Below the pieces are notes generated by a model. The model saw nothing but the letters and a program-made list of their open reading frames with translations. It was not told the origin of the DNA and did no database searches. The position numbers and the translations under genes are program-made. Source: Ectothiorhodospiraceae bacterium BW-2 (lineage in GTDB: Bacteria; Pseudomonadota; Gammaproteobacteria; Thiohalomonadales; Thiohalomonadaceae). Taken from it: a stretch of 64,000 nucleotides of DNA. The stretch covers positions 3,124,071-3,188,070 of the forward strand of contig CP032507.1 of assembly GCA_008375315.1 (NCBI GenBank). The letters run 5' to 3'. Of this stretch, positions 1 to 64,000 are shown one piece after another; the first letter of the stretch is position 1; the number at the start of each line of letters is the position of its first letter.

Positions 1-434
1 CCTATGGCTAGCATCTGCTGTTCTCCCCCTGACAGGGTACCGCCGCGCTGCTGCTGACGCTCTTGCAGGCGAGGGAAGAGTTGATAGATGTGCGCCATAC
101 CGTCCCGATTCTCCTCCGGTGTGCGGTGAAAACCACCCATCATCAGGTTTTCTGCCACCGTGAGGCCGGGAAAGATGCGCCTCCCCTCGGGCACGATACC
201 GATCTCACGCCCCATAATTTGGGTGGTCGGCAGGCGGTGAATAGGCCGATTTTTGTACAGAATCTCCCCCTGACTTGGGGAGGGATCGCCACAAATCGAC
301 ATCAGCAGCGTACTCTTACCGGCACCATTCGCACCTACGAGGGTGACAATCTCCCCCGCGTCAATCTCAAGACTGACCCCTTTAAGCGCTTCGATTTTAC
401 CGTAGTGGGTATGAATATTGGTTAACCGTAACAC
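1..434 (-). CDS. livF: LivF, ABC transporter ATP-binding protein (partial)
   Basis: This is one of the two cytoplasmic ATPases of the branched-chain amino-acid (HAAT family) importer. The visible part covers roughly the first 144 residues and runs off the window. Reading the minus strand gives the Walker A motif GANGAGKST near residue 40, then a Q-loop region and the ABC signature LSGGEQQ near the cut edge. The start is a GTG that shares one base with the TAG stop of livG (TAGTG), so translation is coupled. ATG triplets just upstream are in other frames. Family and position after livG both point to LivF rather than LivG, whose ATPase has a longer insert after Walker A. The C-terminal half with Walker B is outside the window. 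Confidence 0.95.
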   Translation of the reverse strand, partial: MLRLTNIHTHYGKIEALKGVSLEIDAGEIVTLVGANGAGKSTLLMSICGDPSPSQGEILYKNRPIHRLPTTQIMGREIGIVPEGRRIFPGLTVAENLMMGGFHRTPEENRDGMAHIYQLFPRLQERQQQRGGTLSGGEQQMLAI

Positions 435-1210
435 TACCCATCATCCCCTAAGTAGGCGCGAATCACCTCCGGATGTTGTTGAATCGCGGCGGGGTTACCT
501 GCGGCAATCGGTATGCCGCGATCTAGCACCAAAATCTGTTCTGAGATAGTCATCACCAGCTTCATATCGTGTTCGATAATGAGCACCGTGACTCGATGCT
601 CATCGCGTAGATAGCGAATGAGTTGTGTTAACTCGGCCGTTTCGCTAGGGTTAAGCCCCGCAGCCGGCTCATCGAGCAGTAGTAGCTGTGGTCGAGTCAC
701 CATACAGCGGGCGATTTCGAGTTTACGCTGCTGACCATAGGCCAAATTGCCCGCTTCACGATGGACAACGCCGCTAAGCTGCATAATGTTAAGCCACTTG
801 AGGGCATGCTCAATCGCCTCCTGCTCTTTGCGTCGATAGTGGCGAGTCTGTAGCAGTCCCGAGAGTAGATGGGTATTGAGGTGGGTATGTTGGGCTACTA
901 GCAGATTCTCCAGCACTGTCATCGCACTAAAGAGGCGAATATTTTGAAAAGTACGCACCAGCCCCCGACGAGCAATCACATGGCTAGGTTTAGTGGTGAT
1001 CACCTCACCTTTGAATCGTATCGTACCGCAGCTAGGGCGATAGAAACCGCTAATGCAGTTAAAGGCGGTGGTTTTGCCGGCACCATTAGGGCCGATAATC
1101 GCCATAATCTGCCCCTCATTGAGCGAAAAGGTGACATCGCTAACGGCTAGTAGCCCCCCAAAACGCATCGCTAGATTGTTCACCTGTAGGAGCGGGGGCG
1201 GAGGGTTCAT
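434..1210 (-). CDS. livG: LivG, ABC transporter ATP-binding protein
   Basis: Second ATPase of the branched-chain amino-acid importer, 258 residues, close to the usual length of about 255. Walker A is GPNGAGKT near residue 40. The signature loop has the form [13 protein letters not shown] typical of LivG instead of LSGGQ, and Walker B is [13 protein letters not shown]. It ends GDDG. The ATG start overlaps the last bases of livM (1207-1210, ATGA type), so the gene is translationally coupled to the permease before it and to livF after it. The two ATPases should pair under the LivH/LivM membrane dimer. The assignment is firm; the exact substrate (leucine, another amino acid or an amide) cannot be told from the ATPase. 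Confidence 0.95.
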
Positions 1211-2442
1211 CGCACGGCCACCTCAATCGTTGGGCGCTTGCTAGGTAGCAGCCCCTGTGGACGCCAGACCATCATCAGCACCATGACCAGGCCGAAAAGC
1301 AGCATTCGGTACTGGTCAAACTCTCTTGCTATCTCCGGCAGGACGGTAAGCGCAATTGCCGCTAGCAGCACTCCGATTTGGGAGCCCATACCGCCTAGCA
1401 CCACAATCGCCAGTACGATGGCCGACTCGATAAAGGTAAACGATTCGGGGTTAATAAATCCCTGTCTTGCCGCAAAAAAGCAGCCGGCAAAACCGGCAAA
1501 CATCGCCCCAAGGGTAAAGGCGGAGAGTTTAATTGAGGTAGGATTAAGCCCTAGTGAGCGACAGGCAATCTCATCCTCCCGCAGCGCCTCCCATGCCCGA
1601 CCGATCGGCATTCTTACCAGTCGATGGATGGTATAGAGGGTGATAAGTACCAAAAGGAGCGCCAGCAGATAGAGAAAGATAACCTTATACTCGCTACTAT
1701 ACTCAAGGCCAAAAAACTCATGAAACGGCGTATTGCCCTCACTAGCGCGGCGACTAAACTCCAGCCCAAATAGCGTCGGTTTCTCAATGCCACCGATGCC
1801 GTCGGGGCCGCCGGTGAGACTATCCCAATTATTTAACACCAGTCGGATAATCTCACCAAAGCCTAAAGTGACAATCGCCAGATAGTCGCCACGCAGCCGC
1901 AATACCGGAAAACCGAGTAGAAAGCCAAATAGCGCCGCCAGTGCGCCAGCAATCGGCAGCGCTAGCCAGAATGAGACCCCAAAGTAGAGCGAGAGGAGGG
2001 CGTAACTGTAGGCTCCGACGGCGTAGAAGGCGACATAGCCTAAATCGAGCAGGCCGGCATAACCGACCACAATATTGAGCCCTAGCCCCATCATAATATA
2101 GATCATCGCCAACGAGGCCAGATCGATATGGCCCCGAGAGGCAAATAGCGGCCAAATGAGTGCCACGGCAAGCATAAGTGAGACGACCAAGCGACGGTTA
2201 GGAGCCAGTTTCAGCGCCGGCATCCACTTTGGTAGCTGTTTGGCAAAACCGAGTGAGCGTACCAGCTCAGCACGCAGTAGTTGGGCGACAAAGACGATCA
2301 CCATGGCGATGAGGACGCCACGCCCCTCCCAGTGGAGCAGAATCTGCCCCGGTTCGGTGACAATTTGGGCGCCTAAAATAGGAATAGCCAAAATAGCGGT
2401 GAGCAGTGTCGCCATCAAGGCGTGCTTGACCCTCTGTGCCAT
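1207..2442 (-). CDS. livM: LivM, branched-chain amino-acid ABC transporter permease
   Basis: Inner-membrane permease of 411 residues. It has the longer N-terminal region seen in enterobacterial LivM (about 425 residues), with two extra hydrophobic segments near residues 8-28 and 40-58 before the core. The core carries the family pattern [19 protein letters not shown] near residue 120 and the cytoplasmic coupling-loop sequence [19 protein letters not shown] near 290. About ten membrane segments are visible. It starts with ATG three bases after the livH stop and overlaps livG, so it lies in the middle of the livHMGF operon. Together with LivH it should form the translocation pore. Confidence 0.95.
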
Positions 2443-2445
2443 CGG

Positions 2446-3372
2446 TTACACCTTCTCTACATCGGGCTTACCGAGCAGACCGGTCGGTCGAAATAGCAAA
2501 ATGAGCACCAGCAGACTAAAGGCGACCACATCTTTATACTCGGTGGTTAGATAGGCGGAGGTGAAGCTTTCGGTCAAACCCAACACAATCCCCCCAAGCA
2601 TAGCGCCAGGAATACTGCCGATCCCCCCCAAAACGGCCGCAGTAAACGCCTTTAATCCGGCAATAAAGCCGATATAGGCATTCACCACACCGTAGTAGAG
2701 GACAACTAGCAGACCGGCGACGGCGGCAAGCGCCGCTCCAATCACAAAGGTCATAGCAATCACTCTATCGGTATCAATACCGAGCATATTGGCCATCTTT
2801 CTATCTTCCGAGACGGCACGAGAGGCGCGGCCGAGCTTAGTGCGACCGATAAATTGGGTTAAAGCCGTCATAAAGATAAGAGTGGTAGTCCAGATAACCA
2901 CCTGCATATAGGAGAGATAGACCTGAAAGCTATCGCTGCCACCAAACTGCCACCCGCCGCTAATGAGGGGTTGAATCGCGATATCGCGACTCCCTTGCGC
3001 GAGCTGGACATAGTTTTGCAAAAAGATCGACATCCCGATAGCAGAGATGAGGGGCACCAAGCGGTGGCGTCCCCGCAGCGGACGATAAGCGGCCCGCTCT
3101 ACCGTCCAACCATAGGCACTGGTAATCAAAATAGTAATCAGTAGCGTCACGAGCAACACAAAGGGCAGGGCCGTGATTCCCACCATCGCCAACAGGGCGA
3201 TAGCAATGACTGAAATATAGGCACCAAGCATATAGATCTCGCCATGGGCGAAGTTAATCATGCCGATAATGCCATAGACCATGGTATAGCCGATAGCGAT
3301 AAAGGCGTAGATGCTCCCTAGGGTTAACCCATTGATTATTTGCTGAATAAATTGCAGTAAGGTATCAGACAC
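2446..3372 (-). CDS. livH: LivH, branched-chain amino-acid ABC transporter permease
   Basis: Inner-membrane permease, 308 residues from the chosen start. The start is a GTG at 3372. It begins MSDTLLQFIQQ, which lines up from its first residue with the known enterobacterial LivH N-terminus. A TTG four codons upstream is possible, but a G-rich ribosome site lies between the two. Family-typical segments are GYTMVYGIIGMINFAHGE near residue 27 and the EDRKMANMLGID coupling loop near 190, with about eight hydrophobic spans. It is the first gene of the liv operon here. No substrate-binding protein gene precedes it (the upstream gene is an unrelated exporter), so the binding protein must lie beyond livF or elsewhere. 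Confidence 0.93.
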   Translation of the reverse strand: MSDTLLQFIQQIINGLTLGSIYAFIAIGYTMVYGIIGMINFAHGEIYMLGAYISVIAIALLAMVGITALPFVLLVTLLITILITSAYGWTVERAAYRPLRGRHRLVPLISAIGMSIFLQNYVQLAQGSRDIAIQPLISGGWQFGGSDSFQVYLSYMQVVIWTTTLIFMTALTQFIGRTKLGRASRAVSEDRKMANMLGIDTDRVIAMTFVIGAALAAVAGLLVVLYYGVVNAYIGFIAGLKAFTAAVLGGIGSIPGAMLGGIVLGLTESFTSAYLTTEYKDVVAFSLLVLILLFRPTGLLGKPDVEKV

Positions 3373-3443
3373 ACTCCCCCCCAATAGCAGCTAGTTAGGT
3401 CACTGAGGGGCTATGGTAGCATGGCGGAGCGTTAACGGCGAGA

Positions 3444-4259
3444 TCAATGACGGATACCCACACCTGTTTTAAGGAGCCACAGGCTGATGCTATAGAGGAG
3501 GACAATAAAGGCAATAATAACCAGGTAGGCGGTAGTGAGATCGATATCACTAATCCCGAGCATCCCGTAGCGCAGGGTGTTAATCATGTAGAGGATGGGG
3601 TTTAGTAGCGAGATATCGCGCCAAATCTCCGGTAACATGGCCACCGAGTAGAAGATACCACCTAAATAGGTCAAAGGCGTAAGGACAAAGGTGGGGATGA
3701 GTGTGATATCGTCAAAAGTTTTGGCATAAACGGCATTAATAAAGCCGCCGAGAGCAAATAGAATCGCGGTTAAGGTAGCGACGCTAAGAGAGACCCACAA
3801 GTTATGTAGCTGTAGATCGGTAAAGAGGGTAGCCACACCGGTGACCAGTAGGCCGATAACTAAGCCGCGAGCCACCCCCCCTGAGATATAACCGAGCAGA
3901 ATCAGCGAATGGGGTACCGGCGAGATGAGCAGCTCTTCGATATAGCGACCAAACTTAGAGCTATAGAAGCTGGAGACGACATTAGAGTAGGCGTTAGTAA
4001 TAATGGTCATCATAATAAGACCGGGGACGATGTAGTCCATATAGCTATGGCCATCAATCGGAGCGAGTTGATCCCCAATCATCTTGCCAAAGATCATAAA
4101 GTAGAGTGCGGTGGTAATGAGTGGCGGAATAAGTGTCTGAATCCAGATGCGGCGAAAGCGACGAATCTCCTTAGTCACAATGGTGAAGAAGGCAATTTGG
4201 TAAGTGCGCCAGCTATTAGAGATTTCGAGCTGAGGCGAGAGGGGGGTATCGGAAGTCAA
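3444..4259 (-). CDS. yadH: ABC-2 type exporter permease, YadH-like
   Basis: Membrane subunit of an ABC-2 exporter, 271 residues with about six hydrophobic spans. A cytoplasmic N-terminal stretch is followed by the ABC-2 core, including IVPGLIMMTIITNAYSNV around residue 95 and LGGIFYSVAMLPEIWRDI around 200. The translation start appears to be TTG at 4259: an AGGAG sits eight bases upstream and no ATG or GTG is placed as well. The ATPase partner ends 24 bases upstream at 4284. Family knowledge places YadG/YadH homologues among drug or polysaccharide/lipid exporters, but the substrate is not established. The first 20 residues are variable and less certain. Confidence 0.9.
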   Translation of the reverse strand: MTSDTPLSPQLEISNSWRTYQIAFFTIVTKEIRRFRRIWIQTLIPPLITTALYFMIFGKMIGDQLAPIDGHSYMDYIVPGLIMMTIITNAYSNVVSSFYSSKFGRYIEELLISPVPHSLILLGYISGGVARGLVIGLLVTGVATLFTDLQLHNLWVSLSVATLTAILFALGGFINAVYAKTFDDITLIPTFVLTPLTYLGGIFYSVAMLPEIWRDISLLNPILYMINTLRYGMLGISDIDLTTAYLVIIAFIVLLYSISLWLLKTGVGIRH

Positions 4260-4283
4260 GGATATTGCTCCTGTTAGGGTCGG

Positions 4284-5210
4284 TTAATTGCTTTTCTTTT
4301 CGACTAAATCAAGAAACAGCTCTTCTAGTCGATTAGACTTATTACGCATCGACATCACTTCAATACCGAGTTGGCTGAAGTCTTCGAATAGATGGTTCAT
4401 ACTCTGGCTGCGGTTAATTTCGATCTCTAGCGTGTGGTTATCGATCTGTTTGACCGGATAGCCGCAGGGGAGTTGTGGGATTTTGGAGATATCAGAGCGC
4501 AGATCAAAGATAAAGGTCTCTCTATCGAGTGTGGCGATGAGTGATTTAATCGAAGTGTGGGTCACTATCTCACCTTGATCAATGATGGCGACATTTTTGC
4601 AAAGCTGCTCCGCCTCTTCAAGGTAGTGGGTAGTGAGAATAATGGTAGTTCCCATCTGATTCACCTGTTGCAAAAAACTCCACATCGAACGGCGTAGTTC
4701 GATATCGACTCCGGCGGTCGGCTCATCCAGAATAAGCAGTTTCGGCTGGTGTATCATCGCTCTGGCTATCATTAAGCGCCGCTTCATGCCACCGGAGAGA
4801 GTGCGAGCCATATTGCGCCGCTTCTCCCATAGTCCTAAAGATTCGAGCGCCCATTGACAGCGTCGCCTCGCTTCAGCAACTTTAACGCCGTAAAAGCCGG
4901 CCTGATTGAGGACAATCTCCTCAATGGGCTCAAACTGGTTAAAGTTAAACTCTTGTGGTACCAGACCGAGAAGTCGCTTGGTGAGCATCGTTTCAGTCTG
5001 GGTGTCGTGTCCAAAGATTTTGATTTGGCCGCCACTGCGGTTAACCAACGACATAATAATGCCGATAGTGGTCGATTTACCGGCACCATTAGGGCCGAGT
5101 AGCGCAAAAAAATCGCCCGGCTCAACCTCTAGATCGATCCCTTTGAGAGCTTCAAAACCGTTACTGTAGCGTTTGTACAGTTGACGAATCTCCAGTGCGG
5201 GAATAGTCAT
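4284..5210 (-). CDS. yadG: ABC-2 exporter ATP-binding protein, YadG-like
   Basis: ATPase of 308 residues, the same length as Escherichia coli YadG and clearly similar along the whole protein. Walker A is GPNGAGKST near residue 40, followed by the Q-loop stretch LGLVPQEFNFN. The signature is LSGGMKRRLMIARA, Walker B is LLILDEPTAGVDIE, and the switch His lies in TTHYLEEAE. A C-terminal region of about 80 residues ends in SMRNKSNRLEELF, also typical of YadG. The ATG has a GGGAG ribosome site six bases upstream. It lies 10 bases after the M16 peptidase gene and 24 bases before yadH, which suggests cotranscription. The exported substrate is unknown. Confidence 0.94.
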   Translation of the reverse strand: MTIPALEIRQLYKRYSNGFEALKGIDLEVEPGDFFALLGPNGAGKSTTIGIIMSLVNRSGGQIKIFGHDTQTETMLTKRLLGLVPQEFNFNQFEPIEEIVLNQAGFYGVKVAEARRRCQWALESLGLWEKRRNMARTLSGGMKRRLMIARAMIHQPKLLILDEPTAGVDIELRRSMWSFLQQVNQMGTTIILTTHYLEEAEQLCKNVAIIDQGEIVTHTSIKSLIATLDRETFIFDLRSDISKIPQLPCGYPVKQIDNHTLEIEINRSQSMNHLFEDFSQLGIEVMSMRNKSNRLEELFLDLVEKKSN

Positions 5211-5220
5211 TTCTGCTCCC

Positions 5221-8133
5221 TTATAGCGCGATTTTTTCTAATTCGAGGCCGCTCTGTTGCAGACGCTGGCTATCGGTAATGACGGCGGTGTGGCTATTCG
5301 ATGGGGTTAGGTAGGTCGCGGCAACCCGTTTTAGATCGGCGTCACGAACCTCTAAAATTCGTTGCCGAAAGCGGTTGCGCTGCTCCGGTGTGCGGCCATG
5401 GAGCGAGGCATGAAAACTGCTACGAGCCTCTCCCGCCGGAGAGCCCGGTTTATCGATACTGCTAATCACTCCCAAAATCGCCTCCTCTAGCAGACGCCAC
5501 TCGTGGTCTTTGCCCAGTAGCCACTCAATTGAGCGGTCAAAATCGCTCAAGCTCTCTGCAAGACGGGGATCGCGATAGGAGTAGAAGCGGAAGCTACCGC
5601 TATCACTATCGAAGGAGGCTCCCCCTCCATAGGCCCCTCCCTGCTCTCGAATCGCTCGATGGAGATAGTTATTACGCAAAAAGGGGGCTAGTACCGTTAG
5701 CGCGGCCGAATCGTCGTGCTCTACCGGTACGGTGGGGTAGGCTTTGGCGCAGAAGTTGACTTGGGTAGAGGTTGTCCATCCTTGGGCAACTCGCCCTGAG
5801 GGTTGCGGTAGCTGCAGATGGGAGTGGTTGCTAGGGGTAAAGGGGGTGGGCCATATAGAGTTAAGCTCAGTCACAACCTCTTGATGTAGCTCCTCTTCAG
5901 CGATTAAGAGGAGTTCTCTGGGTGCCTGTAACAGTCGCTGTTGTAGCTGTTGCAGCTCGGCGGCGAGTGACTCTAACGCCGTGCGATCATCGAGCTCTTT
6001 GTCGAGCGCTTTGAGTGCTTTAATGCCTAAAAGGCCGCTCCAGCGATGGTTTTGCGATGTGACCGGGGTGAGGGTGCTTGCCGCAGCAGCCATCGCTAGG
6101 GCGTGGCCACTACCGGTGACCCGTTGCTCTTGGGAGATCCGCTCTTGGGCAATGAGCTCCCGAATGCGCTCAAATTCGTCAAAGCGGCTCTCTAACAGTG
6201 TCTGCTGCAACAGCTCTGAAAGGGGGGAGTGGTTGCGTTTTAGCGCCTTGCCTGAGAGGGTGAAGAAGCCGCGATAGCCGTGCTGGTTGTCGATCTCTGC
6301 CCGTAGAGAGACCGATGCGCCGATACCACCCGTGACGGCCGCTTGCAGCGCTTGGGTGTCGAGATAGCTGCGGCCATGGCTGCCGAGCTCGCCTAATAGA
6401 TCGGTCAAAAGTGGCAGTAGCTGTCGCTGCCGCTCACTCAGTTCTGGTAGCGGGATCACTAGCTGCTCATAGACCAGACCATTGGTGCCACGGCTAAACC
6501 AGGTGGCAGGATAGCCGCCGGCGGTGAGCCGTTGTCCGACGGGGATATCGAGTGAGGCGGGGATATCTTCTAAGCCGACTTTGGGCAGAATATCGACATC
6601 CTCCACCTCATTTTGGCGTTCAGCCAGCTTAAGTGCTTGGGTGACAATCTGCTGCCGATCACTCTCGCTGAGTTGGGCGCTAATCGCTGCTAAACGCTGC
6701 TTTTCAGCGCTCTCTAACTCGCCGCTTAACCCCTTATCGGGACGCATAACCAGACGGACTCGGTGGGGATTGTCGATCAGTTGGCGAATGAGCCCCCTCA
6801 CATAGTCGGGGTCGGCAATTTTTTGCCGTAGTGAGTCGAGAATCGGATCGATATCGAGTAGAGCGACCGGATCGGCGCCGTGCATCGTGCCCCCTAAGAT
6901 ATTGACAATTAACTGGAGGCCGTAGGGGAGGCCATCACCGCTAATTTCGCGCTGTGAGAGCTCTAGCTGGTGTAGTACCGACTCGACCATGCCACTCTCT
7001 ACCCCGTCATCGACCAACCGCTGTAGCGTATCGAGAATGAGCCTCTCAACCGCTTCGGCATGCTCCGGCTCGCTCCCCTCTAAGCCACAGGCGAAGAACA
7101 TCTCTCGACTAGAGTCGGAGAGCCCGCACAGCGGTGAGGGGGCGAGGCCATAGTCGCTAGTCTCCAGTACCTGACGCAGCGGCGAGGCGCTATTATCGAG
7201 CAAGATACCGCTTAGTAGGTTAGCCTCCAGTACCTCCTCTGCCGAGGTACAGCGCCCCATTAGCCAGCCGAGAACGATATGGCTCTTTTGGCTAGTCGGC
7301 TCTTCGCTATCGAAGGCGTAGCGATCTTCAGTCTGGCGCGGGGTGCTGTAGCGCTGCTCATCGGGCACCGATTTAGGCGTACGACTCTCCTGAAACTGCT
7401 GCAAGGCGTTATCGTGAAAGCGCTGCTGTAGCTCGGCGGCAGGAATATCGCCGTAGGTCATGAAGATAGCGTTACTGGGGTGGTAGTGGGTGGCGTGAAA
7501 CTGTTTTAAATCTTCCCAGCTCAGATCGGGAATATGGGCCGGATCGCCACCACTATTATGGTGATAGGTAATCGTGGGAAAGAGCTCTCGCGTTAGGCTC
7601 TGCCACAGGGCTGAGACTGGCGAGCTCATCGCCCCTTTCATTTCGTTAAAGACGACCCCTTTAAAGGTGAGCTCACTGTGAGGATCATCCATCGTCGCAA
7701 ACTCAAGCCGGTGCCCCTCTTGGGCAAAGTCGAGCTGATTTAGATGGGGGAAAAAGGCAGCATCAAGGTAGATATCGAGCAGATTGAAGTAGTCTTTACG
7801 GTTGCGGCTAGCGAAGGGGTAGGCAGTCCAGTCGCTAGCGGTAAAGGCGTTCATAAAGGTATTGAGCGAGCGGCGAATCATCATAAAAAAGGGATCGCGC
7901 ACGGGGTATTTACGACTACCGCACAGTGAGGTGTGCTCCAAAATATGGGCTACGCCGGTCGAGTCTTGCGGTACGGTGCGAAAGCCGACCAAAAAGGTGT
8001 TTTGATCATCTTTCGCTGCTAGATGAAAATGGCGCGCGGCGGTGGTGATATGCTGGTACTCCTCGATCTGGAGATTGAGGGAGGGGATAGCTTGGGTACG
8101 AATAGCCTTAAAGGCGGCGTGTGGGGTAGTCAT
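5221..8133 (-). CDS. M16C zinc metallopeptidase, presequence-protease (PreP) type
   Basis: Large insulinase-family peptidase of 970 residues, the normal length for the M16C/PreP group, built as four related alpha-beta domains in two halves. The inverted zinc motif HILEH sits near residue 62, followed by TSLCGSRKYPVRDPFF. This is the PreP-type sequence, and a distal Glu is expected about 75 residues later near FKGVVFNEMKGAM. The GGAYGGG segment near residue 815 is the usual Arg/Tyr-containing C-terminal half element. No signal peptide is visible, so it is probably cytoplasmic, degrading short peptides. It sits between ubiG (50 bases upstream) and yadG. Known relatives degrade targeting peptides in organelles; the bacterial role is general peptide turnover by inference. 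Confidence 0.93.
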   Translation of the reverse strand: MTTPHAAFKAIRTQAIPSLNLQIEEYQHITTAARHFHLAAKDDQNTFLVGFRTVPQDSTGVAHILEHTSLCGSRKYPVRDPFFMMIRRSLNTFMNAFTASDWTAYPFASRNRKDYFNLLDIYLDAAFFPHLNQLDFAQEGHRLEFATMDDPHSELTFKGVVFNEMKGAMSSPVSALWQSLTRELFPTITYHHNSGGDPAHIPDLSWEDLKQFHATHYHPSNAIFMTYGDIPAAELQQRFHDNALQQFQESRTPKSVPDEQRYSTPRQTEDRYAFDSEEPTSQKSHIVLGWLMGRCTSAEEVLEANLLSGILLDNSASPLRQVLETSDYGLAPSPLCGLSDSSREMFFACGLEGSEPEHAEAVERLILDTLQRLVDDGVESGMVESVLHQLELSQREISGDGLPYGLQLIVNILGGTMHGADPVALLDIDPILDSLRQKIADPDYVRGLIRQLIDNPHRVRLVMRPDKGLSGELESAEKQRLAAISAQLSESDRQQIVTQALKLAERQNEVEDVDILPKVGLEDIPASLDIPVGQRLTAGGYPATWFSRGTNGLVYEQLVIPLPELSERQRQLLPLLTDLLGELGSHGRSYLDTQALQAAVTGGIGASVSLRAEIDNQHGYRGFFTLSGKALKRNHSPLSELLQQTLLESRFDEFERIRELIAQERISQEQRVTGSGHALAMAAAASTLTPVTSQNHRWSGLLGIKALKALDKELDDRTALESLAAELQQLQQRLLQAPRELLLIAEEELHQEVVTELNSIWPTPFTPSNHSHLQLPQPSGRVAQGWTTSTQVNFCAKAYPTVPVEHDDSAALTVLAPFLRNNYLHRAIREQGGAYGGGASFDSDSGSFRFYSYRDPRLAESLSDFDRSIEWLLGKDHEWRLLEEAILGVISSIDKPGSPAGEARSSFHASLHGRTPEQRNRFRQRILEVRDADLKRVAATYLTPSNSHTAVITDSQRLQQSGLELEKIAL

Positions 8134-8183
8134 AATCTCTCAGCTCAAAGTGGTGATAAAGGGTTAAAGGGGTAAGGAGGATA

Positions 8184-8903
8184 TCAGGCGACTGGACGGC
8201 AGTAGCACAGGTAGTTGACACTGATATCACGGCCGAGACGGTAGCGTTTGGTCAACGGGTTGTAGCTCATTCCGATAAGTTCGGTCAGCTCAATTCCGGC
8301 TTGGCGGCACCAACGCTCTAGCTCGGCTGGACGGATAAAGTGCTGATAGTCGTGAGTCCCCTTCGGCAGCAGCTTGAGTAGGTACTCGGCCCCGACAATC
8401 GCAAATAGGTATGATTTAGGGTTGCGGTTAATGGTGGAGAAGACGAGGTGGCCATCGGGTTTAACCAGTTGGCGACAGGCGGCGATGACTGAGGCGGGAT
8501 CGGGAACATGCTCTAACATCTCAAGGCAGGTGATGAGATCGTACTGGCCCGGCTCCTCAAGAGCGAGCGACTCTACCGTCATCTGACGATAGGTCACCGA
8601 AGTGCCCGACTCTAACTGGTGTAGCTTAGCGACCTCTAGCGGTGCTCGGCCCATATCGATACCGGTGACGATGGCCCCTCGCTGCGCCATCGACTCAGAG
8701 AGGATACCGCCGCCACAGCCGATATCGGCAACCCGTTTACCAGCGAGCCCGACTCGCTGGTCAATATAGTTCAGCCGCAACGGATTGATATCGTGCAGCG
8801 GTTTAAATTCACTATTGGGATCCCACCAGCGGGAGGCGAGTTGTTCAAATTTATCGATTTCGTTGGCATCGACATTAGCCGATGCGCGACTCTCTGCGCT
8901 CAT
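8184..8903 (-). CDS. ubiG: UbiG, ubiquinone biosynthesis O-methyltransferase
   Basis: SAM-dependent methyltransferase of 239 residues, essentially the length of E. coli UbiG (240), which performs both O-methylation steps of ubiquinone synthesis. The N-terminus has [19 protein letters not shown], the UbiG hallmark. The SAM-binding glycine-rich motif [13 protein letters not shown] is near residue 60, and [12 protein letters not shown] is near 125. The start ATG is 18 bases after the deaminase stop. Its presence shows a respiratory quinone pathway of the proteobacterial type. Neighbouring deaminase and methyltransferase could be linked through SAM by-products (MTA/SAH recycling), which is an inference from adjacency. 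Confidence 0.97.
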
Positions 8904-8921
8904 TGGTTTGCGCTCCTCATG

Positions 8922-10244
8922 TTAACTATTTTCCATCAATTTTTGCTGCCATACTCTAACACGAGCCAACAGATCCGCAAGATCGATGCGGGTCAGTTGG
9001 CGCTGATTCAATAGCTGCTCGCCATTAACCCAGAGATCGGTCACCTGCGATCGATCAGTGGCATAGAGCAGTTGCGATACGGGATGATAGCAGGGTTGCG
9101 ACTCAATGGTATTGAGATCGATAGCAATGATATCGGCTGCTTTGCCGATCTCCAGTGAACCTATCTGCTCGGCCAACCCTAAGGCGCGGGCGGCGTTAAA
9201 GGTCGCCATCTCCAGCATATCAAACGCCGGTGCGGCAGCGGCACTGCCGCTGACCCCTTTGGCCAGTAGCGCCGCGCTCTGTAGTTCGCCAAACATATCG
9301 AGATTATTATTACTGGCACTGCCATCGGTGCCGAGGGCAAGGTTGACTCCCTGTTGGCGTAGCTGCTCTAGCGGCGTAAAGCCGCTGGCTAGTTTTAGAT
9401 TCGACTCGGGGCAGTGGATAATATGCACCCCAGCTGCCGCGACTAGCTCCGTTTCATGGGGGTCGAGTTGAGTCATGTGAACCGCTACGGTGCGTTGATT
9501 AATGATACCTAACTCATTGAGTCGGGCGATGGGGCGCTGACCATAGTGTTGCAGACTTTGCTCGATCTCATCGGCGGTTTCGTGCAGGTGGATATGGATG
9601 GGTAGCTGATGGTCGGCTGAGAGTTGGGCGATCTGTGCAAACGGCTCGTTAGAGACGGTATAGGGGCCATGGGGGGCAAGCGCGGTCGTGATGAGTGGGT
9701 TGCCGGCTAACTGTTGATAGAGCGCCACCCCCTTATCGAGATAGTCGCGACTGTTTTTGGCCCAACGGGTCGGAAAGTCGATCACAATTAACCCGACGAC
9801 CGCCCGCATCTTGAGGCGACTGGCGGTGGCGGCAATCTCTTCTGAAAAGAAGTACATATCGTTAAAGCAGGTGGTGCCACCGCGAATCATCTCGGCGATA
9901 GCGAGCTCGGTACCGTCACGCACAAAGTCGGGGGTGACCCACTTCGCCTCTGCCGGCCAGATATGCTGCGTAAGCCACGCCATAAGTGGTAGATCATCGG
10001 CTAGGCCGCGCATGAGACTCATCGGTACATGGGTATGGCTATTAACCAGCCCCGGTAGTAGCAGGTGGGAGCGACGGTTCACTGTCGTGGTCGCTCGATA
10101 GCGGTTAGCAACCTCTTGATAGGGCAGTAGGTCAACAATTTTGCCTTGATGGATGGCAATCGCGTAGTCGTGCCATAAGGTGTTGGCAGGTCTTATGGGC
10201 AGCACTGTGCCGGCTTCAATAATCAGATCAATTGTTTGTGTCAT
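8922..10244 (-). CDS. mtaD: TRZ/ATZ-family amidohydrolase, MTA/SAH deaminase
   Basis: Metal-dependent amidohydrolase of 440 residues. The metal ligands are visible in order: HTHVPM near residue 70, HIHLHE near 215, AVHMTQ near 250 and LGTDGSASNN near 305. The RGLADDLPLMAWL stretch after the first motif is typical of 5-methylthioadenosine/S-adenosylhomocysteine deaminases, including gammaproteobacterial ones. Substrate range in this family is broad (also guanine or triazine relatives), so MTA/SAH is the most likely but not proven substrate. It lies two bases downstream of the oxygenase gene and 18 bases upstream of ubiG, consistent with one operon in which SAM by-products are removed next to a methyltransferase. 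Confidence 0.88.
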   Translation of the reverse strand: MTQTIDLIIEAGTVLPIRPANTLWHDYAIAIHQGKIVDLLPYQEVANRYRATTTVNRRSHLLLPGLVNSHTHVPMSLMRGLADDLPLMAWLTQHIWPAEAKWVTPDFVRDGTELAIAEMIRGGTTCFNDMYFFSEEIAATASRLKMRAVVGLIVIDFPTRWAKNSRDYLDKGVALYQQLAGNPLITTALAPHGPYTVSNEPFAQIAQLSADHQLPIHIHLHETADEIEQSLQHYGQRPIARLNELGIINQRTVAVHMTQLDPHETELVAAAGVHIIHCPESNLKLASGFTPLEQLRQQGVNLALGTDGSASNNNLDMFGELQSAALLAKGVSGSAAAAPAFDMLEMATFNAARALGLAEQIGSLEIGKAADIIAIDLNTIESQPCYHPVSQLLYATDRSQVTDLWVNGEQLLNQRQLTRIDLADLLARVRVWQQKLMENS

Positions 10245-10246
10245 CG

Positions 10247-11416
10247 TTAACAGTAGAGCGCTCCCATGGCAAATAGTTCGGTTAATATGAGGCGGGTGGC
10301 ACTATCGTCAAGCAGTGGCCGCAGTTGTGTCGCATCGAGCTGGCGCTGATTGGCGATATGACGAAACGGTTCAATAGAGCGCTGTGGGATCGCAAAGGCC
10401 TCGCCGCCGACATAGAACCAGAACTGCCCTTTATCGTGATCGTGGCGATAGATAAAACGGTAGTGTTCGCTGCGGTAGAGCGGGGTGGTGCCGTTTAACC
10501 ACTGTTTTAGCGTGGTTAAATCGGGCCTCTCATCGAGTAGTGGTAGTTCGTGGCCAGTGGGTGGTTCACTCAGATAGCGCCCTAACCAGTGGCCGATCGT
10601 CGCGTTATCGAGCGGAATGTGGCGGATTAACTCGGCCATAGCGCTAATGGTTGTCTCATCGAGTCGCCCCGGCTCCTGCTGGGGTGTCAGATCGGGATCG
10701 CGATAAAAGTGATCGGTTGGCTGATTGGCAATCTGCTCGCCATAGTAGCCGGCCAGCAGATGACCGATGGCGGGGGCGCGAAACCCGACCGAGGCCGACA
10801 GCCCCGGCTGTAGCGTGACACCATGATGGGCGACGCCGGTGGGGATATAGATCATATCGCCTGGATTAAGGATGTAACGCTGCTGCGGTTCAAAGTGGCG
10901 CAAGATACGCACCGGCAGATCCTCAATATAGTCGGGTTTTGGAGTGAGATTAAGCTCCCACCGCCGTTGGCCACTTAATTGAATAATAAAGACATCGTAG
11001 TTATCGATATGGGGGCCAACCCCGCCATCAAGAGCGCTATAGCTGACCATCACATCATCGAGACGCCAGTTAGGAATAAAGTTAAACCGCTCCAACAGCG
11101 CTGCAAAGTCGGGCACATGTTGGTTCGCCTCCTGAATAAGCAGCGTCCAGCGGCTCTCTGGTAGGGTGGTAAAATCGGCGTCACTAAAGGGGCCGTGGCG
11201 CAGTTGCCAACTCTGATCGCCTAACTGCGTAATTAGCCGTGACTCGACCCCCTCATCAAGCGCTAAACCGGCCAGCTCCTCCGGCGTGAGTGGAGGAGTG
11301 AAATCAGAGAGGGCAGCGGCATAAAAGACGGGTGCCTTCTGCCAGTGATTGGCCATAAAATCGGTCGCAGAATAGCCGCCTGGAAGTGTCAATGTGTTAG
11401 CAATAACCTCAGTCAT
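10247..11416 (-). CDS. RoxA/YcfD-type cupin ribosomal protein oxygenase
   Basis: 2-oxoglutarate/Fe(II) JmjC-like oxygenase related to E. coli RoxA (YcfD), which hydroxylates ribosomal protein L16. Motifs are HWQKAPVF at the N-terminus, GGVGPHIDNYDVFIIQLSG with the HxD iron ligands, then IYIPTGVAHHGV with the second His and SVGFRAP. The open frame extends upstream to a TTG at 11506 and an ATG at 11479. I chose ATG 11416 because the E. coli protein begins at the matching point, and because a TATACT box on the minus strand (11487-11492) would put transcription start near 11480, leaving the longer forms leaderless. Length from 11416 is 389 residues, close to 373 in E. coli. The start has no clear Shine-Dalgarno. 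Confidence 0.85.
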   Translation of the reverse strand: MTEVIANTLTLPGGYSATDFMANHWQKAPVFYAAALSDFTPPLTPEELAGLALDEGVESRLITQLGDQSWQLRHGPFSDADFTTLPESRWTLLIQEANQHVPDFAALLERFNFIPNWRLDDVMVSYSALDGGVGPHIDNYDVFIIQLSGQRRWELNLTPKPDYIEDLPVRILRHFEPQQRYILNPGDMIYIPTGVAHHGVTLQPGLSASVGFRAPAIGHLLAGYYGEQIANQPTDHFYRDPDLTPQQEPGRLDETTISAMAELIRHIPLDNATIGHWLGRYLSEPPTGHELPLLDERPDLTTLKQWLNGTTPLYRSEHYRFIYRHDHDKGQFWFYVGGEAFAIPQRSIEPFRHIANQRQLDATQLRPLLDDSATRLILTELFAMGALYC

Positions 11417-11563
11417 CGTGCTAGTGTTGCCATAGCTGTTGCTGCCGGTATCGTTCTGGCTCTGGTCTAGTGTTCTCATGCGGCGGAGTATAGCATAGTG
11501 AGGCAATCTTTGGTCGAGTCAGAGAGGGCGCGGGTGTGATCCACATCGTGCTTTTGCCCCGTG

Positions 11564-11591
11564 TTTGAATTTAACCCGTTGCGGCCCATAT
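11564..11591 (+). promoter_or_regulatory. Sigma-32 (heat-shock) type promoter of clpB
   Basis: A TTTGAAT box at 11564-11570 (consensus CTTGAAA, five of seven) and a perfect CCCATAT box at 11585-11591 (consensus CCCATNT) are separated by 14 bases, within the accepted range. The start site would fall near 11599, leaving a leader of about 33 bases to the clpB ATG. ClpB is a classic sigma-32 regulon member in gammaproteobacteria, which strengthens the call. Confidence 0.75.
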
Positions 11592-11631
11592 ATTGCCAGT
11601 AGTTTCAGCTTAACCTTTGAGGTATTGTGCG

Positions 11632-14202
11632 ATGAGAATGGATAAATTGACCGCGAAATTTCAGGCGGCGCTAGCCGATGCCCAGAGTCTAGCCATCGGT
11701 CGCGACCATCAGTTCATTGAACCGATACACCTCATGCAGGCGATGATGGATCAGGAGGGGGGCACGGTGCGCCACCTGTTAAATAGCGCTGGAGTACAGC
11801 TTAACTCACTGCGTTCGCAGCTCGGTGAGGCGTTAGAGCAGCTACCGACCGTCTCCGGTTCGATGGGGGATGTGCATGTCTCTAACGAGAGCTCCCGCCT
11901 GCTGAATATGACCGATAAACTGGCGCAGCAGCGCAAGGATGCCTATATTTCCAGCGAACTATTTCTGCTCGCTGCCGTTGATGATCAGGGCAAACTAGGC
12001 GATCTACTACGGCGTAACGGCGCAACCAAAGCGGCGATTGAACAGGCAATAGAGACGATGCGCGGCGGTCAGAGTGTCAACGATCCGAATGCTGAGGAGC
12101 AGCGCCAAGCGCTAGAGAAATATACGATTGATCTGACCGAACGAGCAGAGCAGGGTAAACTCGATCCGGTGATTGGCCGCGATGATGAGATTCGCCGCGC
12201 GATACAGGTGTTACAGCGGCGCACTAAAAACAATCCGGTTCTCATTGGCGAACCGGGGGTAGGTAAAACCGCGATTGTCGAAGGGTTAGCGCAGCGCATT
12301 GTCAATGGCGAAGTACCGGAGGGGATGCGTCATAAACGGCTGTTAGCACTCGATATGGGCTCTCTCATTGCCGGGGCTAAATTTCGCGGTGAGTTTGAGG
12401 AGCGGTTAAAAGCGGTATTAAACGATCTCTCCAAGCAGGAGGGAGCGGTCATTCTCTTTATCGACGAAATTCACACCATGGTCGGTGCCGGTAAAGCAGA
12501 GGGATCGATGGATGCTGGCAATATGCTCAAACCGGCACTAGCACGAGGGGAGCTACACTGCATCGGCGCGACGACACTCGATGAGTATCGGCAATATATC
12601 GAAAAAGATGCCGCATTAGAGCGACGGTTTCAGAAAGTGGTCATTGAGGAGCCGACCGTTGAAGATACCATCGCCATTTTGCGTGGCCTAAAAGAGAAGT
12701 ATGAGGTTCATCACGGGGTTGAGATTACCGATCCGGCGATTGTGGCGGCAGCGACACTATCGCACCGCTATATTACCGGTCGGCAGCTACCCGATAAGGC
12801 GATCGATCTAGTCGATGAGGCAGCCTCCAGAATTCGGATGGAGATAGACTCGATGCCGGAGGATATGGATAGGCTCGATCGGCGGCTAATTCAGCTTAAA
12901 ATTGAGCGCGAAGCGTTGGCCAAAGAGTCCGATAACGCCTCCAAAAAACGCCTTAGCGATCTGGAGCAGGAGATTGGCAAACTAGAGCAGGAGTATGCCG
13001 ACCTAAACGAAATCTGGAAAGCGGAGAAGGCCTCACTGCAAGGCACGCAGCAGATTAAAGAGGAGCTAGAGAGGGCACGATTAGAGCTTGAAACGGCACG
13101 ACGGGCGGGCGATCTGGCCAGAATGTCGGAGCTACAGTATGGCCGTATTCCCGATTTGGAAAAATCGCTACAGATGGCCGACGATCAACAGCTACTAGAG
13201 ACCAAACTGCTGCGCAATCGGGTACGGGATGAGGAGATCGCCGAAGTCGTCTCAAAATGGACTGGTATTCCGGTCGCTAAGATGCTCGAAGGGGAGCGCG
13301 ATAAACTGCTGCGCATGGAGCAGGCGCTCCATAAACGGGTCATTGGACAGGATGAGGCGGTCAATGCAGTCGCCGATGCAATTCGGCGCTCCCGTTCGGG
13401 GCTAGCCGATCCGAACCGTCCTAACGGCTCCTTTCTCTTTCTCGGCCCGACGGGGGTGGGGAAGACCGAACTTTGTAAAGCACTAGCAGCCTTTCTGTTC
13501 GATACGGAAGAGGCGATGGTACGAATCGATATGTCGGAGTTTATGGAGAAGCACTCAGTCTCCCGCCTTGTCGGTGCCCCTCCGGGCTATGTCGGCTATG
13601 AGGAGGGGGGCTATCTTACCGAGGCGGTACGGCGCAAACCCTACTCGGTCGTGCTACTCGATGAGGTCGAAAAGGCGCACCCCGATGTGTTTAACATTCT
13701 ACTACAGGTGCTCGATGATGGCCGCTTGACCGATGGCCATGGCCGCACGGTCGATTTTCGTAACACGGTGATTGTGATGACCTCAAATCTCGGTTCACAC
13801 CTAATTCAGGAGATGGCGGGGGATGAGCACTATACGCAGATGAAATCGGCGGTACTAGAGGTCGTTGGACAGCACTTTCGGCCCGAATTTATTAACCGAG
13901 TCGATGAGGTGGTGGTCTTCCATCCACTGCTAAAAGAGCAGATTCACGCCATTACCCGAATTCAAATTGAGATTTTGCGCCAGCGGCTGCACGAGCACGG
14001 TATCGGACTAGAGTTGACTGAAGCGGCGCTAGATCAGCTCGGTGAGGCCGGCTTTGATCCTGTCTATGGTGCCCGTCCCCTAAAACGGGCGATTCAGCAG
14101 CAGCTTGAAAATAGCCTAGCTAAAGAGCTGCTACAGGGGCGCTTTATGAGTGGCGATACGATTAAGATCTCAGTCGAAGAGGGGGGATTACGCTTCGACT
14201 GA
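11632..14202 (+). CDS. clpB: ClpB, ATP-dependent disaggregase
   Basis: Hsp100 chaperone that, with DnaK, extracts polypeptides from aggregates in the cytoplasm. It has 856 residues from the chosen start (E. coli 857). The first Walker A GEPGVGKT falls at residue 206 and the second GPTGVGKT at residue 605, both at the E. coli positions. The N-terminal Clp_N repeats (residues 1-150) and the coiled-coil middle domain (about 410-530) are present, so the protein is complete. The ATG at 11632 starts [10 protein letters not shown], matching the family N-terminus. A GAGG ribosome site lies about nine bases upstream. An upstream in-frame TTG (11617) is discarded. It is monocistronic and convergent with the next gene, eight bases apart. 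The sigma-32-type promoter suggests heat-shock induction. Confidence 0.98.
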
Positions 14203-14210
14203 CAGGGGGG

Positions 14211-16526
14211 TTACGGTGAGGAGGGGAGCCAGAGGGTGAGAATCTGCTGAATATCGGCCGCCGAGACCGGTTTATTGAGATGATCGTTCATACCCGCGCG
14301 CAGACTCTTATCGCGATCCCCCTCCATCGCGTTGGCCGTCATGGCGATCACCACAATCTCATGGTTAAGTACACTTGATGAGGGCGAGCGAATCGCCGCC
14401 GTCGCTTGATAGCCGTCCATGATCGGCATTTGACAATCCATAAAGACTAGATCAAAGGGGGTTTGGCTTAGCTTCTCTAACGCCTCAGCACCATTTTCGG
14501 CTATCTCAACGGTTAGCCCTAGCGTCTCTAAAATCCCCCTCGCAACCATCTGATTGACCAAGTTATCCTCTACCACCAACACATCGCCCTTAAGGCAGGC
14601 GCGAACCTCTGCGATGGGGGGGGAGACCGCTGGCGGGGGGGGGGGCGCCCTGAGAACCTGTTTTAGCGCAATGGTGAACCAGAAGGTGCTACCGACATTA
14701 GGCTGACTCTCAACACCAATGTTACCCCCCATCAGCAGCACCAACTGTTTACTAATGCTTAGTCCTAGTCCGGTACCACCATATTTACGAGTGGTAGAGC
14801 CATCGGCTTGGGTAAAGCGCTGAAATAGCTGCGCCTGCTGCTCTTTGGTCAGACCGATACCGCTATCGCTGATCGAGAAGCGGATCCTCACCTGTGTCGG
14901 GGTGTGCTGTTCAATACGGTAGTCGATAGTGACCGAGCCTTGAGAGGTGAACTTAATCGCGTTACCGATAAGGTTGGTCAAAATTTGCCGAATGCGGCCA
15001 GGATCTCCTAAAAAGTAGTTCGGGGCGCTCTTAGAGGGGGCGTTAAAGGTTAACCCCTTCTCGTTTGCCTTGTGGCGCAGGGTTGAGCTAATCTCATCAA
15101 TAAGGGCATTGAGATCGAACTCTATCTCCTCAATCGTTAGCCGACCGGCCTCGATTTTACTAAAGTCGAGAATATCGTTAATAATCGCTAGCAGCGCTTG
15201 GGCGCTCTGTCGGATAGTCTTCGCCTGCTGTAGCTGTTGCGGATCGAGTGGGGTGGTGAGCAGTAGATCGGTCATGCCGATCACGCCATTCATCGGGGTG
15301 CGAATCTCATGACTCATATTGGCTAAAAATTCGCTTTTGGCGCGATTAGCCGCCTCAGCATCGTAGCGGGCCTGTAGCAGATGTTCGGCGGTCTGTTTTT
15401 GAATCGCCAAGGTTTGTAGGTGGCTATTAAAGCCGCTGACCAGATCGGCCATCACATCGCGAGTAGGGGGGATGGGGAGCGGTGCAGGGGGCTGTTCCGG
15501 ATGCTGTTTTAGTTGCTGAAACCCAGAGGAGACCCCTTGCACCGGCGTGATAATCTGTTTATGAAATCGTAGCAGAATTAAGGCGATAACCACTAAACCG
15601 ATGCTAAGTAGCGTCATGCCAACCTGACGCAGTAGCTGTACCGGTTCGAGTAGCTGCTCGCGCGGCTGAATGAGCGCTAAATAGCTGTTAATAGAGGGCA
15701 ACGGCAGGGGAGTGAGAATCACCGCTTCGCCATCAAGGGTTAACTCGTGCCCCCCCTGATCGCGGGTACGAATCAGCTCAAATAGGGATGGGTTGAGTGC
15801 GGTTCCCTGTAGGCTCTCCTTGCTGGAGTGGAATATTAGCTGGCCACGGCTATCGAGCAGCAGTAGCTGTAGTGTCTGTCCGAACTGGGCATCTCGTAGG
15901 TAGTCGCGAATCATCGCATCATTCAGATTAATCACTAAGAGCCCAACCACATCGGACTGGCCGGTAATGGGGGAGAAGTGGCGGATCTCGCGGGTGATCA
16001 CCACCACCCTCTGATGGCCCGAGGAGGTGTTGATATTGGGATGAATACCGTGCCACAGCGGCTGTTTGATCGCCTGCTCGGTGATCTGAAACAGTTGTTG
16101 TAGCCGTTCGGTATCAATTAAATCGCTGTGGAGTAGGGTATCGCCGACATGAAAGTGGCGCCCTTGACGGGAAAAAAGATCAATCGAGACCAGCCCTTTG
16201 AGCCGAATATAGCTATTTAAGATATATCCGACTTGAGCTTGGGTATTGAGGGCGTTAAAGGGGCTGCTCTGCACCGAATCGGCATGGCGCAGCGCCTGGC
16301 CGATGGTCTCGTTACCGGCGATATTGGCGGCTAGATCCTCGATTTGGGAGGCGTAGAGATTGAGGTAGGCCTTAAAGTCGGTGGCTAGCCGCAGATTATA
16401 CTCTCCGGCCTGATCGATAACGATGCGGCTAGCAAAGTGAAACGCACTTACGCCAAATAGAATGAGTGGAATCACCCCCGCCGCTAGTAGGTAGCCGAGC
16501 AGACGGCGGGTGAGGCTTGATGTCAT
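14211..16526 (-). CDS. Hybrid sensor histidine kinase (Cache-like sensor, HisKA, HATPase, receiver)
   Basis: Membrane-bound hybrid kinase of 771 residues. A membrane span near residues 10-30 and a second near 305-325 flank a periplasmic region of about 270 residues that looks like a double-Cache sensor. Next come a HAMP-like linker, then HisKA with [15 protein letters not shown] (phospho-His near residue 408) and an HATPase with [10 protein letters not shown] and [10 protein letters not shown]. The C-terminal receiver has VVEDN acidic residues and the Asp in [12 protein letters not shown]. Its ATG overlaps the stop of the upstream binding-protein gene by four bases, so kinase and binding protein are probably one sensing unit. 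Between kinase and receiver a linker is encoded by runs of 11 and 8 C residues on the coding strand, a possible slippage site. Confidence 0.93.
14635..14645 (-). repeat. Homopolymer tract of 11 C on the coding strand
   Basis: Eleven consecutive G on the plus strand (C on the coding strand of the kinase at 14211-16526), with a second run of eight at 14616-14623. They encode a proline-rich linker between the ATPase domain and the receiver. Slippage by one base would remove the receiver from the protein. Confidence 0.9.
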
Positions 16527-17518
16527 GGCAGGGTGTGGCTGGTAAGCAGACGAGTTTCGATCATCACTTCGTTAGCAACAGGCTCGCCCTGTAGCCGCTG
16601 CACGGCTAGTTTTATCCCTTGATAGCCCTGCTCTGCCGCCTGCTGATCGACCGTCGCGGCGAGCCGACCTTGGCGAATTTCGGTTATCGCCTCCTCTAGG
16701 GCGTCATAGGCGGCTACTTTGACCTCGGTTAGGCCGCTCTCTTGCAGCCAGGTAATCGCCCCGAGCGCCATCATATCGTTAGCAGCAAAGAGCAGTTTAA
16801 TCTCAGGATGGTCGGCAAAGAGCCGTTTGGTCACCTCATACCCCTCATCAATTTTCCAGTTGGCGCTCTCGCTCGCGACTAAGCTTACGAGTGGGTTATC
16901 GGCAAAGGCGCGTTTGGCACCGAGCATCCGTTGGTGGGCATTATTGGCGCTACGAATCCCCTCCAAAATCGCCGCTTGTGTCGGCTCTGTGACCTGATCG
17001 GCGATATATTTGGCCGACTGATAGGCCGCCTGCTGGTTATCGACACTAATGAAGGGGATAGGCGCCATACCGCTAGCGGCGATCTGCGCCGCATCGAGGC
17101 GATTATCGATATTCACAATCACCACCCCCTGATCGGCGGCCTGTTTTAGAACTGGAATGAGCCGCTGTGAGTCGCCCGGAGCGATCACGATGGCATCTAT
17201 CTGCTGCTGGATCAGATCTAGGACGATCTGAATCTGCTGCTCAATAGAGGTCTCCTGAGCGGCTGTTTTGACATGGAGCTGAATCGTCAGCTCTCGCTCT
17301 GCCCGCCGCGCCCCCTGCTCCATCGCGACAAAGAAGGGGTTGGTCAAGGTCTTCATCACTAGGGCGATTTGGGGACGACTCTCCGGCTGTTGCGGTGAGG
17401 CCTGCGGTGGGTGGCTCTCTGTCGTGGTTAGAGTGGGGCTGTTACTCTCACCGCAGCTAACTAGGAGCAGCAGCGGTAACAGCAGTGGAGCGAGAGCGAG
17501 TCTGATCGTGGTTCTCAT
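16523..17518 (-). CDS. Ribose-type periplasmic binding lipoprotein (sensor partner)
   Basis: Periplasmic binding protein of the RbsB/LacI type (Peripla_BP_4), 331 residues. The N-terminus is a lipoprotein signal, with a positively charged start, a leucine-rich core and lipobox LLVSC near residues 18-22. The mature part begins the binding fold with [13 protein letters not shown] near residue 51, followed by [11 protein letters not shown] and [11 protein letters not shown]. An AAGGAT ribosome site precedes the ATG. No sugar transporter genes are adjacent. Instead its stop overlaps the start of a hybrid kinase by four bases, so it most likely presents a small ligand (sugar or autoinducer-like) to that kinase, as LuxP does for LuxQ. 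That role is inferred from the arrangement. Confidence 0.88.
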
Positions 17519-17544
17519 GGGGTTTATCCTTAGTCGGTGATGGT

Positions 17545-20500
17545 CTATTGATGGATAGGATCTGCGCCGAGCGTACCGTGCAGTCGTTGTAGATAGGCCT
17601 CTGAGGCGACAGTATCTATCATCTGTTGCGATCGCTGCAACTGTTGCAGTAGGTAGTCGCGGCTCTCCAGATCGGAGAGTGGCTGTTCAGCGAATTTCTG
17701 CTCCAGATAGTGGTGGTTGAGCTGCCATAGGGCGATATCGCGCTGCTGTTTAAGCTGGAGTCGCCTCTGGTACCAGTCGCTCGCTAGCAGCGCTTCGCGA
17801 CTAAAGAGTTGGCGAAAGGGGGGCGACTCGATCGTCATCCCCTGATAGTTACCATAGGCCATGATGTGGAGTAGTGCTTTAAGGGGCGGGCAGGCGTCCT
17901 CAATGGTGCCATCTTCGAAGTAGGCTTGGGCGACCCGCTGCTGCGCTTCGACAATATTGTTAATGCCATCGATATAGGCCTCCCTATCTTGGCTCTCTGG
18001 TTGCAGCAGCGACTCATCAACGGTTAACATCGGCGAGTCGAAGATTTTGCCAAAATATTTAAACACAAAGTCACTGGTAATACGATAGCCGAGGCGGCTG
18101 GCGAGAATGGTCTGCCCTTCGTGTTCAAAATCGTTTAACTTCTCCAGATAGCCGTTGTCGATGAGATAGTCGGGCTCCCGCTCTGACGGCGGAATACGGC
18201 ACCAAATTTCGGGAATTAGCATACTAATATCGTGGTCAATACGGCGGCGGTGGCCGATATAGCCTGCGGCTGTGGTAAAGCCGGCGTGGCCGCAGAGGAT
18301 ATAGGCGACGAGGGCGTTATTGAGATCTGCGGTAGCCGAGAGGTTATTAAACGGCCCCTTGGTGAGCGCCCCCTCAGAGCCTGCCCCAGTCGTGGAGGGC
18401 GATTTGCCGGTAAGACTACAGATGAGTTCGGCAAATAGCTCCGGCAGCTCCTGATAGTGGATCGGGTTATAGACCGCTAGAGGCCGAATGCCCCGTTTGC
18501 GGTCAATTGGATTGTTGCGCCGCCCCTGTAGTACCGCATCGACTGGAAATAGGACCGGCTGCTCCGGTGTGAGTGAGCGGGAGAGTCGGGTGCCGATTTT
18601 AGCGAGATAGAGTGACCGAGGCTTGGCCAGATCGGGGCGATACTGTAGATAGCGCATATTGGGGCTCGGCTTGCCGTTAACGATGCGCGGGTGGGCAGAG
18701 GAGACAAAGTAACACCCCTCACTATCGTCGGCTGCCTGTCGAATGAGCTGCTGCATCGGCGGGGTATAGTCATCGAAGCTGACAACATCATCGATTAGCT
18801 TCTTAGCATCGGTCGGGGTGAGCGGCTCAAAATTGGAGATGAAGTTGTTATTTTCGGCCAGATCGTGCTCTGTCTGCTTATCGAACCCACGATGAATCGC
18901 ATCATCAGGGCGCTGAAATAGGCGTGTTTCGCAGTTGTGAATAAGTTTAATACTGCTATGCCTGTCGCTATCGAGATTGAGCTGGCCACTAAGGTAGCTC
19001 TGCGGAATGACGGTTGAGACAGAGATATCATCCTCCATCTGCACCTTTTCCGCAGCGACAAAATCTTGTCGTAGCTTATAGATGCGCCAAGTGCCGTCAC
19101 TATGGGTGCCAAGGCGTAGATAGCTGGTGGCGAGGGTGCGGCCATTAAACTTTAGCTCATGGCCCGGCATCCCGTTTATCTCATCGACGGTAAAGTGTTT
19201 GCGCCAGTCGCCCTTCCATTCGGCCTTATAGAACCGTTTGATAATGAAGATGATCGCCAAAATTCGCTGCGGAATTTCGCGTAGCCAAGCGTTGTACTCG
19301 GCGCTATAGATAGTCTCGGATGGGGTGAGTAGTTTGATGACCGAACCGAGACTACGGGAGGTGTCGAGTAGCGATCGCTCATCCTCAAAGGAGGGGTCGA
19401 GAAAACGGTGGCGATAGTCGTGATTTAAAATCTCATCGATACGGGCAAAATCTGCGTGAATATCGCCAACGATAATCGGCCCTGAGAGCATCGAGTCCTG
19501 AATCGATTTGGAGATCTCCGACTTTCCGCCGCCAGAGACAGTGCTAGGTTTGTGGCAGAAGGTTCCCTCACCAAGGGTGCCAATGAGGCGCCAGCTAGGG
19601 GCGTGAGGGTGTTTGTGTAGCTCGACCCGAAAGCCGGTTGGGTAGATATAGGTCTCATTAGCCCGCAGTTTTAGCCGCTGTTTTAACCCCTTTTGGTACC
19701 AGTTGATCTCCATTTTGGCCATATCGATGCGGGCGTTTTCGGGGAGGTAGAGGATATCGCTGTAGTGGCGATCGCGGGCGTACCCCTCCGGCTCAACGGT
19801 AATGTTATCCTCAAGCTGCTCGCAGAGAGTGGTAAAGGTGTGCTCGGAGCTGAGATCGTCGCGTAGATCCGGCATGTAGATCTCACCCAAATTGAAGCGG
19901 GGGAAGGCGAGCGCTCCGCCGGCGTGCTCCTCTTCGCTGCCACCGAAGAGGTTGGCCGAGTAGCTAATTTGCGACTTAATCTCTTTTTTACTATAGCCGT
20001 AGTAGTTGTCGGCAATGAGGGTGACTACCACGCCACGACTATCGCGGCAGACAATTTTAAAGGCGTTACCGTCGTTATAGAGCTCGCCCGGCTTTTGCCA
20101 GCACATCCCGTCACGGCGCTGGCGTTCGGTCGCCTCATCGTAGTGAGGGAGCCCTAGCTGCTCTTTAGTCAGGCCGGTGAGATGGGGGGCGAGAATGATA
20201 CAGCCGGTGTGGCCAGTCCAGTGGTCGATATCGAGCGCGGCGTCGTTTTCTGGCAGAAAGGGGTCGCCGCCGTTGCCAAAGATCGACTCTACAAAATCGA
20301 GGTTAGAGACTAAGCTGCCGGGGGCAAAGAAGCGAATTTCGAGGCTCTTTTGCGGCAAGATACCCTCAACTTCGGGGCGAACCACCGGTCGCAGTAACAT
20401 GGAGACCCAGAGGTGGGCTGGCGCATCGGTACCGCTCGATAGGGGCAGTAGCATCAGCTCATCGGGGGGTTGCAGGGCTCGGGTTAATAGCTCGCTATAG

Positions 20501-20994
20501 GCTTTGACGGGAACGGCTTTCTTATCGGCCGGAACTGGCAGTGGCCCTTCGACAATATGGAACACCCCTTGCGTGGTGCGGCGATCACTTTTAGGGTTAT
20601 GTAGCACCCCTTGGCGAATGCGGTACGACTCTAAAAGTGGCGATTTATAGTGATTTTGATCGGTCGGTAGCGAGAGCTCCCGCGCTAGCCCAGCTTTAAT
20701 CAGGGTAAAGGTATCGCCCGGCAGTTCAATTTGGAGAGGGATACCGTGTTCATCAAGATAGCTGCTGAGAAAGTTCTGAATGCGTTGGTCGGCTGGGCAG
20801 CGATAACCGGAGCTAGCGAGCAGACGGCGGTGCTGACCATAATTTTTGAGTAGATTATCGATAATATCGAGAAACTCGACATCATCGCCAAGGTGGCATG
20901 GATGGCCTAGCGCGGCTAGCTGTAAACATATTAGCTTTAAGTTATTCTCTCGTGTATTGGCATCAAGACACGGATTGGCTGTGTTGGTGGACAT
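17545..20994 (-). CDS. Very large protein, possible PPi-type PEP carboxykinase relative
   Basis: Soluble protein of 1149 residues with no signal peptide or membrane span. An AAGGA site seven bases before the ATG at 20994 fixes the start; nine upstream codons are in frame but not needed. Visible conserved-looking blocks are NYYGYSKKEIKSQIS near residue 330, EEEHAGGALAFPRF near 355, STVSGGGKSEISKSI near 485 (P-loop-like) and VGDIHADFARID near 505. Order, size and the substrate-loop/P-loop/metal-Asp pattern resemble pyrophosphate-dependent phosphoenolpyruvate carboxykinases (about 1100-1150 residues in Entamoeba and Propionibacterium), which interconvert oxaloacetate and PEP using PPi. I cannot verify this without a search. 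It lies between two sensor genes on the same strand, 33 bases downstream of a kinase stop, an odd place for a metabolic enzyme. Confidence 0.55.
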   Translation of the reverse strand: MSTNTANPCLDANTRENNLKLICLQLAALGHPCHLGDDVEFLDIIDNLLKNYGQHRRLLASSGYRCPADQRIQNFLSSYLDEHGIPLQIELPGDTFTLIKAGLARELSLPTDQNHYKSPLLESYRIRQGVLHNPKSDRRTTQGVFHIVEGPLPVPADKKAVPVKAYSELLTRALQPPDELMLLPLSSGTDAPAHLWVSMLLRPVVRPEVEGILPQKSLEIRFFAPGSLVSNLDFVESIFGNGGDPFLPENDAALDIDHWTGHTGCIILAPHLTGLTKEQLGLPHYDEATERQRRDGMCWQKPGELYNDGNAFKIVCRDSRGVVVTLIADNYYGYSKKEIKSQISYSANLFGGSEEEHAGGALAFPRFNLGEIYMPDLRDDLSSEHTFTTLCEQLEDNITVEPEGYARDRHYSDILYLPENARIDMAKMEINWYQKGLKQRLKLRANETYIYPTGFRVELHKHPHAPSWRLIGTLGEGTFCHKPSTVSGGGKSEISKSIQDSMLSGPIIVGDIHADFARIDEILNHDYRHRFLDPSFEDERSLLDTSRSLGSVIKLLTPSETIYSAEYNAWLREIPQRILAIIFIIKRFYKAEWKGDWRKHFTVDEINGMPGHELKFNGRTLATSYLRLGTHSDGTWRIYKLRQDFVAAEKVQMEDDISVSTVIPQSYLSGQLNLDSDRHSSIKLIHNCETRLFQRPDDAIHRGFDKQTEHDLAENNNFISNFEPLTPTDAKKLIDDVVSFDDYTPPMQQLIRQAADDSEGCYFVSSAHPRIVNGKPSPNMRYLQYRPDLAKPRSLYLAKIGTRLSRSLTPEQPVLFPVDAVLQGRRNNPIDRKRGIRPLAVYNPIHYQELPELFAELICSLTGKSPSTTGAGSEGALTKGPFNNLSATADLNNALVAYILCGHAGFTTAAGYIGHRRRIDHDISMLIPEIWCRIPPSEREPDYLIDNGYLEKLNDFEHEGQTILASRLGYRITSDFVFKYFGKIFDSPMLTVDESLLQPESQDREAYIDGINNIVEAQQRVAQAYFEDGTIEDACPPLKALLHIMAYGNYQGMTIESPPFRQLFSREALLASDWYQRRLQLKQQRDIALWQLNHHYLEQKFAEQPLSDLESRDYLLQQLQRSQQMIDTVASEAYLQRLHGTLGADPIHQ

Positions 20995-21053
20995 CAATAG
21001 TTCCTTAGGTCTGTTTTGCAAAGTCGATACTCTACACCAATCCGAGCGATAGA

Positions 21054-24020
21054 TTAACCCTGTGGAGGGGGGAGGCCTAGCTGCTCGGCCACAGCAAAGA
21101 GAAAACTGTCTATCTTATCGGCAAGGGTGTTGGTCAGAATTGCGATATCGCTATCTGCTGCGTTGGCGGCTAACTGTAGCGCTTTCGCATCGCGGTGGAG
21201 CTCTTTGGCGTAGAGAAACCCCGCCACACCGGCAAAGCTGTGGCTAATCGTGGCGATATCGTGTCGGTTTGACTCGGCGACTGCGCAACGCAGCTTGGCG
21301 GGAGTTCCGCTGTGGTGTCGTAGTAGCTTGGTAAGCAGCTGATTAATAAAGGCTGTACGGCGATTGAAGTGGTGCAGCAGCGCCTCTCTATCGATAAAGG
21401 GATCGATTGGCCACGCCCTATCGGCATCATACTCATCAATCTTATCAACCTTATCAACCTTATCAACAGTTGCCGCAGGGGAGAGGGGCGCGGTGGCTGG
21501 CCGATGTTGCAAAATCAGCCGCACTAAATCGTCGCGCAGCACCGGTTTGGGGAGGTGAGCAACCATGCCGCTATTCAGACACGCTTGGCGATCTTCGGCC
21601 ATGGCGTGGGCGGTGACACCGATGACCGGTAGCTTGGGGTAGGCCTGTTGTAGCTCTCGACTCAGTTGGTGGCCATCCATAATCGGCATCTGAATATCAC
21701 TTAGGACTAATTGCCAATGGTCGGGGCCGTGGTGTTGAATGAGCTCTAACGCCCTTTGACCCTGCTCTGCAAGGGTGACAGCTGCCCCCTCCTGCCGTAA
21801 CATATCGTCTAGCACTAGGCGGTTAACCTCGTTATCCTCCACCACTAAGATATGTAGCCCTCGCAGCGGTTGGGAGGGTAGGGGGGCGAGCACGGGTGGC
21901 GTGTCGCTACTCCCGTTACCGTCACCACTGTCGGCACGAGTGAGCGGTAGTTCGATTCGAAAGCAGCTCCCCTCACCAACACGGCTAGTTACCGTCATCT
22001 CTCCTTGCATCAGTTCAATGAGGTTTTTGGTAATGGTCAGCCCAAGACCCGTCCCCCCAAAACGGCGGGTAATGCTGCCATCGGCCTGTTCAAAAGCGCG
22101 GAATATCAACTCTAGCTCTGTTTTGCTCATGCCGATGCCGCTATCTTCAACCACAAAACAGAGCCCTTTAGGCTGTGGGGTGATGCTCAATGCAACTCGA
22201 CCCCGTTCGGTAAACTTAATCGCATTAGCGAGTAGGTTGAGCAGAATTTGGGTTATTCGCAGCGGATCGCCAATCCAGTCGGGGGGGAGGGTCGGATCGA
22301 GCGTTATCGTCAACTGTAGCCTTTTGCTCTCTGCCTCCCTATGGCAGCTAAGGTGCAGATGTTGCACCACCTGCTCAAGGGAGAAGTGGGTAGCGGTCAG
22401 TTGCAGCTTGCCCGCTTCGATTTTAGAAAAATCGAGAATATCGTTCACAATCGCTAGTAGGAGCTCTCCAGAACGGTAGAGCTGTTCAAATCGCCGCCGG
22501 TTGTGCTCCTGAGCCTGAGTATGGTTCCCTTTTATGCCGATCTGGGCGAGTCCGAGAATACCATTGAGTGGGGTACGAATTTCGTGGCTCATATTGGCTA
22601 AAAACTCACTCTTTAGCCGAGCATACTCTTGGGCCTGCTGTAACGCCTCTTGCAACTGCTGTCGATTCTGCTCTAGTTCGGCAGTTCGGGCACCCACCCG
22701 CTGCTCTAATGAGGCGTTGAGTTGGCGTAGCTGTTCGGCGTTGTGTTCGCGCTGCTGTTCGATCTCCTTGCGGCTAGAGATATCGCGGCAGAAGCCGTAG
22801 AAGAGACCGCCCGATTCGGGGTGGTAGGCGAGGCTGATCTCGACCGGCCAGAGCTGCCCCGAGCTCTTTTTGTGCCAGGTCTCAAATACTGTCCAGCCCC
22901 CATTCAGCACTTGGTGGATTCGTTGACGAATCTTCTCCTGATCATCACAAGCATCGAGATCTTGTATCTGGAGCTGCTGTAGTTCAGAGAGGGTGTAGCC
23001 CGACTGCTGGCAGTAGCGGCGGTTACCCTCTCGAATCGAACCATCGGCATCGACTATTAAAAAGCCGTCGCTCATCGTTTCGAGGATCTGCTGTAGCAGC
23101 CTTTCTCGCTGTCTTAGGTAGTCGGCCTGTTGATGGTGCTCAATAATGGTACTTAAAACCGCAGCGATGCTATCGAGAAAGATCTCCCGTTGCGGATCGG
23201 GGGTGAAATCGATCGGCAGATAGAGCACCATCACCCCTAATAGCTTCTCCCCGGCAAGTAGCGGAATATTGTAGTGGCCATGGTCGCTCATCCCCTCAAA
23301 GCGAGTCTCGTGGCGCTCATCGACGCAGTTAGCAAACTGCCACTGCCTAGTTGCGGCGGCTCGACCACAGAGGCAGTGACCAAAGGGGACTTTGGCACAG
23401 AGGGTGCTGATTTTGTCTGAGAGGCGGTTACCGGCGACTAGAACTAATTCGTTGTGATCGTTATCGGCGATAAAGATAGCGCCGAAGGGGAGTAGCGATA
23501 GCCACGAAACCGATAGTAGTCGATTCAGCGCCTGTTGCAAAATATCGTTAAGCGAGGCGTGTTGAAAGGTGAGCTGCTGAATGGCATGCAGAATCTGCTG
23601 CTGGGAGTGGTTAATTTCGGCCCGTTCGAGGCTCTGTTGCAAAGAGGTTAGATCGCGCCAGACGCAGTAGAGTAGCGGCCGTTGCTCCAGCTCGATGCAG
23701 CTTAGGGTCACCTCAGCGGTAAAGGTGGAGCCGTCGCGTCGTTGATGAACCCAGTGGAAGCGGTGACACCCCCGCTCTAGGGCGAGCTGGTTCATAGCGA
23801 GTGCTTTATCGACGGAGTGTTCGCCATCGGGTTGATAGGGGGGCGATAGCGCTGCCGGCGGGGTATTGATTAGCTCGCTTTTGTGGGCGTAGCCGAGAAT
23901 CTCAACTGCGGCGCTATTGCAATCGATAAAGAGGTTGTTTTCGAGCAACCAAGCCGGATCAGGCAGCAGATTAATCAGCCCGGTTAGCTGTTGCCGAGTG
24001 GTTGTCAACGGTGCCTTCAT
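21054..24020 (-). CDS. Hybrid histidine kinase: PAS-GAF-PAS-HisKA-HATPase-receiver-HPt
   Basis: Cytoplasmic hybrid kinase of 988 residues with no membrane span. In order: a PAS domain (12-130); a GAF domain (about 140-300) with a cysteine-containing FGHCLCGRA motif; a second PAS (305-425); a coiled-coil linker; HisKA with [15 protein letters not shown]; HATPase with [10 protein letters not shown] and [10 protein letters not shown]; a receiver with VVEDNEVN and the Asp in [12 protein letters not shown]; then an HPt domain with [13 protein letters not shown] complete phosphorelay therefore sits in one chain. The ATG overlaps the stop of the upstream membrane kinase by four bases. The receiver-HPt linker contains a short VDK tandem repeat. 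The GAF cysteines might bind a ligand or metal, which is speculative. Confidence 0.93.
21441..21467 (-). repeat. Three perfect 9-bp tandem repeats encoding Val-Asp-Lys
   Basis: CTTATCAAC is repeated three times on the plus strand, with a fourth degenerate copy beside it. On the coding strand this gives [11 protein letters not shown] in the linker between receiver and HPt of the 988-residue kinase. Copy-number change would alter linker length without breaking the frame. Confidence 0.85.
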
Positions 24021-26431
24021 CTGTCAAAAAGCAGAGGCGCTAGCCTCTCTAGGGCAGCATCAAAATCGAACCGATTTAGCTGTGCGCTGATCTCCATTAA
24101 CGGCGATTCCAGTTCGGTCTCTGTGAACTGAGAGAGCAGTGTGGCCGCCAGTTCGAGCGCATCGGTGAGGTTACCCTGACTATAGTCTCGTAGCTGCTCT
24201 AGTTGAGGGAGAAGTGCAGCCCATTCAGCCGATGACAGGGGGCGCTGTCGCACCAGCGCTGGTGTTGAGGGGGGGCTCTTCGCTGTGCGCTCTGAGTCTA
24301 ACTCTCCCTCTCTATAGCGTTGCAGCGGCAGCGCGACATGAAAAAGCGCCCCCTGCTGTGGAGCCTGCTCGGCCCAAATCTTCCCCCCCATCAGCTCAAG
24401 TAACTGCTTAGAGAGCGCCAAACCGAGCCCAATTCCGCCATGGCTACGGGTGCTGGAGTTATCGAGTTGACTAAATAGCTGGAATAGGTGCTCAATTTCG
24501 TCCTGTTTAATGCCGATACCGTTATCTTCAACCGTAAAGTGGAGCGTCACTGTCGTCTGATCGCAGTGGAGATGAGAGACTTTGAGGGTAATGGTGCCGC
24601 TAGCGGGGGTAAACTTCACCGCATTGGTGCCGAGGTTGAGCAGAATCTGTTCAATACGCGCAACATCACCAATGAAGGCATCAGGAGTCTGGCTATCGAG
24701 CTGTTGTTGTAGTCGTTGATGCTTCTCTAATGCCCGCGGCAGCAACTTCTGCTCGACATCAGCCATGAGCTGTCGTAGCGAAAAGGGGTGGGGTATTAGC
24801 TCCAGACTTTGCGTATCGAGCCTAGCGTAGTCGAGTACACTGTTGACGATACCAAGTAGCTGATGGGCAGAGTTGATAATGATATCGAGCTTACCCCGCT
24901 GCTCCGAGGTTAATTTTTGATCGTAACGCAGCAGTTCGGTCATGCCGATAATACCGTTAAGAGGGGTGCGTAGTTCGTGACTCATCACCGCGAGAAAGCG
25001 GCTTTTGGCAATATTGGCCGATTCGGCGGAGAGTTTTGCCTCAATCAGTGAGTTGGTGCTACTCTCTAGCTCCCGCGCCATGGTGTTAAAGTTACTTGAG
25101 AGGGTATCGATTTCGTCGATCCCCACCAGTGCTAGCTGCTCCGATTTAAAGTTAGCCTGTAGCGTTTGGGTCAACAGGGAGAGCTGCTCAATCGGGGTGG
25201 CGATCAGTTGGGTTAAACGGTGCGACTTGTGTAGTAGGTAGAGAAAAAAGAGGATATAGAACAGAATCATAGCGCCAATCGCTAGATAGCCAATGGTGTT
25301 ACTTAGCTCTTTTAAGCGGGTAATGGGGGCAAAGACCTTCTCGGTCTCAATGAGCGAGATGAGTCGCCAGCCGGTCTCAGAGACGATCTCTTGGCTGACC
25401 AGATAGTCGGTCCCTCTAATCGGAAAGGTCGCGATATGGCCCTGGCTATCAAAGAGCGCTTTAAAAGGCGCGGCGTAGTCACTCTGATGGAGGGTGAAGA
25501 TGTTGTAATCTTTGGGCTTTTCGATGGTCTCTAATATCGCTTCGCTATAGGTGTGACCTCGTAGTTCAGTGAGCCCTAAAATCGTCTCGGCGCGATCTTG
25601 CATCGCTAAAATGGTGCCTTTGTTATCGACCATAAACACCACGCCACTCCACGGTAGATGGATATCGAGAATATGCTGTACAAAGGCATCGATAGTGACA
25701 TCAAGCCCGCTCACCCCCTCCAGAAAGTCGCCGCGATAGATAGGGGCGATGAGCGACACCATCCACCCCTGTCCGGCAGGATCGAGATAGGCGCCCGTCC
25801 ATACCGGCTTTCGTTCTGGGTTATGGTCGGCATCGGCTTCGTAGTAGAAGTTGTAGCTGCTGATATCGATAGCGGAGCCGTATTGACCTGGGGCATCTGG
25901 CATATAGGGGTAGATACGATTAAGGTTATCGTGGGTATTTAGGTAGGCTTGGGTAATGATGGGGCTGATATCGACAATCGCTTTGAGCAGTGGATCGAGG
26001 CTTTCGCTGCAACGAAGTTTACGCTCTATGGCAGCGTCAACGACTGTGGTGGCGGAGAGGTGGATCGAGGCTCCCCCATTATCGACCACTTTATAGTGGG
26101 AACCATTAGGGTGGCGGGCAAATAGCGCCTCACCGTTGGGAAGGTAGCAGCGATCTTCGGCTGCGAAGAAGTGTTGGTGATCACGCTGCATCATTAGCGA
26201 GAGCCGGTTCGCTTCGCGCAACTGGGCATTGATAGCGGCCACTTCGCGGGAGGTGATCTCCTGAATATTGTGCCGAGCCTCGTTTAGCAGTGTTGATTGA
26301 TTTTGATCAGCGATATAGGCGTTAATGCCGAAATAGAGCAGCAGCAGTACCACCTCTATGGTAAAGATGGGAACTAGCGAGCTGCTAAGATAGTTACGAT
26401 AGATAAGAGAGTTTATGCTTTTGCTATCCAT
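24017..26431 (-). CDS. Membrane sensor histidine kinase with Cache sensor domain
   Basis: Kinase of 804 residues. A membrane span near residues 18-40 and another near 375-397 enclose a periplasmic region of about 335 residues. This region contains dCache-like features such as [30 protein letters not shown] and a [13 protein letters not shown] strand. A HAMP-like segment, HisKA with [15 protein letters not shown], and HATPase with [10 protein letters not shown] and [10 protein letters not shown] follow. There is no receiver. The last 65 residues form a helical tail ending in a [10 protein letters not shown] motif, similar to the tail of the kinase at 26642-30268. It is the first gene of a minus-strand signalling operon and is divergent from the other large kinase. 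Phosphate may pass to the hybrid kinase encoded next. Confidence 0.92.
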
Positions 26432-26573
26432 TTAGGTGGGCTCTGCTAGGGGCTATTTTGGAAAGGGGGAACTAGGTTCACCCGACTATTAAATATTATC
26501 AGAATAACGCTATTTTGCAACTTTAAGATATCGGCCTTGTTCACCATCTCCCCCCCTCTCCTGCCGGGTAAAA

Positions 26574-26602
26574 TTGAACAATAATGATAAAAGCGCTATA
26601 AT
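26574..26602 (+). promoter_or_regulatory. Strong sigma-70 promoter for the kinase/HD-GYP operon
   Basis: TTGAAC at 26574-26579 and a perfect TATAAT at 26597-26602 are separated by 17 bases. Transcription would start near 26609, giving a leader of about 33 bases before the ATG at 26642. This argues against an in-frame TTG at 26603 as the start codon. The 210-base gap also holds the divergent start of the kinase at 26431. Confidence 0.8.
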
Positions 26603-26641
26603 TTGAACTTTAAATTGGTACAAAACGGGATATCCACCACC

Positions 26642-29600
26642 ATGGCTGCACTGACATTTCGCCAAAAGGCGATTTTAACCATAACATTGTGCCAGATCGC
26701 GCTGTTGCTACTGCTGCTCTATATCCTGCTCGGGGCGCTCGATTCGAGTAACCGCTACCACCTTGAACGAGAGGTGCAGATGAGCGCTGAGCAGTTGGCG
26801 ATATCGGTGACCGATGCGGTGTTAAGTCGTGATCAGGCGCGACTTGAGTGGGTAAGCGCTGAGATGGTAGCGCGGCTGCCGCTGGCCTACATCGCTATTT
26901 TTGATGCTCGCAATGAGCTGCTAGCTAACCAAGAGTCTCCCTTGATTAGCGACAATATCCTCAAAGCCGAAGTGGCGGTGAGTGTGGATAATAGTCGTCT
27001 TGGCAGAGTTGAGGTGGGGCTCGATAGCTCGGCAACGACAACCTTTTTGGCTCAAACGCACCTACTAGTCTATGGCATTGCCCTGATAGGGTTGTTGGTT
27101 ATGAGCGCACTGTTACTGACCATTAGCCATCGCATCGTCACTCAGCTTAAAGCCTTTGTCGAAACGGCACAGCGAATTGCCGCAGGGGAGGAGGGGGTCG
27201 CTTTTCCGCTATCAGATGACTTTGAGCTGTGCCAAACCGCCACAGCGCTCAATCAGATGTCGGAGCAGCTACCGCGGGATAACCTGCTGCGCCGCGAAGC
27301 AGAGCAGGCGCTAAGGGAGAGAGAGCAGCAGCTACTCTATGCACTACAGGCGACCGGTGAGGGGGTGTGGGACTGGAATAGCTGTACAAAGTATGTGAGC
27401 CATAATCAGCGCTGGTGTGAGCTGCTGGGGATAGATGATCGCTACCTTGAACATGAGTTGGGCTTTTTTGTGGCCCATATTCACGAAGCGGATCGAGAGA
27501 GGGTCTGGGACGCCGTGGCGGCGGCGATCGAGTCGGGAAGGGAGTACTATAGCCGACACCGACTGCTGCGGGGGGATGGGGCAACGATTTGGGTCGAGGA
27601 TCGGGGGCAAGTGGTGGAGCGACACGGTGAGTGCGTGCGTATGGTCGGTAGCATTCGCGACATTACCCACAATCAGATGATGGAGCAGGAGCTTAAACAT
27701 GAGCGCAGTCTGCTGCGAACCATTCTCGATACCAGCCCTGTCGGCATTGTCATTACCATCGGTCAGCGGGTGAAGTTTATGAATCGTCAGTTGATGACCC
27801 ACTTTCCGCTAAAATTAGAGCAGACGCTTGATAAGCTGTTTGTCGATCCCCACCAGCTAGCCGCCTTCAATATCGCCATGACTGAAGAGGATAGAGCCCG
27901 CGATATGTCGGTGCAGCTCTATAATAGTCAAGGGCAGATTCGGGAGCTGATTCTCAACGGTTATACCATCCCCTATCAGTCGCAGTTGGCGGTACTCGGC
28001 TGGCTAGTCGATATTACGCCTATTAGGGAGGGTGAAGCGGAGCTTATGCAGGCCCGAGATCTAGCCGAGGCGGCGACGCGGGCTAAATCGGAGTTTTTGG
28101 CCAATATGAGCCACGAAATCCGCACACCGATGAATGCGATTTTAGGGATGAGCTACCTGTTACAGCGTACCGTGCTCGATTCGGTGCAGCGGGAGCAGCT
28201 AGAGAAGCTACACACCTCCGCAGAGCAGATGTTGGCGCTATTAAACGATATTCTCGACTTCTCTAAAATTGAAGCGGGACGACTGACGCTAGAGGAGAGC
28301 GAGTTTAATCTGCTGGCGCTGTTCGAGAACCTAGCCGATATGATGAGCCATCAGGCCGATCAAAAAGATCTAGAACTCCTGTTTGAGCTCGATCCCCACC
28401 CCCTCTATCTACGCGGAGATTCACTCCGCTTAGGGCAGGTGCTGCTCAATTTAATCAATAATGCCATTAAATTCACCACTGAGGGTGAGGTGGTGGTGGG
28501 GCTGAAGATGCTGGAGCAGAACGATAGTGAGGTGGTGGTTCATTTTAGTGTCAAAGATAGCGGGATCGGCATTAGTGAGTCGCAGCAGCGGCGGCTGTTT
28601 CAGTCGTTTAGTCAGGCCGATGGCTCGACCACCCGACGCTTTGGCGGCACGGGATTGGGGCTGGCTATTAGTCAACGCATTGTGGAGCTGATGGGGGGAG
28701 ATATTTGGCTCGAATCGGAGTCAGGGGTCGGCTCTGCATTCCACTTTACTGCCCGTTTCAAACCCGCTAACCACGATAGGCACGAGATGGGTTTTAGCTA
28801 TGAACCGCTATCGCTGCTGCTACTAGAGCCGAATCGACGAGCCCGCACCTACTTTACCGAACGGCTACAGCAGGCCGGCCATACGGTTACCGCAGTGGAG
28901 AGCTGTGCTACGCTTGCGCAGCTGCTACAAACGCACTCGGCTAGCGCGTGGCAGCGCTTAATCGTCGCCTGTGAGGCCGATAACCGTTGTCAACAGCCGC
29001 CTTGGCGACTATCGAGCGATTTACCACCGATTCTCCTTTTAAGTCGCGGCGAGTGTCTGCTCTCAGAAGAGGCGTTGCAATCGGTCGTACTACAGCTAGC
29101 TAAACCGATTCACCCGCAAAAGCTGCTCTATGCTGTCAGCCATCTACAGTCGCAGACCCCATGGGACGAGAGTGCGAGTGAGGGTGATACTCTCGATCAA
29201 AGCAGGGCCAAACTAGCCGGTGCCCACCTGCTAGTGGCAGAGGATAACCCAATGAATCAAGAGATATTGACCAGCTTTATGCATCAGATCGGGGTGCGGG
29301 TTACTTTGGTCAATAATGGCCAAGAGGCGCTACAACAGCTACAGCAACAGTCATTTGATGGCGTATTAATGGACTGTATGATGCCGGTGATGGATGGCTA
29401 TGAGGCGGCGGCCGCGATTCGTCAACAGCCGCAGTTCGAACAGCTACCGGTGATCGCGGTGACAGCTAACGCGATGGAGCAAGATATTCAGCGTGCGCTT
29501 GCGGCGGGAATGAATGCCCAGCTCTCTAAACCGTATGATCCTGCTCAGCTCTACCACATTTTAGCCGCGTGGATCACTCCAGCTGAGCCGTCGTCAGCGA

Positions 29601-30268
29601 GTGCGCTCGCACAGTTAACCCCCTCAGATTTAGGCGGGGCAGAGCCGAAGACGCCACAGCTCAAACAGATCGATACCGCCACTGGGCTACGCTATATTCA
29701 AGGCGATCAGCGACTCTATCAGGCGGTGTTAAAGCGGTTTTATGAGATGTATGCCGACTTTGGGCAAGAGATAATAGCCAGTTTGCAAGGTGATAAGGGG
29801 AGCGAGGAGCGTTTGCGTCGGCTCCATACCCTAAAGGGGATGGCAAGCCAAATAGGTGCAATTAAGCTAGCCGAACTAGCCAGAGCCGCCGAGGTAAGCT
29901 GCCGTGATAACGAGGAGGAGGGGGAGGTGCAGCGCCATATTGCGGCGCTGCAACAACCACTTGCGGCGGTATTAACCGACATTACCCAGCTACTCAAGGG
30001 TGCAAGAGAGCTCTCGCCAACGGTTGCGTTTGATCTCCCCTCTATGTTTGAACAGCTAGCCCAGTTGCGGCAGCTATTATTGGAGGCCGATACGGCCGCT
30101 TGCGATACCATTGCCACACTAGCCCCGCAACTAGGGGAGGGGAGGGGAGCGGTGAGCGTCGGTTACAGACGGCTGCAACGGGCGATATCGCAATTTGATT
30201 TTGAGCAGGCGCTCGAATTGACAACTATCTTGACTGAGCAGCTTAGGGAGAGTGACCTCAATGGATAA
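26642..30268 (+). CDS. Hybrid histidine kinase with two PAS, two receivers and HPt
   Basis: Membrane hybrid kinase of 1208 residues. A first span (residues 9-30), a periplasmic loop of about 115 residues and a second span near 150-170 are followed by HAMP and PAS (the latter with EGVWDWNSCTKYVSHNQRW). A second PAS comes next, then HisKA with [15 protein letters not shown] and HATPase with NLINNAIKFT and GGTGLGLAIS. Two receiver-like domains follow. The first (LLLLEPNRRARTYF ... RLIVACEADN) lacks the phospho-acceptor Asp. The second is complete (VAEDNPMN, MDCMMPVMDGY). An HPt with LHTLKGMASQIG and a helical tail with QFDFEQALEL close the protein. The ATG at 26642 was chosen from the promoter position. 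Its stop overlaps the next gene by eight bases. Confidence 0.92.
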   Translation: MAALTFRQKAILTITLCQIALLLLLLYILLGALDSSNRYHLEREVQMSAEQLAISVTDAVLSRDQARLEWVSAEMVARLPLAYIAIFDARNELLANQESPLISDNILKAEVAVSVDNSRLGRVEVGLDSSATTTFLAQTHLLVYGIALIGLLVMSALLLTISHRIVTQLKAFVETAQRIAAGEEGVAFPLSDDFELCQTATALNQMSEQLPRDNLLRREAEQALREREQQLLYALQATGEGVWDWNSCTKYVSHNQRWCELLGIDDRYLEHELGFFVAHIHEADRERVWDAVAAAIESGREYYSRHRLLRGDGATIWVEDRGQVVERHGECVRMVGSIRDITHNQMMEQELKHERSLLRTILDTSPVGIVITIGQRVKFMNRQLMTHFPLKLEQTLDKLFVDPHQLAAFNIAMTEEDRARDMSVQLYNSQGQIRELILNGYTIPYQSQLAVLGWLVDITPIREGEAELMQARDLAEAATRAKSEFLANMSHEIRTPMNAILGMSYLLQRTVLDSVQREQLEKLHTSAEQMLALLNDILDFSKIEAGRLTLEESEFNLLALFENLADMMSHQADQKDLELLFELDPHPLYLRGDSLRLGQVLLNLINNAIKFTTEGEVVVGLKMLEQNDSEVVVHFSVKDSGIGISESQQRRLFQSFSQADGSTTRRFGGTGLGLAISQRIVELMGGDIWLESESGVGSAFHFTARFKPANHDRHEMGFSYEPLSLLLLEPNRRARTYFTERLQQAGHTVTAVESCATLAQLLQTHSASAWQRLIVACEADNRCQQPPWRLSSDLPPILLLSRGECLLSEEALQSVVLQLAKPIHPQKLLYAVSHLQSQTPWDESASEGDTLDQSRAKLAGAHLLVAEDNPMNQEILTSFMHQIGVRVTLVNNGQEALQQLQQQSFDGVLMDCMMPVMDGYEAAAAIRQQPQFEQLPVIAVTANAMEQDIQRALAAGMNAQLSKPYDPAQLYHILAAWITPAEPSSASALAQLTPSDLGGAEPKTPQLKQIDTATGLRYIQGDQRLYQAVLKRFYEMYADFGQEIIASLQGDKGSEERLRRLHTLKGMASQIGAIKLAELARAAEVSCRDNEEEGEVQRHIAALQQPLAAVLTDITQLLKGARELSPTVAFDLPSMFEQLAQLRQLLLEADTAACDTIATLAPQLGEGRGAVSVGYRRLQRAISQFDFEQALELTTILTEQLRESDLNG

Positions 30269-31298
30269 GCCAATGATTTTAGTGGTGGATGATACACCGG
30301 ATAATATTAATCTAATTAGCGGTATGTTGCGGCGTGACTACCGAGTTAAAGCGGCAACCTGTGGTGAGCGGGCGTTAGCGATTGCTGCCGCATCGCCCAT
30401 GCCAGATCTCATTTTGCTCGATATTATGATGCCAAAGATGGATGGCTATGAGGTCTGTCGTCGTCTAAAACAGAATCCGCTAACCTCAATGATTCCAGTG
30501 ATCTTTGTCACCGCTCTAAACGAAGCGAATGATGAGCGGCGCGGTTTTGAACTAGGGGCAGTGGACTATATTACCAAGCCGATTAGCGCTCCAGTGTTAG
30601 AGGCGCGGGTGCAGAACCATCTGGTGCTGCATAACCAGCAACGAGAGCTAGAGCGACAGGTACAACAGCGCACCCGCCAGCTACATCAGAGTCGATTACA
30701 GATTATTCGTCGCCTTGGGCGAGCCGCCGAGTTTAAAGATAACGAGACGGGTATGCATGTTATCCGTATGAGCCACTATGCCCGACTCATCGCCGAGGCT
30801 AGTGGCGCGAACAGCCACTGGGTGACGCTACTTTTTAATGCCGCACCGATGCACGATATCGGTAAAATTGGTATCCCCGATACCATTTTGACCAAAAATA
30901 GCGCCTTTAATGAGGAGGAGAGGGCGATAATGCAGCGTCATCCCGAAATTGGTGCCGAGATTATTGGTGATTGTGAAGGCTCGGAGCTGTTAGCGCTCTC
31001 GCGTGAGGTCGCCTTAACCCACCATGAGTGGTGGGATGGTCACGGCTATCCTGCCGGTTTAAGCGGAGAGGATATCCCGCTATCGGGGCGCATCGTGGCG
31101 GTTGCCGATGTTTTTGATGCCCTAACCTCGTTACGGCCCTATAAAGGGGCTTGGTCGGAGGAGCGGGCGATAAGCTATATTCGTGACCATGGTGGCACAC
31201 AGTTTGACCCTGAGATAGTGGGGTACTTTGACGATGTTTTGCCACAAATTTTAGAGATAAAACATAGTTATAGTGACAGTTTGGAGTCGATAGGATGA
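30261..31298 (+). CDS. Response regulator with HD-GYP domain (c-di-GMP phosphodiesterase type)
   Basis: Two-domain protein of 345 residues in the RpfG style. The receiver (residues 5-120) has VVDDTPD, the phospho-acceptor in LLDIMMPKMDGYE and the Lys in YITKPI. A short helix leads to an HD-GYP domain with MHDIGKIGIPD near residue 203 and HHEWWDGHGYPAGL near 260, so the metal and GYP motifs are complete. Family members hydrolyse cyclic-di-GMP. The ATG at 30261 overlaps the preceding kinase stop, and a GGGAG lies upstream; an upstream GTG at 30252 is less likely. The kinase before it is the obvious phospho-donor. Its stop overlaps the next gene by four bases, giving a three-gene signalling operon. 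Confidence 0.94.
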   Translation: MDKPMILVVDDTPDNINLISGMLRRDYRVKAATCGERALAIAAASPMPDLILLDIMMPKMDGYEVCRRLKQNPLTSMIPVIFVTALNEANDERRGFELGAVDYITKPISAPVLEARVQNHLVLHNQQRELERQVQQRTRQLHQSRLQIIRRLGRAAEFKDNETGMHVIRMSHYARLIAEASGANSHWVTLLFNAAPMHDIGKIGIPDTILTKNSAFNEEERAIMQRHPEIGAEIIGDCEGSELLALSREVALTHHEWWDGHGYPAGLSGEDIPLSGRIVAVADVFDALTSLRPYKGAWSEERAISYIRDHGGTQFDPEIVGYFDDVLPQILEIKHSYSDSLESIG

Positions 31299-31987
31299 TA
31301 GACGAACTCTCAGCTAAGAGCGGTGATATTGAAGGGGGGCTGTTGCGCTCATTTATGGTAGTCGGAGCTAAGAAAGAGCTGCGGCTGACCATTCGTAATG
31401 TGCTACACCAATTAGGAGCCACTTCGATTGATTTTTATACCAATTTTAGTGAGGCGGTATCGAAATTAAAACGACTCTCCTACGACTTTATTCTTAGCGA
31501 CTGGTATCTAGGTGATTCGGGTGAGACGGGGTTAGATCTGCTGCGTTTTAGTAAGGTATCGTCTCTAATCACCCATCCTAATCGCCACATGATCGATAAA
31601 ACAGAATCAGATAGCGCTAAGGAGAGGGAGAAGAGCCAGCGTCTCCAACAAAAATCGACTATTTTAGTGGTTGATGATGTGGCGGAAAATTTACAGATAT
31701 TTTCCGGTATGTTGCGTGATCACTATCAGGTCAAGGCGGCGCTGTCGGGGGAGAAGGCGCTACAGGTGGTGGCGAATCATCCCGATATTGATCTCATTTT
31801 GCTCGATATTATGATGCCAAACATGGATGGCATGGAGGTCTGTCGGCGGCTGAAAGCGGGTGAGCGGTATAGCGAAATCCCGATCATCTTCTTAACCGCC
31901 AAAAATGAGGTGGAGGATGTGACCGCCGGCCTGCATGCCGGAGCGGTGGATTATATCACTAAACCGGTGAATCCGGCTATTTTGCAA

Positions 31988-31995
31988 GCGCGAGT
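31988..31995 (+). repeat. Left 8-bp target site duplication
   Basis: GCGCGAGT directly precedes the left inverted end of the insertion sequence and is repeated exactly at 33692-33699. A two-base extension (CA) also matches, but the symmetric inverted ends begin with that CA. Confidence 0.85.
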
Positions 31996-32006
31996 CAGCA
32001 ATTCAG
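31996..32006 (+). repeat. Left terminal inverted repeat of the insertion sequence
   Basis: CAGCAATTCAG, an exact 11-base match to the complement of 33681-33691. Further scattered matches occur for about 15 more bases. Confidence 0.88.
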
Positions 32007-32189
32007 AGTCACCGCCAAACCAGCATCACTACATAGCCTTGCTTTCTTGGCGACAATACCCCCCCTCTTCTCAACATTTCCTTGTTGAAAAGTCAACTAT
32101 TTCAAATTGTACAGCGGTGTTGAGTGAGCTTGTCTCCAGTGTGTAATGAGGGTTATCCCGAATTTCGGAGCGGGGATCTCCATCGTCTT

Positions 32190-33577
32190 TTAATTGATGA
32201 GTCGAATCTGGCAGGGGCGCCCGGTGAGTTGGGCTAATTTCGTTACCGACAGTTTTCGTTCAGTCATAACGGCAATCATCTTTCCCCAGATGCGCTTTAA
32301 GGTCATCTTCCCCTGCATAACACTTTGAAATGTCTTGCTAAATACCAGTAACTGATTGATGATGTGAGCTATTTGCAAGCACTGGTAGTAATTCTTGGTC
32401 GCCAGATAACTCACCCGTGAAAATTTGTGCTCTAATGCATATCCATGATTTTTTTGGGTATTAAAGCCTTCGTTCTCTATTTTCCAGCGTAAGCGTCCGG
32501 TACGGCTCAATTCCGGTGCCGTATTCCAGTTGATGGGATAGGAGCTAATGTGAACGAACCGATTTTCAATTATCTGCCCCTCTTTGTCGGTGGTTGTCTC
32601 TATGCATTCCAGCCAGTGTAGTTTCACGCCATGATAGTCAATATCGTTAATCCATGTATAGTTTTGCTCAATGACATTATCCTGTTGCCGTAGAATGATT
32701 TTTCGTTGATTGCCGGATGTTAACTGGCACAAGGATTTAACCTCTTCCCAAACAGATGGCAGATTGCCATCCTTGAAGGTGACTATCCAGCCCCAACCAT
32801 ACTCTGAGCAAATTTCGAAGAATCCCTGATAAGGATAGAGTCCATCGGCAACCAGACAGATGGGTAGACGCGGAAACGCCGATTTCAACTTTTTTGCTAG
32901 GCGTTTGAATGCCTTACGCTCACAATCCTGTTTGTCATAGTTGCCCTCTTCGGGGTTTTCCAGCCACTCTGTGGCAATGGAGATGGCGAAGCCGTTAGCG
33001 GTAATCAGTTTGGCCTCTAAAACCATGTTATGCCAGCTACTTTTACCGCTGCTGTAGTCTTTGTGCAGCGCCTGTTCATGGGGACACTCTGTAAAACTAT
33101 GAATCCCGCTCGCATCCACCGCAATGACAAACCATTCACCAAACAGCCGTTGATTGTGGAATATCTTCTTTTTCAACAGCGCCCTAACCATGGATTGAGT
33201 CAGTTTTTGCAGTTGATCCTCCGTGAGTTGTCGCATGACATTATCGACGGTATCCATATGAGGTAGCGGCATTTTGAACAACCGCTGGTAGTTTTTGCGA
33301 AAGCGTTTCTCTTCGCGCAGATTATTCATTTCATTACGAGAACCGGCTTTAAAGAGAAACATGGCAATGCAGGCCGTAATAAGAGCCGCCAAATCATAAT
33401 TAGTAGATGTCCGGCACTCATCCAGCTCTCTCATCTGCTCAAAGAGAGCAGGAAAGAAGTGTGTGATGGTCAGGTGGAGTTGATAGACGACATCTTTGCG
33501 CTGTAATTTACGTTTATTCCGATTCTTTTTTTAGACCGGACGGATTGGTTCGAAGCTGATTTTCGTGCAGTTGACAT
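32190..33577 (-). CDS. DDE transposase, apparently needing a -1 frameshift
   Basis: The main frame runs 33434-32190 (414 residues from its first ATG) and holds the catalytic acids in IAVDASGIHS, LVADGLYPYQ and WKIENEGFNTQKNHGY. Coding sequence clearly continues upstream of 33434 (KRKLQRKDVVYQLHL is typical transposase N-terminus), with no start before a stop at 33533. In another frame an ATG at 33577 has an excellent AGAGG ribosome site and reads MSTARKSASNQSVRSKK up to a run of seven A (33532-33526 on the minus strand). A -1 shift on this run joins both frames into a protein of about 461 residues. Programmed shifting on A runs is common in insertion sequences. A simple inactivating indel is the alternative. 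Confidence 0.85.
33526..33532 (-). promoter_or_regulatory. A7 slippery run, candidate -1 frameshift site
   Basis: Seven A followed by G on the coding strand of the transposase. In the frame of the ATG at 33577 it is read AAA AAA AGA; a -1 slip gives AAG AAT CGG and enters the long transposase frame. Confidence 0.6.
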
Positions 33578-33680
33578 GCGGTTACCTCTCAAAATTGGAG
33601 ATATATGGGCTATTTTTGCTGGAAAAAATAATTTTTTTGCCAATGTAAGTTTATGAAGTTAGTCGGTTATGGAGCTGCCC

Positions 33681-33691
33681 CTGAATTGCTG
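33681..33691 (-). repeat. Right terminal inverted repeat of the insertion sequence
   Basis: CTGAATTGCTG on the plus strand, the exact inverse of the left end. It is followed at once by the duplicated target GCGCGAGT. Confidence 0.88.
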
Positions 33692-33699
33692 GCGCGAGT
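33692..33699 (+). repeat. Right 8-bp target site duplication
   Basis: GCGCGAGT, identical to 31988-31995. The original coding frame of the interrupted gene resumes from here. Confidence 0.85.
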
Positions 33700-34505
33700 C
33701 AAGACTCATGTGGCGTTAGGGCTCTCTAGGCGAGAGCTGCACAATACGATTGACACCTTGGTTGAGAATGTCCAGCTCAATGAAGAGTTAGAGCAGATAA
33801 AAAATACGAATCTAAAGCGTCCCCTCGCTAGTGTGCTACAGCTAGCTGAGTCGCTGCAGAGTAATCCGGCAGTCGGTTTTGAGCCGAAAGAGAGTATCGG
33901 TCTCATTCACAACGCCGCCTACGAGATGCTAGGGCTAATTAACCAATCGCAGGATCTGCTGCTGATTGAGCGGGGAGAGTATCAGTTTCAACCAGAGCAG
34001 ATCAGTTTAACCGAAATTACCTTTAAGGCGGTCTTTCAGGTAAGGCGCACTTTACAGCGTGAACAGGGGGGAGAGCAGGCTAAAGTCGAGTTTCAGGCTC
34101 CCGATGAGCGCATTATGGGGTGGGGGGAGTCGCTGCTCTGTTACTCGATGATAGAGAATCTGCTGTGGAATGGCCTAGTGTTAAGTGGTAGCTCGAACCA
34201 AGTGAAGGTGGAGATCGCTAAGAGCGAAGAGAGCAAGATCGTGTTGAATGTCTCGTTCCCTGCCCAGCTATCGGATAGAGAGCAGCAGGCGCTATTTGAG
34301 AGATCGGCAGGTGCGATGAGTCTCGGTATCGGGCGTCGTGGCGGGGCCTATATCGCCTGTAAGATGGCGCAGCTACACCAAGGGGAGCTCACCTTCAGTC
34401 AAGAGGGGGGGAGTGGGCGATTTGAGTTGGCGTTGCCGCAAGATCGCTCTACTGACATGCGTATGTCGTTAGACCGTTCCGTCGGCAATTGATCGTTATC
34501 ATCGT

Positions 34506-34535
34506 AGAGGGCAGGCCCCTGTGCCTGCCCTCTTT
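34506..34535 (+). terminator. Rho-independent terminator of the signalling operon
   Basis: AGAGGGCAGGC (34506-34516) pairs perfectly over 11 bases with GCCTGCCCTCT (34523-34533). The six-base loop and a following TTTAATTTT tail fit a terminator for the plus-strand operon ending at 34492. Confidence 0.88.
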
Positions 34536-34569
34536 AATTTTAGCTGCTTAAAACAGTTTCGGTGGAGTT

Positions 34570-34845
34570 TTAGAAACGGCGGCGCTGCTGCTGCGGCTTA
34601 GAGCCTTTAGGCAGTGCTTGGTTAACTTTGATAGCGCGACCACTAATCTGCTTGCCATTTAGGGCTTTAATAGCACCATCGGCTTCAGAGTTATTGGGCA
34701 TCTCAATAAAACCAAATCCTTTGGAGCGGCCGGTTTGTCTATCCATGATAACCGTCGCACTGGCGACCTCACCAAATTCGGTAAACATATCCTGAAGCTC
34801 TTCATCAGAGATACTGTACGCCAGATTGCCTATGTAAATATTCAT
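34570..34845 (-). CDS. Small RRM-type RNA-binding protein
   Basis: A 91-residue protein made of a single RNA recognition motif. RNP2 is IYIGNL at residues 3-8 and RNP1 is KGFGFIEM near residues 43-50, followed by a short basic/glutamine tail ending QQQRRRF. This is the standard layout of bacterial glycine-poor RRM proteins, several of which are cold- or stress-induced; the RNA targets are unknown. It is a single gene on the minus strand with its own upstream region of about 245 bases shared with the divergent efflux operon. Confidence 0.95.
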   Translation of the reverse strand: MNIYIGNLAYSISDEELQDMFTEFGEVASATVIMDRQTGRSKGFGFIEMPNNSEADGAIKALNGKQISGRAIKVNQALPKGSKPQQQRRRF

Positions 34846-35044
34846 GTATGCATTTTCCTAAATAAAAGATCGTGACCTGATAAAACTAACGCGCACACGC
34901 AAAAATCCAGAGTCACAAATTTGTTGCGGGTGATTAGCCGGACATGGCCAATAGGGGTGATTCGCTACCGAAGCGGTGACAGAATCGAAACTGGAGAGGG
35001 TGGGTCTCATCTATCCTCTTAAATCAATGAAGGTGGCCTAAACA

Positions 35045-35074
35045 TTAGTGATTCGGGCTCAATGGCGATACAAT
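35045..35074 (+). promoter_or_regulatory. Possible sigma-70 promoter of the RND efflux operon
   Basis: A TACAAT box at 35069-35074 resembles a good -10 element. The -35 (TTAGTG at 35045-35050, spacer 18) is poor. The start would be near 35081. Confidence 0.4.
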
Positions 35075-35136
35075 AGCACTTTCGAGCTGCAATGCAAACG
35101 GTTTTACCAACATATATTTTTTTAGGGGTCACAACG

Positions 35137-36360
35137 GTGGTGTCATCTTCAGTCAGAATTACGCTTATCGGGGTTATTGCTCTCCTCTGGGGGTGTCAAC
35201 AGGGGGCGCAACCTGAGGCGGTTGATGGGGCCGCGCCGCCACCGGTGGCCGTCACGCTGCTACAGGTTAAGGCCGACGATATCGATGTTGAGTATGAGTT
35301 TGTCGGCCAAGTCGATGCGTCGCTTGAGGTGGAGGTTCGCAGTCGGGTCGCGGCGGTGGTTGAGCAGATTCACTTTAGCGAAGGGGGGAGGGTGGAGGCC
35401 GGAGAGCTGCTATTTACCCTCGATGATGCGCCGTTTCAGGCCGCCCTTGAGCAGACGCTAGCTGCCCTAGAGAGCGCAAAAGCCCAAAAATTATCGGCTC
35501 AAGCGCAGCTAAATAAGGCTAGGCGCGATCTGAATCGGGTCGCTCCGCTCACCTCACAGCAGGTGTTGAGTCAAAATCAGCAAGATGATGCCACCTCGGC
35601 GGTCGAAATGGCTACCGCGCAGCTAGCGGTAGCCGAAGCGGCGATTAAACAGGCGGAGGCTAATTTGCAAACGGCGCGAATCAATCTCGACTATACCCGC
35701 ATCAAAGCGCCGGTCAGTGGCACCATTGGCCGTCTGCAGCAGGATAGAGGGACGCTAGTCCAAGCGGGTGGAGCGACACTGCTAGTGACGATAGCTCAAA
35801 TCGATCCGATCCATATCAATTTTGGTATTCCAGAAAATAGCTGGGTAACGCTACAGCAGCAGCTACAGAGCGGCGAGCTACAGCTACACACTGAGGGCTT
35901 CTCGGTGCGGGTAAAGGGGGAGGAGAGCCTCGCTACTAGCGGTAAGCTCGATTTTCAGGACTATAAGATCGACGCGAAAAGCGGTAACTTCGCGATGCGG
36001 GCGACACTGCCTAACTCCACCTATCAGCTCTTTCCGGGGCAGTTTGTGCGGGTTGTGTTGCAGGGGGGATATCGTGGCGCCGCGCTGGCGGTGCCACAAC
36101 GAGCGGTACTCGATGGCCCGGGGGGGAAATATCTCTATCTGGCCGTCTCAGGTGAGGGGGGTGGCCTTATCGCCGAACAGCGACCGATTACCCTAGGAGA
36201 GTGGGTCGATGCCGACCAGGGGGGGGAGAACTACTGGATAGTCACCTCAGGCTTAGCACCGGGGGATCGAGTCGTGGTGGATGGCGTGGCGCGAATCTTC
36301 TATCCGGGGGCACCTCTGGCGGCTACCGCTGAACTTCATGAGGGTGGGGCGAAGTTATGA
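35137..36360 (+). CDS. RND efflux periplasmic adaptor lipoprotein (MFP)
   Basis: Membrane-fusion protein of a tripartite RND pump, 407 residues. From the GTG at 35137 it starts with a short lipoprotein signal (ITLIGVIALLWGC, Cys near residue 20), so it should be anchored to the inner membrane facing the periplasm. The usual order follows: beta-barrel/lipoyl half (VEVRSRVAAVVEQIHFSEGG near 65-85), a long alpha-helical hairpin rich in Ala and Gln (110-190), the second lipoyl half (TRIKAPVSGTIGRL) and the beta-barrel with FPGQFVRVVLQG. An AGGGG site eight bases upstream supports this start. An in-frame ATG at 35092 would add 15 residues but is close to the predicted transcription start. Its stop overlaps the pump gene by four bases. 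Confidence 0.93.
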   Translation: MVSSSVRITLIGVIALLWGCQQGAQPEAVDGAAPPPVAVTLLQVKADDIDVEYEFVGQVDASLEVEVRSRVAAVVEQIHFSEGGRVEAGELLFTLDDAPFQAALEQTLAALESAKAQKLSAQAQLNKARRDLNRVAPLTSQQVLSQNQQDDATSAVEMATAQLAVAEAAIKQAEANLQTARINLDYTRIKAPVSGTIGRLQQDRGTLVQAGGATLLVTIAQIDPIHINFGIPENSWVTLQQQLQSGELQLHTEGFSVRVKGEESLATSGKLDFQDYKIDAKSGNFAMRATLPNSTYQLFPGQFVRVVLQGGYRGAALAVPQRAVLDGPGGKYLYLAVSGEGGGLIAEQRPITLGEWVDADQGGENYWIVTSGLAPGDRVVVDGVARIFYPGAPLAATAELHEGGAKL

Positions 36361-39300
36361 TCGCCCGTTTTTTTATCGATCGCCCCACCTTTGCCTTTGT
36401 GCTCTCGATTTTTATTATGCTAGCAGGGTTAGCGGCGCTTAAAGTATTGCCGATTGCGCAATATCCCGAGATCGCCCCGCCGGTGGTGCAGGTGACGGCG
36501 ATCTATCCTGGTGCCTCAGCCGACGTGGTCGAACAGAGTGTCGCCGCGCCGCTAGAGAGTGCGATTAACGGCGTTGAGGGGATGATCTATATCGCCTCGA
36601 CCTCTACCTCTAATGGGACGGTGACGATTTCGGTGACCTTTGATATAGGTACCGATATCGATAAGGCAGCGCAAAGTGTCAATAATCGGGTTAAGCAGGT
36701 TGAGGCGCGACTGCCGCCGGAGGTGCGCCGCCAAGGGGTGGTCGTGGAGAAGGGGAGCTCCTCCTTTTTGCAGGTGGTCGCCTTCTACTCCGATAATGGG
36801 CGCTATGATGACATCTATGTCTCTAACTATGTCAAATTGACCCTTCTTGATGCGCTCAAGCGGATCCCGGGCACCACTAATGTGCAGATATTTGGTGCGA
36901 AAGATTATGCGATGCGGGTCTGGATTCAGCCCGATCGCATGACCCGCTACGGCATAACGGTAGAGGATATTGCCGCCGCAATCAATGAGCAAAACGCCCA
37001 ATTTGCCGCCGGTCGTATCGGTGAGAATCCGATTCGAGACGATCAGCAGCTAGTTTACAGTCTGACCACGGCAGGACGGATAAGCAGCGTGGCCGAATTT
37101 GAAGAGATCATTCTACGCACCAATCCCGATGGCAGCAGCCTACGGCTAAAGCAGGTGGCTCGCATTGAGCTTGGTTCAAAGGACTATAACTTTAACGGCC
37201 AGTATAACGGCAACTCAGCTGCGCTCGTCGGTATCTTTTTGCAACCGGGGGCCAACGCCCTAGCCGTTGCCGATGAGGTTAAACAGACCCTTAAGCAGTT
37301 AGCCGCGAGCTTTCCCCCCGAACTTCGTTACGCTATCGCTTACGATACTACCCGTTTTGTCGAGGTCTCGATTCGGGAGGTGGTGAAAACTTTGGCCGAA
37401 GCGATGTTACTGGTCTTTTTGGTGGTCTATCTCTTTTTGCAGAACTGGCGGGCGACCATTATTCCAACGCTAGCGGTACCGGTATCGCTGCTAGGCACCT
37501 TTGCCGGTTTGGTGGCGCTAGGCTACTCAATTAACACCTTAACGCTGTTCGGTATGGTGCTCTCTATTGGCATAGTGGTCGATGATGCGATTGTGGTGCT
37601 GGAGAATATTGAGCGCATTATGCACGAAGAGGGCAAAGCGCCCCATGAGGCGGCGGTTCAGGCGATGGAGGAGGTGAGCGGGCCGATTATCGCCATCGTG
37701 CTGGTGCTGGTGGCGGTCTTTGTGCCCATCGCCTTTTTGGGCGGGTTAGCCGGGGAGCTCTATCGTCAGTTCGCCGTGACAATTGCCATTTCGGTCTCTC
37801 TCTCCGGTGTCGTCGCACTGACGCTCACCCCCTCTCTTTGTGTCTATATTCTGCGCCATGAGCATAAAGAGAACCATCTGCTGTTTCGGCTCTTTAACCG
37901 CCTCTTTGCGTTAGCTACCCGTGGCTATCTCGCTGGGGTGAGCTTTATGCTCAAGCGGGTTATAGTGGCGCTGCTGCTGTTTGGAGCGATGGTGGGACTC
38001 ACCGCCCATCTGTGGATCACGACCCCTAGCTCACTGGTGCCGGAGGAGGATCAGGGGTTCTATATCGCCGCTGTCTATCTGCCCGACGGCGCGTCGCTCG
38101 CCCGTACCGATGAGGTAGTGAAAGAGGTGATTGCCGCTGTTCAGTCCAACCCTAATAACCAAGATGTGGTCTCCTTTGCCGGATTCGACTTTCTGGGGGG
38201 GGGCTATAAAAACAGCGCCGCAACGCTGTTTGTGACCCAAAAGCACTGGGATGAGCGCGATGTTTCGACGCAGTCGCTGGTGGGCGATCTGTTCATGAAG
38301 AGCGCCCACATTAATGAAGCACTGGTGCTGGCCTTTAATCCGCCGGCGATTTTTGGTCTCGGCAGTACCGGCGGGTTTGAGCTCTATATCCAAAATCGGG
38401 GCGAGAGCGATCCGGCCGCGCTGGCCGAAGCGATGCGGGCATTTCAGGGCGCGGCACAGCAAGATCCGCGTCTTGGGCGGGTCAACTCGCTTTGGCGTCC
38501 GGCCACACCGCAGCTCTTTGTTGAGGTCAATCGTGAGCGGGCGAAAGCGCTCGGGATCGACATAAATAGCGCCTTTAACGCCCTCGCGGCCTCTCTTGGT
38601 AGCTACTATGTCAACGACTTTAACCGCTTTGGCCGCGCCTGGCAGGTGATGATTGCTGCCGATAGTGACTATCGCGATAGACCGGCCGATATTGGCCATA
38701 TCCATCTGCGTAGCCGCGAGGGAACGATGGTGCCGCTGTCGGCCTTTGCGACTATCCGTTATAGCGCCGGCCCCGATACGCTAGAGCGGTTTAATAACCT
38801 ACCGGCAGTCAAGCTGTTTGGTGAGGCGGCTAGTGGCATCAGCTCCGGTCAAGCACTGGCGGCGGTGGGTGAGGTGGCCGCTAGTGCGCTCCCCCCCGGA
38901 TTTACTATCGACTGGAGTGGTGCCTCCTATCAGGAGAGCCGCAGCGAAAACAGCTCACTACTAGCGTTAGGGATGGCGGTGGTGATGGTGTTTCTGATTT
39001 TAGCAGCGCTTTACGAACGCTGGTCGCTACCGCTGTCGGTGCTGCTAGCGCTGCCGTTTGGCACCTTTGGGGCGCTAGCTGCGGTCTGGTTACGAGACTA
39101 TAGTAACGATGTCTATTTTCAAATTGGCCTGGTCACGCTGCTGGGGTTGGCGGCTAAAAATGCGATTTTGATTGTGGAGTATGCGCTGTTAAAATATCAG
39201 CAGGGGTGGCAGAGCATCGCGGCGGCGAAAGAGGCGGCTCGATTGCGCTTTCGGCCGGTGATTATGACCTCGCTGGCCTTTATCCTCGGGGTGTTGCCGT

Positions 39301-39446
39301 TGGCTATCTCAACCGGTGCTGGCGCTGGAGCACGACAGTCGGTCGGTACCGGGGTGATGGGGGGGATGCTGGCCGCGACCTTTTTAGCGCTCTTTTTTGT
39401 ACCACTCTTTTTTAAGCTGTTAGTGGGACGGGGCGATCGCCCCTAA
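36357..39446 (+). CDS. RND multidrug efflux pump, AcrB-like inner-membrane subunit
   Basis: Proton-driven exporter of 1029 residues with 12 membrane spans and two large periplasmic loops, the hydrophobe/amphiphile (HAE1) type. Proton-relay residues are present: the Asp pair in GIVVDDAIVVLENIER (TM4) and the Lys in LAAKNAILIVEY (TM10). The N-terminus MIARFFIDRPTFAFVLSI is characteristic. The pump gene overlaps the adaptor gene by four bases. No outer-membrane channel belongs to this operon, so it may borrow the TolC protein encoded at 44049 or another one. A run of nine G at 38195-38203 lies in a Gly-Gly-Gly loop. Convergent with fleQ, 14 bases apart. Confidence 0.97.
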   Translation: MIARFFIDRPTFAFVLSIFIMLAGLAALKVLPIAQYPEIAPPVVQVTAIYPGASADVVEQSVAAPLESAINGVEGMIYIASTSTSNGTVTISVTFDIGTDIDKAAQSVNNRVKQVEARLPPEVRRQGVVVEKGSSSFLQVVAFYSDNGRYDDIYVSNYVKLTLLDALKRIPGTTNVQIFGAKDYAMRVWIQPDRMTRYGITVEDIAAAINEQNAQFAAGRIGENPIRDDQQLVYSLTTAGRISSVAEFEEIILRTNPDGSSLRLKQVARIELGSKDYNFNGQYNGNSAALVGIFLQPGANALAVADEVKQTLKQLAASFPPELRYAIAYDTTRFVEVSIREVVKTLAEAMLLVFLVVYLFLQNWRATIIPTLAVPVSLLGTFAGLVALGYSINTLTLFGMVLSIGIVVDDAIVVLENIERIMHEEGKAPHEAAVQAMEEVSGPIIAIVLVLVAVFVPIAFLGGLAGELYRQFAVTIAISVSLSGVVALTLTPSLCVYILRHEHKENHLLFRLFNRLFALATRGYLAGVSFMLKRVIVALLLFGAMVGLTAHLWITTPSSLVPEEDQGFYIAAVYLPDGASLARTDEVVKEVIAAVQSNPNNQDVVSFAGFDFLGGGYKNSAATLFVTQKHWDERDVSTQSLVGDLFMKSAHINEALVLAFNPPAIFGLGSTGGFELYIQNRGESDPAALAEAMRAFQGAAQQDPRLGRVNSLWRPATPQLFVEVNRERAKALGIDINSAFNALAASLGSYYVNDFNRFGRAWQVMIAADSDYRDRPADIGHIHLRSREGTMVPLSAFATIRYSAGPDTLERFNNLPAVKLFGEAASGISSGQALAAVGEVAASALPPGFTIDWSGASYQESRSENSSLLALGMAVVMVFLILAALYERWSLPLSVLLALPFGTFGALAAVWLRDYSNDVYFQIGLVTLLGLAAKNAILIVEYALLKYQQGWQSIAAAKEAARLRFRPVIMTSLAFILGVLPLAISTGAGAGARQSVGTGVMGGMLAATFLALFFVPLFFKLLVGRGDRP

Positions 39447-39460
39447 CCGAGCCACCTCAC

Positions 39461-40870
39461 CTAAGCGGTATGAATATCGTATTTGCGCAGCTTTTCCACT
39501 AGGGTCGTTCGTCGTAGCTGTAATAGCTGTGCCGCTTGACTCACTACCTGCTGACTACGCTCCATCGCCTGTAGAATGAGCGACTTTTCGATGTAGGCTA
39601 GATGCTCTTTCAGATTCAGCCCCTCCTCCGGCAGATGGGTTGCCGATTGCAGTTCGCGACTCTGTTCAAGCGACTCACCCTCATCGGCCTCAGCCTCTAG
39701 CGCCGAGGGGGAGGGGAGGGGGGGCTGGTCGCTTAAATCGATCTCTTCGGCTTGATATTTGGGGGGGAGATCGCCGTAATCGACAATGCCGTTAGGGTAG
39801 ATAATGGTTAAGCGCTCAATCAGATTGGCCAGTTCGCGCACATTGCCAGGCCAAGGGTAGTGCTGTAGCGAGAGCAGCGCCGGCTCGGTTAACTTAATCC
39901 CCTCTCGCCCCTCCTGCTCTAGGCGGCTGATTAACTCATGCGCGAGTAGGGGAATATCTTCAACCCGCTCCCTCAGTGCGGGGATCTCGATAGGAAAGAC
40001 ATTGAGCCGAAAGAAGAGATCTTCACGAAAGGTGCCATCACGAATATTCTGCTCTAAGTTACGATGGGTCGCCGCCACGACCCGTACATTGGCCTGAAGG
40101 GTCTTGCTGCTACCGACCCGCTCAAAAGTGCGCTCTTGGAGTACCCGCAGCAGCTTAACCTGCATCGGTAGCGGCATATCGCCAATTTCGTCCAAAAATA
40201 GCGTGCCGCCGTGGGCTATCTCAAACCGCCCCTGTCGAGAGGTGAGCGCTCCGGTAAAGGCCCCCTTTTCGTGGCCAAACAGTTCGCTCTCTAATAGCTC
40301 CCCCGGAATAGCGCCGCAGTTAACCGGCACAAAGGGGGCATCCTGACGCGAAGAGAGGTAGTGCAGACTGCTAGCGACAACCTCTTTGCCTGTCCCCGAC
40401 TCACCGAGAATCAGCACATTCGCTTCAGTATCGGCGACCTGTTCGATGAGGCGGCGCACAAGTGACATAGCGCGACTAGAGCCGATTAATATCTGCCGTA
40501 AGAGAGGATTAGACTCCTGTTTCTCCGTCCCGCAGAAGAGTTCAGCACGGTGCAGCGCGACAATGAGCCGACTTAGACCAAACGGGTAGTGGACTTCGAC
40601 TAGCGGCTTAAAATGGCTGAGTGATTGGCTCTGCTCCTCAACAATCGCGATCATCGGGCTCTGATTAAACCGACTAGCGACAGCCGCTTCAAAGGTGGTT
40701 AGCTGTGTCACTAACAGCGGTTGCTGCACAAATAGCACTACCGGCTCGTGGTTCGGTAGCGTTAGCGCTAGTTCGTAGCCACAGAGTACTGCCTCGTAGC
40801 CTAAAATGCGTAATAGCTGCTGTAACGACAGCGTAATCTCTTCCGATTCACCTACAATTAAAATATTCAC
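39461..40870 (-). CDS. fleQ: FleQ-type sigma-54-dependent transcriptional regulator
   Basis: AAA+ enhancer-binding protein of 469 residues. The N-terminal receiver-like domain (1-125) lacks a phospho-acceptor Asp at the end of strand 3 (VVLFVQQPL), as in FleQ. The central AAA+ domain has Walker A GESGTGKE, the sigma-54 contact loop GAFTGA and Walker [20 protein letters not shown]. The C-terminal helix-turn-helix matches FleQ closely, with [23 protein letters not shown]. In Pseudomonas FleQ binds c-di-GMP and switches between flagellar and biofilm/adhesin genes. The LFRS motif used there reads LLRQ here, keeping the Arg. No flagellar genes are in the window. The gene is divergent from the channel/type I secretion operon, a plausible target, which is an inference. 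Confidence 0.88.
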
Positions 40871-41115
40871 GCTGGCTCCCCGACCTGCCCTGACCTATTT
40901 ATTTGACCGACCGCAACCATGTCAAATTTTTGGCAGTATATTGTGCGAAACAGGCGCTCAGGGCAAGGTTTTTTTGTGCCTTCTTCGACAAGGGGCTTGT
41001 TTGTTGCCAATGAGTGTGTGTAAGATCGCGGTCTTTATGCTGGCTGTCAGGTCGTTCCCCCATCATCGGAATCGGTTTGGATAGATTGCCCCCTAGACAA
41101 CAACAGGAGTGGTTG

Positions 41116-44043
41116 ATGAGTCGTCGGATTGGTCTTATCTTAATTTTGCTGTTCATCTTGGCGGTCGGGATTGTCGGCTCCATGGCGACCTATTTTGCGT
41201 GGTTTGATATAGAGGATGAATCGAATGCGATTCATGTCGGCCTAGTCCTTCCCGGTGGCGAAAACGGCCCCTATACCGAGACGGTCAGGCAGGGGGCACA
41301 GCTCTTTCTGGATGAGGTTAATAACGATAAATTTTTTAAATCGCGGCGAGCTAAGCTGCTCATCGCCGATAGCGACAGCGCTAGCGTGGCGCAGCTACTA
41401 CAACAGCCTGAGTTGTTAGCGATACTTGGCCACCGCGCCACTGAGGATGTGAACGGCGTGGCCGATCGCTACCGCGAAGAGTCGCTTGCGGTGATCTCCC
41501 CTTTTGCCCTCTCCCACGATCTGCTGCAGCAGCACGATTGGCTCTACAGTACGGCGATTAACCCTCTACAACAGGTCGGTTTTTTGGCCAACTACACCCG
41601 CAATGTTCTTGGACATAAGGTAGTGACCACCATTTTGCCCGATACCGCCATCGGTAGGGAGCTAGCGGCGCGATTTGAGGCGATCTATAACCGCTTCGGC
41701 ACCAAAATTCACTACCAGTTCAGTTATGCGGCCGATGGGGGGAGTGAGGGTCGTCAGGCTGCGCTCGATCAGCTCATTGCCGACATTAAAGATAAGCGCG
41801 ATTTGGGGATGATCTTTTTGGCGACCCCGGTCGCTGATGCAGCCTACTTTACCGTTCGGGCACGAGATGCCGGTATCAAAAATCTGCTAGTCGGTACCGA
41901 CATGCTCGCCTCTAGCCGCTTCACACGGCGCATTCACGAGGTTGCTAATACCCGCCATATTGAGCGCTACACCAACGGTATCTTTATGACCACCCCGATG
42001 CTGTTTGATACCTCTGATGCCTTGGCGCAGCAGTTTAAAAACCGCTATCAGGATAGCTACGGCACCGAACCGGACTGGCTCGCCTTTAGCGGCTACCTAG
42101 CGATACGCTATATCGCTAGTGCAGTTGATAGGACGGCTGTCGATGCGATGGCACCGGTCAATGAGATTCGCAGTCACCTAGCCGCGACACTGCGGTCGAT
42201 GCGGCTAGATGATAGCAGTGGCACCGGCACCCCCTACTTTAGCGCCATGGGCGAGACGCTCAACCCTATCCAAATCGGTCTATTTGATGGCAATACCATT
42301 ATTGCCGCCCCCACACAACTACAGCCGATTAAGCGTGACAGCGAAGTGAACTACTTTGAGGAGCTCAAACAGGGTAAGATGCTCTATGTCAATGATCGCT
42401 TTATGTATAAAACCAATGTCATCTATAGCGGCATTGAGCTCGATACCCTACTCTCTCTCGATAAGGCGAACCAGAGTACCGAATTGGAGTTTTCGATCTG
42501 GTTTCGCTATCGGGGTAACTTTGATCCGGCCAATATCGAGTTTCTGAACGCGGTTGAGCCGATCGAGTTAGGCCAAGCGGTGGAGGAGATTACCAATAAA
42601 GATATCACCTTCAAACGCTATCGAGTGAAGGCTAAGTTTTTTAACAACTTTCTGAAAACCAAGCTAAAGTATGGCTCTAATCTGCTGGGGTTATCGTTTC
42701 GCCACCGCGATCTTGATCGCAATAATGTCATCTATGTTGTCGATACCCTAGGCTTAGGCTTTCTGAAGGGGACAAATTTGCGTACTCAACTGCTTAGCAG
42801 TCAGGCAATTAGTCCAGCCTACGATCTACGACTAGAGCGGGCGTGGATATCACAGTCGATCTATCAAAGCCCCAGTTTTGGCAGTCCGACCTATGTCGGT
42901 TACGGCACTAGAGATCCCGAATTTTCCCGTATCGACTTTGCGATGGTGGTTAAACCGGATAAGTTCGATGCTCGCGACCTCTTTACTGCCCAACTTATGA
43001 TCTATATCGGCATCTTCGGGCTGGTCGGCTCGCTGGTCGCTTGGCAGATCGATCATCTCTTGAAGGGGCCCTTTTGGCTCGCCTCCTCGTGGTTTATTCG
43101 ACTGATATTTTGGCCGCTATTTATCGTCTCGGCTGGCAATTCGGCTATCTATGTGGCTATCGATTACGATCTGCCGACCCGCTATATCGATCTCATTGCC
43201 CAACTCTATGCCGCCTCGTGGTGGCTGCTCTATGCGGTGCTCATTAATATCGCGATGGAGCGCTTTGTATGGCTGCCGTTAGAGGGTAAATCGGGCCGTA
43301 AGATCCCCAATGTGGTACGGCTCTTTAGCAAGGGGCTAGTGCTGATATTTGCGACATTGGGTATGGTAGCGTTTGTCTTTAACCAGCCGCTGACCAGTCT
43401 GCTCGCAACTGGCGGGGTGTTTGCGATGATTATCGGTCTCGCGCTACAGGGGAACTTGGCCAACATCTTCTCGGGCCTCGTGCTCAATCTGGAACGGCCA
43501 TTCTCCATTGGCGATTTTATTAAGCTCGATGAGATCGATGCGGTGGAGGTTATCGATATGACTTGGCGCTCGATTCGGCTCAAAAATCCGGCCAATAACA
43601 TTATCAGCGTCCCCAATGGTAAGGTGGCCGATGCCACGATTGTCAACTACTCGGCCGACTTCACTCGGGTAGAGCTGTGGGTGCATGTCTCGCCAAAATA
43701 TTCGCCGGAGCTGATTATTCGCCTACTAAAAGAGGCGATGGAGCAGATAGAGGGCATCCACGATGTTAAACCGACCCACCAGACCTTTCGGGGCATTAAG
43801 CCGGTCTTTGATAAGTGGGTCGCCGAATATGCCGCCTTCTTTTTTATTCCCGACTATGGTAACCAGCTTGGATTTAAAATTAAGGTCTGGAATGCGATTT
43901 GGCGCCACCTCTACGCCTCTGGAGTGACTTTCGATCCGACCGATGATAGCCATGGCGGACGGCTGTTGGAGCCGGAGTTTGATCCGTCGGTTTACGATCC
44001 AACCGAGGGCAAAACGATGACTGGCGACTTTTCCGAAGAGTAG
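41116..44043 (+). CDS. Fusion of LivJ-type ligand-binding domain with an MscS-family channel
   Basis: A 975-residue membrane protein. The N-terminal anchor (residues 3-30) is followed by a type 1 periplasmic binding domain of the branched-chain amino-acid receptor kind (about 38-370, beginning IHVGLVLPGGENGPYTETV). A strand-rich region of about 210 residues (410-620) has a fold I do not recognise. Several membrane spans follow (from about 624), then the MscS pore helix and beta domain (GGVFAMIIGLALQGNLANIF near 765, LERPFSIGDFI) up to the C-terminus. The ATG at 41116 has an AGGAG site six bases upstream; a frame extension to 41014 is not supported. The layout suggests a channel whose opening is controlled by an external ligand. 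It heads an operon with a type I secretion system, five bases before the tolC gene. Confidence 0.9.
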   Translation: MSRRIGLILILLFILAVGIVGSMATYFAWFDIEDESNAIHVGLVLPGGENGPYTETVRQGAQLFLDEVNNDKFFKSRRAKLLIADSDSASVAQLLQQPELLAILGHRATEDVNGVADRYREESLAVISPFALSHDLLQQHDWLYSTAINPLQQVGFLANYTRNVLGHKVVTTILPDTAIGRELAARFEAIYNRFGTKIHYQFSYAADGGSEGRQAALDQLIADIKDKRDLGMIFLATPVADAAYFTVRARDAGIKNLLVGTDMLASSRFTRRIHEVANTRHIERYTNGIFMTTPMLFDTSDALAQQFKNRYQDSYGTEPDWLAFSGYLAIRYIASAVDRTAVDAMAPVNEIRSHLAATLRSMRLDDSSGTGTPYFSAMGETLNPIQIGLFDGNTIIAAPTQLQPIKRDSEVNYFEELKQGKMLYVNDRFMYKTNVIYSGIELDTLLSLDKANQSTELEFSIWFRYRGNFDPANIEFLNAVEPIELGQAVEEITNKDITFKRYRVKAKFFNNFLKTKLKYGSNLLGLSFRHRDLDRNNVIYVVDTLGLGFLKGTNLRTQLLSSQAISPAYDLRLERAWISQSIYQSPSFGSPTYVGYGTRDPEFSRIDFAMVVKPDKFDARDLFTAQLMIYIGIFGLVGSLVAWQIDHLLKGPFWLASSWFIRLIFWPLFIVSAGNSAIYVAIDYDLPTRYIDLIAQLYAASWWLLYAVLINIAMERFVWLPLEGKSGRKIPNVVRLFSKGLVLIFATLGMVAFVFNQPLTSLLATGGVFAMIIGLALQGNLANIFSGLVLNLERPFSIGDFIKLDEIDAVEVIDMTWRSIRLKNPANNIISVPNGKVADATIVNYSADFTRVELWVHVSPKYSPELIIRLLKEAMEQIEGIHDVKPTHQTFRGIKPVFDKWVAEYAAFFFIPDYGNQLGFKIKVWNAIWRHLYASGVTFDPTDDSHGGRLLEPEFDPSVYDPTEGKTMTGDFSEE

Positions 44044-44048
44044 AGCTG

Positions 44049-45356
44049 ATGCGACTAACTCTCCCTCTCCATCTCGGTCGAGGAGTACTGCTGCTGCTGC
44101 TGACCACTTCTCCGCTCTACGCCGCCTCACTCCACCATGAACTAACTGGGCTGGTAGAAAGAAACCCCCAAACGGCCACCGCCATGGCCGAACTAGAGTC
44201 GCTGCAATCTCAGGCGCGAGTGACGCTAGGGCAGTGGTATCCTGAGCTCGATCTGACCTTAACTGGCGGTGGCCAAGATAACCACAATAGTGAGGGGATG
44301 GTCGAGACTGCCGATGCGAACCTACGGCTTAGCCAACTACTGTGGAATTTTGGCGCAACTAACCTTGAGATAGAGAAGATGGCGCGGCAGTTAGAGGAGA
44401 AGCGGCTCAATCTACAGCGAGTGCGGCAACAGCTACTGGTCGATGGCGCGAGCGCTTGGATCAATGTGGTTCGCGCCTACCGCACGCTGCAATATGCCAT
44501 CCAGTCGGAGGAGAATATTCAGCGCCAAACCGGCTTAGAGGAGGTGCGAGTCGCTGGTGGTATGGGCTACTCTACCGACCTATTGCAGTCACAGTCGCAG
44601 CTAGCCGGCGCTAGTTCACGCCGTATGCAGGCCGAGAGTGGTTATATGCAGGCGAGCAACCGCTATCGGGAGCTATTCGGCTACCCCCCAGAGCAGGTAG
44701 AGCAGTGGTCATATCCGCCGGCCGATCCACTCACAGCGCCTCTACCGGAGAGCTTAGAGTCGCTACTTAAGTTGGCCTTAGTCCAAAATATCGAGCTGCA
44801 GCTAGCCAAACTAAGCGATGAGATTGCAGCTAAAAATCGGGATCAAACCCGCGCAAATACCCTCTTTCCCGAACTAAAGCTAATATTGGAGAGTAACCAT
44901 AAGTTCAACTCCACCGGTATTCGACATCAAAATAAGGATGAATCGATTGCTAAACTGGAGCTAAAGTACCGCTTTAACCTCGGCCTGAGCGGTTTTGATA
45001 CCCTTGATGTCGCTATTGCTGATGAGAGAGCCCAGCGCCAGCGGACATTAACGCAAACAAGGGCGATTGAGCGGGGGGTACGCGATGGCTGGTTACAGCT
45101 ACAGACCGCCACGAATCGAACCGAGGTGTTACAGCAGCAGAGTGAGATTTCGGCCGGCTTTTTAGAGCTCGCCCGACGGGAGCGGGAGCTAGGAAACCGC
45201 TCGCTACTCGATGTGCTATCGGGAGAGACCGCCCTCATTACCGCCCGTAGCGATGCCGAGTCGGCCTATGCCGACACGCTATTGGCGGCCATTGTGCTGC
45301 TACAGCAACTAGGTCAGCTTGAGTTGCACCACTTCGACTTTGTCAGCTCACAATGA
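44049..45356 (+). CDS. TolC-family outer-membrane channel of a type I secretion system
   Basis: Outer-membrane efflux protein of 435 residues with a cleavable signal peptide (leucine-rich core at 11-22, cleavage likely after PLYAA). It has the TolC-type internal duplication of long helical hairpins: the first repeat has VTLGQWYPELDLTLTGG and LRLSQLLWNFG near 65-100, the second GLSGFDTLD near 315. A C-terminal DVLSGETALITARSDAESAY helix is typical of the LapE/AggA-like branch. It begins five bases after the MscS fusion gene and overlaps the ABC gene by four bases. It should form the outer-membrane duct for the ABC/HlyD pair that follows. Confidence 0.92.
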   Translation: MRLTLPLHLGRGVLLLLLTTSPLYAASLHHELTGLVERNPQTATAMAELESLQSQARVTLGQWYPELDLTLTGGGQDNHNSEGMVETADANLRLSQLLWNFGATNLEIEKMARQLEEKRLNLQRVRQQLLVDGASAWINVVRAYRTLQYAIQSEENIQRQTGLEEVRVAGGMGYSTDLLQSQSQLAGASSRRMQAESGYMQASNRYRELFGYPPEQVEQWSYPPADPLTAPLPESLESLLKLALVQNIELQLAKLSDEIAAKNRDQTRANTLFPELKLILESNHKFNSTGIRHQNKDESIAKLELKYRFNLGLSGFDTLDVAIADERAQRQRTLTQTRAIERGVRDGWLQLQTATNRTEVLQQQSEISAGFLELARRERELGNRSLLDVLSGETALITARSDAESAYADTLLAAIVLLQQLGQLELHHFDFVSSQ

Positions 45357-47017
45357 GTGACTGGCGCCAGCGTCTTCTGGCGCACCCTTGGTTAACTCTA
45401 CAGCTACTGCTCGCTTCACTCTTTATTGCGCTGCTCGCACTCGCCTCGCCGCTCTATATTATCCAGGTGCTTAACCGCTATCTGAGTTACGGTATCGATG
45501 CGACCCTAATTACCCTTACCGTTGGGGTGATTTTGGCCATCTTAATGGAGCAGCTATTTCGCCGTATTCGCCACTCTCTCGCACAAGAGAGCGGGCACGA
45601 GCCGAGCCGAGAGCTGCTACAGCGGCTGATGGCCACGCTGCAACAGAGCCGCCATAGCGATCTACAGCAGCTACTTCGTCAGCAGTCGCTACCGCCTCTA
45701 CAGCTACTAGAGCAGCTAGAGAGCTACTATAGCGCCACCCATTTAACCACTTTGATTGATATCCCCTTCTCGCTGCTATTTATTGCCGTGTTAGCGCTAC
45801 TCTCGCCCCTGCTAGCGCTCATTGCACTGCTATTTCTCGCGGGTATCTTCCTCTATGCGCTACTGTCACACCGTCGTCTTAAAACGGGGCAGCAGCAGCT
45901 ACAGCAGGCGACTCAACAGTTAAATCTTCTGCTAACTGAGACCACCGATAAAGGTGATTTGGTGCAGCTATTTGATCAAGGTGGCTTGATGGTAAACCGC
46001 TGGCAAGAGCAGGGGGAGGTATGGTTGCAACAGCGGGAGCGGCTAGAACGAGAGCAGAGCCGACTACAGGCGATGACCGCTTCGCTACAGGCGTTAATGG
46101 CGGTAGTGATCTATGCCACCGGAGCGCGGCTGGCTCTGGCGGGGGAGATTACCCTAGGGGTATTAATTGGGGCCAATATTCTTGCCGCCAGAGCGCTACA
46201 GCCGCTGATTCGGTTTGCTCAGATGGGGGAGGGGGTTGCTAAAGCGGCCGAGGCGAGACGACATTTACAGCAGTGGCTAGCGCTACCAGCAGAGCGGCAG
46301 CAGCAGGGGAGTGTGAAGAGCCAGTTTAATGGCCAGATAGCGCTGCAAGATATCGGTTTTAGTTATCCGAATAGAGCCAATTGGCTGTTTGAGGGGCTCC
46401 ATCTCACCCTCAAATCGGGCGAGGTGGCGGTGGTGAGTGGCGAGAGTGGTAGTGGCAAATCGACACTCGCTAGACTGTTAGCGGGCCTGCTACTCCCTCA
46501 GCGCGGCTCGATTCTGGCCGATGGAGTCGATCTGCGTCAGCTCCAGCCGAAGTGGTGGCGAGGTCAGATAAGCTACCTACCCCAGCAAGCAGAGCTGCTA
46601 CAACTCACGCTGCGGCAGACGCTAACCTGCGCTAATCCGCAGCTACAGCTTGAGCAGATAGAGCAGTTACTGCGGCAGTGTGATCTGCTCAAGTGGGTCG
46701 AACACCACCCCGATGGGCTCGATTTGAAGGTCGATGCCACCCTATCGCTCGGGCAGCGGCGGCGCATCGCCCTCGCGCGAGCGCTAGCTGTAGGAGGAAA
46801 GCTGGTGATTTTAGATGAGCCGGCCGAAGGGCTCGATAGCCATAGCCGACGCATGATCTACCAGTTACTGCTACAACTTTCGCAGCAGCAGGTGACTTTA
46901 GTTATCTGTTCTGATGATCCGCTGCTACAGCAGTCGGCCAATGTGTTAATCGACTTAACCCCAAAACCTACCCCCCTTATCACTGTCAATCCTGGCAAGC
47001 GAGGGCCGGCGCGATGA
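45353..47017 (+). CDS. Type I secretion ABC transporter (PrtD/LapB-like)
   Basis: Inner-membrane ABC exporter of 554 residues with fused membrane and ATPase domains. About six spans lie in residues 15-300. The ATPase carries Walker A SGESGSGKST near residue 363, a variant signature LSLGQRRRIALARA and Walker B LVILDEPAEGLDSHS. There is no N-terminal C39 peptidase or C39-like domain, so it resembles PrtD-type exporters of unprocessed RTX proteins more than bacteriocin exporters. Both ends overlap neighbouring genes by four bases (ATGA). Family knowledge predicts secretion of a protein with an uncleaved C-terminal signal. No RTX substrate gene is in the window. Confidence 0.92.
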   Translation: MSDWRQRLLAHPWLTLQLLLASLFIALLALASPLYIIQVLNRYLSYGIDATLITLTVGVILAILMEQLFRRIRHSLAQESGHEPSRELLQRLMATLQQSRHSDLQQLLRQQSLPPLQLLEQLESYYSATHLTTLIDIPFSLLFIAVLALLSPLLALIALLFLAGIFLYALLSHRRLKTGQQQLQQATQQLNLLLTETTDKGDLVQLFDQGGLMVNRWQEQGEVWLQQRERLEREQSRLQAMTASLQALMAVVIYATGARLALAGEITLGVLIGANILAARALQPLIRFAQMGEGVAKAAEARRHLQQWLALPAERQQQGSVKSQFNGQIALQDIGFSYPNRANWLFEGLHLTLKSGEVAVVSGESGSGKSTLARLLAGLLLPQRGSILADGVDLRQLQPKWWRGQISYLPQQAELLQLTLRQTLTCANPQLQLEQIEQLLRQCDLLKWVEHHPDGLDLKVDATLSLGQRRRIALARALAVGGKLVILDEPAEGLDSHSRRMIYQLLLQLSQQQVTLVICSDDPLLQQSANVLIDLTPKPTPLITVNPGKRGPAR

Positions 47018-48285
47018 GTTATGGACACTCTTCCCCCTCGCGACTCTTTCTGCTCGGAGGGGGAGCGCTCATTGGGGTATGTCTGCTCTGGGCAGCACTG
47101 GGCAGTATCGATGTTGTCAGCCATGCGCCAGGCGTGGTGACGCCTGAGGGTCAAATTAAGGTGGTACAGCATCTGGAGGGGGGGATTGTGCGCCACATTG
47201 AGGTGGAGGAGGGGGAGCTAATTCGCCGTGGTCAGCGGCTAATAGAGCTCGATCCGACCCGCAACCGCACTGAGGTCGATGCGCTAACAGTACAACTAGA
47301 GTCGCTACAGATTAAATTGGCCCGTCTGACGGCAGAGGTGGAGGGGAAGCGGCGCCTAAGTTATGACGATAGGTGGCGCGAGCGCTATCCGCAGCTCGTT
47401 ACCGAAGCGTTAAAACTGTTTCAGCGCCGTCAAGAGCGACTGCGCTCGGAGGTGGCGGTACAGCAGCAGCTAATTATTCGCCATCACCATCAGCTAGAGG
47501 AGATTAACTCACGGCTAGAGGGGAATCAAAATGTGCTGATCTTTTTGCAACAGCAGATAGCGATGAGTGATAAGCTGCTTGAGAGCAGCCTCTCTAATCG
47601 CATGAACCATCTTGATCTACTCAAAGAGCAGAGTGGCGTGGAGCGACAGATTGCCGAAGATAGGGCGCTGCAAAAGCAGATGGAGGCAGCGGTGGTCGAA
47701 GCTGATCGACAGATGGAGCTGATTAATAACCGTTTTATTGAGCAGGCGCAGTCAGATCTCGATCAGGAGCTGCATAAAGTACAGATCCTGCAACAGAAGC
47801 TGACCCGAGAGCAGGATACACTACAACGAACCGAAGTGGTGGCACCTGTTAGCGGCACCATTAAGCGACTCTATGTCACTACCGAAGGGGGAATTATCGC
47901 CCCCGGTGGCAAAATTGCCGAAATTGTACCGCAGGAGGCTCAATTAATTATCGAAGCGCGTCTCCCTCCTGGCGATATCGGCTATGTCATCCCGGGGCAA
48001 AAGGTACTGATTCGCCTCGCCTCAGCCGACAGTTTTCGCTTTAACCCGCTGCCGGGGCAGGTGGTTCAGGTTAGCCCTGATACGCTGCTCACCCGAGATG
48101 AGCAGCCCTATTACAAGCTAAAAATTCTCCCCGACACCCCCTTTTTCGCCCGAGATGAGCAGTATTACCCCTTCTTTCCGGGGATGCTGGTTGACTGCAC
48201 CATTTTAACCGGCGAGCGAACGGTGCTCGACTATCTGCTACAGCCCTTTATCAGCATAAGTCAGCAAGCATTGCGGGAGCGGTAG
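47014..48285 (+). CDS. HlyD-family periplasmic adaptor of type I secretion
   Basis: Membrane-fusion protein of 423 residues with one N-terminal span (residues 10-30). The HlyD layout is seen: the lipoyl half-motif [17 protein letters not shown] near residue 50, long coiled-coil helices (about 90-270) and the second half [19 protein letters not shown] near 280. The C-terminal beta domain contains PGQKVLIRL and ends [15 protein letters not shown], typical of PrtE/LapC. It bridges the ABC exporter to the TolC channel of the same operon. It is the last gene of the four-gene unit; the next gene is an unrelated housekeeping enzyme with its own -10 box immediately after. Confidence 0.93.
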
Positions 48286-48297
48286 CTTCTTTTCGGG

Positions 48298-48303
48298 TAT
48301 AAT
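48298..48303 (+). promoter_or_regulatory. -10 box of a probable icd promoter
   Basis: A perfect TATAAT just after the secretion operon and 61 bases before the isocitrate dehydrogenase ATG. A matching -35 is not clear: TTGCGG lies 21 bases upstream, too far. Called on the -10 and position only. Confidence 0.5.
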
Positions 48304-48364
48304 CGCCGTTAAGAGAGCTTGTAACCGTTGCTTCCCCCCTGCAAAACCACTTTTGAGGATAACT

Positions 48365-50593
48365 ATGGCCACCGCAACCATCACCTATACCCTGACCGAC
48401 GAAGCCCCCGCACTAGCGACCGCCTCGCTACTGCCCCTCATTCGTTCCTATCTTAAGACAGCCGATATTGAGGTTGAAAGACGCGATATCTCTTTAGCGG
48501 CACGCATTTTAGCCCAATTCAGTGATCAACTCCCTTTAGCGCAGCGCCATAGCGACGACTTAGCGCTGTTAGGCGAACTAGCCAAACAGCCACAGGCTAA
48601 CATTATTAAACTCCCCAATATTAGCGCCTCTATTCCGCAGTTAAAGGCGGCTATTAGCGAACTGCAACAGCAGGGGGTCGCCCTGCCCGACTTTCCAGAT
48701 CAGCCGCAATCTGCCGCTGAGGAGGCGATTAAGCAGCGCTATGCCAAAGTGCTAGGCAGTGCAGTTAACCCAGTTCTTAGGGAGGGGAACTCCGACCGGC
48801 GAGTCGCTGCGGCCGTGAAAGCGTATGCTAAAGCGAACCCTCACGCCATGGGGGCTTGGTCGCCCGACTCTAAAACGGAGGTTGCTTCGATGAGTGCAGG
48901 CGATTTTTACGGTTCGGAGCAGTCGGTGGTGGTTGCGACTGATGATAGGCTGCAACTTCGCTTTCGTAGTGAAACGGGGGAGAGTCGGGTCATGAAAGAG
49001 GTGGTGGTTACCGCCGGCGAAGTGGTCGATGCGGCGGTGATGAGTCGTGAGGCACTGTGTCACTTTTTGCAGCAGGCGATAGCGATCGCGAAAGAGAGGG
49101 GGGTACTGTTTTCGCTGCATCTGAAAGCGACCATGATGAAGATCTCCGATCCGATTCTGTTTGGCCACGCGCTGCGTACCTTTCTAGCGCCAGTTTTTGA
49201 GCAGCATAGTGAGAAACTACAGGCATTAGGCGTCAATCCTAACAACGGTCTAGCCGATCTGTTGGCTAAACTCGAACCTCTGCCAGCGGCCGAACGAGAG
49301 GCGATAGTGGGCGATATTACCCAGCTACTCAAAGAGCGCCCCGCCCTAGCGATGGTCGATTCCGACAAGGGGATCACCAACTTCCATATCCCTAGCGATG
49401 TCATTATTGACGCCTCAATGCCGGCAGCGATTCGGGCCGGTGGCAAGATGTGGGGGCCAGATGGCAAACTGGCCGATACCTTGGCGGTCATTCCCGATCG
49501 CTGTTATAGCGGGGTCTATCAGCAGACTATCGATTTTTGCAAACAGCGAGGTGCCTTCGATGTCACCACCATGGGGAGTGTGAGTAATGTCGGCTTAATG
49601 GCTCAAAAGGCCGAAGAGTATGGTTCGCACGACAAAACCTTTGAAATAGAGGCCGATGGGGTGATGGAGGTAGTCAACAGTAAGGGCAAGGTAGTACTAC
49701 GACACACGGTGGCTAGCGGAGATATTTGGCGTATGTGTCAAACCCGCGAGGTGGCGATTGAGGATTGGGTGAAGCTAGGGGTGACTCGGGCGCGTCTTAC
49801 CGGAGAGCCGGCTATCTTCTGGCTCGATCAACAGCGTGCCCACGATGCCAATTTGATTCAAAAGGTGGAGCACTATCTCTCCTTGCACCAGACTAACGGG
49901 CTAGAGATTAAGATTCTCCCTCCGAAAGAGGCGACCCAATACACCCTAGAGCGCCTACGGGAGGGTAAAAATACCATCTCGGTCACCGGCAATGTGTTGC
50001 GGGACTACCTCACTGATCTCTTCCCGATTCTAGAGCTCGGAACTAGCGCTAAAATGCTCTCGATTGTGCCACTGTTAGCGGGCGGGGGGCTGTTTGAGAC
50101 CGGAGCAGGAGGATCGGCACCTAAACATGTGCAGCAGTTTATCGAACAGAACCATCTGCGTTGGGATTCGTTGGGTGAGTTTTTGGCCCTAGCGGTAGCA
50201 CTAGAGGATTTAGCCCATAAACAGCACCATCCTGCCGCAGCACTATTGGCTAAGAGCTTGGATGAGGCCAATAGCCGCATCTTGCAACACAACCGTTCGC
50301 CTCGCCGTGAGATTGGCGAACTAGATACCCGAGGGAGCCACTTCTATCTGGCGCTCTACTGGGCTGAAGCACTGGCACGGCAGCAGCAAGATAGCCGGCT
50401 ACAGGCGATCTTCTCGCCGTTAGCACAGGCGTTGGCAGCCCATGAGGCGGCAATCGTGGCAGAGCTGGCGGCGGTGCAGGGGCAACGAGTCGATTTGGGG
50501 GGCTACTACCGTCCCGATAGCGACAAAGTTGCATCGCTAATGCGGCCTAGTTCGACTTGGCGCGAAATCGAACAGCGGGGCTATTTGGAGTGA
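48365..50593 (+). CDS. icd: Monomeric NADP-dependent isocitrate dehydrogenase
   Basis: TCA-cycle enzyme converting isocitrate to 2-oxoglutarate with NADP+. It has 742 residues, the size of the monomeric (IDH-II, Azotobacter/Corynebacterium type) enzyme, unrelated in length to the common homodimer of about 416. The N-terminus [20 protein letters not shown] and the blocks [14 protein letters not shown] near residue 160 and [21 protein letters not shown] near 400 are family hallmarks. The ATG at 48365 has GAGG six bases upstream; an upstream TTG is not needed. Single gene, own promoter. Confidence 0.97.
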
Positions 50594-50757
50594 TCCTATC
50601 CCGTTAGCGCCTTTTTTTTGGGCTCTGTTTTGCTCTAGACAGCTACAATAAAACGCTATAACATAATGTATTATTTAATAAACCTAATCAGATAACCATA
50701 GATATTTCTATTATGTCAATATCCAATGGCTGATCTACCAGCAGGGAGACTATCGTG

Positions 50758-51045
50758 ATGACTCGTTCTGACTTAATTAATGAACTGGCTACCAAAATGG
50801 AGTTCCAACTCCCACCGGAAGATGTCGCCACAGCGGTTAAACATACCCTAGAGACGATGATCGAGTCGCTCGCTCACGGTGAACGGATCGAAATTCGCGG
50901 TTTTGGTAGCTTTTCGCCTAAAGTACGCCCTGCCCGTGTCGGAAGAAACCCCCGTACAGGTGAGATGGTCGAGGTGCCAGAGAAGCGGGCAGTCCACTTT
51001 AAGCCGGGTAAACAGCTGCGTGAACGGGCTAATGGTGACGAGTAA
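50758..51045 (+). CDS. ihfB: Integration host factor beta subunit
   Basis: Nucleoid protein of 95 residues that bends DNA as a heterodimer with IHF alpha. The sequence follows E. coli IhfB closely: RSDLINELAT at the N-terminus, GERIEIRGFGSFS in the core, RNPRTGEMVEVPEK with the intercalating Pro, and HFKPGKQLRERAN at the end. The ATG at 50758 is preferred over an adjacent GTG; GGGAG lies about eleven bases upstream. The 164 bases before it are AT-rich with several -10-like boxes. It normally follows rpsA, which is not the case here. It could assist the sigma-54 promoters expected for the FleQ-type regulator. Confidence 0.95.
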   Translation: MTRSDLINELATKMEFQLPPEDVATAVKHTLETMIESLAHGERIEIRGFGSFSPKVRPARVGRNPRTGEMVEVPEKRAVHFKPGKQLRERANGDE

Positions 51046-51059
51046 TATGTCACAAACGG

Positions 51060-51285
51060 GCGCAGATTGCCGCCGATCACTATACGCTCGACCCGATGCA
51101 GCGCGTTAACTAGGCGGAGATTTGCCATCTGATTGACCAAAAACGCTACTTTCTGCTCCACGCCCCCAAAACCACTGATCCAATCCCGCGCGTCACGCTA
51201 CGGTGCCGTAAGTAGTGCTTTAAATGCGATTGTGGCTAGCGATACCGAACGAGGTGTCGGTGAACTAGGTCAGAATCGATAGGGG
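51060..51285 (+). pseudogene. Decayed remnant of an AAA-ATPase-like gene
   Basis: The 372-base gap between ihfB and the coiled-coil gene holds no intact gene. Frame 51060 onward reads DHYTLDPMQRVN, a TAG stop, then AEICHLIDQKRYFLLHAPKTTDP. This is the N-terminal pattern of a widespread AAA-ATPase-like family, in which HAPRQTGKT (Walker A) should follow. Here the P-loop is lost and the frame ends at 51213. A further in-frame piece (SALNAIVASDTERG) to 51282 may be another scrap. No other feature is seen up to 51417. Confidence 0.5.
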
Positions 51286-51417
51286 TGTTGACATTTGTAA
51301 GCGAAAAAGTTGCATAATGTCGGGCATGGGCAGGGACTCCTATGTGTGTTCTCTCCACTAGGCCCCTTGCTCTCCTCAATTTTTTGGCGAAGGTATTGTA
51401 AAATAGGAAGGTGTGAC

Positions 51418-52074
51418 ATGTTAGCTGAGGAAGATATCTCCTTTATCAAAACCCACCTAAGTGGATGGTTAGCCGAGCAGTCATTAGGAAGACCACCGGT
51501 TGTCTATGAGATTGAACTACGGGAACGGATGGTGCGAGTTGAAGAGGCGCTAAAGAACCAGGGTGAGGAGCTTAAAATCCAGCGCGAGCTTATTCGTGAT
51601 CTCATGCTTCAGATTGACAAGCGGTTTGAGCAGGTTGACAAACGCTTTGAAGAGATGTGGGCGCAAGTCGATAAGCGCTTTGAAGAGATGTGGGCGCAAG
51701 TCGATAAGCGCTTTGAACAAGTCGATAAGCGATTTGAACAAATCGATAAGCGATTTGAGCAGGTCGATAAGCGCTTTGAGCAGATGGCCGAAGATAATAA
51801 ACGGCATTTCGAACAAATCGATAAGCGGTTTGAACAAATCGATAAGCGCTTTGAGCAAGTCGATAAGCGCTTTGAGCAAGTCGATAAGCGCTTTGAGCAG
51901 ATGGCCGAAGAGAATAAACGGCGTTTTGAGCAGATCGATAAACGGCTCGATTTGCAACATAATGAAATTATGGCAATTCATCTGGAGATTAAGCAGCAGA
52001 TGCGCTGGTTTTTTGCAATGACCGTCGCGGTGGGTAGCTTGGTTGTGGCGGCATTGCGGCTCTGGCCTATTTAA
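51418..52074 (+). CDS. Heptad-repeat coiled-coil protein with C-terminal membrane anchor
   Basis: Protein of 218 residues from the ATG at 51418 (AGGAAGG upstream); 36 further upstream codons are open but not supported. A short N-terminal region (ISFIKTHLSGWLAEQSLG, about 60 residues) is followed by twelve copies of a heptad of the form Q-V/I-D-K-R-F-E (residues 65-178). These are interrupted by EMWA units and by two copies of an EQMAE-D/E-NKR block. A linker and one membrane span (WFFAMTVAVGSLVVAALRLW) end the protein. The repeats predict a long, highly charged coiled coil tethered to the membrane. Similar small proteins occur in many copies in some sulfur-oxidising gammaproteobacteria, but no function is known to me. 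Confidence 0.85.
   Translation: MLAEEDISFIKTHLSGWLAEQSLGRPPVVYEIELRERMVRVEEALKNQGEELKIQRELIRDLMLQIDKRFEQVDKRFEEMWAQVDKRFEEMWAQVDKRFEQVDKRFEQIDKRFEQVDKRFEQMAEDNKRHFEQIDKRFEQIDKRFEQVDKRFEQVDKRFEQMAEENKRRFEQIDKRLDLQHNEIMAIHLEIKQQMRWFFAMTVAVGSLVVAALRLWPI
51610..51951 (+). repeat. In-gene 21-bp tandem repeats
   Basis: Near-identical 21-base units (core GTCGATAAGCGCTTTGAGCA) occur twelve times in register with the reading frame, grouped in two larger blocks that share the same interruption. This is recent duplication at DNA level and a likely site for copy-number change. Confidence 0.9.
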
Positions 52075-52111
52075 ATGACATCGATTAGAAAAAGGGGAGA
52101 GCACTTAACAG

Positions 52112-52753
52112 ATGAGACGCGACAGTCAACGCCGAGCAGATGAGCGCTATGAGCGCAAGCGACAGGGACAGCGCCAGCGCTGCTGTTTTGATCTCGATGA
52201 GGTCAGTCCGGTACTCGATAGGCTGCGAAAATTGGGAGAGAGTCGTCAAGAGGCGATTCGGCGGCTGATCTTCTCCTCAAGCCATAACCGTTGGGATGAG
52301 GAGGTGATTATCGACCAACTACTCCAGCGGGAGGGGGGCGTCAATAGACGCCTAGAGCAGCTACAGGAGATTCTCAATCAGGTAGAGACCGAACACGATC
52401 TCGCCTTTCAGGCTCGCTGGCTCGATAAAAAGCGTCATCTACTAGAGGTGATGATCGAGACTCGGGAGGAGTTTCCAATCCTCATGAGTGGCGATGAGGA
52501 GCAGATTATCTGCCTAATCAACCTCTTTAGCGAACAGGAGGTCAATCTAGCTCGCAAGAGCGAAATGGTGGCGCTCATGTTAAGCATGAATCTGCCGATG
52601 CCGCTCTCAGCCTTTGGTAAAACTGGCCACTACTATCAACTTTTTGGGTCAATGTCGGTCAATACTGTGGTCGAAAATCTCATCTCAGAGCTAGGGGTAT
52701 TAAGCGACAATGCGCTAGAGGCGATGGAGGTCTTTAGAGAGTTTCTGCAATAG
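52112..52753 (+). CDS. Protein of unknown function
   Basis: 213 residues, not recognised. The first 20 residues are strongly basic (RRADERYERKRQGQRQR). They are followed by a segment that could be a ribbon-helix-helix-like or helical domain (LDRLRKLGESRQEAIRRLI), a predicted coiled region (RLEQLQEILNQVETEHDL) and a mixed C-terminal half without membrane segments. A GGGGAG lies about twelve bases before the ATG, slightly far. It follows the coiled-coil gene by 37 bases and may be cotranscribed. Its 3' end overlaps the convergent glycosyltransferase-like gene by 20 bases. The basic N-terminus would suit nucleic-acid binding, a guess only. Confidence 0.65.
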   Translation: MRRDSQRRADERYERKRQGQRQRCCFDLDEVSPVLDRLRKLGESRQEAIRRLIFSSSHNRWDEEVIIDQLLQREGGVNRRLEQLQEILNQVETEHDLAFQARWLDKKRHLLEVMIETREEFPILMSGDEEQIICLINLFSEQEVNLARKSEMVALMLSMNLPMPLSAFGKTGHYYQLFGSMSVNTVVENLISELGVLSDNALEAMEVFREFLQ

Positions 52754-53792
52754 TGCTGCAAACTTGATCAATGCCCGTCGGGGAGAGGGGGGCGCAGTGA
52801 CCCCGTTGCAACAGCGATTCGATAGCAGAGATGAACTTAGGCCCATACAACGCCTCCCGTTCAAGATCGATAGCGTGGCCATGTTGATGTAGCCACTGCT
52901 CTAGCGCTCGACTCTCCGGCCACTCCTCTCGGCGACTATTGACCACCGGAACCCCGTGACAGAGCGCTTCGGTAAAGTTACCGTAGCCCGGTTTGGTTAC
53001 CATGAGATCGCAGCTAGCGACTAGATCGATATAGTTGTAGGGGAGCGCTCCGACAGCGGTTCGATCTCCCCGTTGTGACGACCCCGTGTCGGCCACTAAC
53101 CAGTGTAGGCCCGGCACCGACGGGGGCCAGAGGGTTGGGGAGGGGGAGGAGGCAATCCCGCCAAAATTGACCATCACCACACGCCTATCGGCGGGAATAT
53201 AGGGGGTTAAATCGCGTTTTTGCCCCCTGCGTGCAATCGGGCCGACGGGACGGCAGTTATCGAGCTGTGGCATCGTCATACTCGGTGCAGGGCAAAAAAA
53301 TAGCCTCGCCTGCTGGTAGCAGTGGTTTAACCACGCAATTTCATCCTGAAGTCGGCACTTGAGAGTCGGATAGCCCGCTAAAATCGCCCCCCAGTGGAGG
53401 GAGCAGAGCGCATAGGCGGGCATGTTGAGCTCTGCGGCGGCTAATAGGGGCAGCGGTGAGATATCGGCTAGGACTAGATCGGGTCGCTGCCGTTGCAGAC
53501 GCGCTCGCTCCTGCGCTAGCCGCTGCGAGCGTTGGCGGTAGAGCGCTCTATAGTGGTCGTAAGAGGGCTCTAAATCGACTCGGAAGGGATCGTGCATCAC
53601 CATGCCGATATCGTCATCGCAGTACAGATAATCGAAGGGGTAGGGGAGCCTCTGCCGCAGTACCGCTTCGGCCATGGCGGTACGGATAGTCAAAGTTAAC
53701 GAGCCGAACTGCCGCTCTAGCGGGGCGAGCAGCGGCAGAATTTGACTTAAATGGCCCCAGCCATGGCCGGAGAGGGCGAGATAGAGGTGCAT
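52734..53792 (-). CDS. GT-B type glycosyltransferase-like protein
   Basis: 352-residue protein with a two-domain GT-B layout. The N-terminus LALSGHGWGHLSQILPLL carries the glycine/histidine acceptor-site loop of UDP-glycosyltransferase-like and MurG-related enzymes. The C-terminal domain has VMVNFGGIAS near residue 210 and the donor-site block TKPGYGNFTEALCHGVPVV near 275. Similar proteins form part of sugar-kinase or nucleoside-diphosphate-sugar transferases, so donor and acceptor remain open. It begins three bases after the selO stop and is probably cotranscribed with it. The conserved Gly-rich loop makes a glycosyltransferase fold likely; catalytic activity is unproven. Confidence 0.75.
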   Translation of the reverse strand: MHLYLALSGHGWGHLSQILPLLAPLERQFGSLTLTIRTAMAEAVLRQRLPYPFDYLYCDDDIGMVMHDPFRVDLEPSYDHYRALYRQRSQRLAQERARLQRQRPDLVLADISPLPLLAAAELNMPAYALCSLHWGAILAGYPTLKCRLQDEIAWLNHCYQQARLFFCPAPSMTMPQLDNCRPVGPIARRGQKRDLTPYIPADRRVVMVNFGGIASSPSPTLWPPSVPGLHWLVADTGSSQRGDRTAVGALPYNYIDLVASCDLMVTKPGYGNFTEALCHGVPVVNSRREEWPESRALEQWLHQHGHAIDLEREALYGPKFISAIESLLQRGHCAPLSPTGIDQVCSTIAETL

Positions 53793-53795
53793 AGG

Positions 53796-55274
53796 CTAGG
53801 TGCCACAGAAAGTCTGAAACTGCTGCATAAACTGCTCTGGGGCTGGCTCGGCATAGGGGGCGGACGCCTTATCGTCACGATAGGGGTGGGTAATGGCTTG
53901 GAGTAGCCGCTGAAATGGCGCTAAATCGCCCTCGGTTGCGGCTGCTAACGCCTCTTCGACCCGATGGTTACGGGGGATAATCCACGGGTTGTTCTGGCGT
54001 ATATGCCGGTAGCGCTGCTGAGGTGTTATCCCCTGCTCAAGCTGACAACGCTGCTGCCAAGCGGTGAGCCACGCCTGCAGCGGCGCTAGTTCAGTAAAGA
54101 GCTGTTGTAGTGGGGTTAGGTTACCGACTGCGGCATCGGCTAGAGCGCGCCAAGCGAGGGTATAGTCTATCTGCTGCTGCTCTAGTAGCGTTAACCAACG
54201 CTCAATGAGTACACTATCGTCATCTGCGTTATCGAACTCGGAAGTTAACCCCAGTTTTTGGCGCATTATCTGTAACCGGTGGAGCTGATAGCGCGGCATA
54301 AAGTGGTGTAACGCCGCTGTGGCCGCCTCAACTGCCTCCTCCGGTGCCATCGCCATCAGCGGTACTAGCGTTTCGGCGAGTCGGGTGAGATTCCATTGAG
54401 CAATTTGTGGCTGATTTTTATAGGCGTAGCGGCCGAAGTGATCGATCGAGCTAAAGACCGCATCGGTGCGGTAGCGCTCCATAAAGGCGCAGGGGCCGTA
54501 GTCGATCGTCTCGCCACTTAGAGTCATATTGTCGCTATTCATAACCCCATGAATAAAACCGATCCCCATCCAGGCGGCAATAAGCGCCGCTTGGCGCTCG
54601 ATAACGCCATAGAGCAGCCCTAGATAGGGGTCGGCGTGGGTGGCGAGCTCGGGGTAGTGGCGGGCAATGGTATAGTCTGCTAGCTGCTTGAGTGGCGCTA
54701 GCTCGCCGCGGGCGGCAAAGTATTCAAAGGTTCCAACCCGAATATGGCTCGCTGCCACTCGGGTTAAGATCGCCCCGGGTAGGGGCGATTCGCGATAGAC
54801 CGTCTCACCGGTAGCGACCACGGCAAGCGAGCGGGTGGTCGGAATATGGAGTGCCTGTAACGCCTCGCTAATCAGCACCTCACGCAGCATCGGCCCGACT
54901 GCCGCTTTACCGTCACCGCTACGGGAGAAGGGGGTCTGTCCCGATCCTTTGAAACTAAGATCAAACACCCCCCTATCGCTCTCAATTTCGCCTAACAGCA
55001 CTGCCCTGCCATCGCCTAACCGGGGGCTAAAGTGGCCAAACTGGTGGCCGGCGTAGATCTGGGCGACAGGGTGGGCATCATCGGGCAGCGGGTTGCCGCA
55101 TAGGAGATGGGCTAGCTGTTCAGAGCGCAGTGGCTGAAGCGGCAGTTGCAGCGCCTCGGCAAGTGAGGTGTTAAAATAGAGCAGCTCTGGTCGCTCTACC
55201 ACCGCCGGTTGCCATGCGACACAGGCGTGGGGAAGTTGGGTGGCGTAGCTCTGTTTTAATCCAAGGGTGACCAT
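53796..55274 (-). CDS. selO: SelO/YdiU protein adenylyltransferase (pseudokinase fold)
   Basis: 492 residues, near the bacterial norm (about 480-490). SelO proteins use an inverted ATP orientation in a kinase fold to AMPylate proteins in redox stress. Visible landmarks are YAGHQFGHFSPRLGDGRA, FKGSGQTPFSRSGDGKA, EVLISEALQALHIPTTRS, then HGVMNSDNMTLSGETIDYGPC with the catalytic Asn and the DFG-equivalent DYG. The protein ends CGT, a cysteine third from the end at the position where animal SelO carries selenocysteine. ATG start, minus strand, followed after three bases by the glycosyltransferase-like gene. Confidence 0.96.
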   Translation of the reverse strand: MVTLGLKQSYATQLPHACVAWQPAVVERPELLYFNTSLAEALQLPLQPLRSEQLAHLLCGNPLPDDAHPVAQIYAGHQFGHFSPRLGDGRAVLLGEIESDRGVFDLSFKGSGQTPFSRSGDGKAAVGPMLREVLISEALQALHIPTTRSLAVVATGETVYRESPLPGAILTRVAASHIRVGTFEYFAARGELAPLKQLADYTIARHYPELATHADPYLGLLYGVIERQAALIAAWMGIGFIHGVMNSDNMTLSGETIDYGPCAFMERYRTDAVFSSIDHFGRYAYKNQPQIAQWNLTRLAETLVPLMAMAPEEAVEAATAALHHFMPRYQLHRLQIMRQKLGLTSEFDNADDDSVLIERWLTLLEQQQIDYTLAWRALADAAVGNLTPLQQLFTELAPLQAWLTAWQQRCQLEQGITPQQRYRHIRQNNPWIIPRNHRVEEALAAATEGDLAPFQRLLQAITHPYRDDKASAPYAEPAPEQFMQQFQTFCGT

Positions 55275-55457
55275 AGCGAGACTCCAGCGTTAAAAGCGTT
55301 AACTTAGTGCATTTTGGGGGGGACTTAACCACAATGGGGCTACAATCGGAGGGTAAAAGAGCCTCTGGCCCGATTTTTACTTGCTTGAACCGTTTGAGTT
55401 GTGATTAAGTTACCCCTCTTCATTCCCATTTGTGGTTTTATGTAAAGGATTAATCTC

Positions 55458-55754
55458 ATGCTAGTGAAAAACTACTCGAAAACCGGCAAGCGTTGCCGAG
55501 TGACATTTAAGTTACATCACGCTGTCGAGGCGAACAAGGTGCGTCTTTGTGGCGATTTTAATCAGTGGGATAAGATCGGTATTCCGCTGCGCCGTCTTAA
55601 AGATGGCGGGTTTAGTACCACTATTTCGCTTGATACTGATCGTGAATACCGTTTTCGCTACTGGATCGATGATGAACGGTGGGAGAACGACTGGGAGGCC
55701 GATGGCTATGTAGCAAATGAGTTTGGTAGCGACGATTCGTTGCTAAAGCTGTAG
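55458..55754 (+). CDS. Stand-alone CBM48 / isoamylase N-terminal-like protein
   Basis: A 98-residue protein that is almost only a glycogen/starch-binding early-set beta-sandwich (CBM48/AMPK type). The core pattern is KVRLCGDFNQWD near residue 28 with the aromatic ligand residues, then YRFRYWIDDERWENDWEADGY near 62-82. No catalytic domain is attached. An AAGGA nine bases upstream fixes the ATG. It lies six bases before an HD-GYP gene, so a polyglucan-binding module may be part of this signalling unit; its binding partner is unknown. Confidence 0.9.
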   Translation: MLVKNYSKTGKRCRVTFKLHHAVEANKVRLCGDFNQWDKIGIPLRRLKDGGFSTTISLDTDREYRFRYWIDDERWENDWEADGYVANEFGSDDSLLKL

Positions 55755-55760
55755 CGCTCA

Positions 55761-57524
55761 ATGGAGCAGCGACTCTTCTCCCTACTGCAGCGCCCCCTGC
55801 TGGTGGCGCTAGTCGTGGGTACTACGATCCAGCTACTCATTGTGGTCAGTGGTCTGATGCTGGTAGGCGGCGACTACTGGCTAGAGAGAGGTCAGCAGTG
55901 GCGGCAGCAGGGACTTTTTAGCCTAATTCAGCTACTAATCCCCTATGTTATCCCCTTTATTGTCTCCAGCTTAGGTAATCGTCTGGCTAAGGAGAGAATG
56001 GAGCAGGTGCTGCGCAAGTTTCCGGAGCTAAACCCCGATATCATTATGCGTTTAAGTTGCGATGGGCAGGTCGAATATCTCAATCCAGCCGGGCAGGGCT
56101 TTTTGAAAAAGATCAACCGCTCCACTGCCGAGGTTCTGTCGCTGCTCCCTGATGAGATTGTCGCCTCCCTCTCGGCAAAGGGGGAGGAGGGGCAGTGGTC
56201 TGCTAGTCGTCTGATCGCGGGCTATATGATTAACTTCAATGTGCGGCGCGATAGGGAGGATGACACCCTCTTTGTGGCTGGGCGTGATATCTCCTCACAA
56301 TATCGGTTAGAGCAGCAGCTTAACGGGGTGGTCAAGCAGATGGATATGTTGACCGAGTTTCTCGATACCACATTGGCGGTCTATAATCCACTCGATTTTG
56401 ACTTTTTTGCCAGCGTCGAAAAGATGTTGCGCGATCTGGCAGCGGCCAATCAACAGCAGCAGTTTACCCAGCCGGCCTATGTTTTTATCACCCAGCTAGA
56501 GGGGAAGGAGCGTTTTGGTCACCTCTACCGTATCGATAGTGACTCGTTTCACCACTTTGCCGAGCCGATTTGTTACGATACCGCTGAGGAGCAGTATGCG
56601 ATCGATCTTCTGGAGATGGGGGAGGGGCAATCGGGGCTCTTTTTCGCCGGTTGGGATAGTCAGCAGGAGACGCTAGCGCAGTTTCAGCAGCGCTTTAATC
56701 CGCAGATAAGGCACCACATTGGCGGGGAGATTCGCTTCTATGCCATCTACAAAAGTGGCGCAACGCAGGTAATCTCCTATTTCGAAGATAAGATCCCCGA
56801 GGTTCACGATGCGCCAGTTCTACGGGCGATCACCGTCATCGCTGAATCGCTGCGCCGAATCTCTGAGCAGAGTCGCCAAATTGAGGAGGCGTTTCTCTAT
56901 ACGCTTGATGCGTTAGCGCGAGCCTCAGAAGCGAATGATGAGGATACCGGTGCCCATATTTTACGCCTCAATGAGTATAGCTATGCCCTTGCGGTGGAGA
57001 TGGGGTTAGAGCGAAATTTTTGCCGCACGATTCGTTATTCAGCGATGATGCACGATGTCGGCAAAATCCATATCCACCCCGATATTCTGAAAAAGCCAGG
57101 TCGTTTAACCGAACAGGAGTTTCATATAATGCAAGCTCACCCGATCTACGGCGCTAAAATATTAGGCGACTCCCCCCAAATGGCGATGGCGGCCGAAATT
57201 GCTCGTTACCACCACGAAAAGTATCACGGCGGCGGCTATCCGTTTGGTCTCAAAGGAGAGGCGATACCGCTCTCGGCTCGTATTGTTGCGCTAGCCGATG
57301 TCTATGATGCGCTACGACAAAAGAGGGTCTATAAACCGGCCTTTAGCCACGCTAAAGCGGTCGATATTATCGTCAACGGCGATGGGCGTACCGAACCGGA
57401 GCACTTTGATCCCGAGGTGTTAGCGGCCTTTAAGCGCATCCATAATCAAATGGATGATATCTTTTCTACTCTACAAGATAGAGATAAGGATAGAGATGAA
57501 GAGGGGGAGCCGAGTGATGACTAA
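55761..57524 (+). CDS. Membrane HD-GYP protein with PAS domain
   Basis: 587-residue c-di-GMP phosphodiesterase candidate. Two N-terminal membrane spans (15-38 and 55-75) precede a PAS domain (about 90-190, LSCDGQVEYLNPAG). A GAF-like middle region without clear motifs (210-370) and an HD-GYP domain follow, the latter with MMHDVGKIHIHPDILKK near residue 432 and HHEKYHGGGYPFGL near 490. The metal and GYP motifs are intact. It follows the CBM48 gene by six bases and overlaps the degenerate kinase gene by eight bases, forming one operon with both. Input may come from the PAS/GAF part or from the kinase partner. Confidence 0.93.
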   Translation: MEQRLFSLLQRPLLVALVVGTTIQLLIVVSGLMLVGGDYWLERGQQWRQQGLFSLIQLLIPYVIPFIVSSLGNRLAKERMEQVLRKFPELNPDIIMRLSCDGQVEYLNPAGQGFLKKINRSTAEVLSLLPDEIVASLSAKGEEGQWSASRLIAGYMINFNVRRDREDDTLFVAGRDISSQYRLEQQLNGVVKQMDMLTEFLDTTLAVYNPLDFDFFASVEKMLRDLAAANQQQQFTQPAYVFITQLEGKERFGHLYRIDSDSFHHFAEPICYDTAEEQYAIDLLEMGEGQSGLFFAGWDSQQETLAQFQQRFNPQIRHHIGGEIRFYAIYKSGATQVISYFEDKIPEVHDAPVLRAITVIAESLRRISEQSRQIEEAFLYTLDALARASEANDEDTGAHILRLNEYSYALAVEMGLERNFCRTIRYSAMMHDVGKIHIHPDILKKPGRLTEQEFHIMQAHPIYGAKILGDSPQMAMAAEIARYHHEKYHGGGYPFGLKGEAIPLSARIVALADVYDALRQKRVYKPAFSHAKAVDIIVNGDGRTEPEHFDPEVLAAFKRIHNQMDDIFSTLQDRDKDRDEEGEPSDD

Positions 57525-58968
57525 GGGGTGGCTAGGATTCGGATCGCTGCTCTATCTCTATAGCGCAGCGGCGAGCGCCAATCTACTCAACTATTTTAAG
57601 GAGGAGGATGGCAGTACCAAGTGGCAGTATGTGGCTAACTTCTCCAGTAGTATTCTGATTATTACCCTCTCGCTGGTGCTAATAAAGCTCTTTATTAGCC
57701 AGCGGCGGCTTGAACGGGTTAATCGTCAGCTAGAGCAGGTGCGAGATGGGTTAGAGCAGCGAGTTAGGGAGCGAACCGCAACTTTGAACGGCTACAATGA
57801 GCTATTACAAGAGACCAATAGCCTACTAGAGGGGGAGATAGAGCAGCATCGTCAAACCACGACTAGATTGCAGTCATCTGAAGCCTATCTCTACTGTATC
57901 ATTGAGTCGATGCCGCTGGTTCTTATCGGGTTAAATCGTCATAACACTATTAGCCACTGGAACCGCCTTGCCGAACTCGCCTCCGGTGTGGAACGGGAGC
58001 AGGCGCTAAGGCACAACTTATGGGAGATCTATCCTGCGATTCCGCTCTCTACCACCCAGTTAGAGGCGGTACTACAGCGAGGAAAACCTGAGACCATTAA
58101 GCACTGTCAACGGGGGCACTACTACTACGATATTATGCTCTTCCCCCTGCGCCAGAGTGAGGAGGAGGGGGTGGTGATTTTGATCGACGATGTTACCCAG
58201 CGCAAACTATCGGAGAATCGCCTTATTCAGCGCGATAAGATGGCCTCAATGGGGGAGTTAGCCTCAGCGATGGCGCACGAGATGGAGGTGCCGCTTAAAG
58301 AGATTGTTGCGGCGGTTAAATCGGCCACCGAGTCGTTAGAGGGTAGCGGTAGCCACTTTGAGCAGACACGACAGCGGTTAATAGAGGCGCGAGAGCGCGG
58401 TGAACAGGCCTTTACCATTATGCGCAACCTCCTCGACTTTGCGCGAGAGTATGGCGATAATCGGCACCACATACAGATGACAGCGCTAATTGATCATACG
58501 CTAGAGCTTGCCGCATCGCTAATAGATGAGAAGAGCGGCGTCAGATTTAGCGACATTGAGACTATTCGTCACTATGCGGTACAACTGCCGACCTACCCCT
58601 GTTACCACTCTGAGATGCAGTATCTGTTTTTAACGCTATTTCGTCACGCTCTCTGCGCTATAGCACGAGTTAGGCGCGAGGCCTTTGTGCCGACATTGAC
58701 CGTCGAGGTGGCGTTTCACTACGATGCGCTATGGTTGAAGATACAGCACAATGGGGTCGGCATGAGTAGTGATGAGCAGAATACTATCTTTGAGCCCTTC
58801 TATCTTGATGGAGAGTCCAAGCTGCAAGATCACTCCTGGCAGCGGCTCTCACTCGCCTATTTTATTATCACTGAACACCATCGAGGACAGATTGCGGTCA
58901 CCTCGGATATCAATATCGGCACCACATTTCATATTGAGCTGCCGCTTAACTCATACCACACCCACTAA
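57517..58968 (+). CDS. Histidine-kinase-like protein with degenerate ATP-binding motifs
   Basis: 483 residues from the ATG at 57517, which overlaps the HD-GYP stop and has a GGGGGAG upstream; 21 upstream in-frame codons lie inside that gene. A signal-like N-terminus and a membrane span (residues 42-62) are followed by a long coiled coil (65-130), a PAS domain (about 135-245) and HisKA with AMAHEMEVPLKEI (phospho-His near 263). In the ATPase domain the N-box reads LTLFRHALCAI with His instead of Asn. The DxGxG box reads HNGVGM without the Asp, and the G2 glycines are missing (WQRLSLAYFI). It is probably unable to bind ATP normally and may act as a scaffold or signal receiver for the neighbouring HD-GYP protein. 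Confidence 0.85.
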   Translation: MTKGWLGFGSLLYLYSAAASANLLNYFKEEDGSTKWQYVANFSSSILIITLSLVLIKLFISQRRLERVNRQLEQVRDGLEQRVRERTATLNGYNELLQETNSLLEGEIEQHRQTTTRLQSSEAYLYCIIESMPLVLIGLNRHNTISHWNRLAELASGVEREQALRHNLWEIYPAIPLSTTQLEAVLQRGKPETIKHCQRGHYYYDIMLFPLRQSEEEGVVILIDDVTQRKLSENRLIQRDKMASMGELASAMAHEMEVPLKEIVAAVKSATESLEGSGSHFEQTRQRLIEARERGEQAFTIMRNLLDFAREYGDNRHHIQMTALIDHTLELAASLIDEKSGVRFSDIETIRHYAVQLPTYPCYHSEMQYLFLTLFRHALCAIARVRREAFVPTLTVEVAFHYDALWLKIQHNGVGMSSDEQNTIFEPFYLDGESKLQDHSWQRLSLAYFIITEHHRGQIAVTSDINIGTTFHIELPLNSYHTH

Positions 58969-58983
58969 GGAGGGAGTTTTTCC

Positions 58984-59370
58984 ATGAAAAGCCGTCTGCT
59001 TCGAATCTTTCTCGGTATCTTTTTACCGGCGCTTATCAGCAGCCTACTCTATGTGATCCCCTCGGGACTCTATATATTATATCACAGTGATGAGGGGGTG
59101 TCAGTCCTCATCCTCTTTCCGCTCTTTTTTATTATGGCGCTGATCTTCATCGGCATTCCGAGTCTTCTCTATAGCCTGCTAATGGAGTTCTGGATTAATC
59201 CCCGTTTTGAGAGCGATGTGAAGGTGTGGATAGTCGGTGCCATTGTGGGAGGGCTCAGTGGCGCTATATTTCATAACTGGGAACTATTAGTCGTAGGCGT
59301 TGCGACCGGTTTTTTGGTCGCTTTTGTTTTGCGCCGCAGTTACCACAGAGCGCTTGAGCCACTCAGCTAA
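58984..59370 (+). CDS. Small membrane protein of unknown function
   Basis: 128 residues with four hydrophobic spans (about 8-28, 40-62, 76-95 and 100-118) and short charged ends; no family is recognised. It starts 15 bases after the degenerate kinase, behind an AGGAGGG, so it is the fourth gene of the CBM48/HD-GYP/kinase operon. A perfect hairpin follows the stop at once. Confidence 0.75.
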   Translation: MKSRLLRIFLGIFLPALISSLLYVIPSGLYILYHSDEGVSVLILFPLFFIMALIFIGIPSLLYSLLMEFWINPRFESDVKVWIVGAIVGGLSGAIFHNWELLVVGVATGFLVAFVLRRSYHRALEPLS

Positions 59371-59374
59371 GCGT

Positions 59375-59403
59375 GTAGGGGCGGGTTTCAAACCCGCCCC
59401 TAC
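59375..59403. terminator. Perfect inverted repeat between convergent genes, bidirectional terminator or repeat element
   Basis: GTAGGGGCGGGTTT and its exact complement form a 14-base palindrome with a one-base centre, so 12-13 paired bases when folded. It lies four bases after the membrane-protein stop and overlaps the lysC stop codon by four bases. There is no T tract on the plus strand. The sequence resembles short dispersed palindromes known from many genomes, so it may be a repeat family member rather than a classic terminator. Confidence 0.75.
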
Positions 59404-60626
59404 TCTTCGCGGCTATCTTCGAGCCCGAAAGCGGTGTGCAGAGCGCGAACCCCTAACTCCAGATACTTCTCATCGATCACTACCGAAATTTTAATCTCTG
59501 AGGTGGAGATCATACGAATATTGATCCCCTCATCGGAGAGGGTTTTAAACATCGTGCTCGCAATGCCGGCGTGGGAGCGCATCCCGACGCCGACAATGGA
59601 GAGTTTAACAATTCTGTTATCACCGGCCACCTCTCGTGCATTAAGCTCGTTGGCGATCTGTCGCAGAATCTCCAGCGCCTTTTTATAGTCGTTACGATGG
59701 ACGGTAAAGGTAAAATCGGTCGTCTCATCGGCACCGACATTTTGTACAATCATATCGACCTCAATATTGGCCTCACCAATCGGGCCGAGGATACGGTGGG
59801 CGATACCGGGATGATCGGGGACACCCATCAGGGTGAGTTTAGCCTCATCGCGATTAAAGGCGATTCCCGAAATCAGTGCATCTTCCATTCTCTCATCCTC
59901 ATAGGTAATCAGGGTACCTGGCCCCTCTTCAAACGAGGAGAGTACCCGCAGTGGAACATTATATTTACCGGCAAACTCAACCGCGCGAATTTGTAACACC
60001 TTAGAGCCGAGGCTAGCCATCTCCAACATCTCCTCAAAGGTGATACGATCAAGCCTGGAAGCTTCAGGAACCACGCGCGGATCGGTGGTATAGACGCCAT
60101 CAACATCGGTGTAGATCTGACACTCATCGGCTTTCAGGGCGGCGGCAAGGGCGACCGCTGTGGTATCGGAGCCACCGCGACCGAGAGTGGTGATATTGCC
60201 CTGCTCATCTACCCCCTGAAAGCCGGCCACGACCACCACCCGCCCTTGGCTTAGATCACGCTGAATCGGTTCGTTATCGATATCGACAATACGCGCTTTG
60301 GTGTGGGCGCTGTCGGTTAAGATGCGTACTTGGCTGCCGGTGTAAGATCGCGCCGCAGCGCCGAGCTGATGCAGCGCCATGGAGAGTAGCGAAATGGTCA
60401 CCTGCTCGCCGGTAGCGAGTAGTACATCCATCTCCCGCTCTACTCTCTCTGCGGCAACAGCATCGGCTAGGGCGATGAGACGGTTAGTCTCGCCACTCAT
60501 CGCCGAGACGACCACCACGACATCATCACCTCGATCTCGTACCTGCTTCACCTTTTGAGCGACATGGGCAATGCGCTCGACACTGCCGACGGAAGTCCCG
60601 CCATATTTCTGTACAATGAGCGCCAT
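59400..60626 (-). CDS. lysC: LysC, aspartate kinase
   Basis: First enzyme of the aspartate pathway (Lys, Thr, Met, diaminopimelate), phosphorylating aspartate. 408 residues, the single-function Pseudomonas-type size. The kinase domain begins VQKYGGTSVGS at residue 5 and contains TLGRGGSDTTAVALA near 150. Two ACT domains follow (about 265-400) for feedback control. The ATG follows the alaS stop directly (TAGATG), so translation is coupled. In gammaproteobacteria csrA often follows lysC; here the downstream side is a convergent gene and a hairpin instead. Confidence 0.97.
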   Translation of the reverse strand: MALIVQKYGGTSVGSVERIAHVAQKVKQVRDRGDDVVVVVSAMSGETNRLIALADAVAAERVEREMDVLLATGEQVTISLLSMALHQLGAAARSYTGSQVRILTDSAHTKARIVDIDNEPIQRDLSQGRVVVVAGFQGVDEQGNITTLGRGGSDTTAVALAAALKADECQIYTDVDGVYTTDPRVVPEASRLDRITFEEMLEMASLGSKVLQIRAVEFAGKYNVPLRVLSSFEEGPGTLITYEDERMEDALISGIAFNRDEAKLTLMGVPDHPGIAHRILGPIGEANIEVDMIVQNVGADETTDFTFTVHRNDYKKALEILRQIANELNAREVAGDNRIVKLSIVGVGMRSHAGIASTMFKTLSDEGINIRMISTSEIKISVVIDEKYLELGVRALHTAFGLEDSREE

Positions 60627-63248
60627 CTATACTCTCTCCTTAACCCAATTGACGACGCTCTCTAACGCCCCATCAAGCTTATCGGGCTCACTACCGCCCC
60701 CCTGCGCGAGATCGGGACGCCCCCCCCCTTTGCCGCCGACCTGAGTGGCGACGAAGTTAAGCAGCTCACCCGCTTTCATGCGTGCTGTCTGCGCTTTGGT
60801 CACGCCGGCGATGAGGTTAATTTTGGTGCCATTGACAACCGCTAACAAAATAACCGCCTGTTTTAGCTTATCTTTAAGTTGATCGACCATGGGAGGTAGC
60901 TCTTTGGCGGCCACCCCCTCAAGACGGCTAGCAACGACCCTAATGCCATCGACATTGATCGCTTGAGTCGATAGATCGCCGCTGCGGGAGCTCGCTAGCT
61001 TCGCCTGGAGCTGCTGTAGCTCCCTCTCTAATGCCCGATGGCGCTCTAGCTGCTGCTCTAGTCGAGGGATGAACTCCTCTCGACTGCTCTTTAGTAACCT
61101 AGCTGCCTGCTGTAGCATCGACTCGCCCTCATTGAACCACTGTAGTGCCTTCTCACCACAGAGCGCCTCAATGCGGCGCACGCCGGCGGCGATACCGCTC
61201 TCAGCAATGATTTTACACGCCCCAATATCGCCGGTGCGTTGAACATGGGTGCCGCCACAGAGCTCAACCGAAAATTGGCCCATCGTCAACACCCGTACCT
61301 TTTCGCCATACTTTTCGCCAAAGAGCGCCATCGCGCCACTCGCTTTGGCCTCTTCGAGCCCCATAATAGCCGTTTCGACCACTAAATTAGCCCGAATCTG
61401 CCGGTTAACCAGCGCTTCGATCTCTGCGAGTTGTGCTGGGGTAATCGGTTCAAAGTGGGCAAAGTCAAACCGTAGTCGGTTCGCATCAACGAGTGAACCC
61501 TTCTGCTGGACATGGCTGCCAAGCGTCTGCCGCAGGGCTGCGTGCAGTAGATGGGTGGCTGAGTGGTGGCAGGCGGTCGCTTGGCGTCTCTCCCTATCGA
61601 CCTGTAGGGTGATGCGATCATTTTGCGCTAAAGAGCCCTGTTCGACCACCCCGACATGGAGTGAGCTACTCCCCTGTTTTTGGGTGTCGGTCACCCTAAA
61701 CCTAGCCCCATTCACACTCTCTAACCAGCCACTATCACCAACCTGCCCCCCCGATTCGGCGTAGAAGGGGGTCTGGTTAACGACCACAACGCCTCGCTCG
61801 CCCGGCTGTAGGGTGCTAACAGGCTGCCGCTGCTCGGTAAACAGGGCGGCGACAGTGACGCTCTCTAGGAGCTTGTCATAACCGGTGAACAGGGTCTCAA
61901 TATCGGTGTCGAGTAGCCCGTCACCGCCACCGAACTGGCTGCCGGCACGAGCGCGTTGGCGCTGCTGAGCCATTTCGGCCTCAAAGCCGGCCATATCGAT
62001 CTGTAACTGCCGCTCCCGCGCAATATCGGCGGTTAGATCGATCGGGAAACCGTAGGTGTCGTAGAGTTTGAATAGTAGCGCACCGGGGATAGTATCGCCC
62101 TGAAGGGTCGCTAGCGACTCCTCTAGGTGGCTCATGCCTAGCTCTAGGGTTTCGGCAAAACGCTCCTCCTCCTGTAATAAGACCCGCTCAACCTGCGCCT
62201 GCTGCTGGGTTAACTCTGGATAGGCTCTCCCCATCTGCGCCTCTAACGGTTGCACTAACTGGTGAAAGAAGGGCTCTTTTACCCCTAATTGATGGCCGTG
62301 GCGAATCGCGCGGCGAATAATGCGACGCAACACATAGCCGCGCCCCTCATTGGAGGGGATCACCCCATCGGTGATTAAGAAGGCGCAGGAGCGAATATGA
62401 TCTGCTAGCACCTTCAGCGAGGGGCTGCGCCTATCTTGACAACCGATTAGGGCGGCGGTGGCGCTGATGAGGGCCTGAAATAGATCGATATCGTAGTTAC
62501 TATGAACCTGCTGTAGTACCGCCGCAAGGCGCTCTAACCCCATACCGGTATCGACCGACGGTTTAGGTAGGGGGGTTAGCTGGCCGCTGCTGTCGCGGTT
62601 ATACTGCATAAAGACTAGATTCCAGATCTCGATATAGCGATCACCATCCTCCTCTGGGGTGCCAGGGGGGCCGCCGGGGATAGCCTCACCGTGGTCGTAA
62701 AATATCTCACTACAGGGGCCGCAGGGGCCGGTATCGCCCATGGCCCAAAAGTTGTCGCTCTCGTAGCGTTTACCGGCTTTATCGCCAATGCGACTAAATC
62801 GTTGCGGATCGACCTTAATCTCGTTTAGCCAGATAGTCGCCGCTTCGTCATCTTCGGCATAGACGGTAACCCAAAGCCTCTCCGGCGGTAGTTGGCAGGT
62901 ATCGGTTAAAAACTCCCAGGCGTAGCGAATCGCATCGCGCTTGAAGTAGTCGCCAAAGCTGAAGTTGCCTAGCATCTCAAAGAAGGTATGGTGGCGGGCG
63001 GTGTAGCCAACATTCTCTAAATCGTTATGTTTACCACCGGCACGAACACAGCGCTGCGAGGTGGTAGCGCGTTGATAACTGCGCTTTTCGGTGCCCAAAA
63101 AGGTCTCTTTAAACTGCACCATACCGGCGTTGGTAAAGAGCAGGGTCGGATCATTGGCCGGTACTAGCGAGCTGCTAGCGACGATCTGGTGGCCTCGGGT
63201 GGCAAAGAACTCTAAAAAAGCGTCTCGAATCTGCTGGCTGCTGGTCAT
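60627..63248 (-). CDS. alaS: AlaS, alanyl-tRNA synthetase
   Basis: Class II synthetase charging tRNA-Ala, 873 residues from the ATG at 63248 (a GTG one codon before also exists). The catalytic domain starts [20 protein letters not shown]. The editing domain has the zinc ligands HSATHLLH near residue 568 and CGGTH near 667, so mischarged Ser/Gly can be removed. The C-terminal DHHA1-like region with the glycine-rich [15 protein letters not shown] completes it. It lies 45 bases downstream of recX and abuts lysC, the standard order recA-recX-alaS-lysC. Confidence 0.98.
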
Positions 63249-63293
63249 CACAATCTCATCTTCAGGAACTTAAAATAGGTAGGGGTAGGGGGG

Positions 63294-63752
63294 TCAACGG
63301 GGGAGGGTTAGCGCATAGCGAATCTGTTCGCTCTCGAATCCGTGCTGCTGCAAGTAGCGCTGCTGCTTAGCTCGTTCGGCGGCAGAGGTGGCCACTGTGT
63401 GGTGTTTTTGGTGGCACTGTCGCGCTAGCTCAAACCAGTCGCACTCGGCTTGCTGTAGCTGTCTGGCAACTGTTTCGCGATCGATGCCTCGCTGCTGTAA
63501 CTCTTGGGCAATTCGGCGCGGGCCATACCCTTTGGCAGCACGAGAGCGGATATAGCTCTCGCTGTAGCGCTCACGGTCAAGGCTCCCTTCATCCTCAAGG
63601 CGAGCGAGAGTCTGGGCGACGATCTCACTATCGTAGCCACGACTCTGTAACTTGCGCTCTAGCTCGGCAGGGGCGTGATCTCGGGGGGCAAGCAGTTTAA
63701 GCCCCTGCCGGTAACAGTGCTGTAGCTCTGCTGCGGTTGAGGCTTCAGCCAA
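63294..63752 (-). CDS. recX: RecX, RecA regulator
   Basis: Inhibitor of RecA filament growth. 152 residues if started at the TTG at 63752, which has a GAGGG eight bases upstream and overlaps the recA end by eight bases. This puts [16 protein letters not shown] at the same distance from the start as in E. coli RecX (166 residues). In-frame GTG (63761, 63800) and ATG (63782, 63788) codons upstream would lie deeper inside recA and lack ribosome sites. The three-helix repeats are visible ([44 protein letters not shown]). Probably translated by coupling to recA. Confidence 0.9.
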
Positions 63753-64000
63753 GCAGATCACCCTCAGCGGGGGGCTCTTCATCGGCATGGGCGCTATCAC
63801 TCTTAGCGACGGTGGTGGTGATTAACAGCTCACGAATTTTTTGCTCGATCTCGGTGGTAGTCTCAGGGTTATCTTTAAAAAATTGGCGGGCGTTCTCTTT
63901 TCCCTGGCCGATGCGTTCGCTACCGTAGCTATACCAAGCCCCCGACTTTTCGATCAAGTTGTGTTTAACGCCTAAATCGAGAATTTCGCCCTCGCGAGAG
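63745..64000 (-). CDS. recA: RecA recombinase, C-terminal end (partial)
   Basis: Last 84 residues of RecA; the gene continues beyond the window. It reads [60 protein letters not shown] and an acidic tail ([14 protein letters not shown]), the normal C-terminus that restrains filament nucleation. Cytoplasmic DNA-repair protein and SOS coprotease. Followed by recX with overlapping ends. Confidence 0.97.

Follow-up and report, generated by a model that had tools for sequence, protein, structure and literature searches.

The window (the 64,000-nucleotide stretch analysed here) contains a channel gene (41116-44043, plus strand, about 974-975 codons) that joins in one frame a membrane anchor, a type 1 periplasmic binding domain (PBP), an extracellular domain (ECD) of the pentameric ligand-gated ion channel (pLGIC) type, an MscS/YnaI-type pore and an MscS beta domain, and that heads an operon with type I secretion system (T1SS) genes conserved in its clade. 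The chances are about even that the product is a receptor-type MscS channel, in which PBP and ECD would form a sensor on a YnaI/MscS pore that is made together with an exporter.

The reading frame starts with the ATG at 41116, preceded by CAGGAG as a good ribosome site, and its stop codon lies at 44041-44043. An N-terminal membrane anchor or signal helix (residues about 7-29; 41134-41202, plus strand) is apparent from the sequence, and a helix at residues 4-29 is present in a full-length AlphaFold2 model, which was built on a two-row alignment, is of low confidence (pLDDT 36) and was used for helix positions only. Pfam places Peripla_BP_6 at residues 40-370 (41233-42225, plus strand; E 2e-20), with membership of the PBP type 1 family given by PF13458 (74.3 bits, cut-off 31.7). 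The beta domain is matched by MS_channel_2nd at residues 781-846 (43456-43653, plus strand; E 3e-15), and PF00924 scores 56.5 bits against a curated cut-off of 20.2. These matches agree with the preliminary description, which had seen the type 1 binding fold and the MscS pore in a single frame with a strand-rich stretch between them. A cyclic-nucleotide (cNMP) domain at the C-terminus is absent from the window channel by Pfam and by part-profile scan.

The strand-rich region, formerly called unrecognised, is homologous to the ECD of pLGICs (residues 412-627; 42349-42996, plus strand), an assignment of fold that comes mainly from sequence profiles. Recognition needed plain bacterial pLGICs as intermediates; neither Pfam, applied to the middle domain by itself, nor a search of PDB sequences with the middle-domain profile yielded anything useful. 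A search with the whole protein brought up relatives along its full length. One relative, the protein of locus L039, shares the PBP and the middle region and continues into a Neur_chan_memb domain (E 6e-6), and a profile made from that region (A2) matched bacterial pentameric ligand-gated channels of about 370 residues. Against GLIC-derived PDB chains, one such plain pLGIC (L055) gave its best E value, 5e-16, with a GLIC-GABA-A chimera, and about 1e-10 with GLIC proper. As a guard against circularity two separate profiles were built, one restricted to MscS fusions and the other to the ECDs of seven plain pLGICs. The former matches plain pLGICs (E 4e-16 to 2e-4); among 1,995 ORFs the latter matches the window protein (E 9e-11) and the remaining MscS fusions with an intact ECD, and no unrelated proteins except ORFs adjoining pLGIC genes. 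Alignment of the ECD profiles with hhalign gave P = 99.4% over 168 columns. The structure prediction proposed for this region points the same way: in an AlphaFold2 model of the ECD from two sequences, confident in part (mean pLDDT 47), the best Foldseek matches were all AChBP/GLIC, and the comparison with GLIC gave Z 9.0 over 111 residues.

The transmembrane region (residues about 619-790; 42970-43485, plus strand), with the pore helix GLALQGNLANIFSG, aligns to YnaI along its full length, the aligned pore extending from residue 622 to 884. The MscS pore motif (G-x-A-x-Q ... S-G ... P-F-x-x-G-D) is present as IIGLALQGNLANIFSG...ERPFSIGD. No Neur_chan_memb match to the four-transmembrane (4-TM) channel domain of pLGICs was found by Pfam in the window protein; the MscS pore stands in its place. 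The low-confidence full-length model contains five helices, in line with the five-TM YnaI; such an odd count behind a periplasmic sensor would place the beta domain in the cytoplasm. MscS channels are opened by membrane tension and have a heptameric pore, and the pLGIC ECD fold is pentameric in its usual setting; the question of symmetry raised by joining an ECD of a five-fold type to a pore of a seven-fold type is itself the most testable point. The proline of the Pro-loop is described as invariant in Cys-loop/Pro-loop receptors (PMC4795631). Its P-x-D motif is intact in 14 of 14 4-TM relatives and essentially lost from the MscS fusions, some of which keep a lone proline; the window protein has Lys518 (codon 42667-42669, plus strand) at the aligned position.

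The search for homologous fusions suggested in the preliminary description returned about 35 PBP/ECD-MscS loci, with or without a cNMP domain, from many genomes. The window's own genome has two of them: besides the gene described here, a paralogue with a cNMP domain lies at 384 kb. That paralogue (L044:7790-11284, minus strand) adjoins flgK/flgL-like genes. A scan with part-profiles distinguished five arrangements: ECD-4TM, PBP-ECD-4TM, PBP-ECD-MscS (the window protein), PBP-ECD-MscS-cNMP and ECD-MscS-cNMP. The last, with no binding domain, is a single case (L054/L078), encoded at L078:8430-10748. PBP and ECD occur on a four-TM pore in L039, L050, L053, L102 and more, and these proteins are the natural counterpart of the PBP-ECD-MscS fusions. 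In the ECD tree all 35 of the 35 MscS-fused ECDs fall on one side of a branch with support 99/90, a grouping that is consistent with a single event in which the ECD was fused to an MscS pore. In addition, three channel loci have a related gene of about 550 codons beside them (L112:2818-4458, L116:6838-8478 and L117:3918-5636), and a tandem trio of near-identical methylase-like ORFs (L039:9004-13788) adjoins the PBP-pLGIC gene of L039.

Coordinates confirm that TolC, ABC and HlyD genes follow the channel gene after five bases and overlap one another. The ATG of a TolC/OEP-type outer-membrane factor gene (OMP; 44049-45356, plus strand; Pfam and NCBIfam) lies five bases past the channel stop, and the genes for a type I secretion ABC permease/ATPase (45353-47017, plus strand), nearest to TIGR03375 (LssB) but without its N-terminal domain, and for an HlyD-family T1SS adaptor (47014-48285, plus strand) each overlap the preceding gene by 4 bases. 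The HlyD protein matches TIGR01843 at 350 bits (cut-off 208.65); the best matches of the ABC and OMP proteins are T1SS models, with scores under their cut-offs. A type I secretion cluster as conserved neighbour, which the preliminary description had put up for examination, was indeed found. In an ECD-plus-pore tree of 31 rows the window protein lies inside a clade of 18 (support 100/100) that reaches beyond the window's family to other gammaproteobacteria and to a second class of the phylum. T1SS genes are near the channel in 14 of these 18 members, in 13 of them on the same strand and directly downstream of it, and four members are without adjacent T1SS genes. The order is channel-OMP-ABC-HlyD in the window, in nTSbin2, L111 and L113-L115, and channel-ABC-HlyD-OMP in L120 and L122-L125; in L119 the T1SS genes are upstream of the channel on the opposite strand. 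Outside the clade none of 13 rows has T1SS genes in its own right, some of these loci having short flanks; the cNMP copy of L116 lies 7 kb from T1SS genes that belong to the other channel copy of the same contig. Among control PBP-ECD-4TM loci of the same class, none of 12 has an OMP or HlyD gene nearby, and one has a weak ABC match (Fisher test of 14/18 against 0/12, p 2e-5, ignoring relatedness). With near-copies such as L124/L125 among them, the counts are too high, and the tree is therefore a better guide than Fisher tests. The linkage of an MscS-type pore, carrying a binding-protein domain on its outer side, with a type I exporter in one operon is thus supported and conserved.

Divergent from the channel operon is the gene of a FleQ-like sigma-54 activator (39461-40870, minus strand; E 2.5e-135 to FleQ). 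FleQ-type proteins control adhesion genes in other bacteria. The activator is not conserved beside the nTSbin2 channel copy, and matches to the sigma-54 promoter pattern were no commoner than chance, with none well placed. In nTSbin2 a type VI secretion cluster (L034:507-8334) is divergent to the channel operon. Elsewhere in the window, 51310-52074 encodes a protein in which a KRFEQ(V/I)D heptad is repeated many times, the opposite strand being open there as well, and a 1158-codon ORF with no Pfam match (17545-21021, minus strand) lies between sensor kinases.

Giant ORFs with cadherin, Ig or VCBS repeats were found near several of the channel-T1SS loci. The window operon has no substrate gene next to it, and no RTX repeats (HemolysinCabind) were matched in the window genome, which carries, away from the operon, a 3,898-codon Big_9 ORF and other giant ORFs. 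The same genome encodes six further relatives of the ABC protein, belonging to T1SS-type or other exporters, so the window exporter is not the sole candidate for giant proteins.

An amino acid had been put forward as a possible ligand, and a channel whose LivJ-like pocket binds an amino acid and so opens the pore would fit the Peripla_BP_6 match. The pocket positions, mapped by alignment through L035 to 2liv, speak against it: the known ligand contacts Ser79, Thr102 and Tyr150 of LivJ correspond to Thr, Leu and Ile of the window protein, and the signature is eroded across the window clade, in exactly the branch concerned. Most cNMP-bearing fusions and most PBP-ECD-4TM proteins keep these residues for the most part, a point in favour of amino-acid gating. 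With the contact positions replaced in its clade, an amino-acid ligand is not indicated for the window protein, and such gating is judged quite improbable; the binding domain likely has a different ligand or a protein partner. As the pocket is eroded, the clade's domain may even have lost the binding of small molecules. It could then serve for docking, contacting the exporter (HlyD/TolC) or its cargo, while the pore signals or eases stress where secretion is under way. The tight co-directional operon favours this account, as does the exact coincidence of pocket erosion with the T1SS-linked clade; yet Peripla_BP_6 still matches the fold, and a different ligand could use other residues of the pocket, so that docking appears rather unlikely.

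The retention of MscS motifs in pore and beta domain would also suit a plain osmotic valve with a passive remnant outside, which the operon merely supplies where the exporter is made. Against such a valve stand about 600 outer residues kept in fixed order and conserved across large distances, and an ECD that is 66% identical between the window and nTSbin2 proteins (51-52% over the whole protein); we regard it as improbable. A frameshift-type misassembly, named earlier as what could undo the fusion, or a chance fusion might be seen in the copy at L127:6923-10513 (minus strand; G489 C222), a PBP-ECD-MscS gene with one in-frame stop between ECD and pore. However, the same architecture recurs at the roughly 35 loci collected from many genomes, two of them in the window genome; nTSbin2 (L033), an independent assembly, matches it end to end at 52% identity with the same trio of genes downstream, and tens of genomes beyond these two carry the fusion. 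Misassembly was rejected, since independent assemblies share the architecture, and its probability is close to nil.

In the receptor-type reading, the outer sensor would be the type 1 binding domain seated on the Cys-loop/Pro-loop-receptor ECD and fused to the five-helix YnaI/MscS pore. A periplasmic ligand (a small molecule other than a LivJ-type amino acid, an ion or a protein partner) would bind the outer module, and binding would, most probably through a change in the shape of the PBP-ECD crown, move the ECD ring and pull the helices before the MscS pore, shifting the opening of the pore by membrane tension. As the channel is co-produced with the exporter, an outside cue might set ion or osmolyte flux, or the state of the membrane, during the export of a large surface protein. 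Gating by a ligand, assembly as a heptamer and a functional tie to secretion are all inferred. The fuller version, in which a sensor of the Cys-loop-receptor kind, topped by a binding protein, sits on a seven-fold MscS pore as a natural chimera and acts as a dedicated regulator of a T1SS for giant surface proteins, is tentative and itself doubtful; if true, it would mean ligand-controlled secretion, with a receptor ECD operating a pore whose symmetry differs from its own.

In the MscS fusion an ECD and its binding-protein cap sit on a tension-gated pore to which they are unrelated, having been transferred there apparently once, and the invariant proline is gone from the loop by which the parents couple ECD to pore. 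Such a fusion amounts to a natural experiment that bears on the gating of pores by receptor domains and on whether ECDs that usually form pentamers can form heptamers. Conservation of the T1SS operon opens a connection of an ion channel with protein export to a direct test.

A search of mostly open literature, in which an absence weighs little, found no report of MscS fused to a pLGIC or PBP part, nor of a T1SS operon that includes an MscS gene. Tasneem et al. (2005) described PBP-I domains fused to bacterial pLGICs, in which ECD and 4-TM pore are kept as core module, and do not mention MscS (PMC549065). Those proteins resemble the window protein in having PBP-I ahead of a Cys-loop/Pro-loop ECD; they have a four-TM pore, whereas the window protein has an MscS/YnaI-type pore and a lysine for the Pro-loop proline. 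DeCLIC (PMC12664993) is likewise a pLGIC with an extra N-terminal periplasmic domain, but with the usual pentameric four-TM pore. YnaI and MscS share the pore-helix and beta-domain motifs and are without the two-domain receptor module of about 600 extra outer residues. The bacterial cyclic nucleotide-gated (bCNG) channels, as summarized in PMC4560390 citing Caldwell et al. (2010), combine an MscS pore with a ligand domain. Their C-terminal cNMP domain is shared by the sister fusions, including the paralogue in the window genome, but not by the window protein, whose added sensor sits outside the cell membrane. With the LapB/LssB-type T1SS of giant adhesins the window operon has the TolC/ABC/HlyD trio in common, and giant Ig/cadherin-repeat ORFs occur near several related loci; it differs in that its ABC protein is without the N-terminal domain of LssB and in that a channel gene heads the operon.
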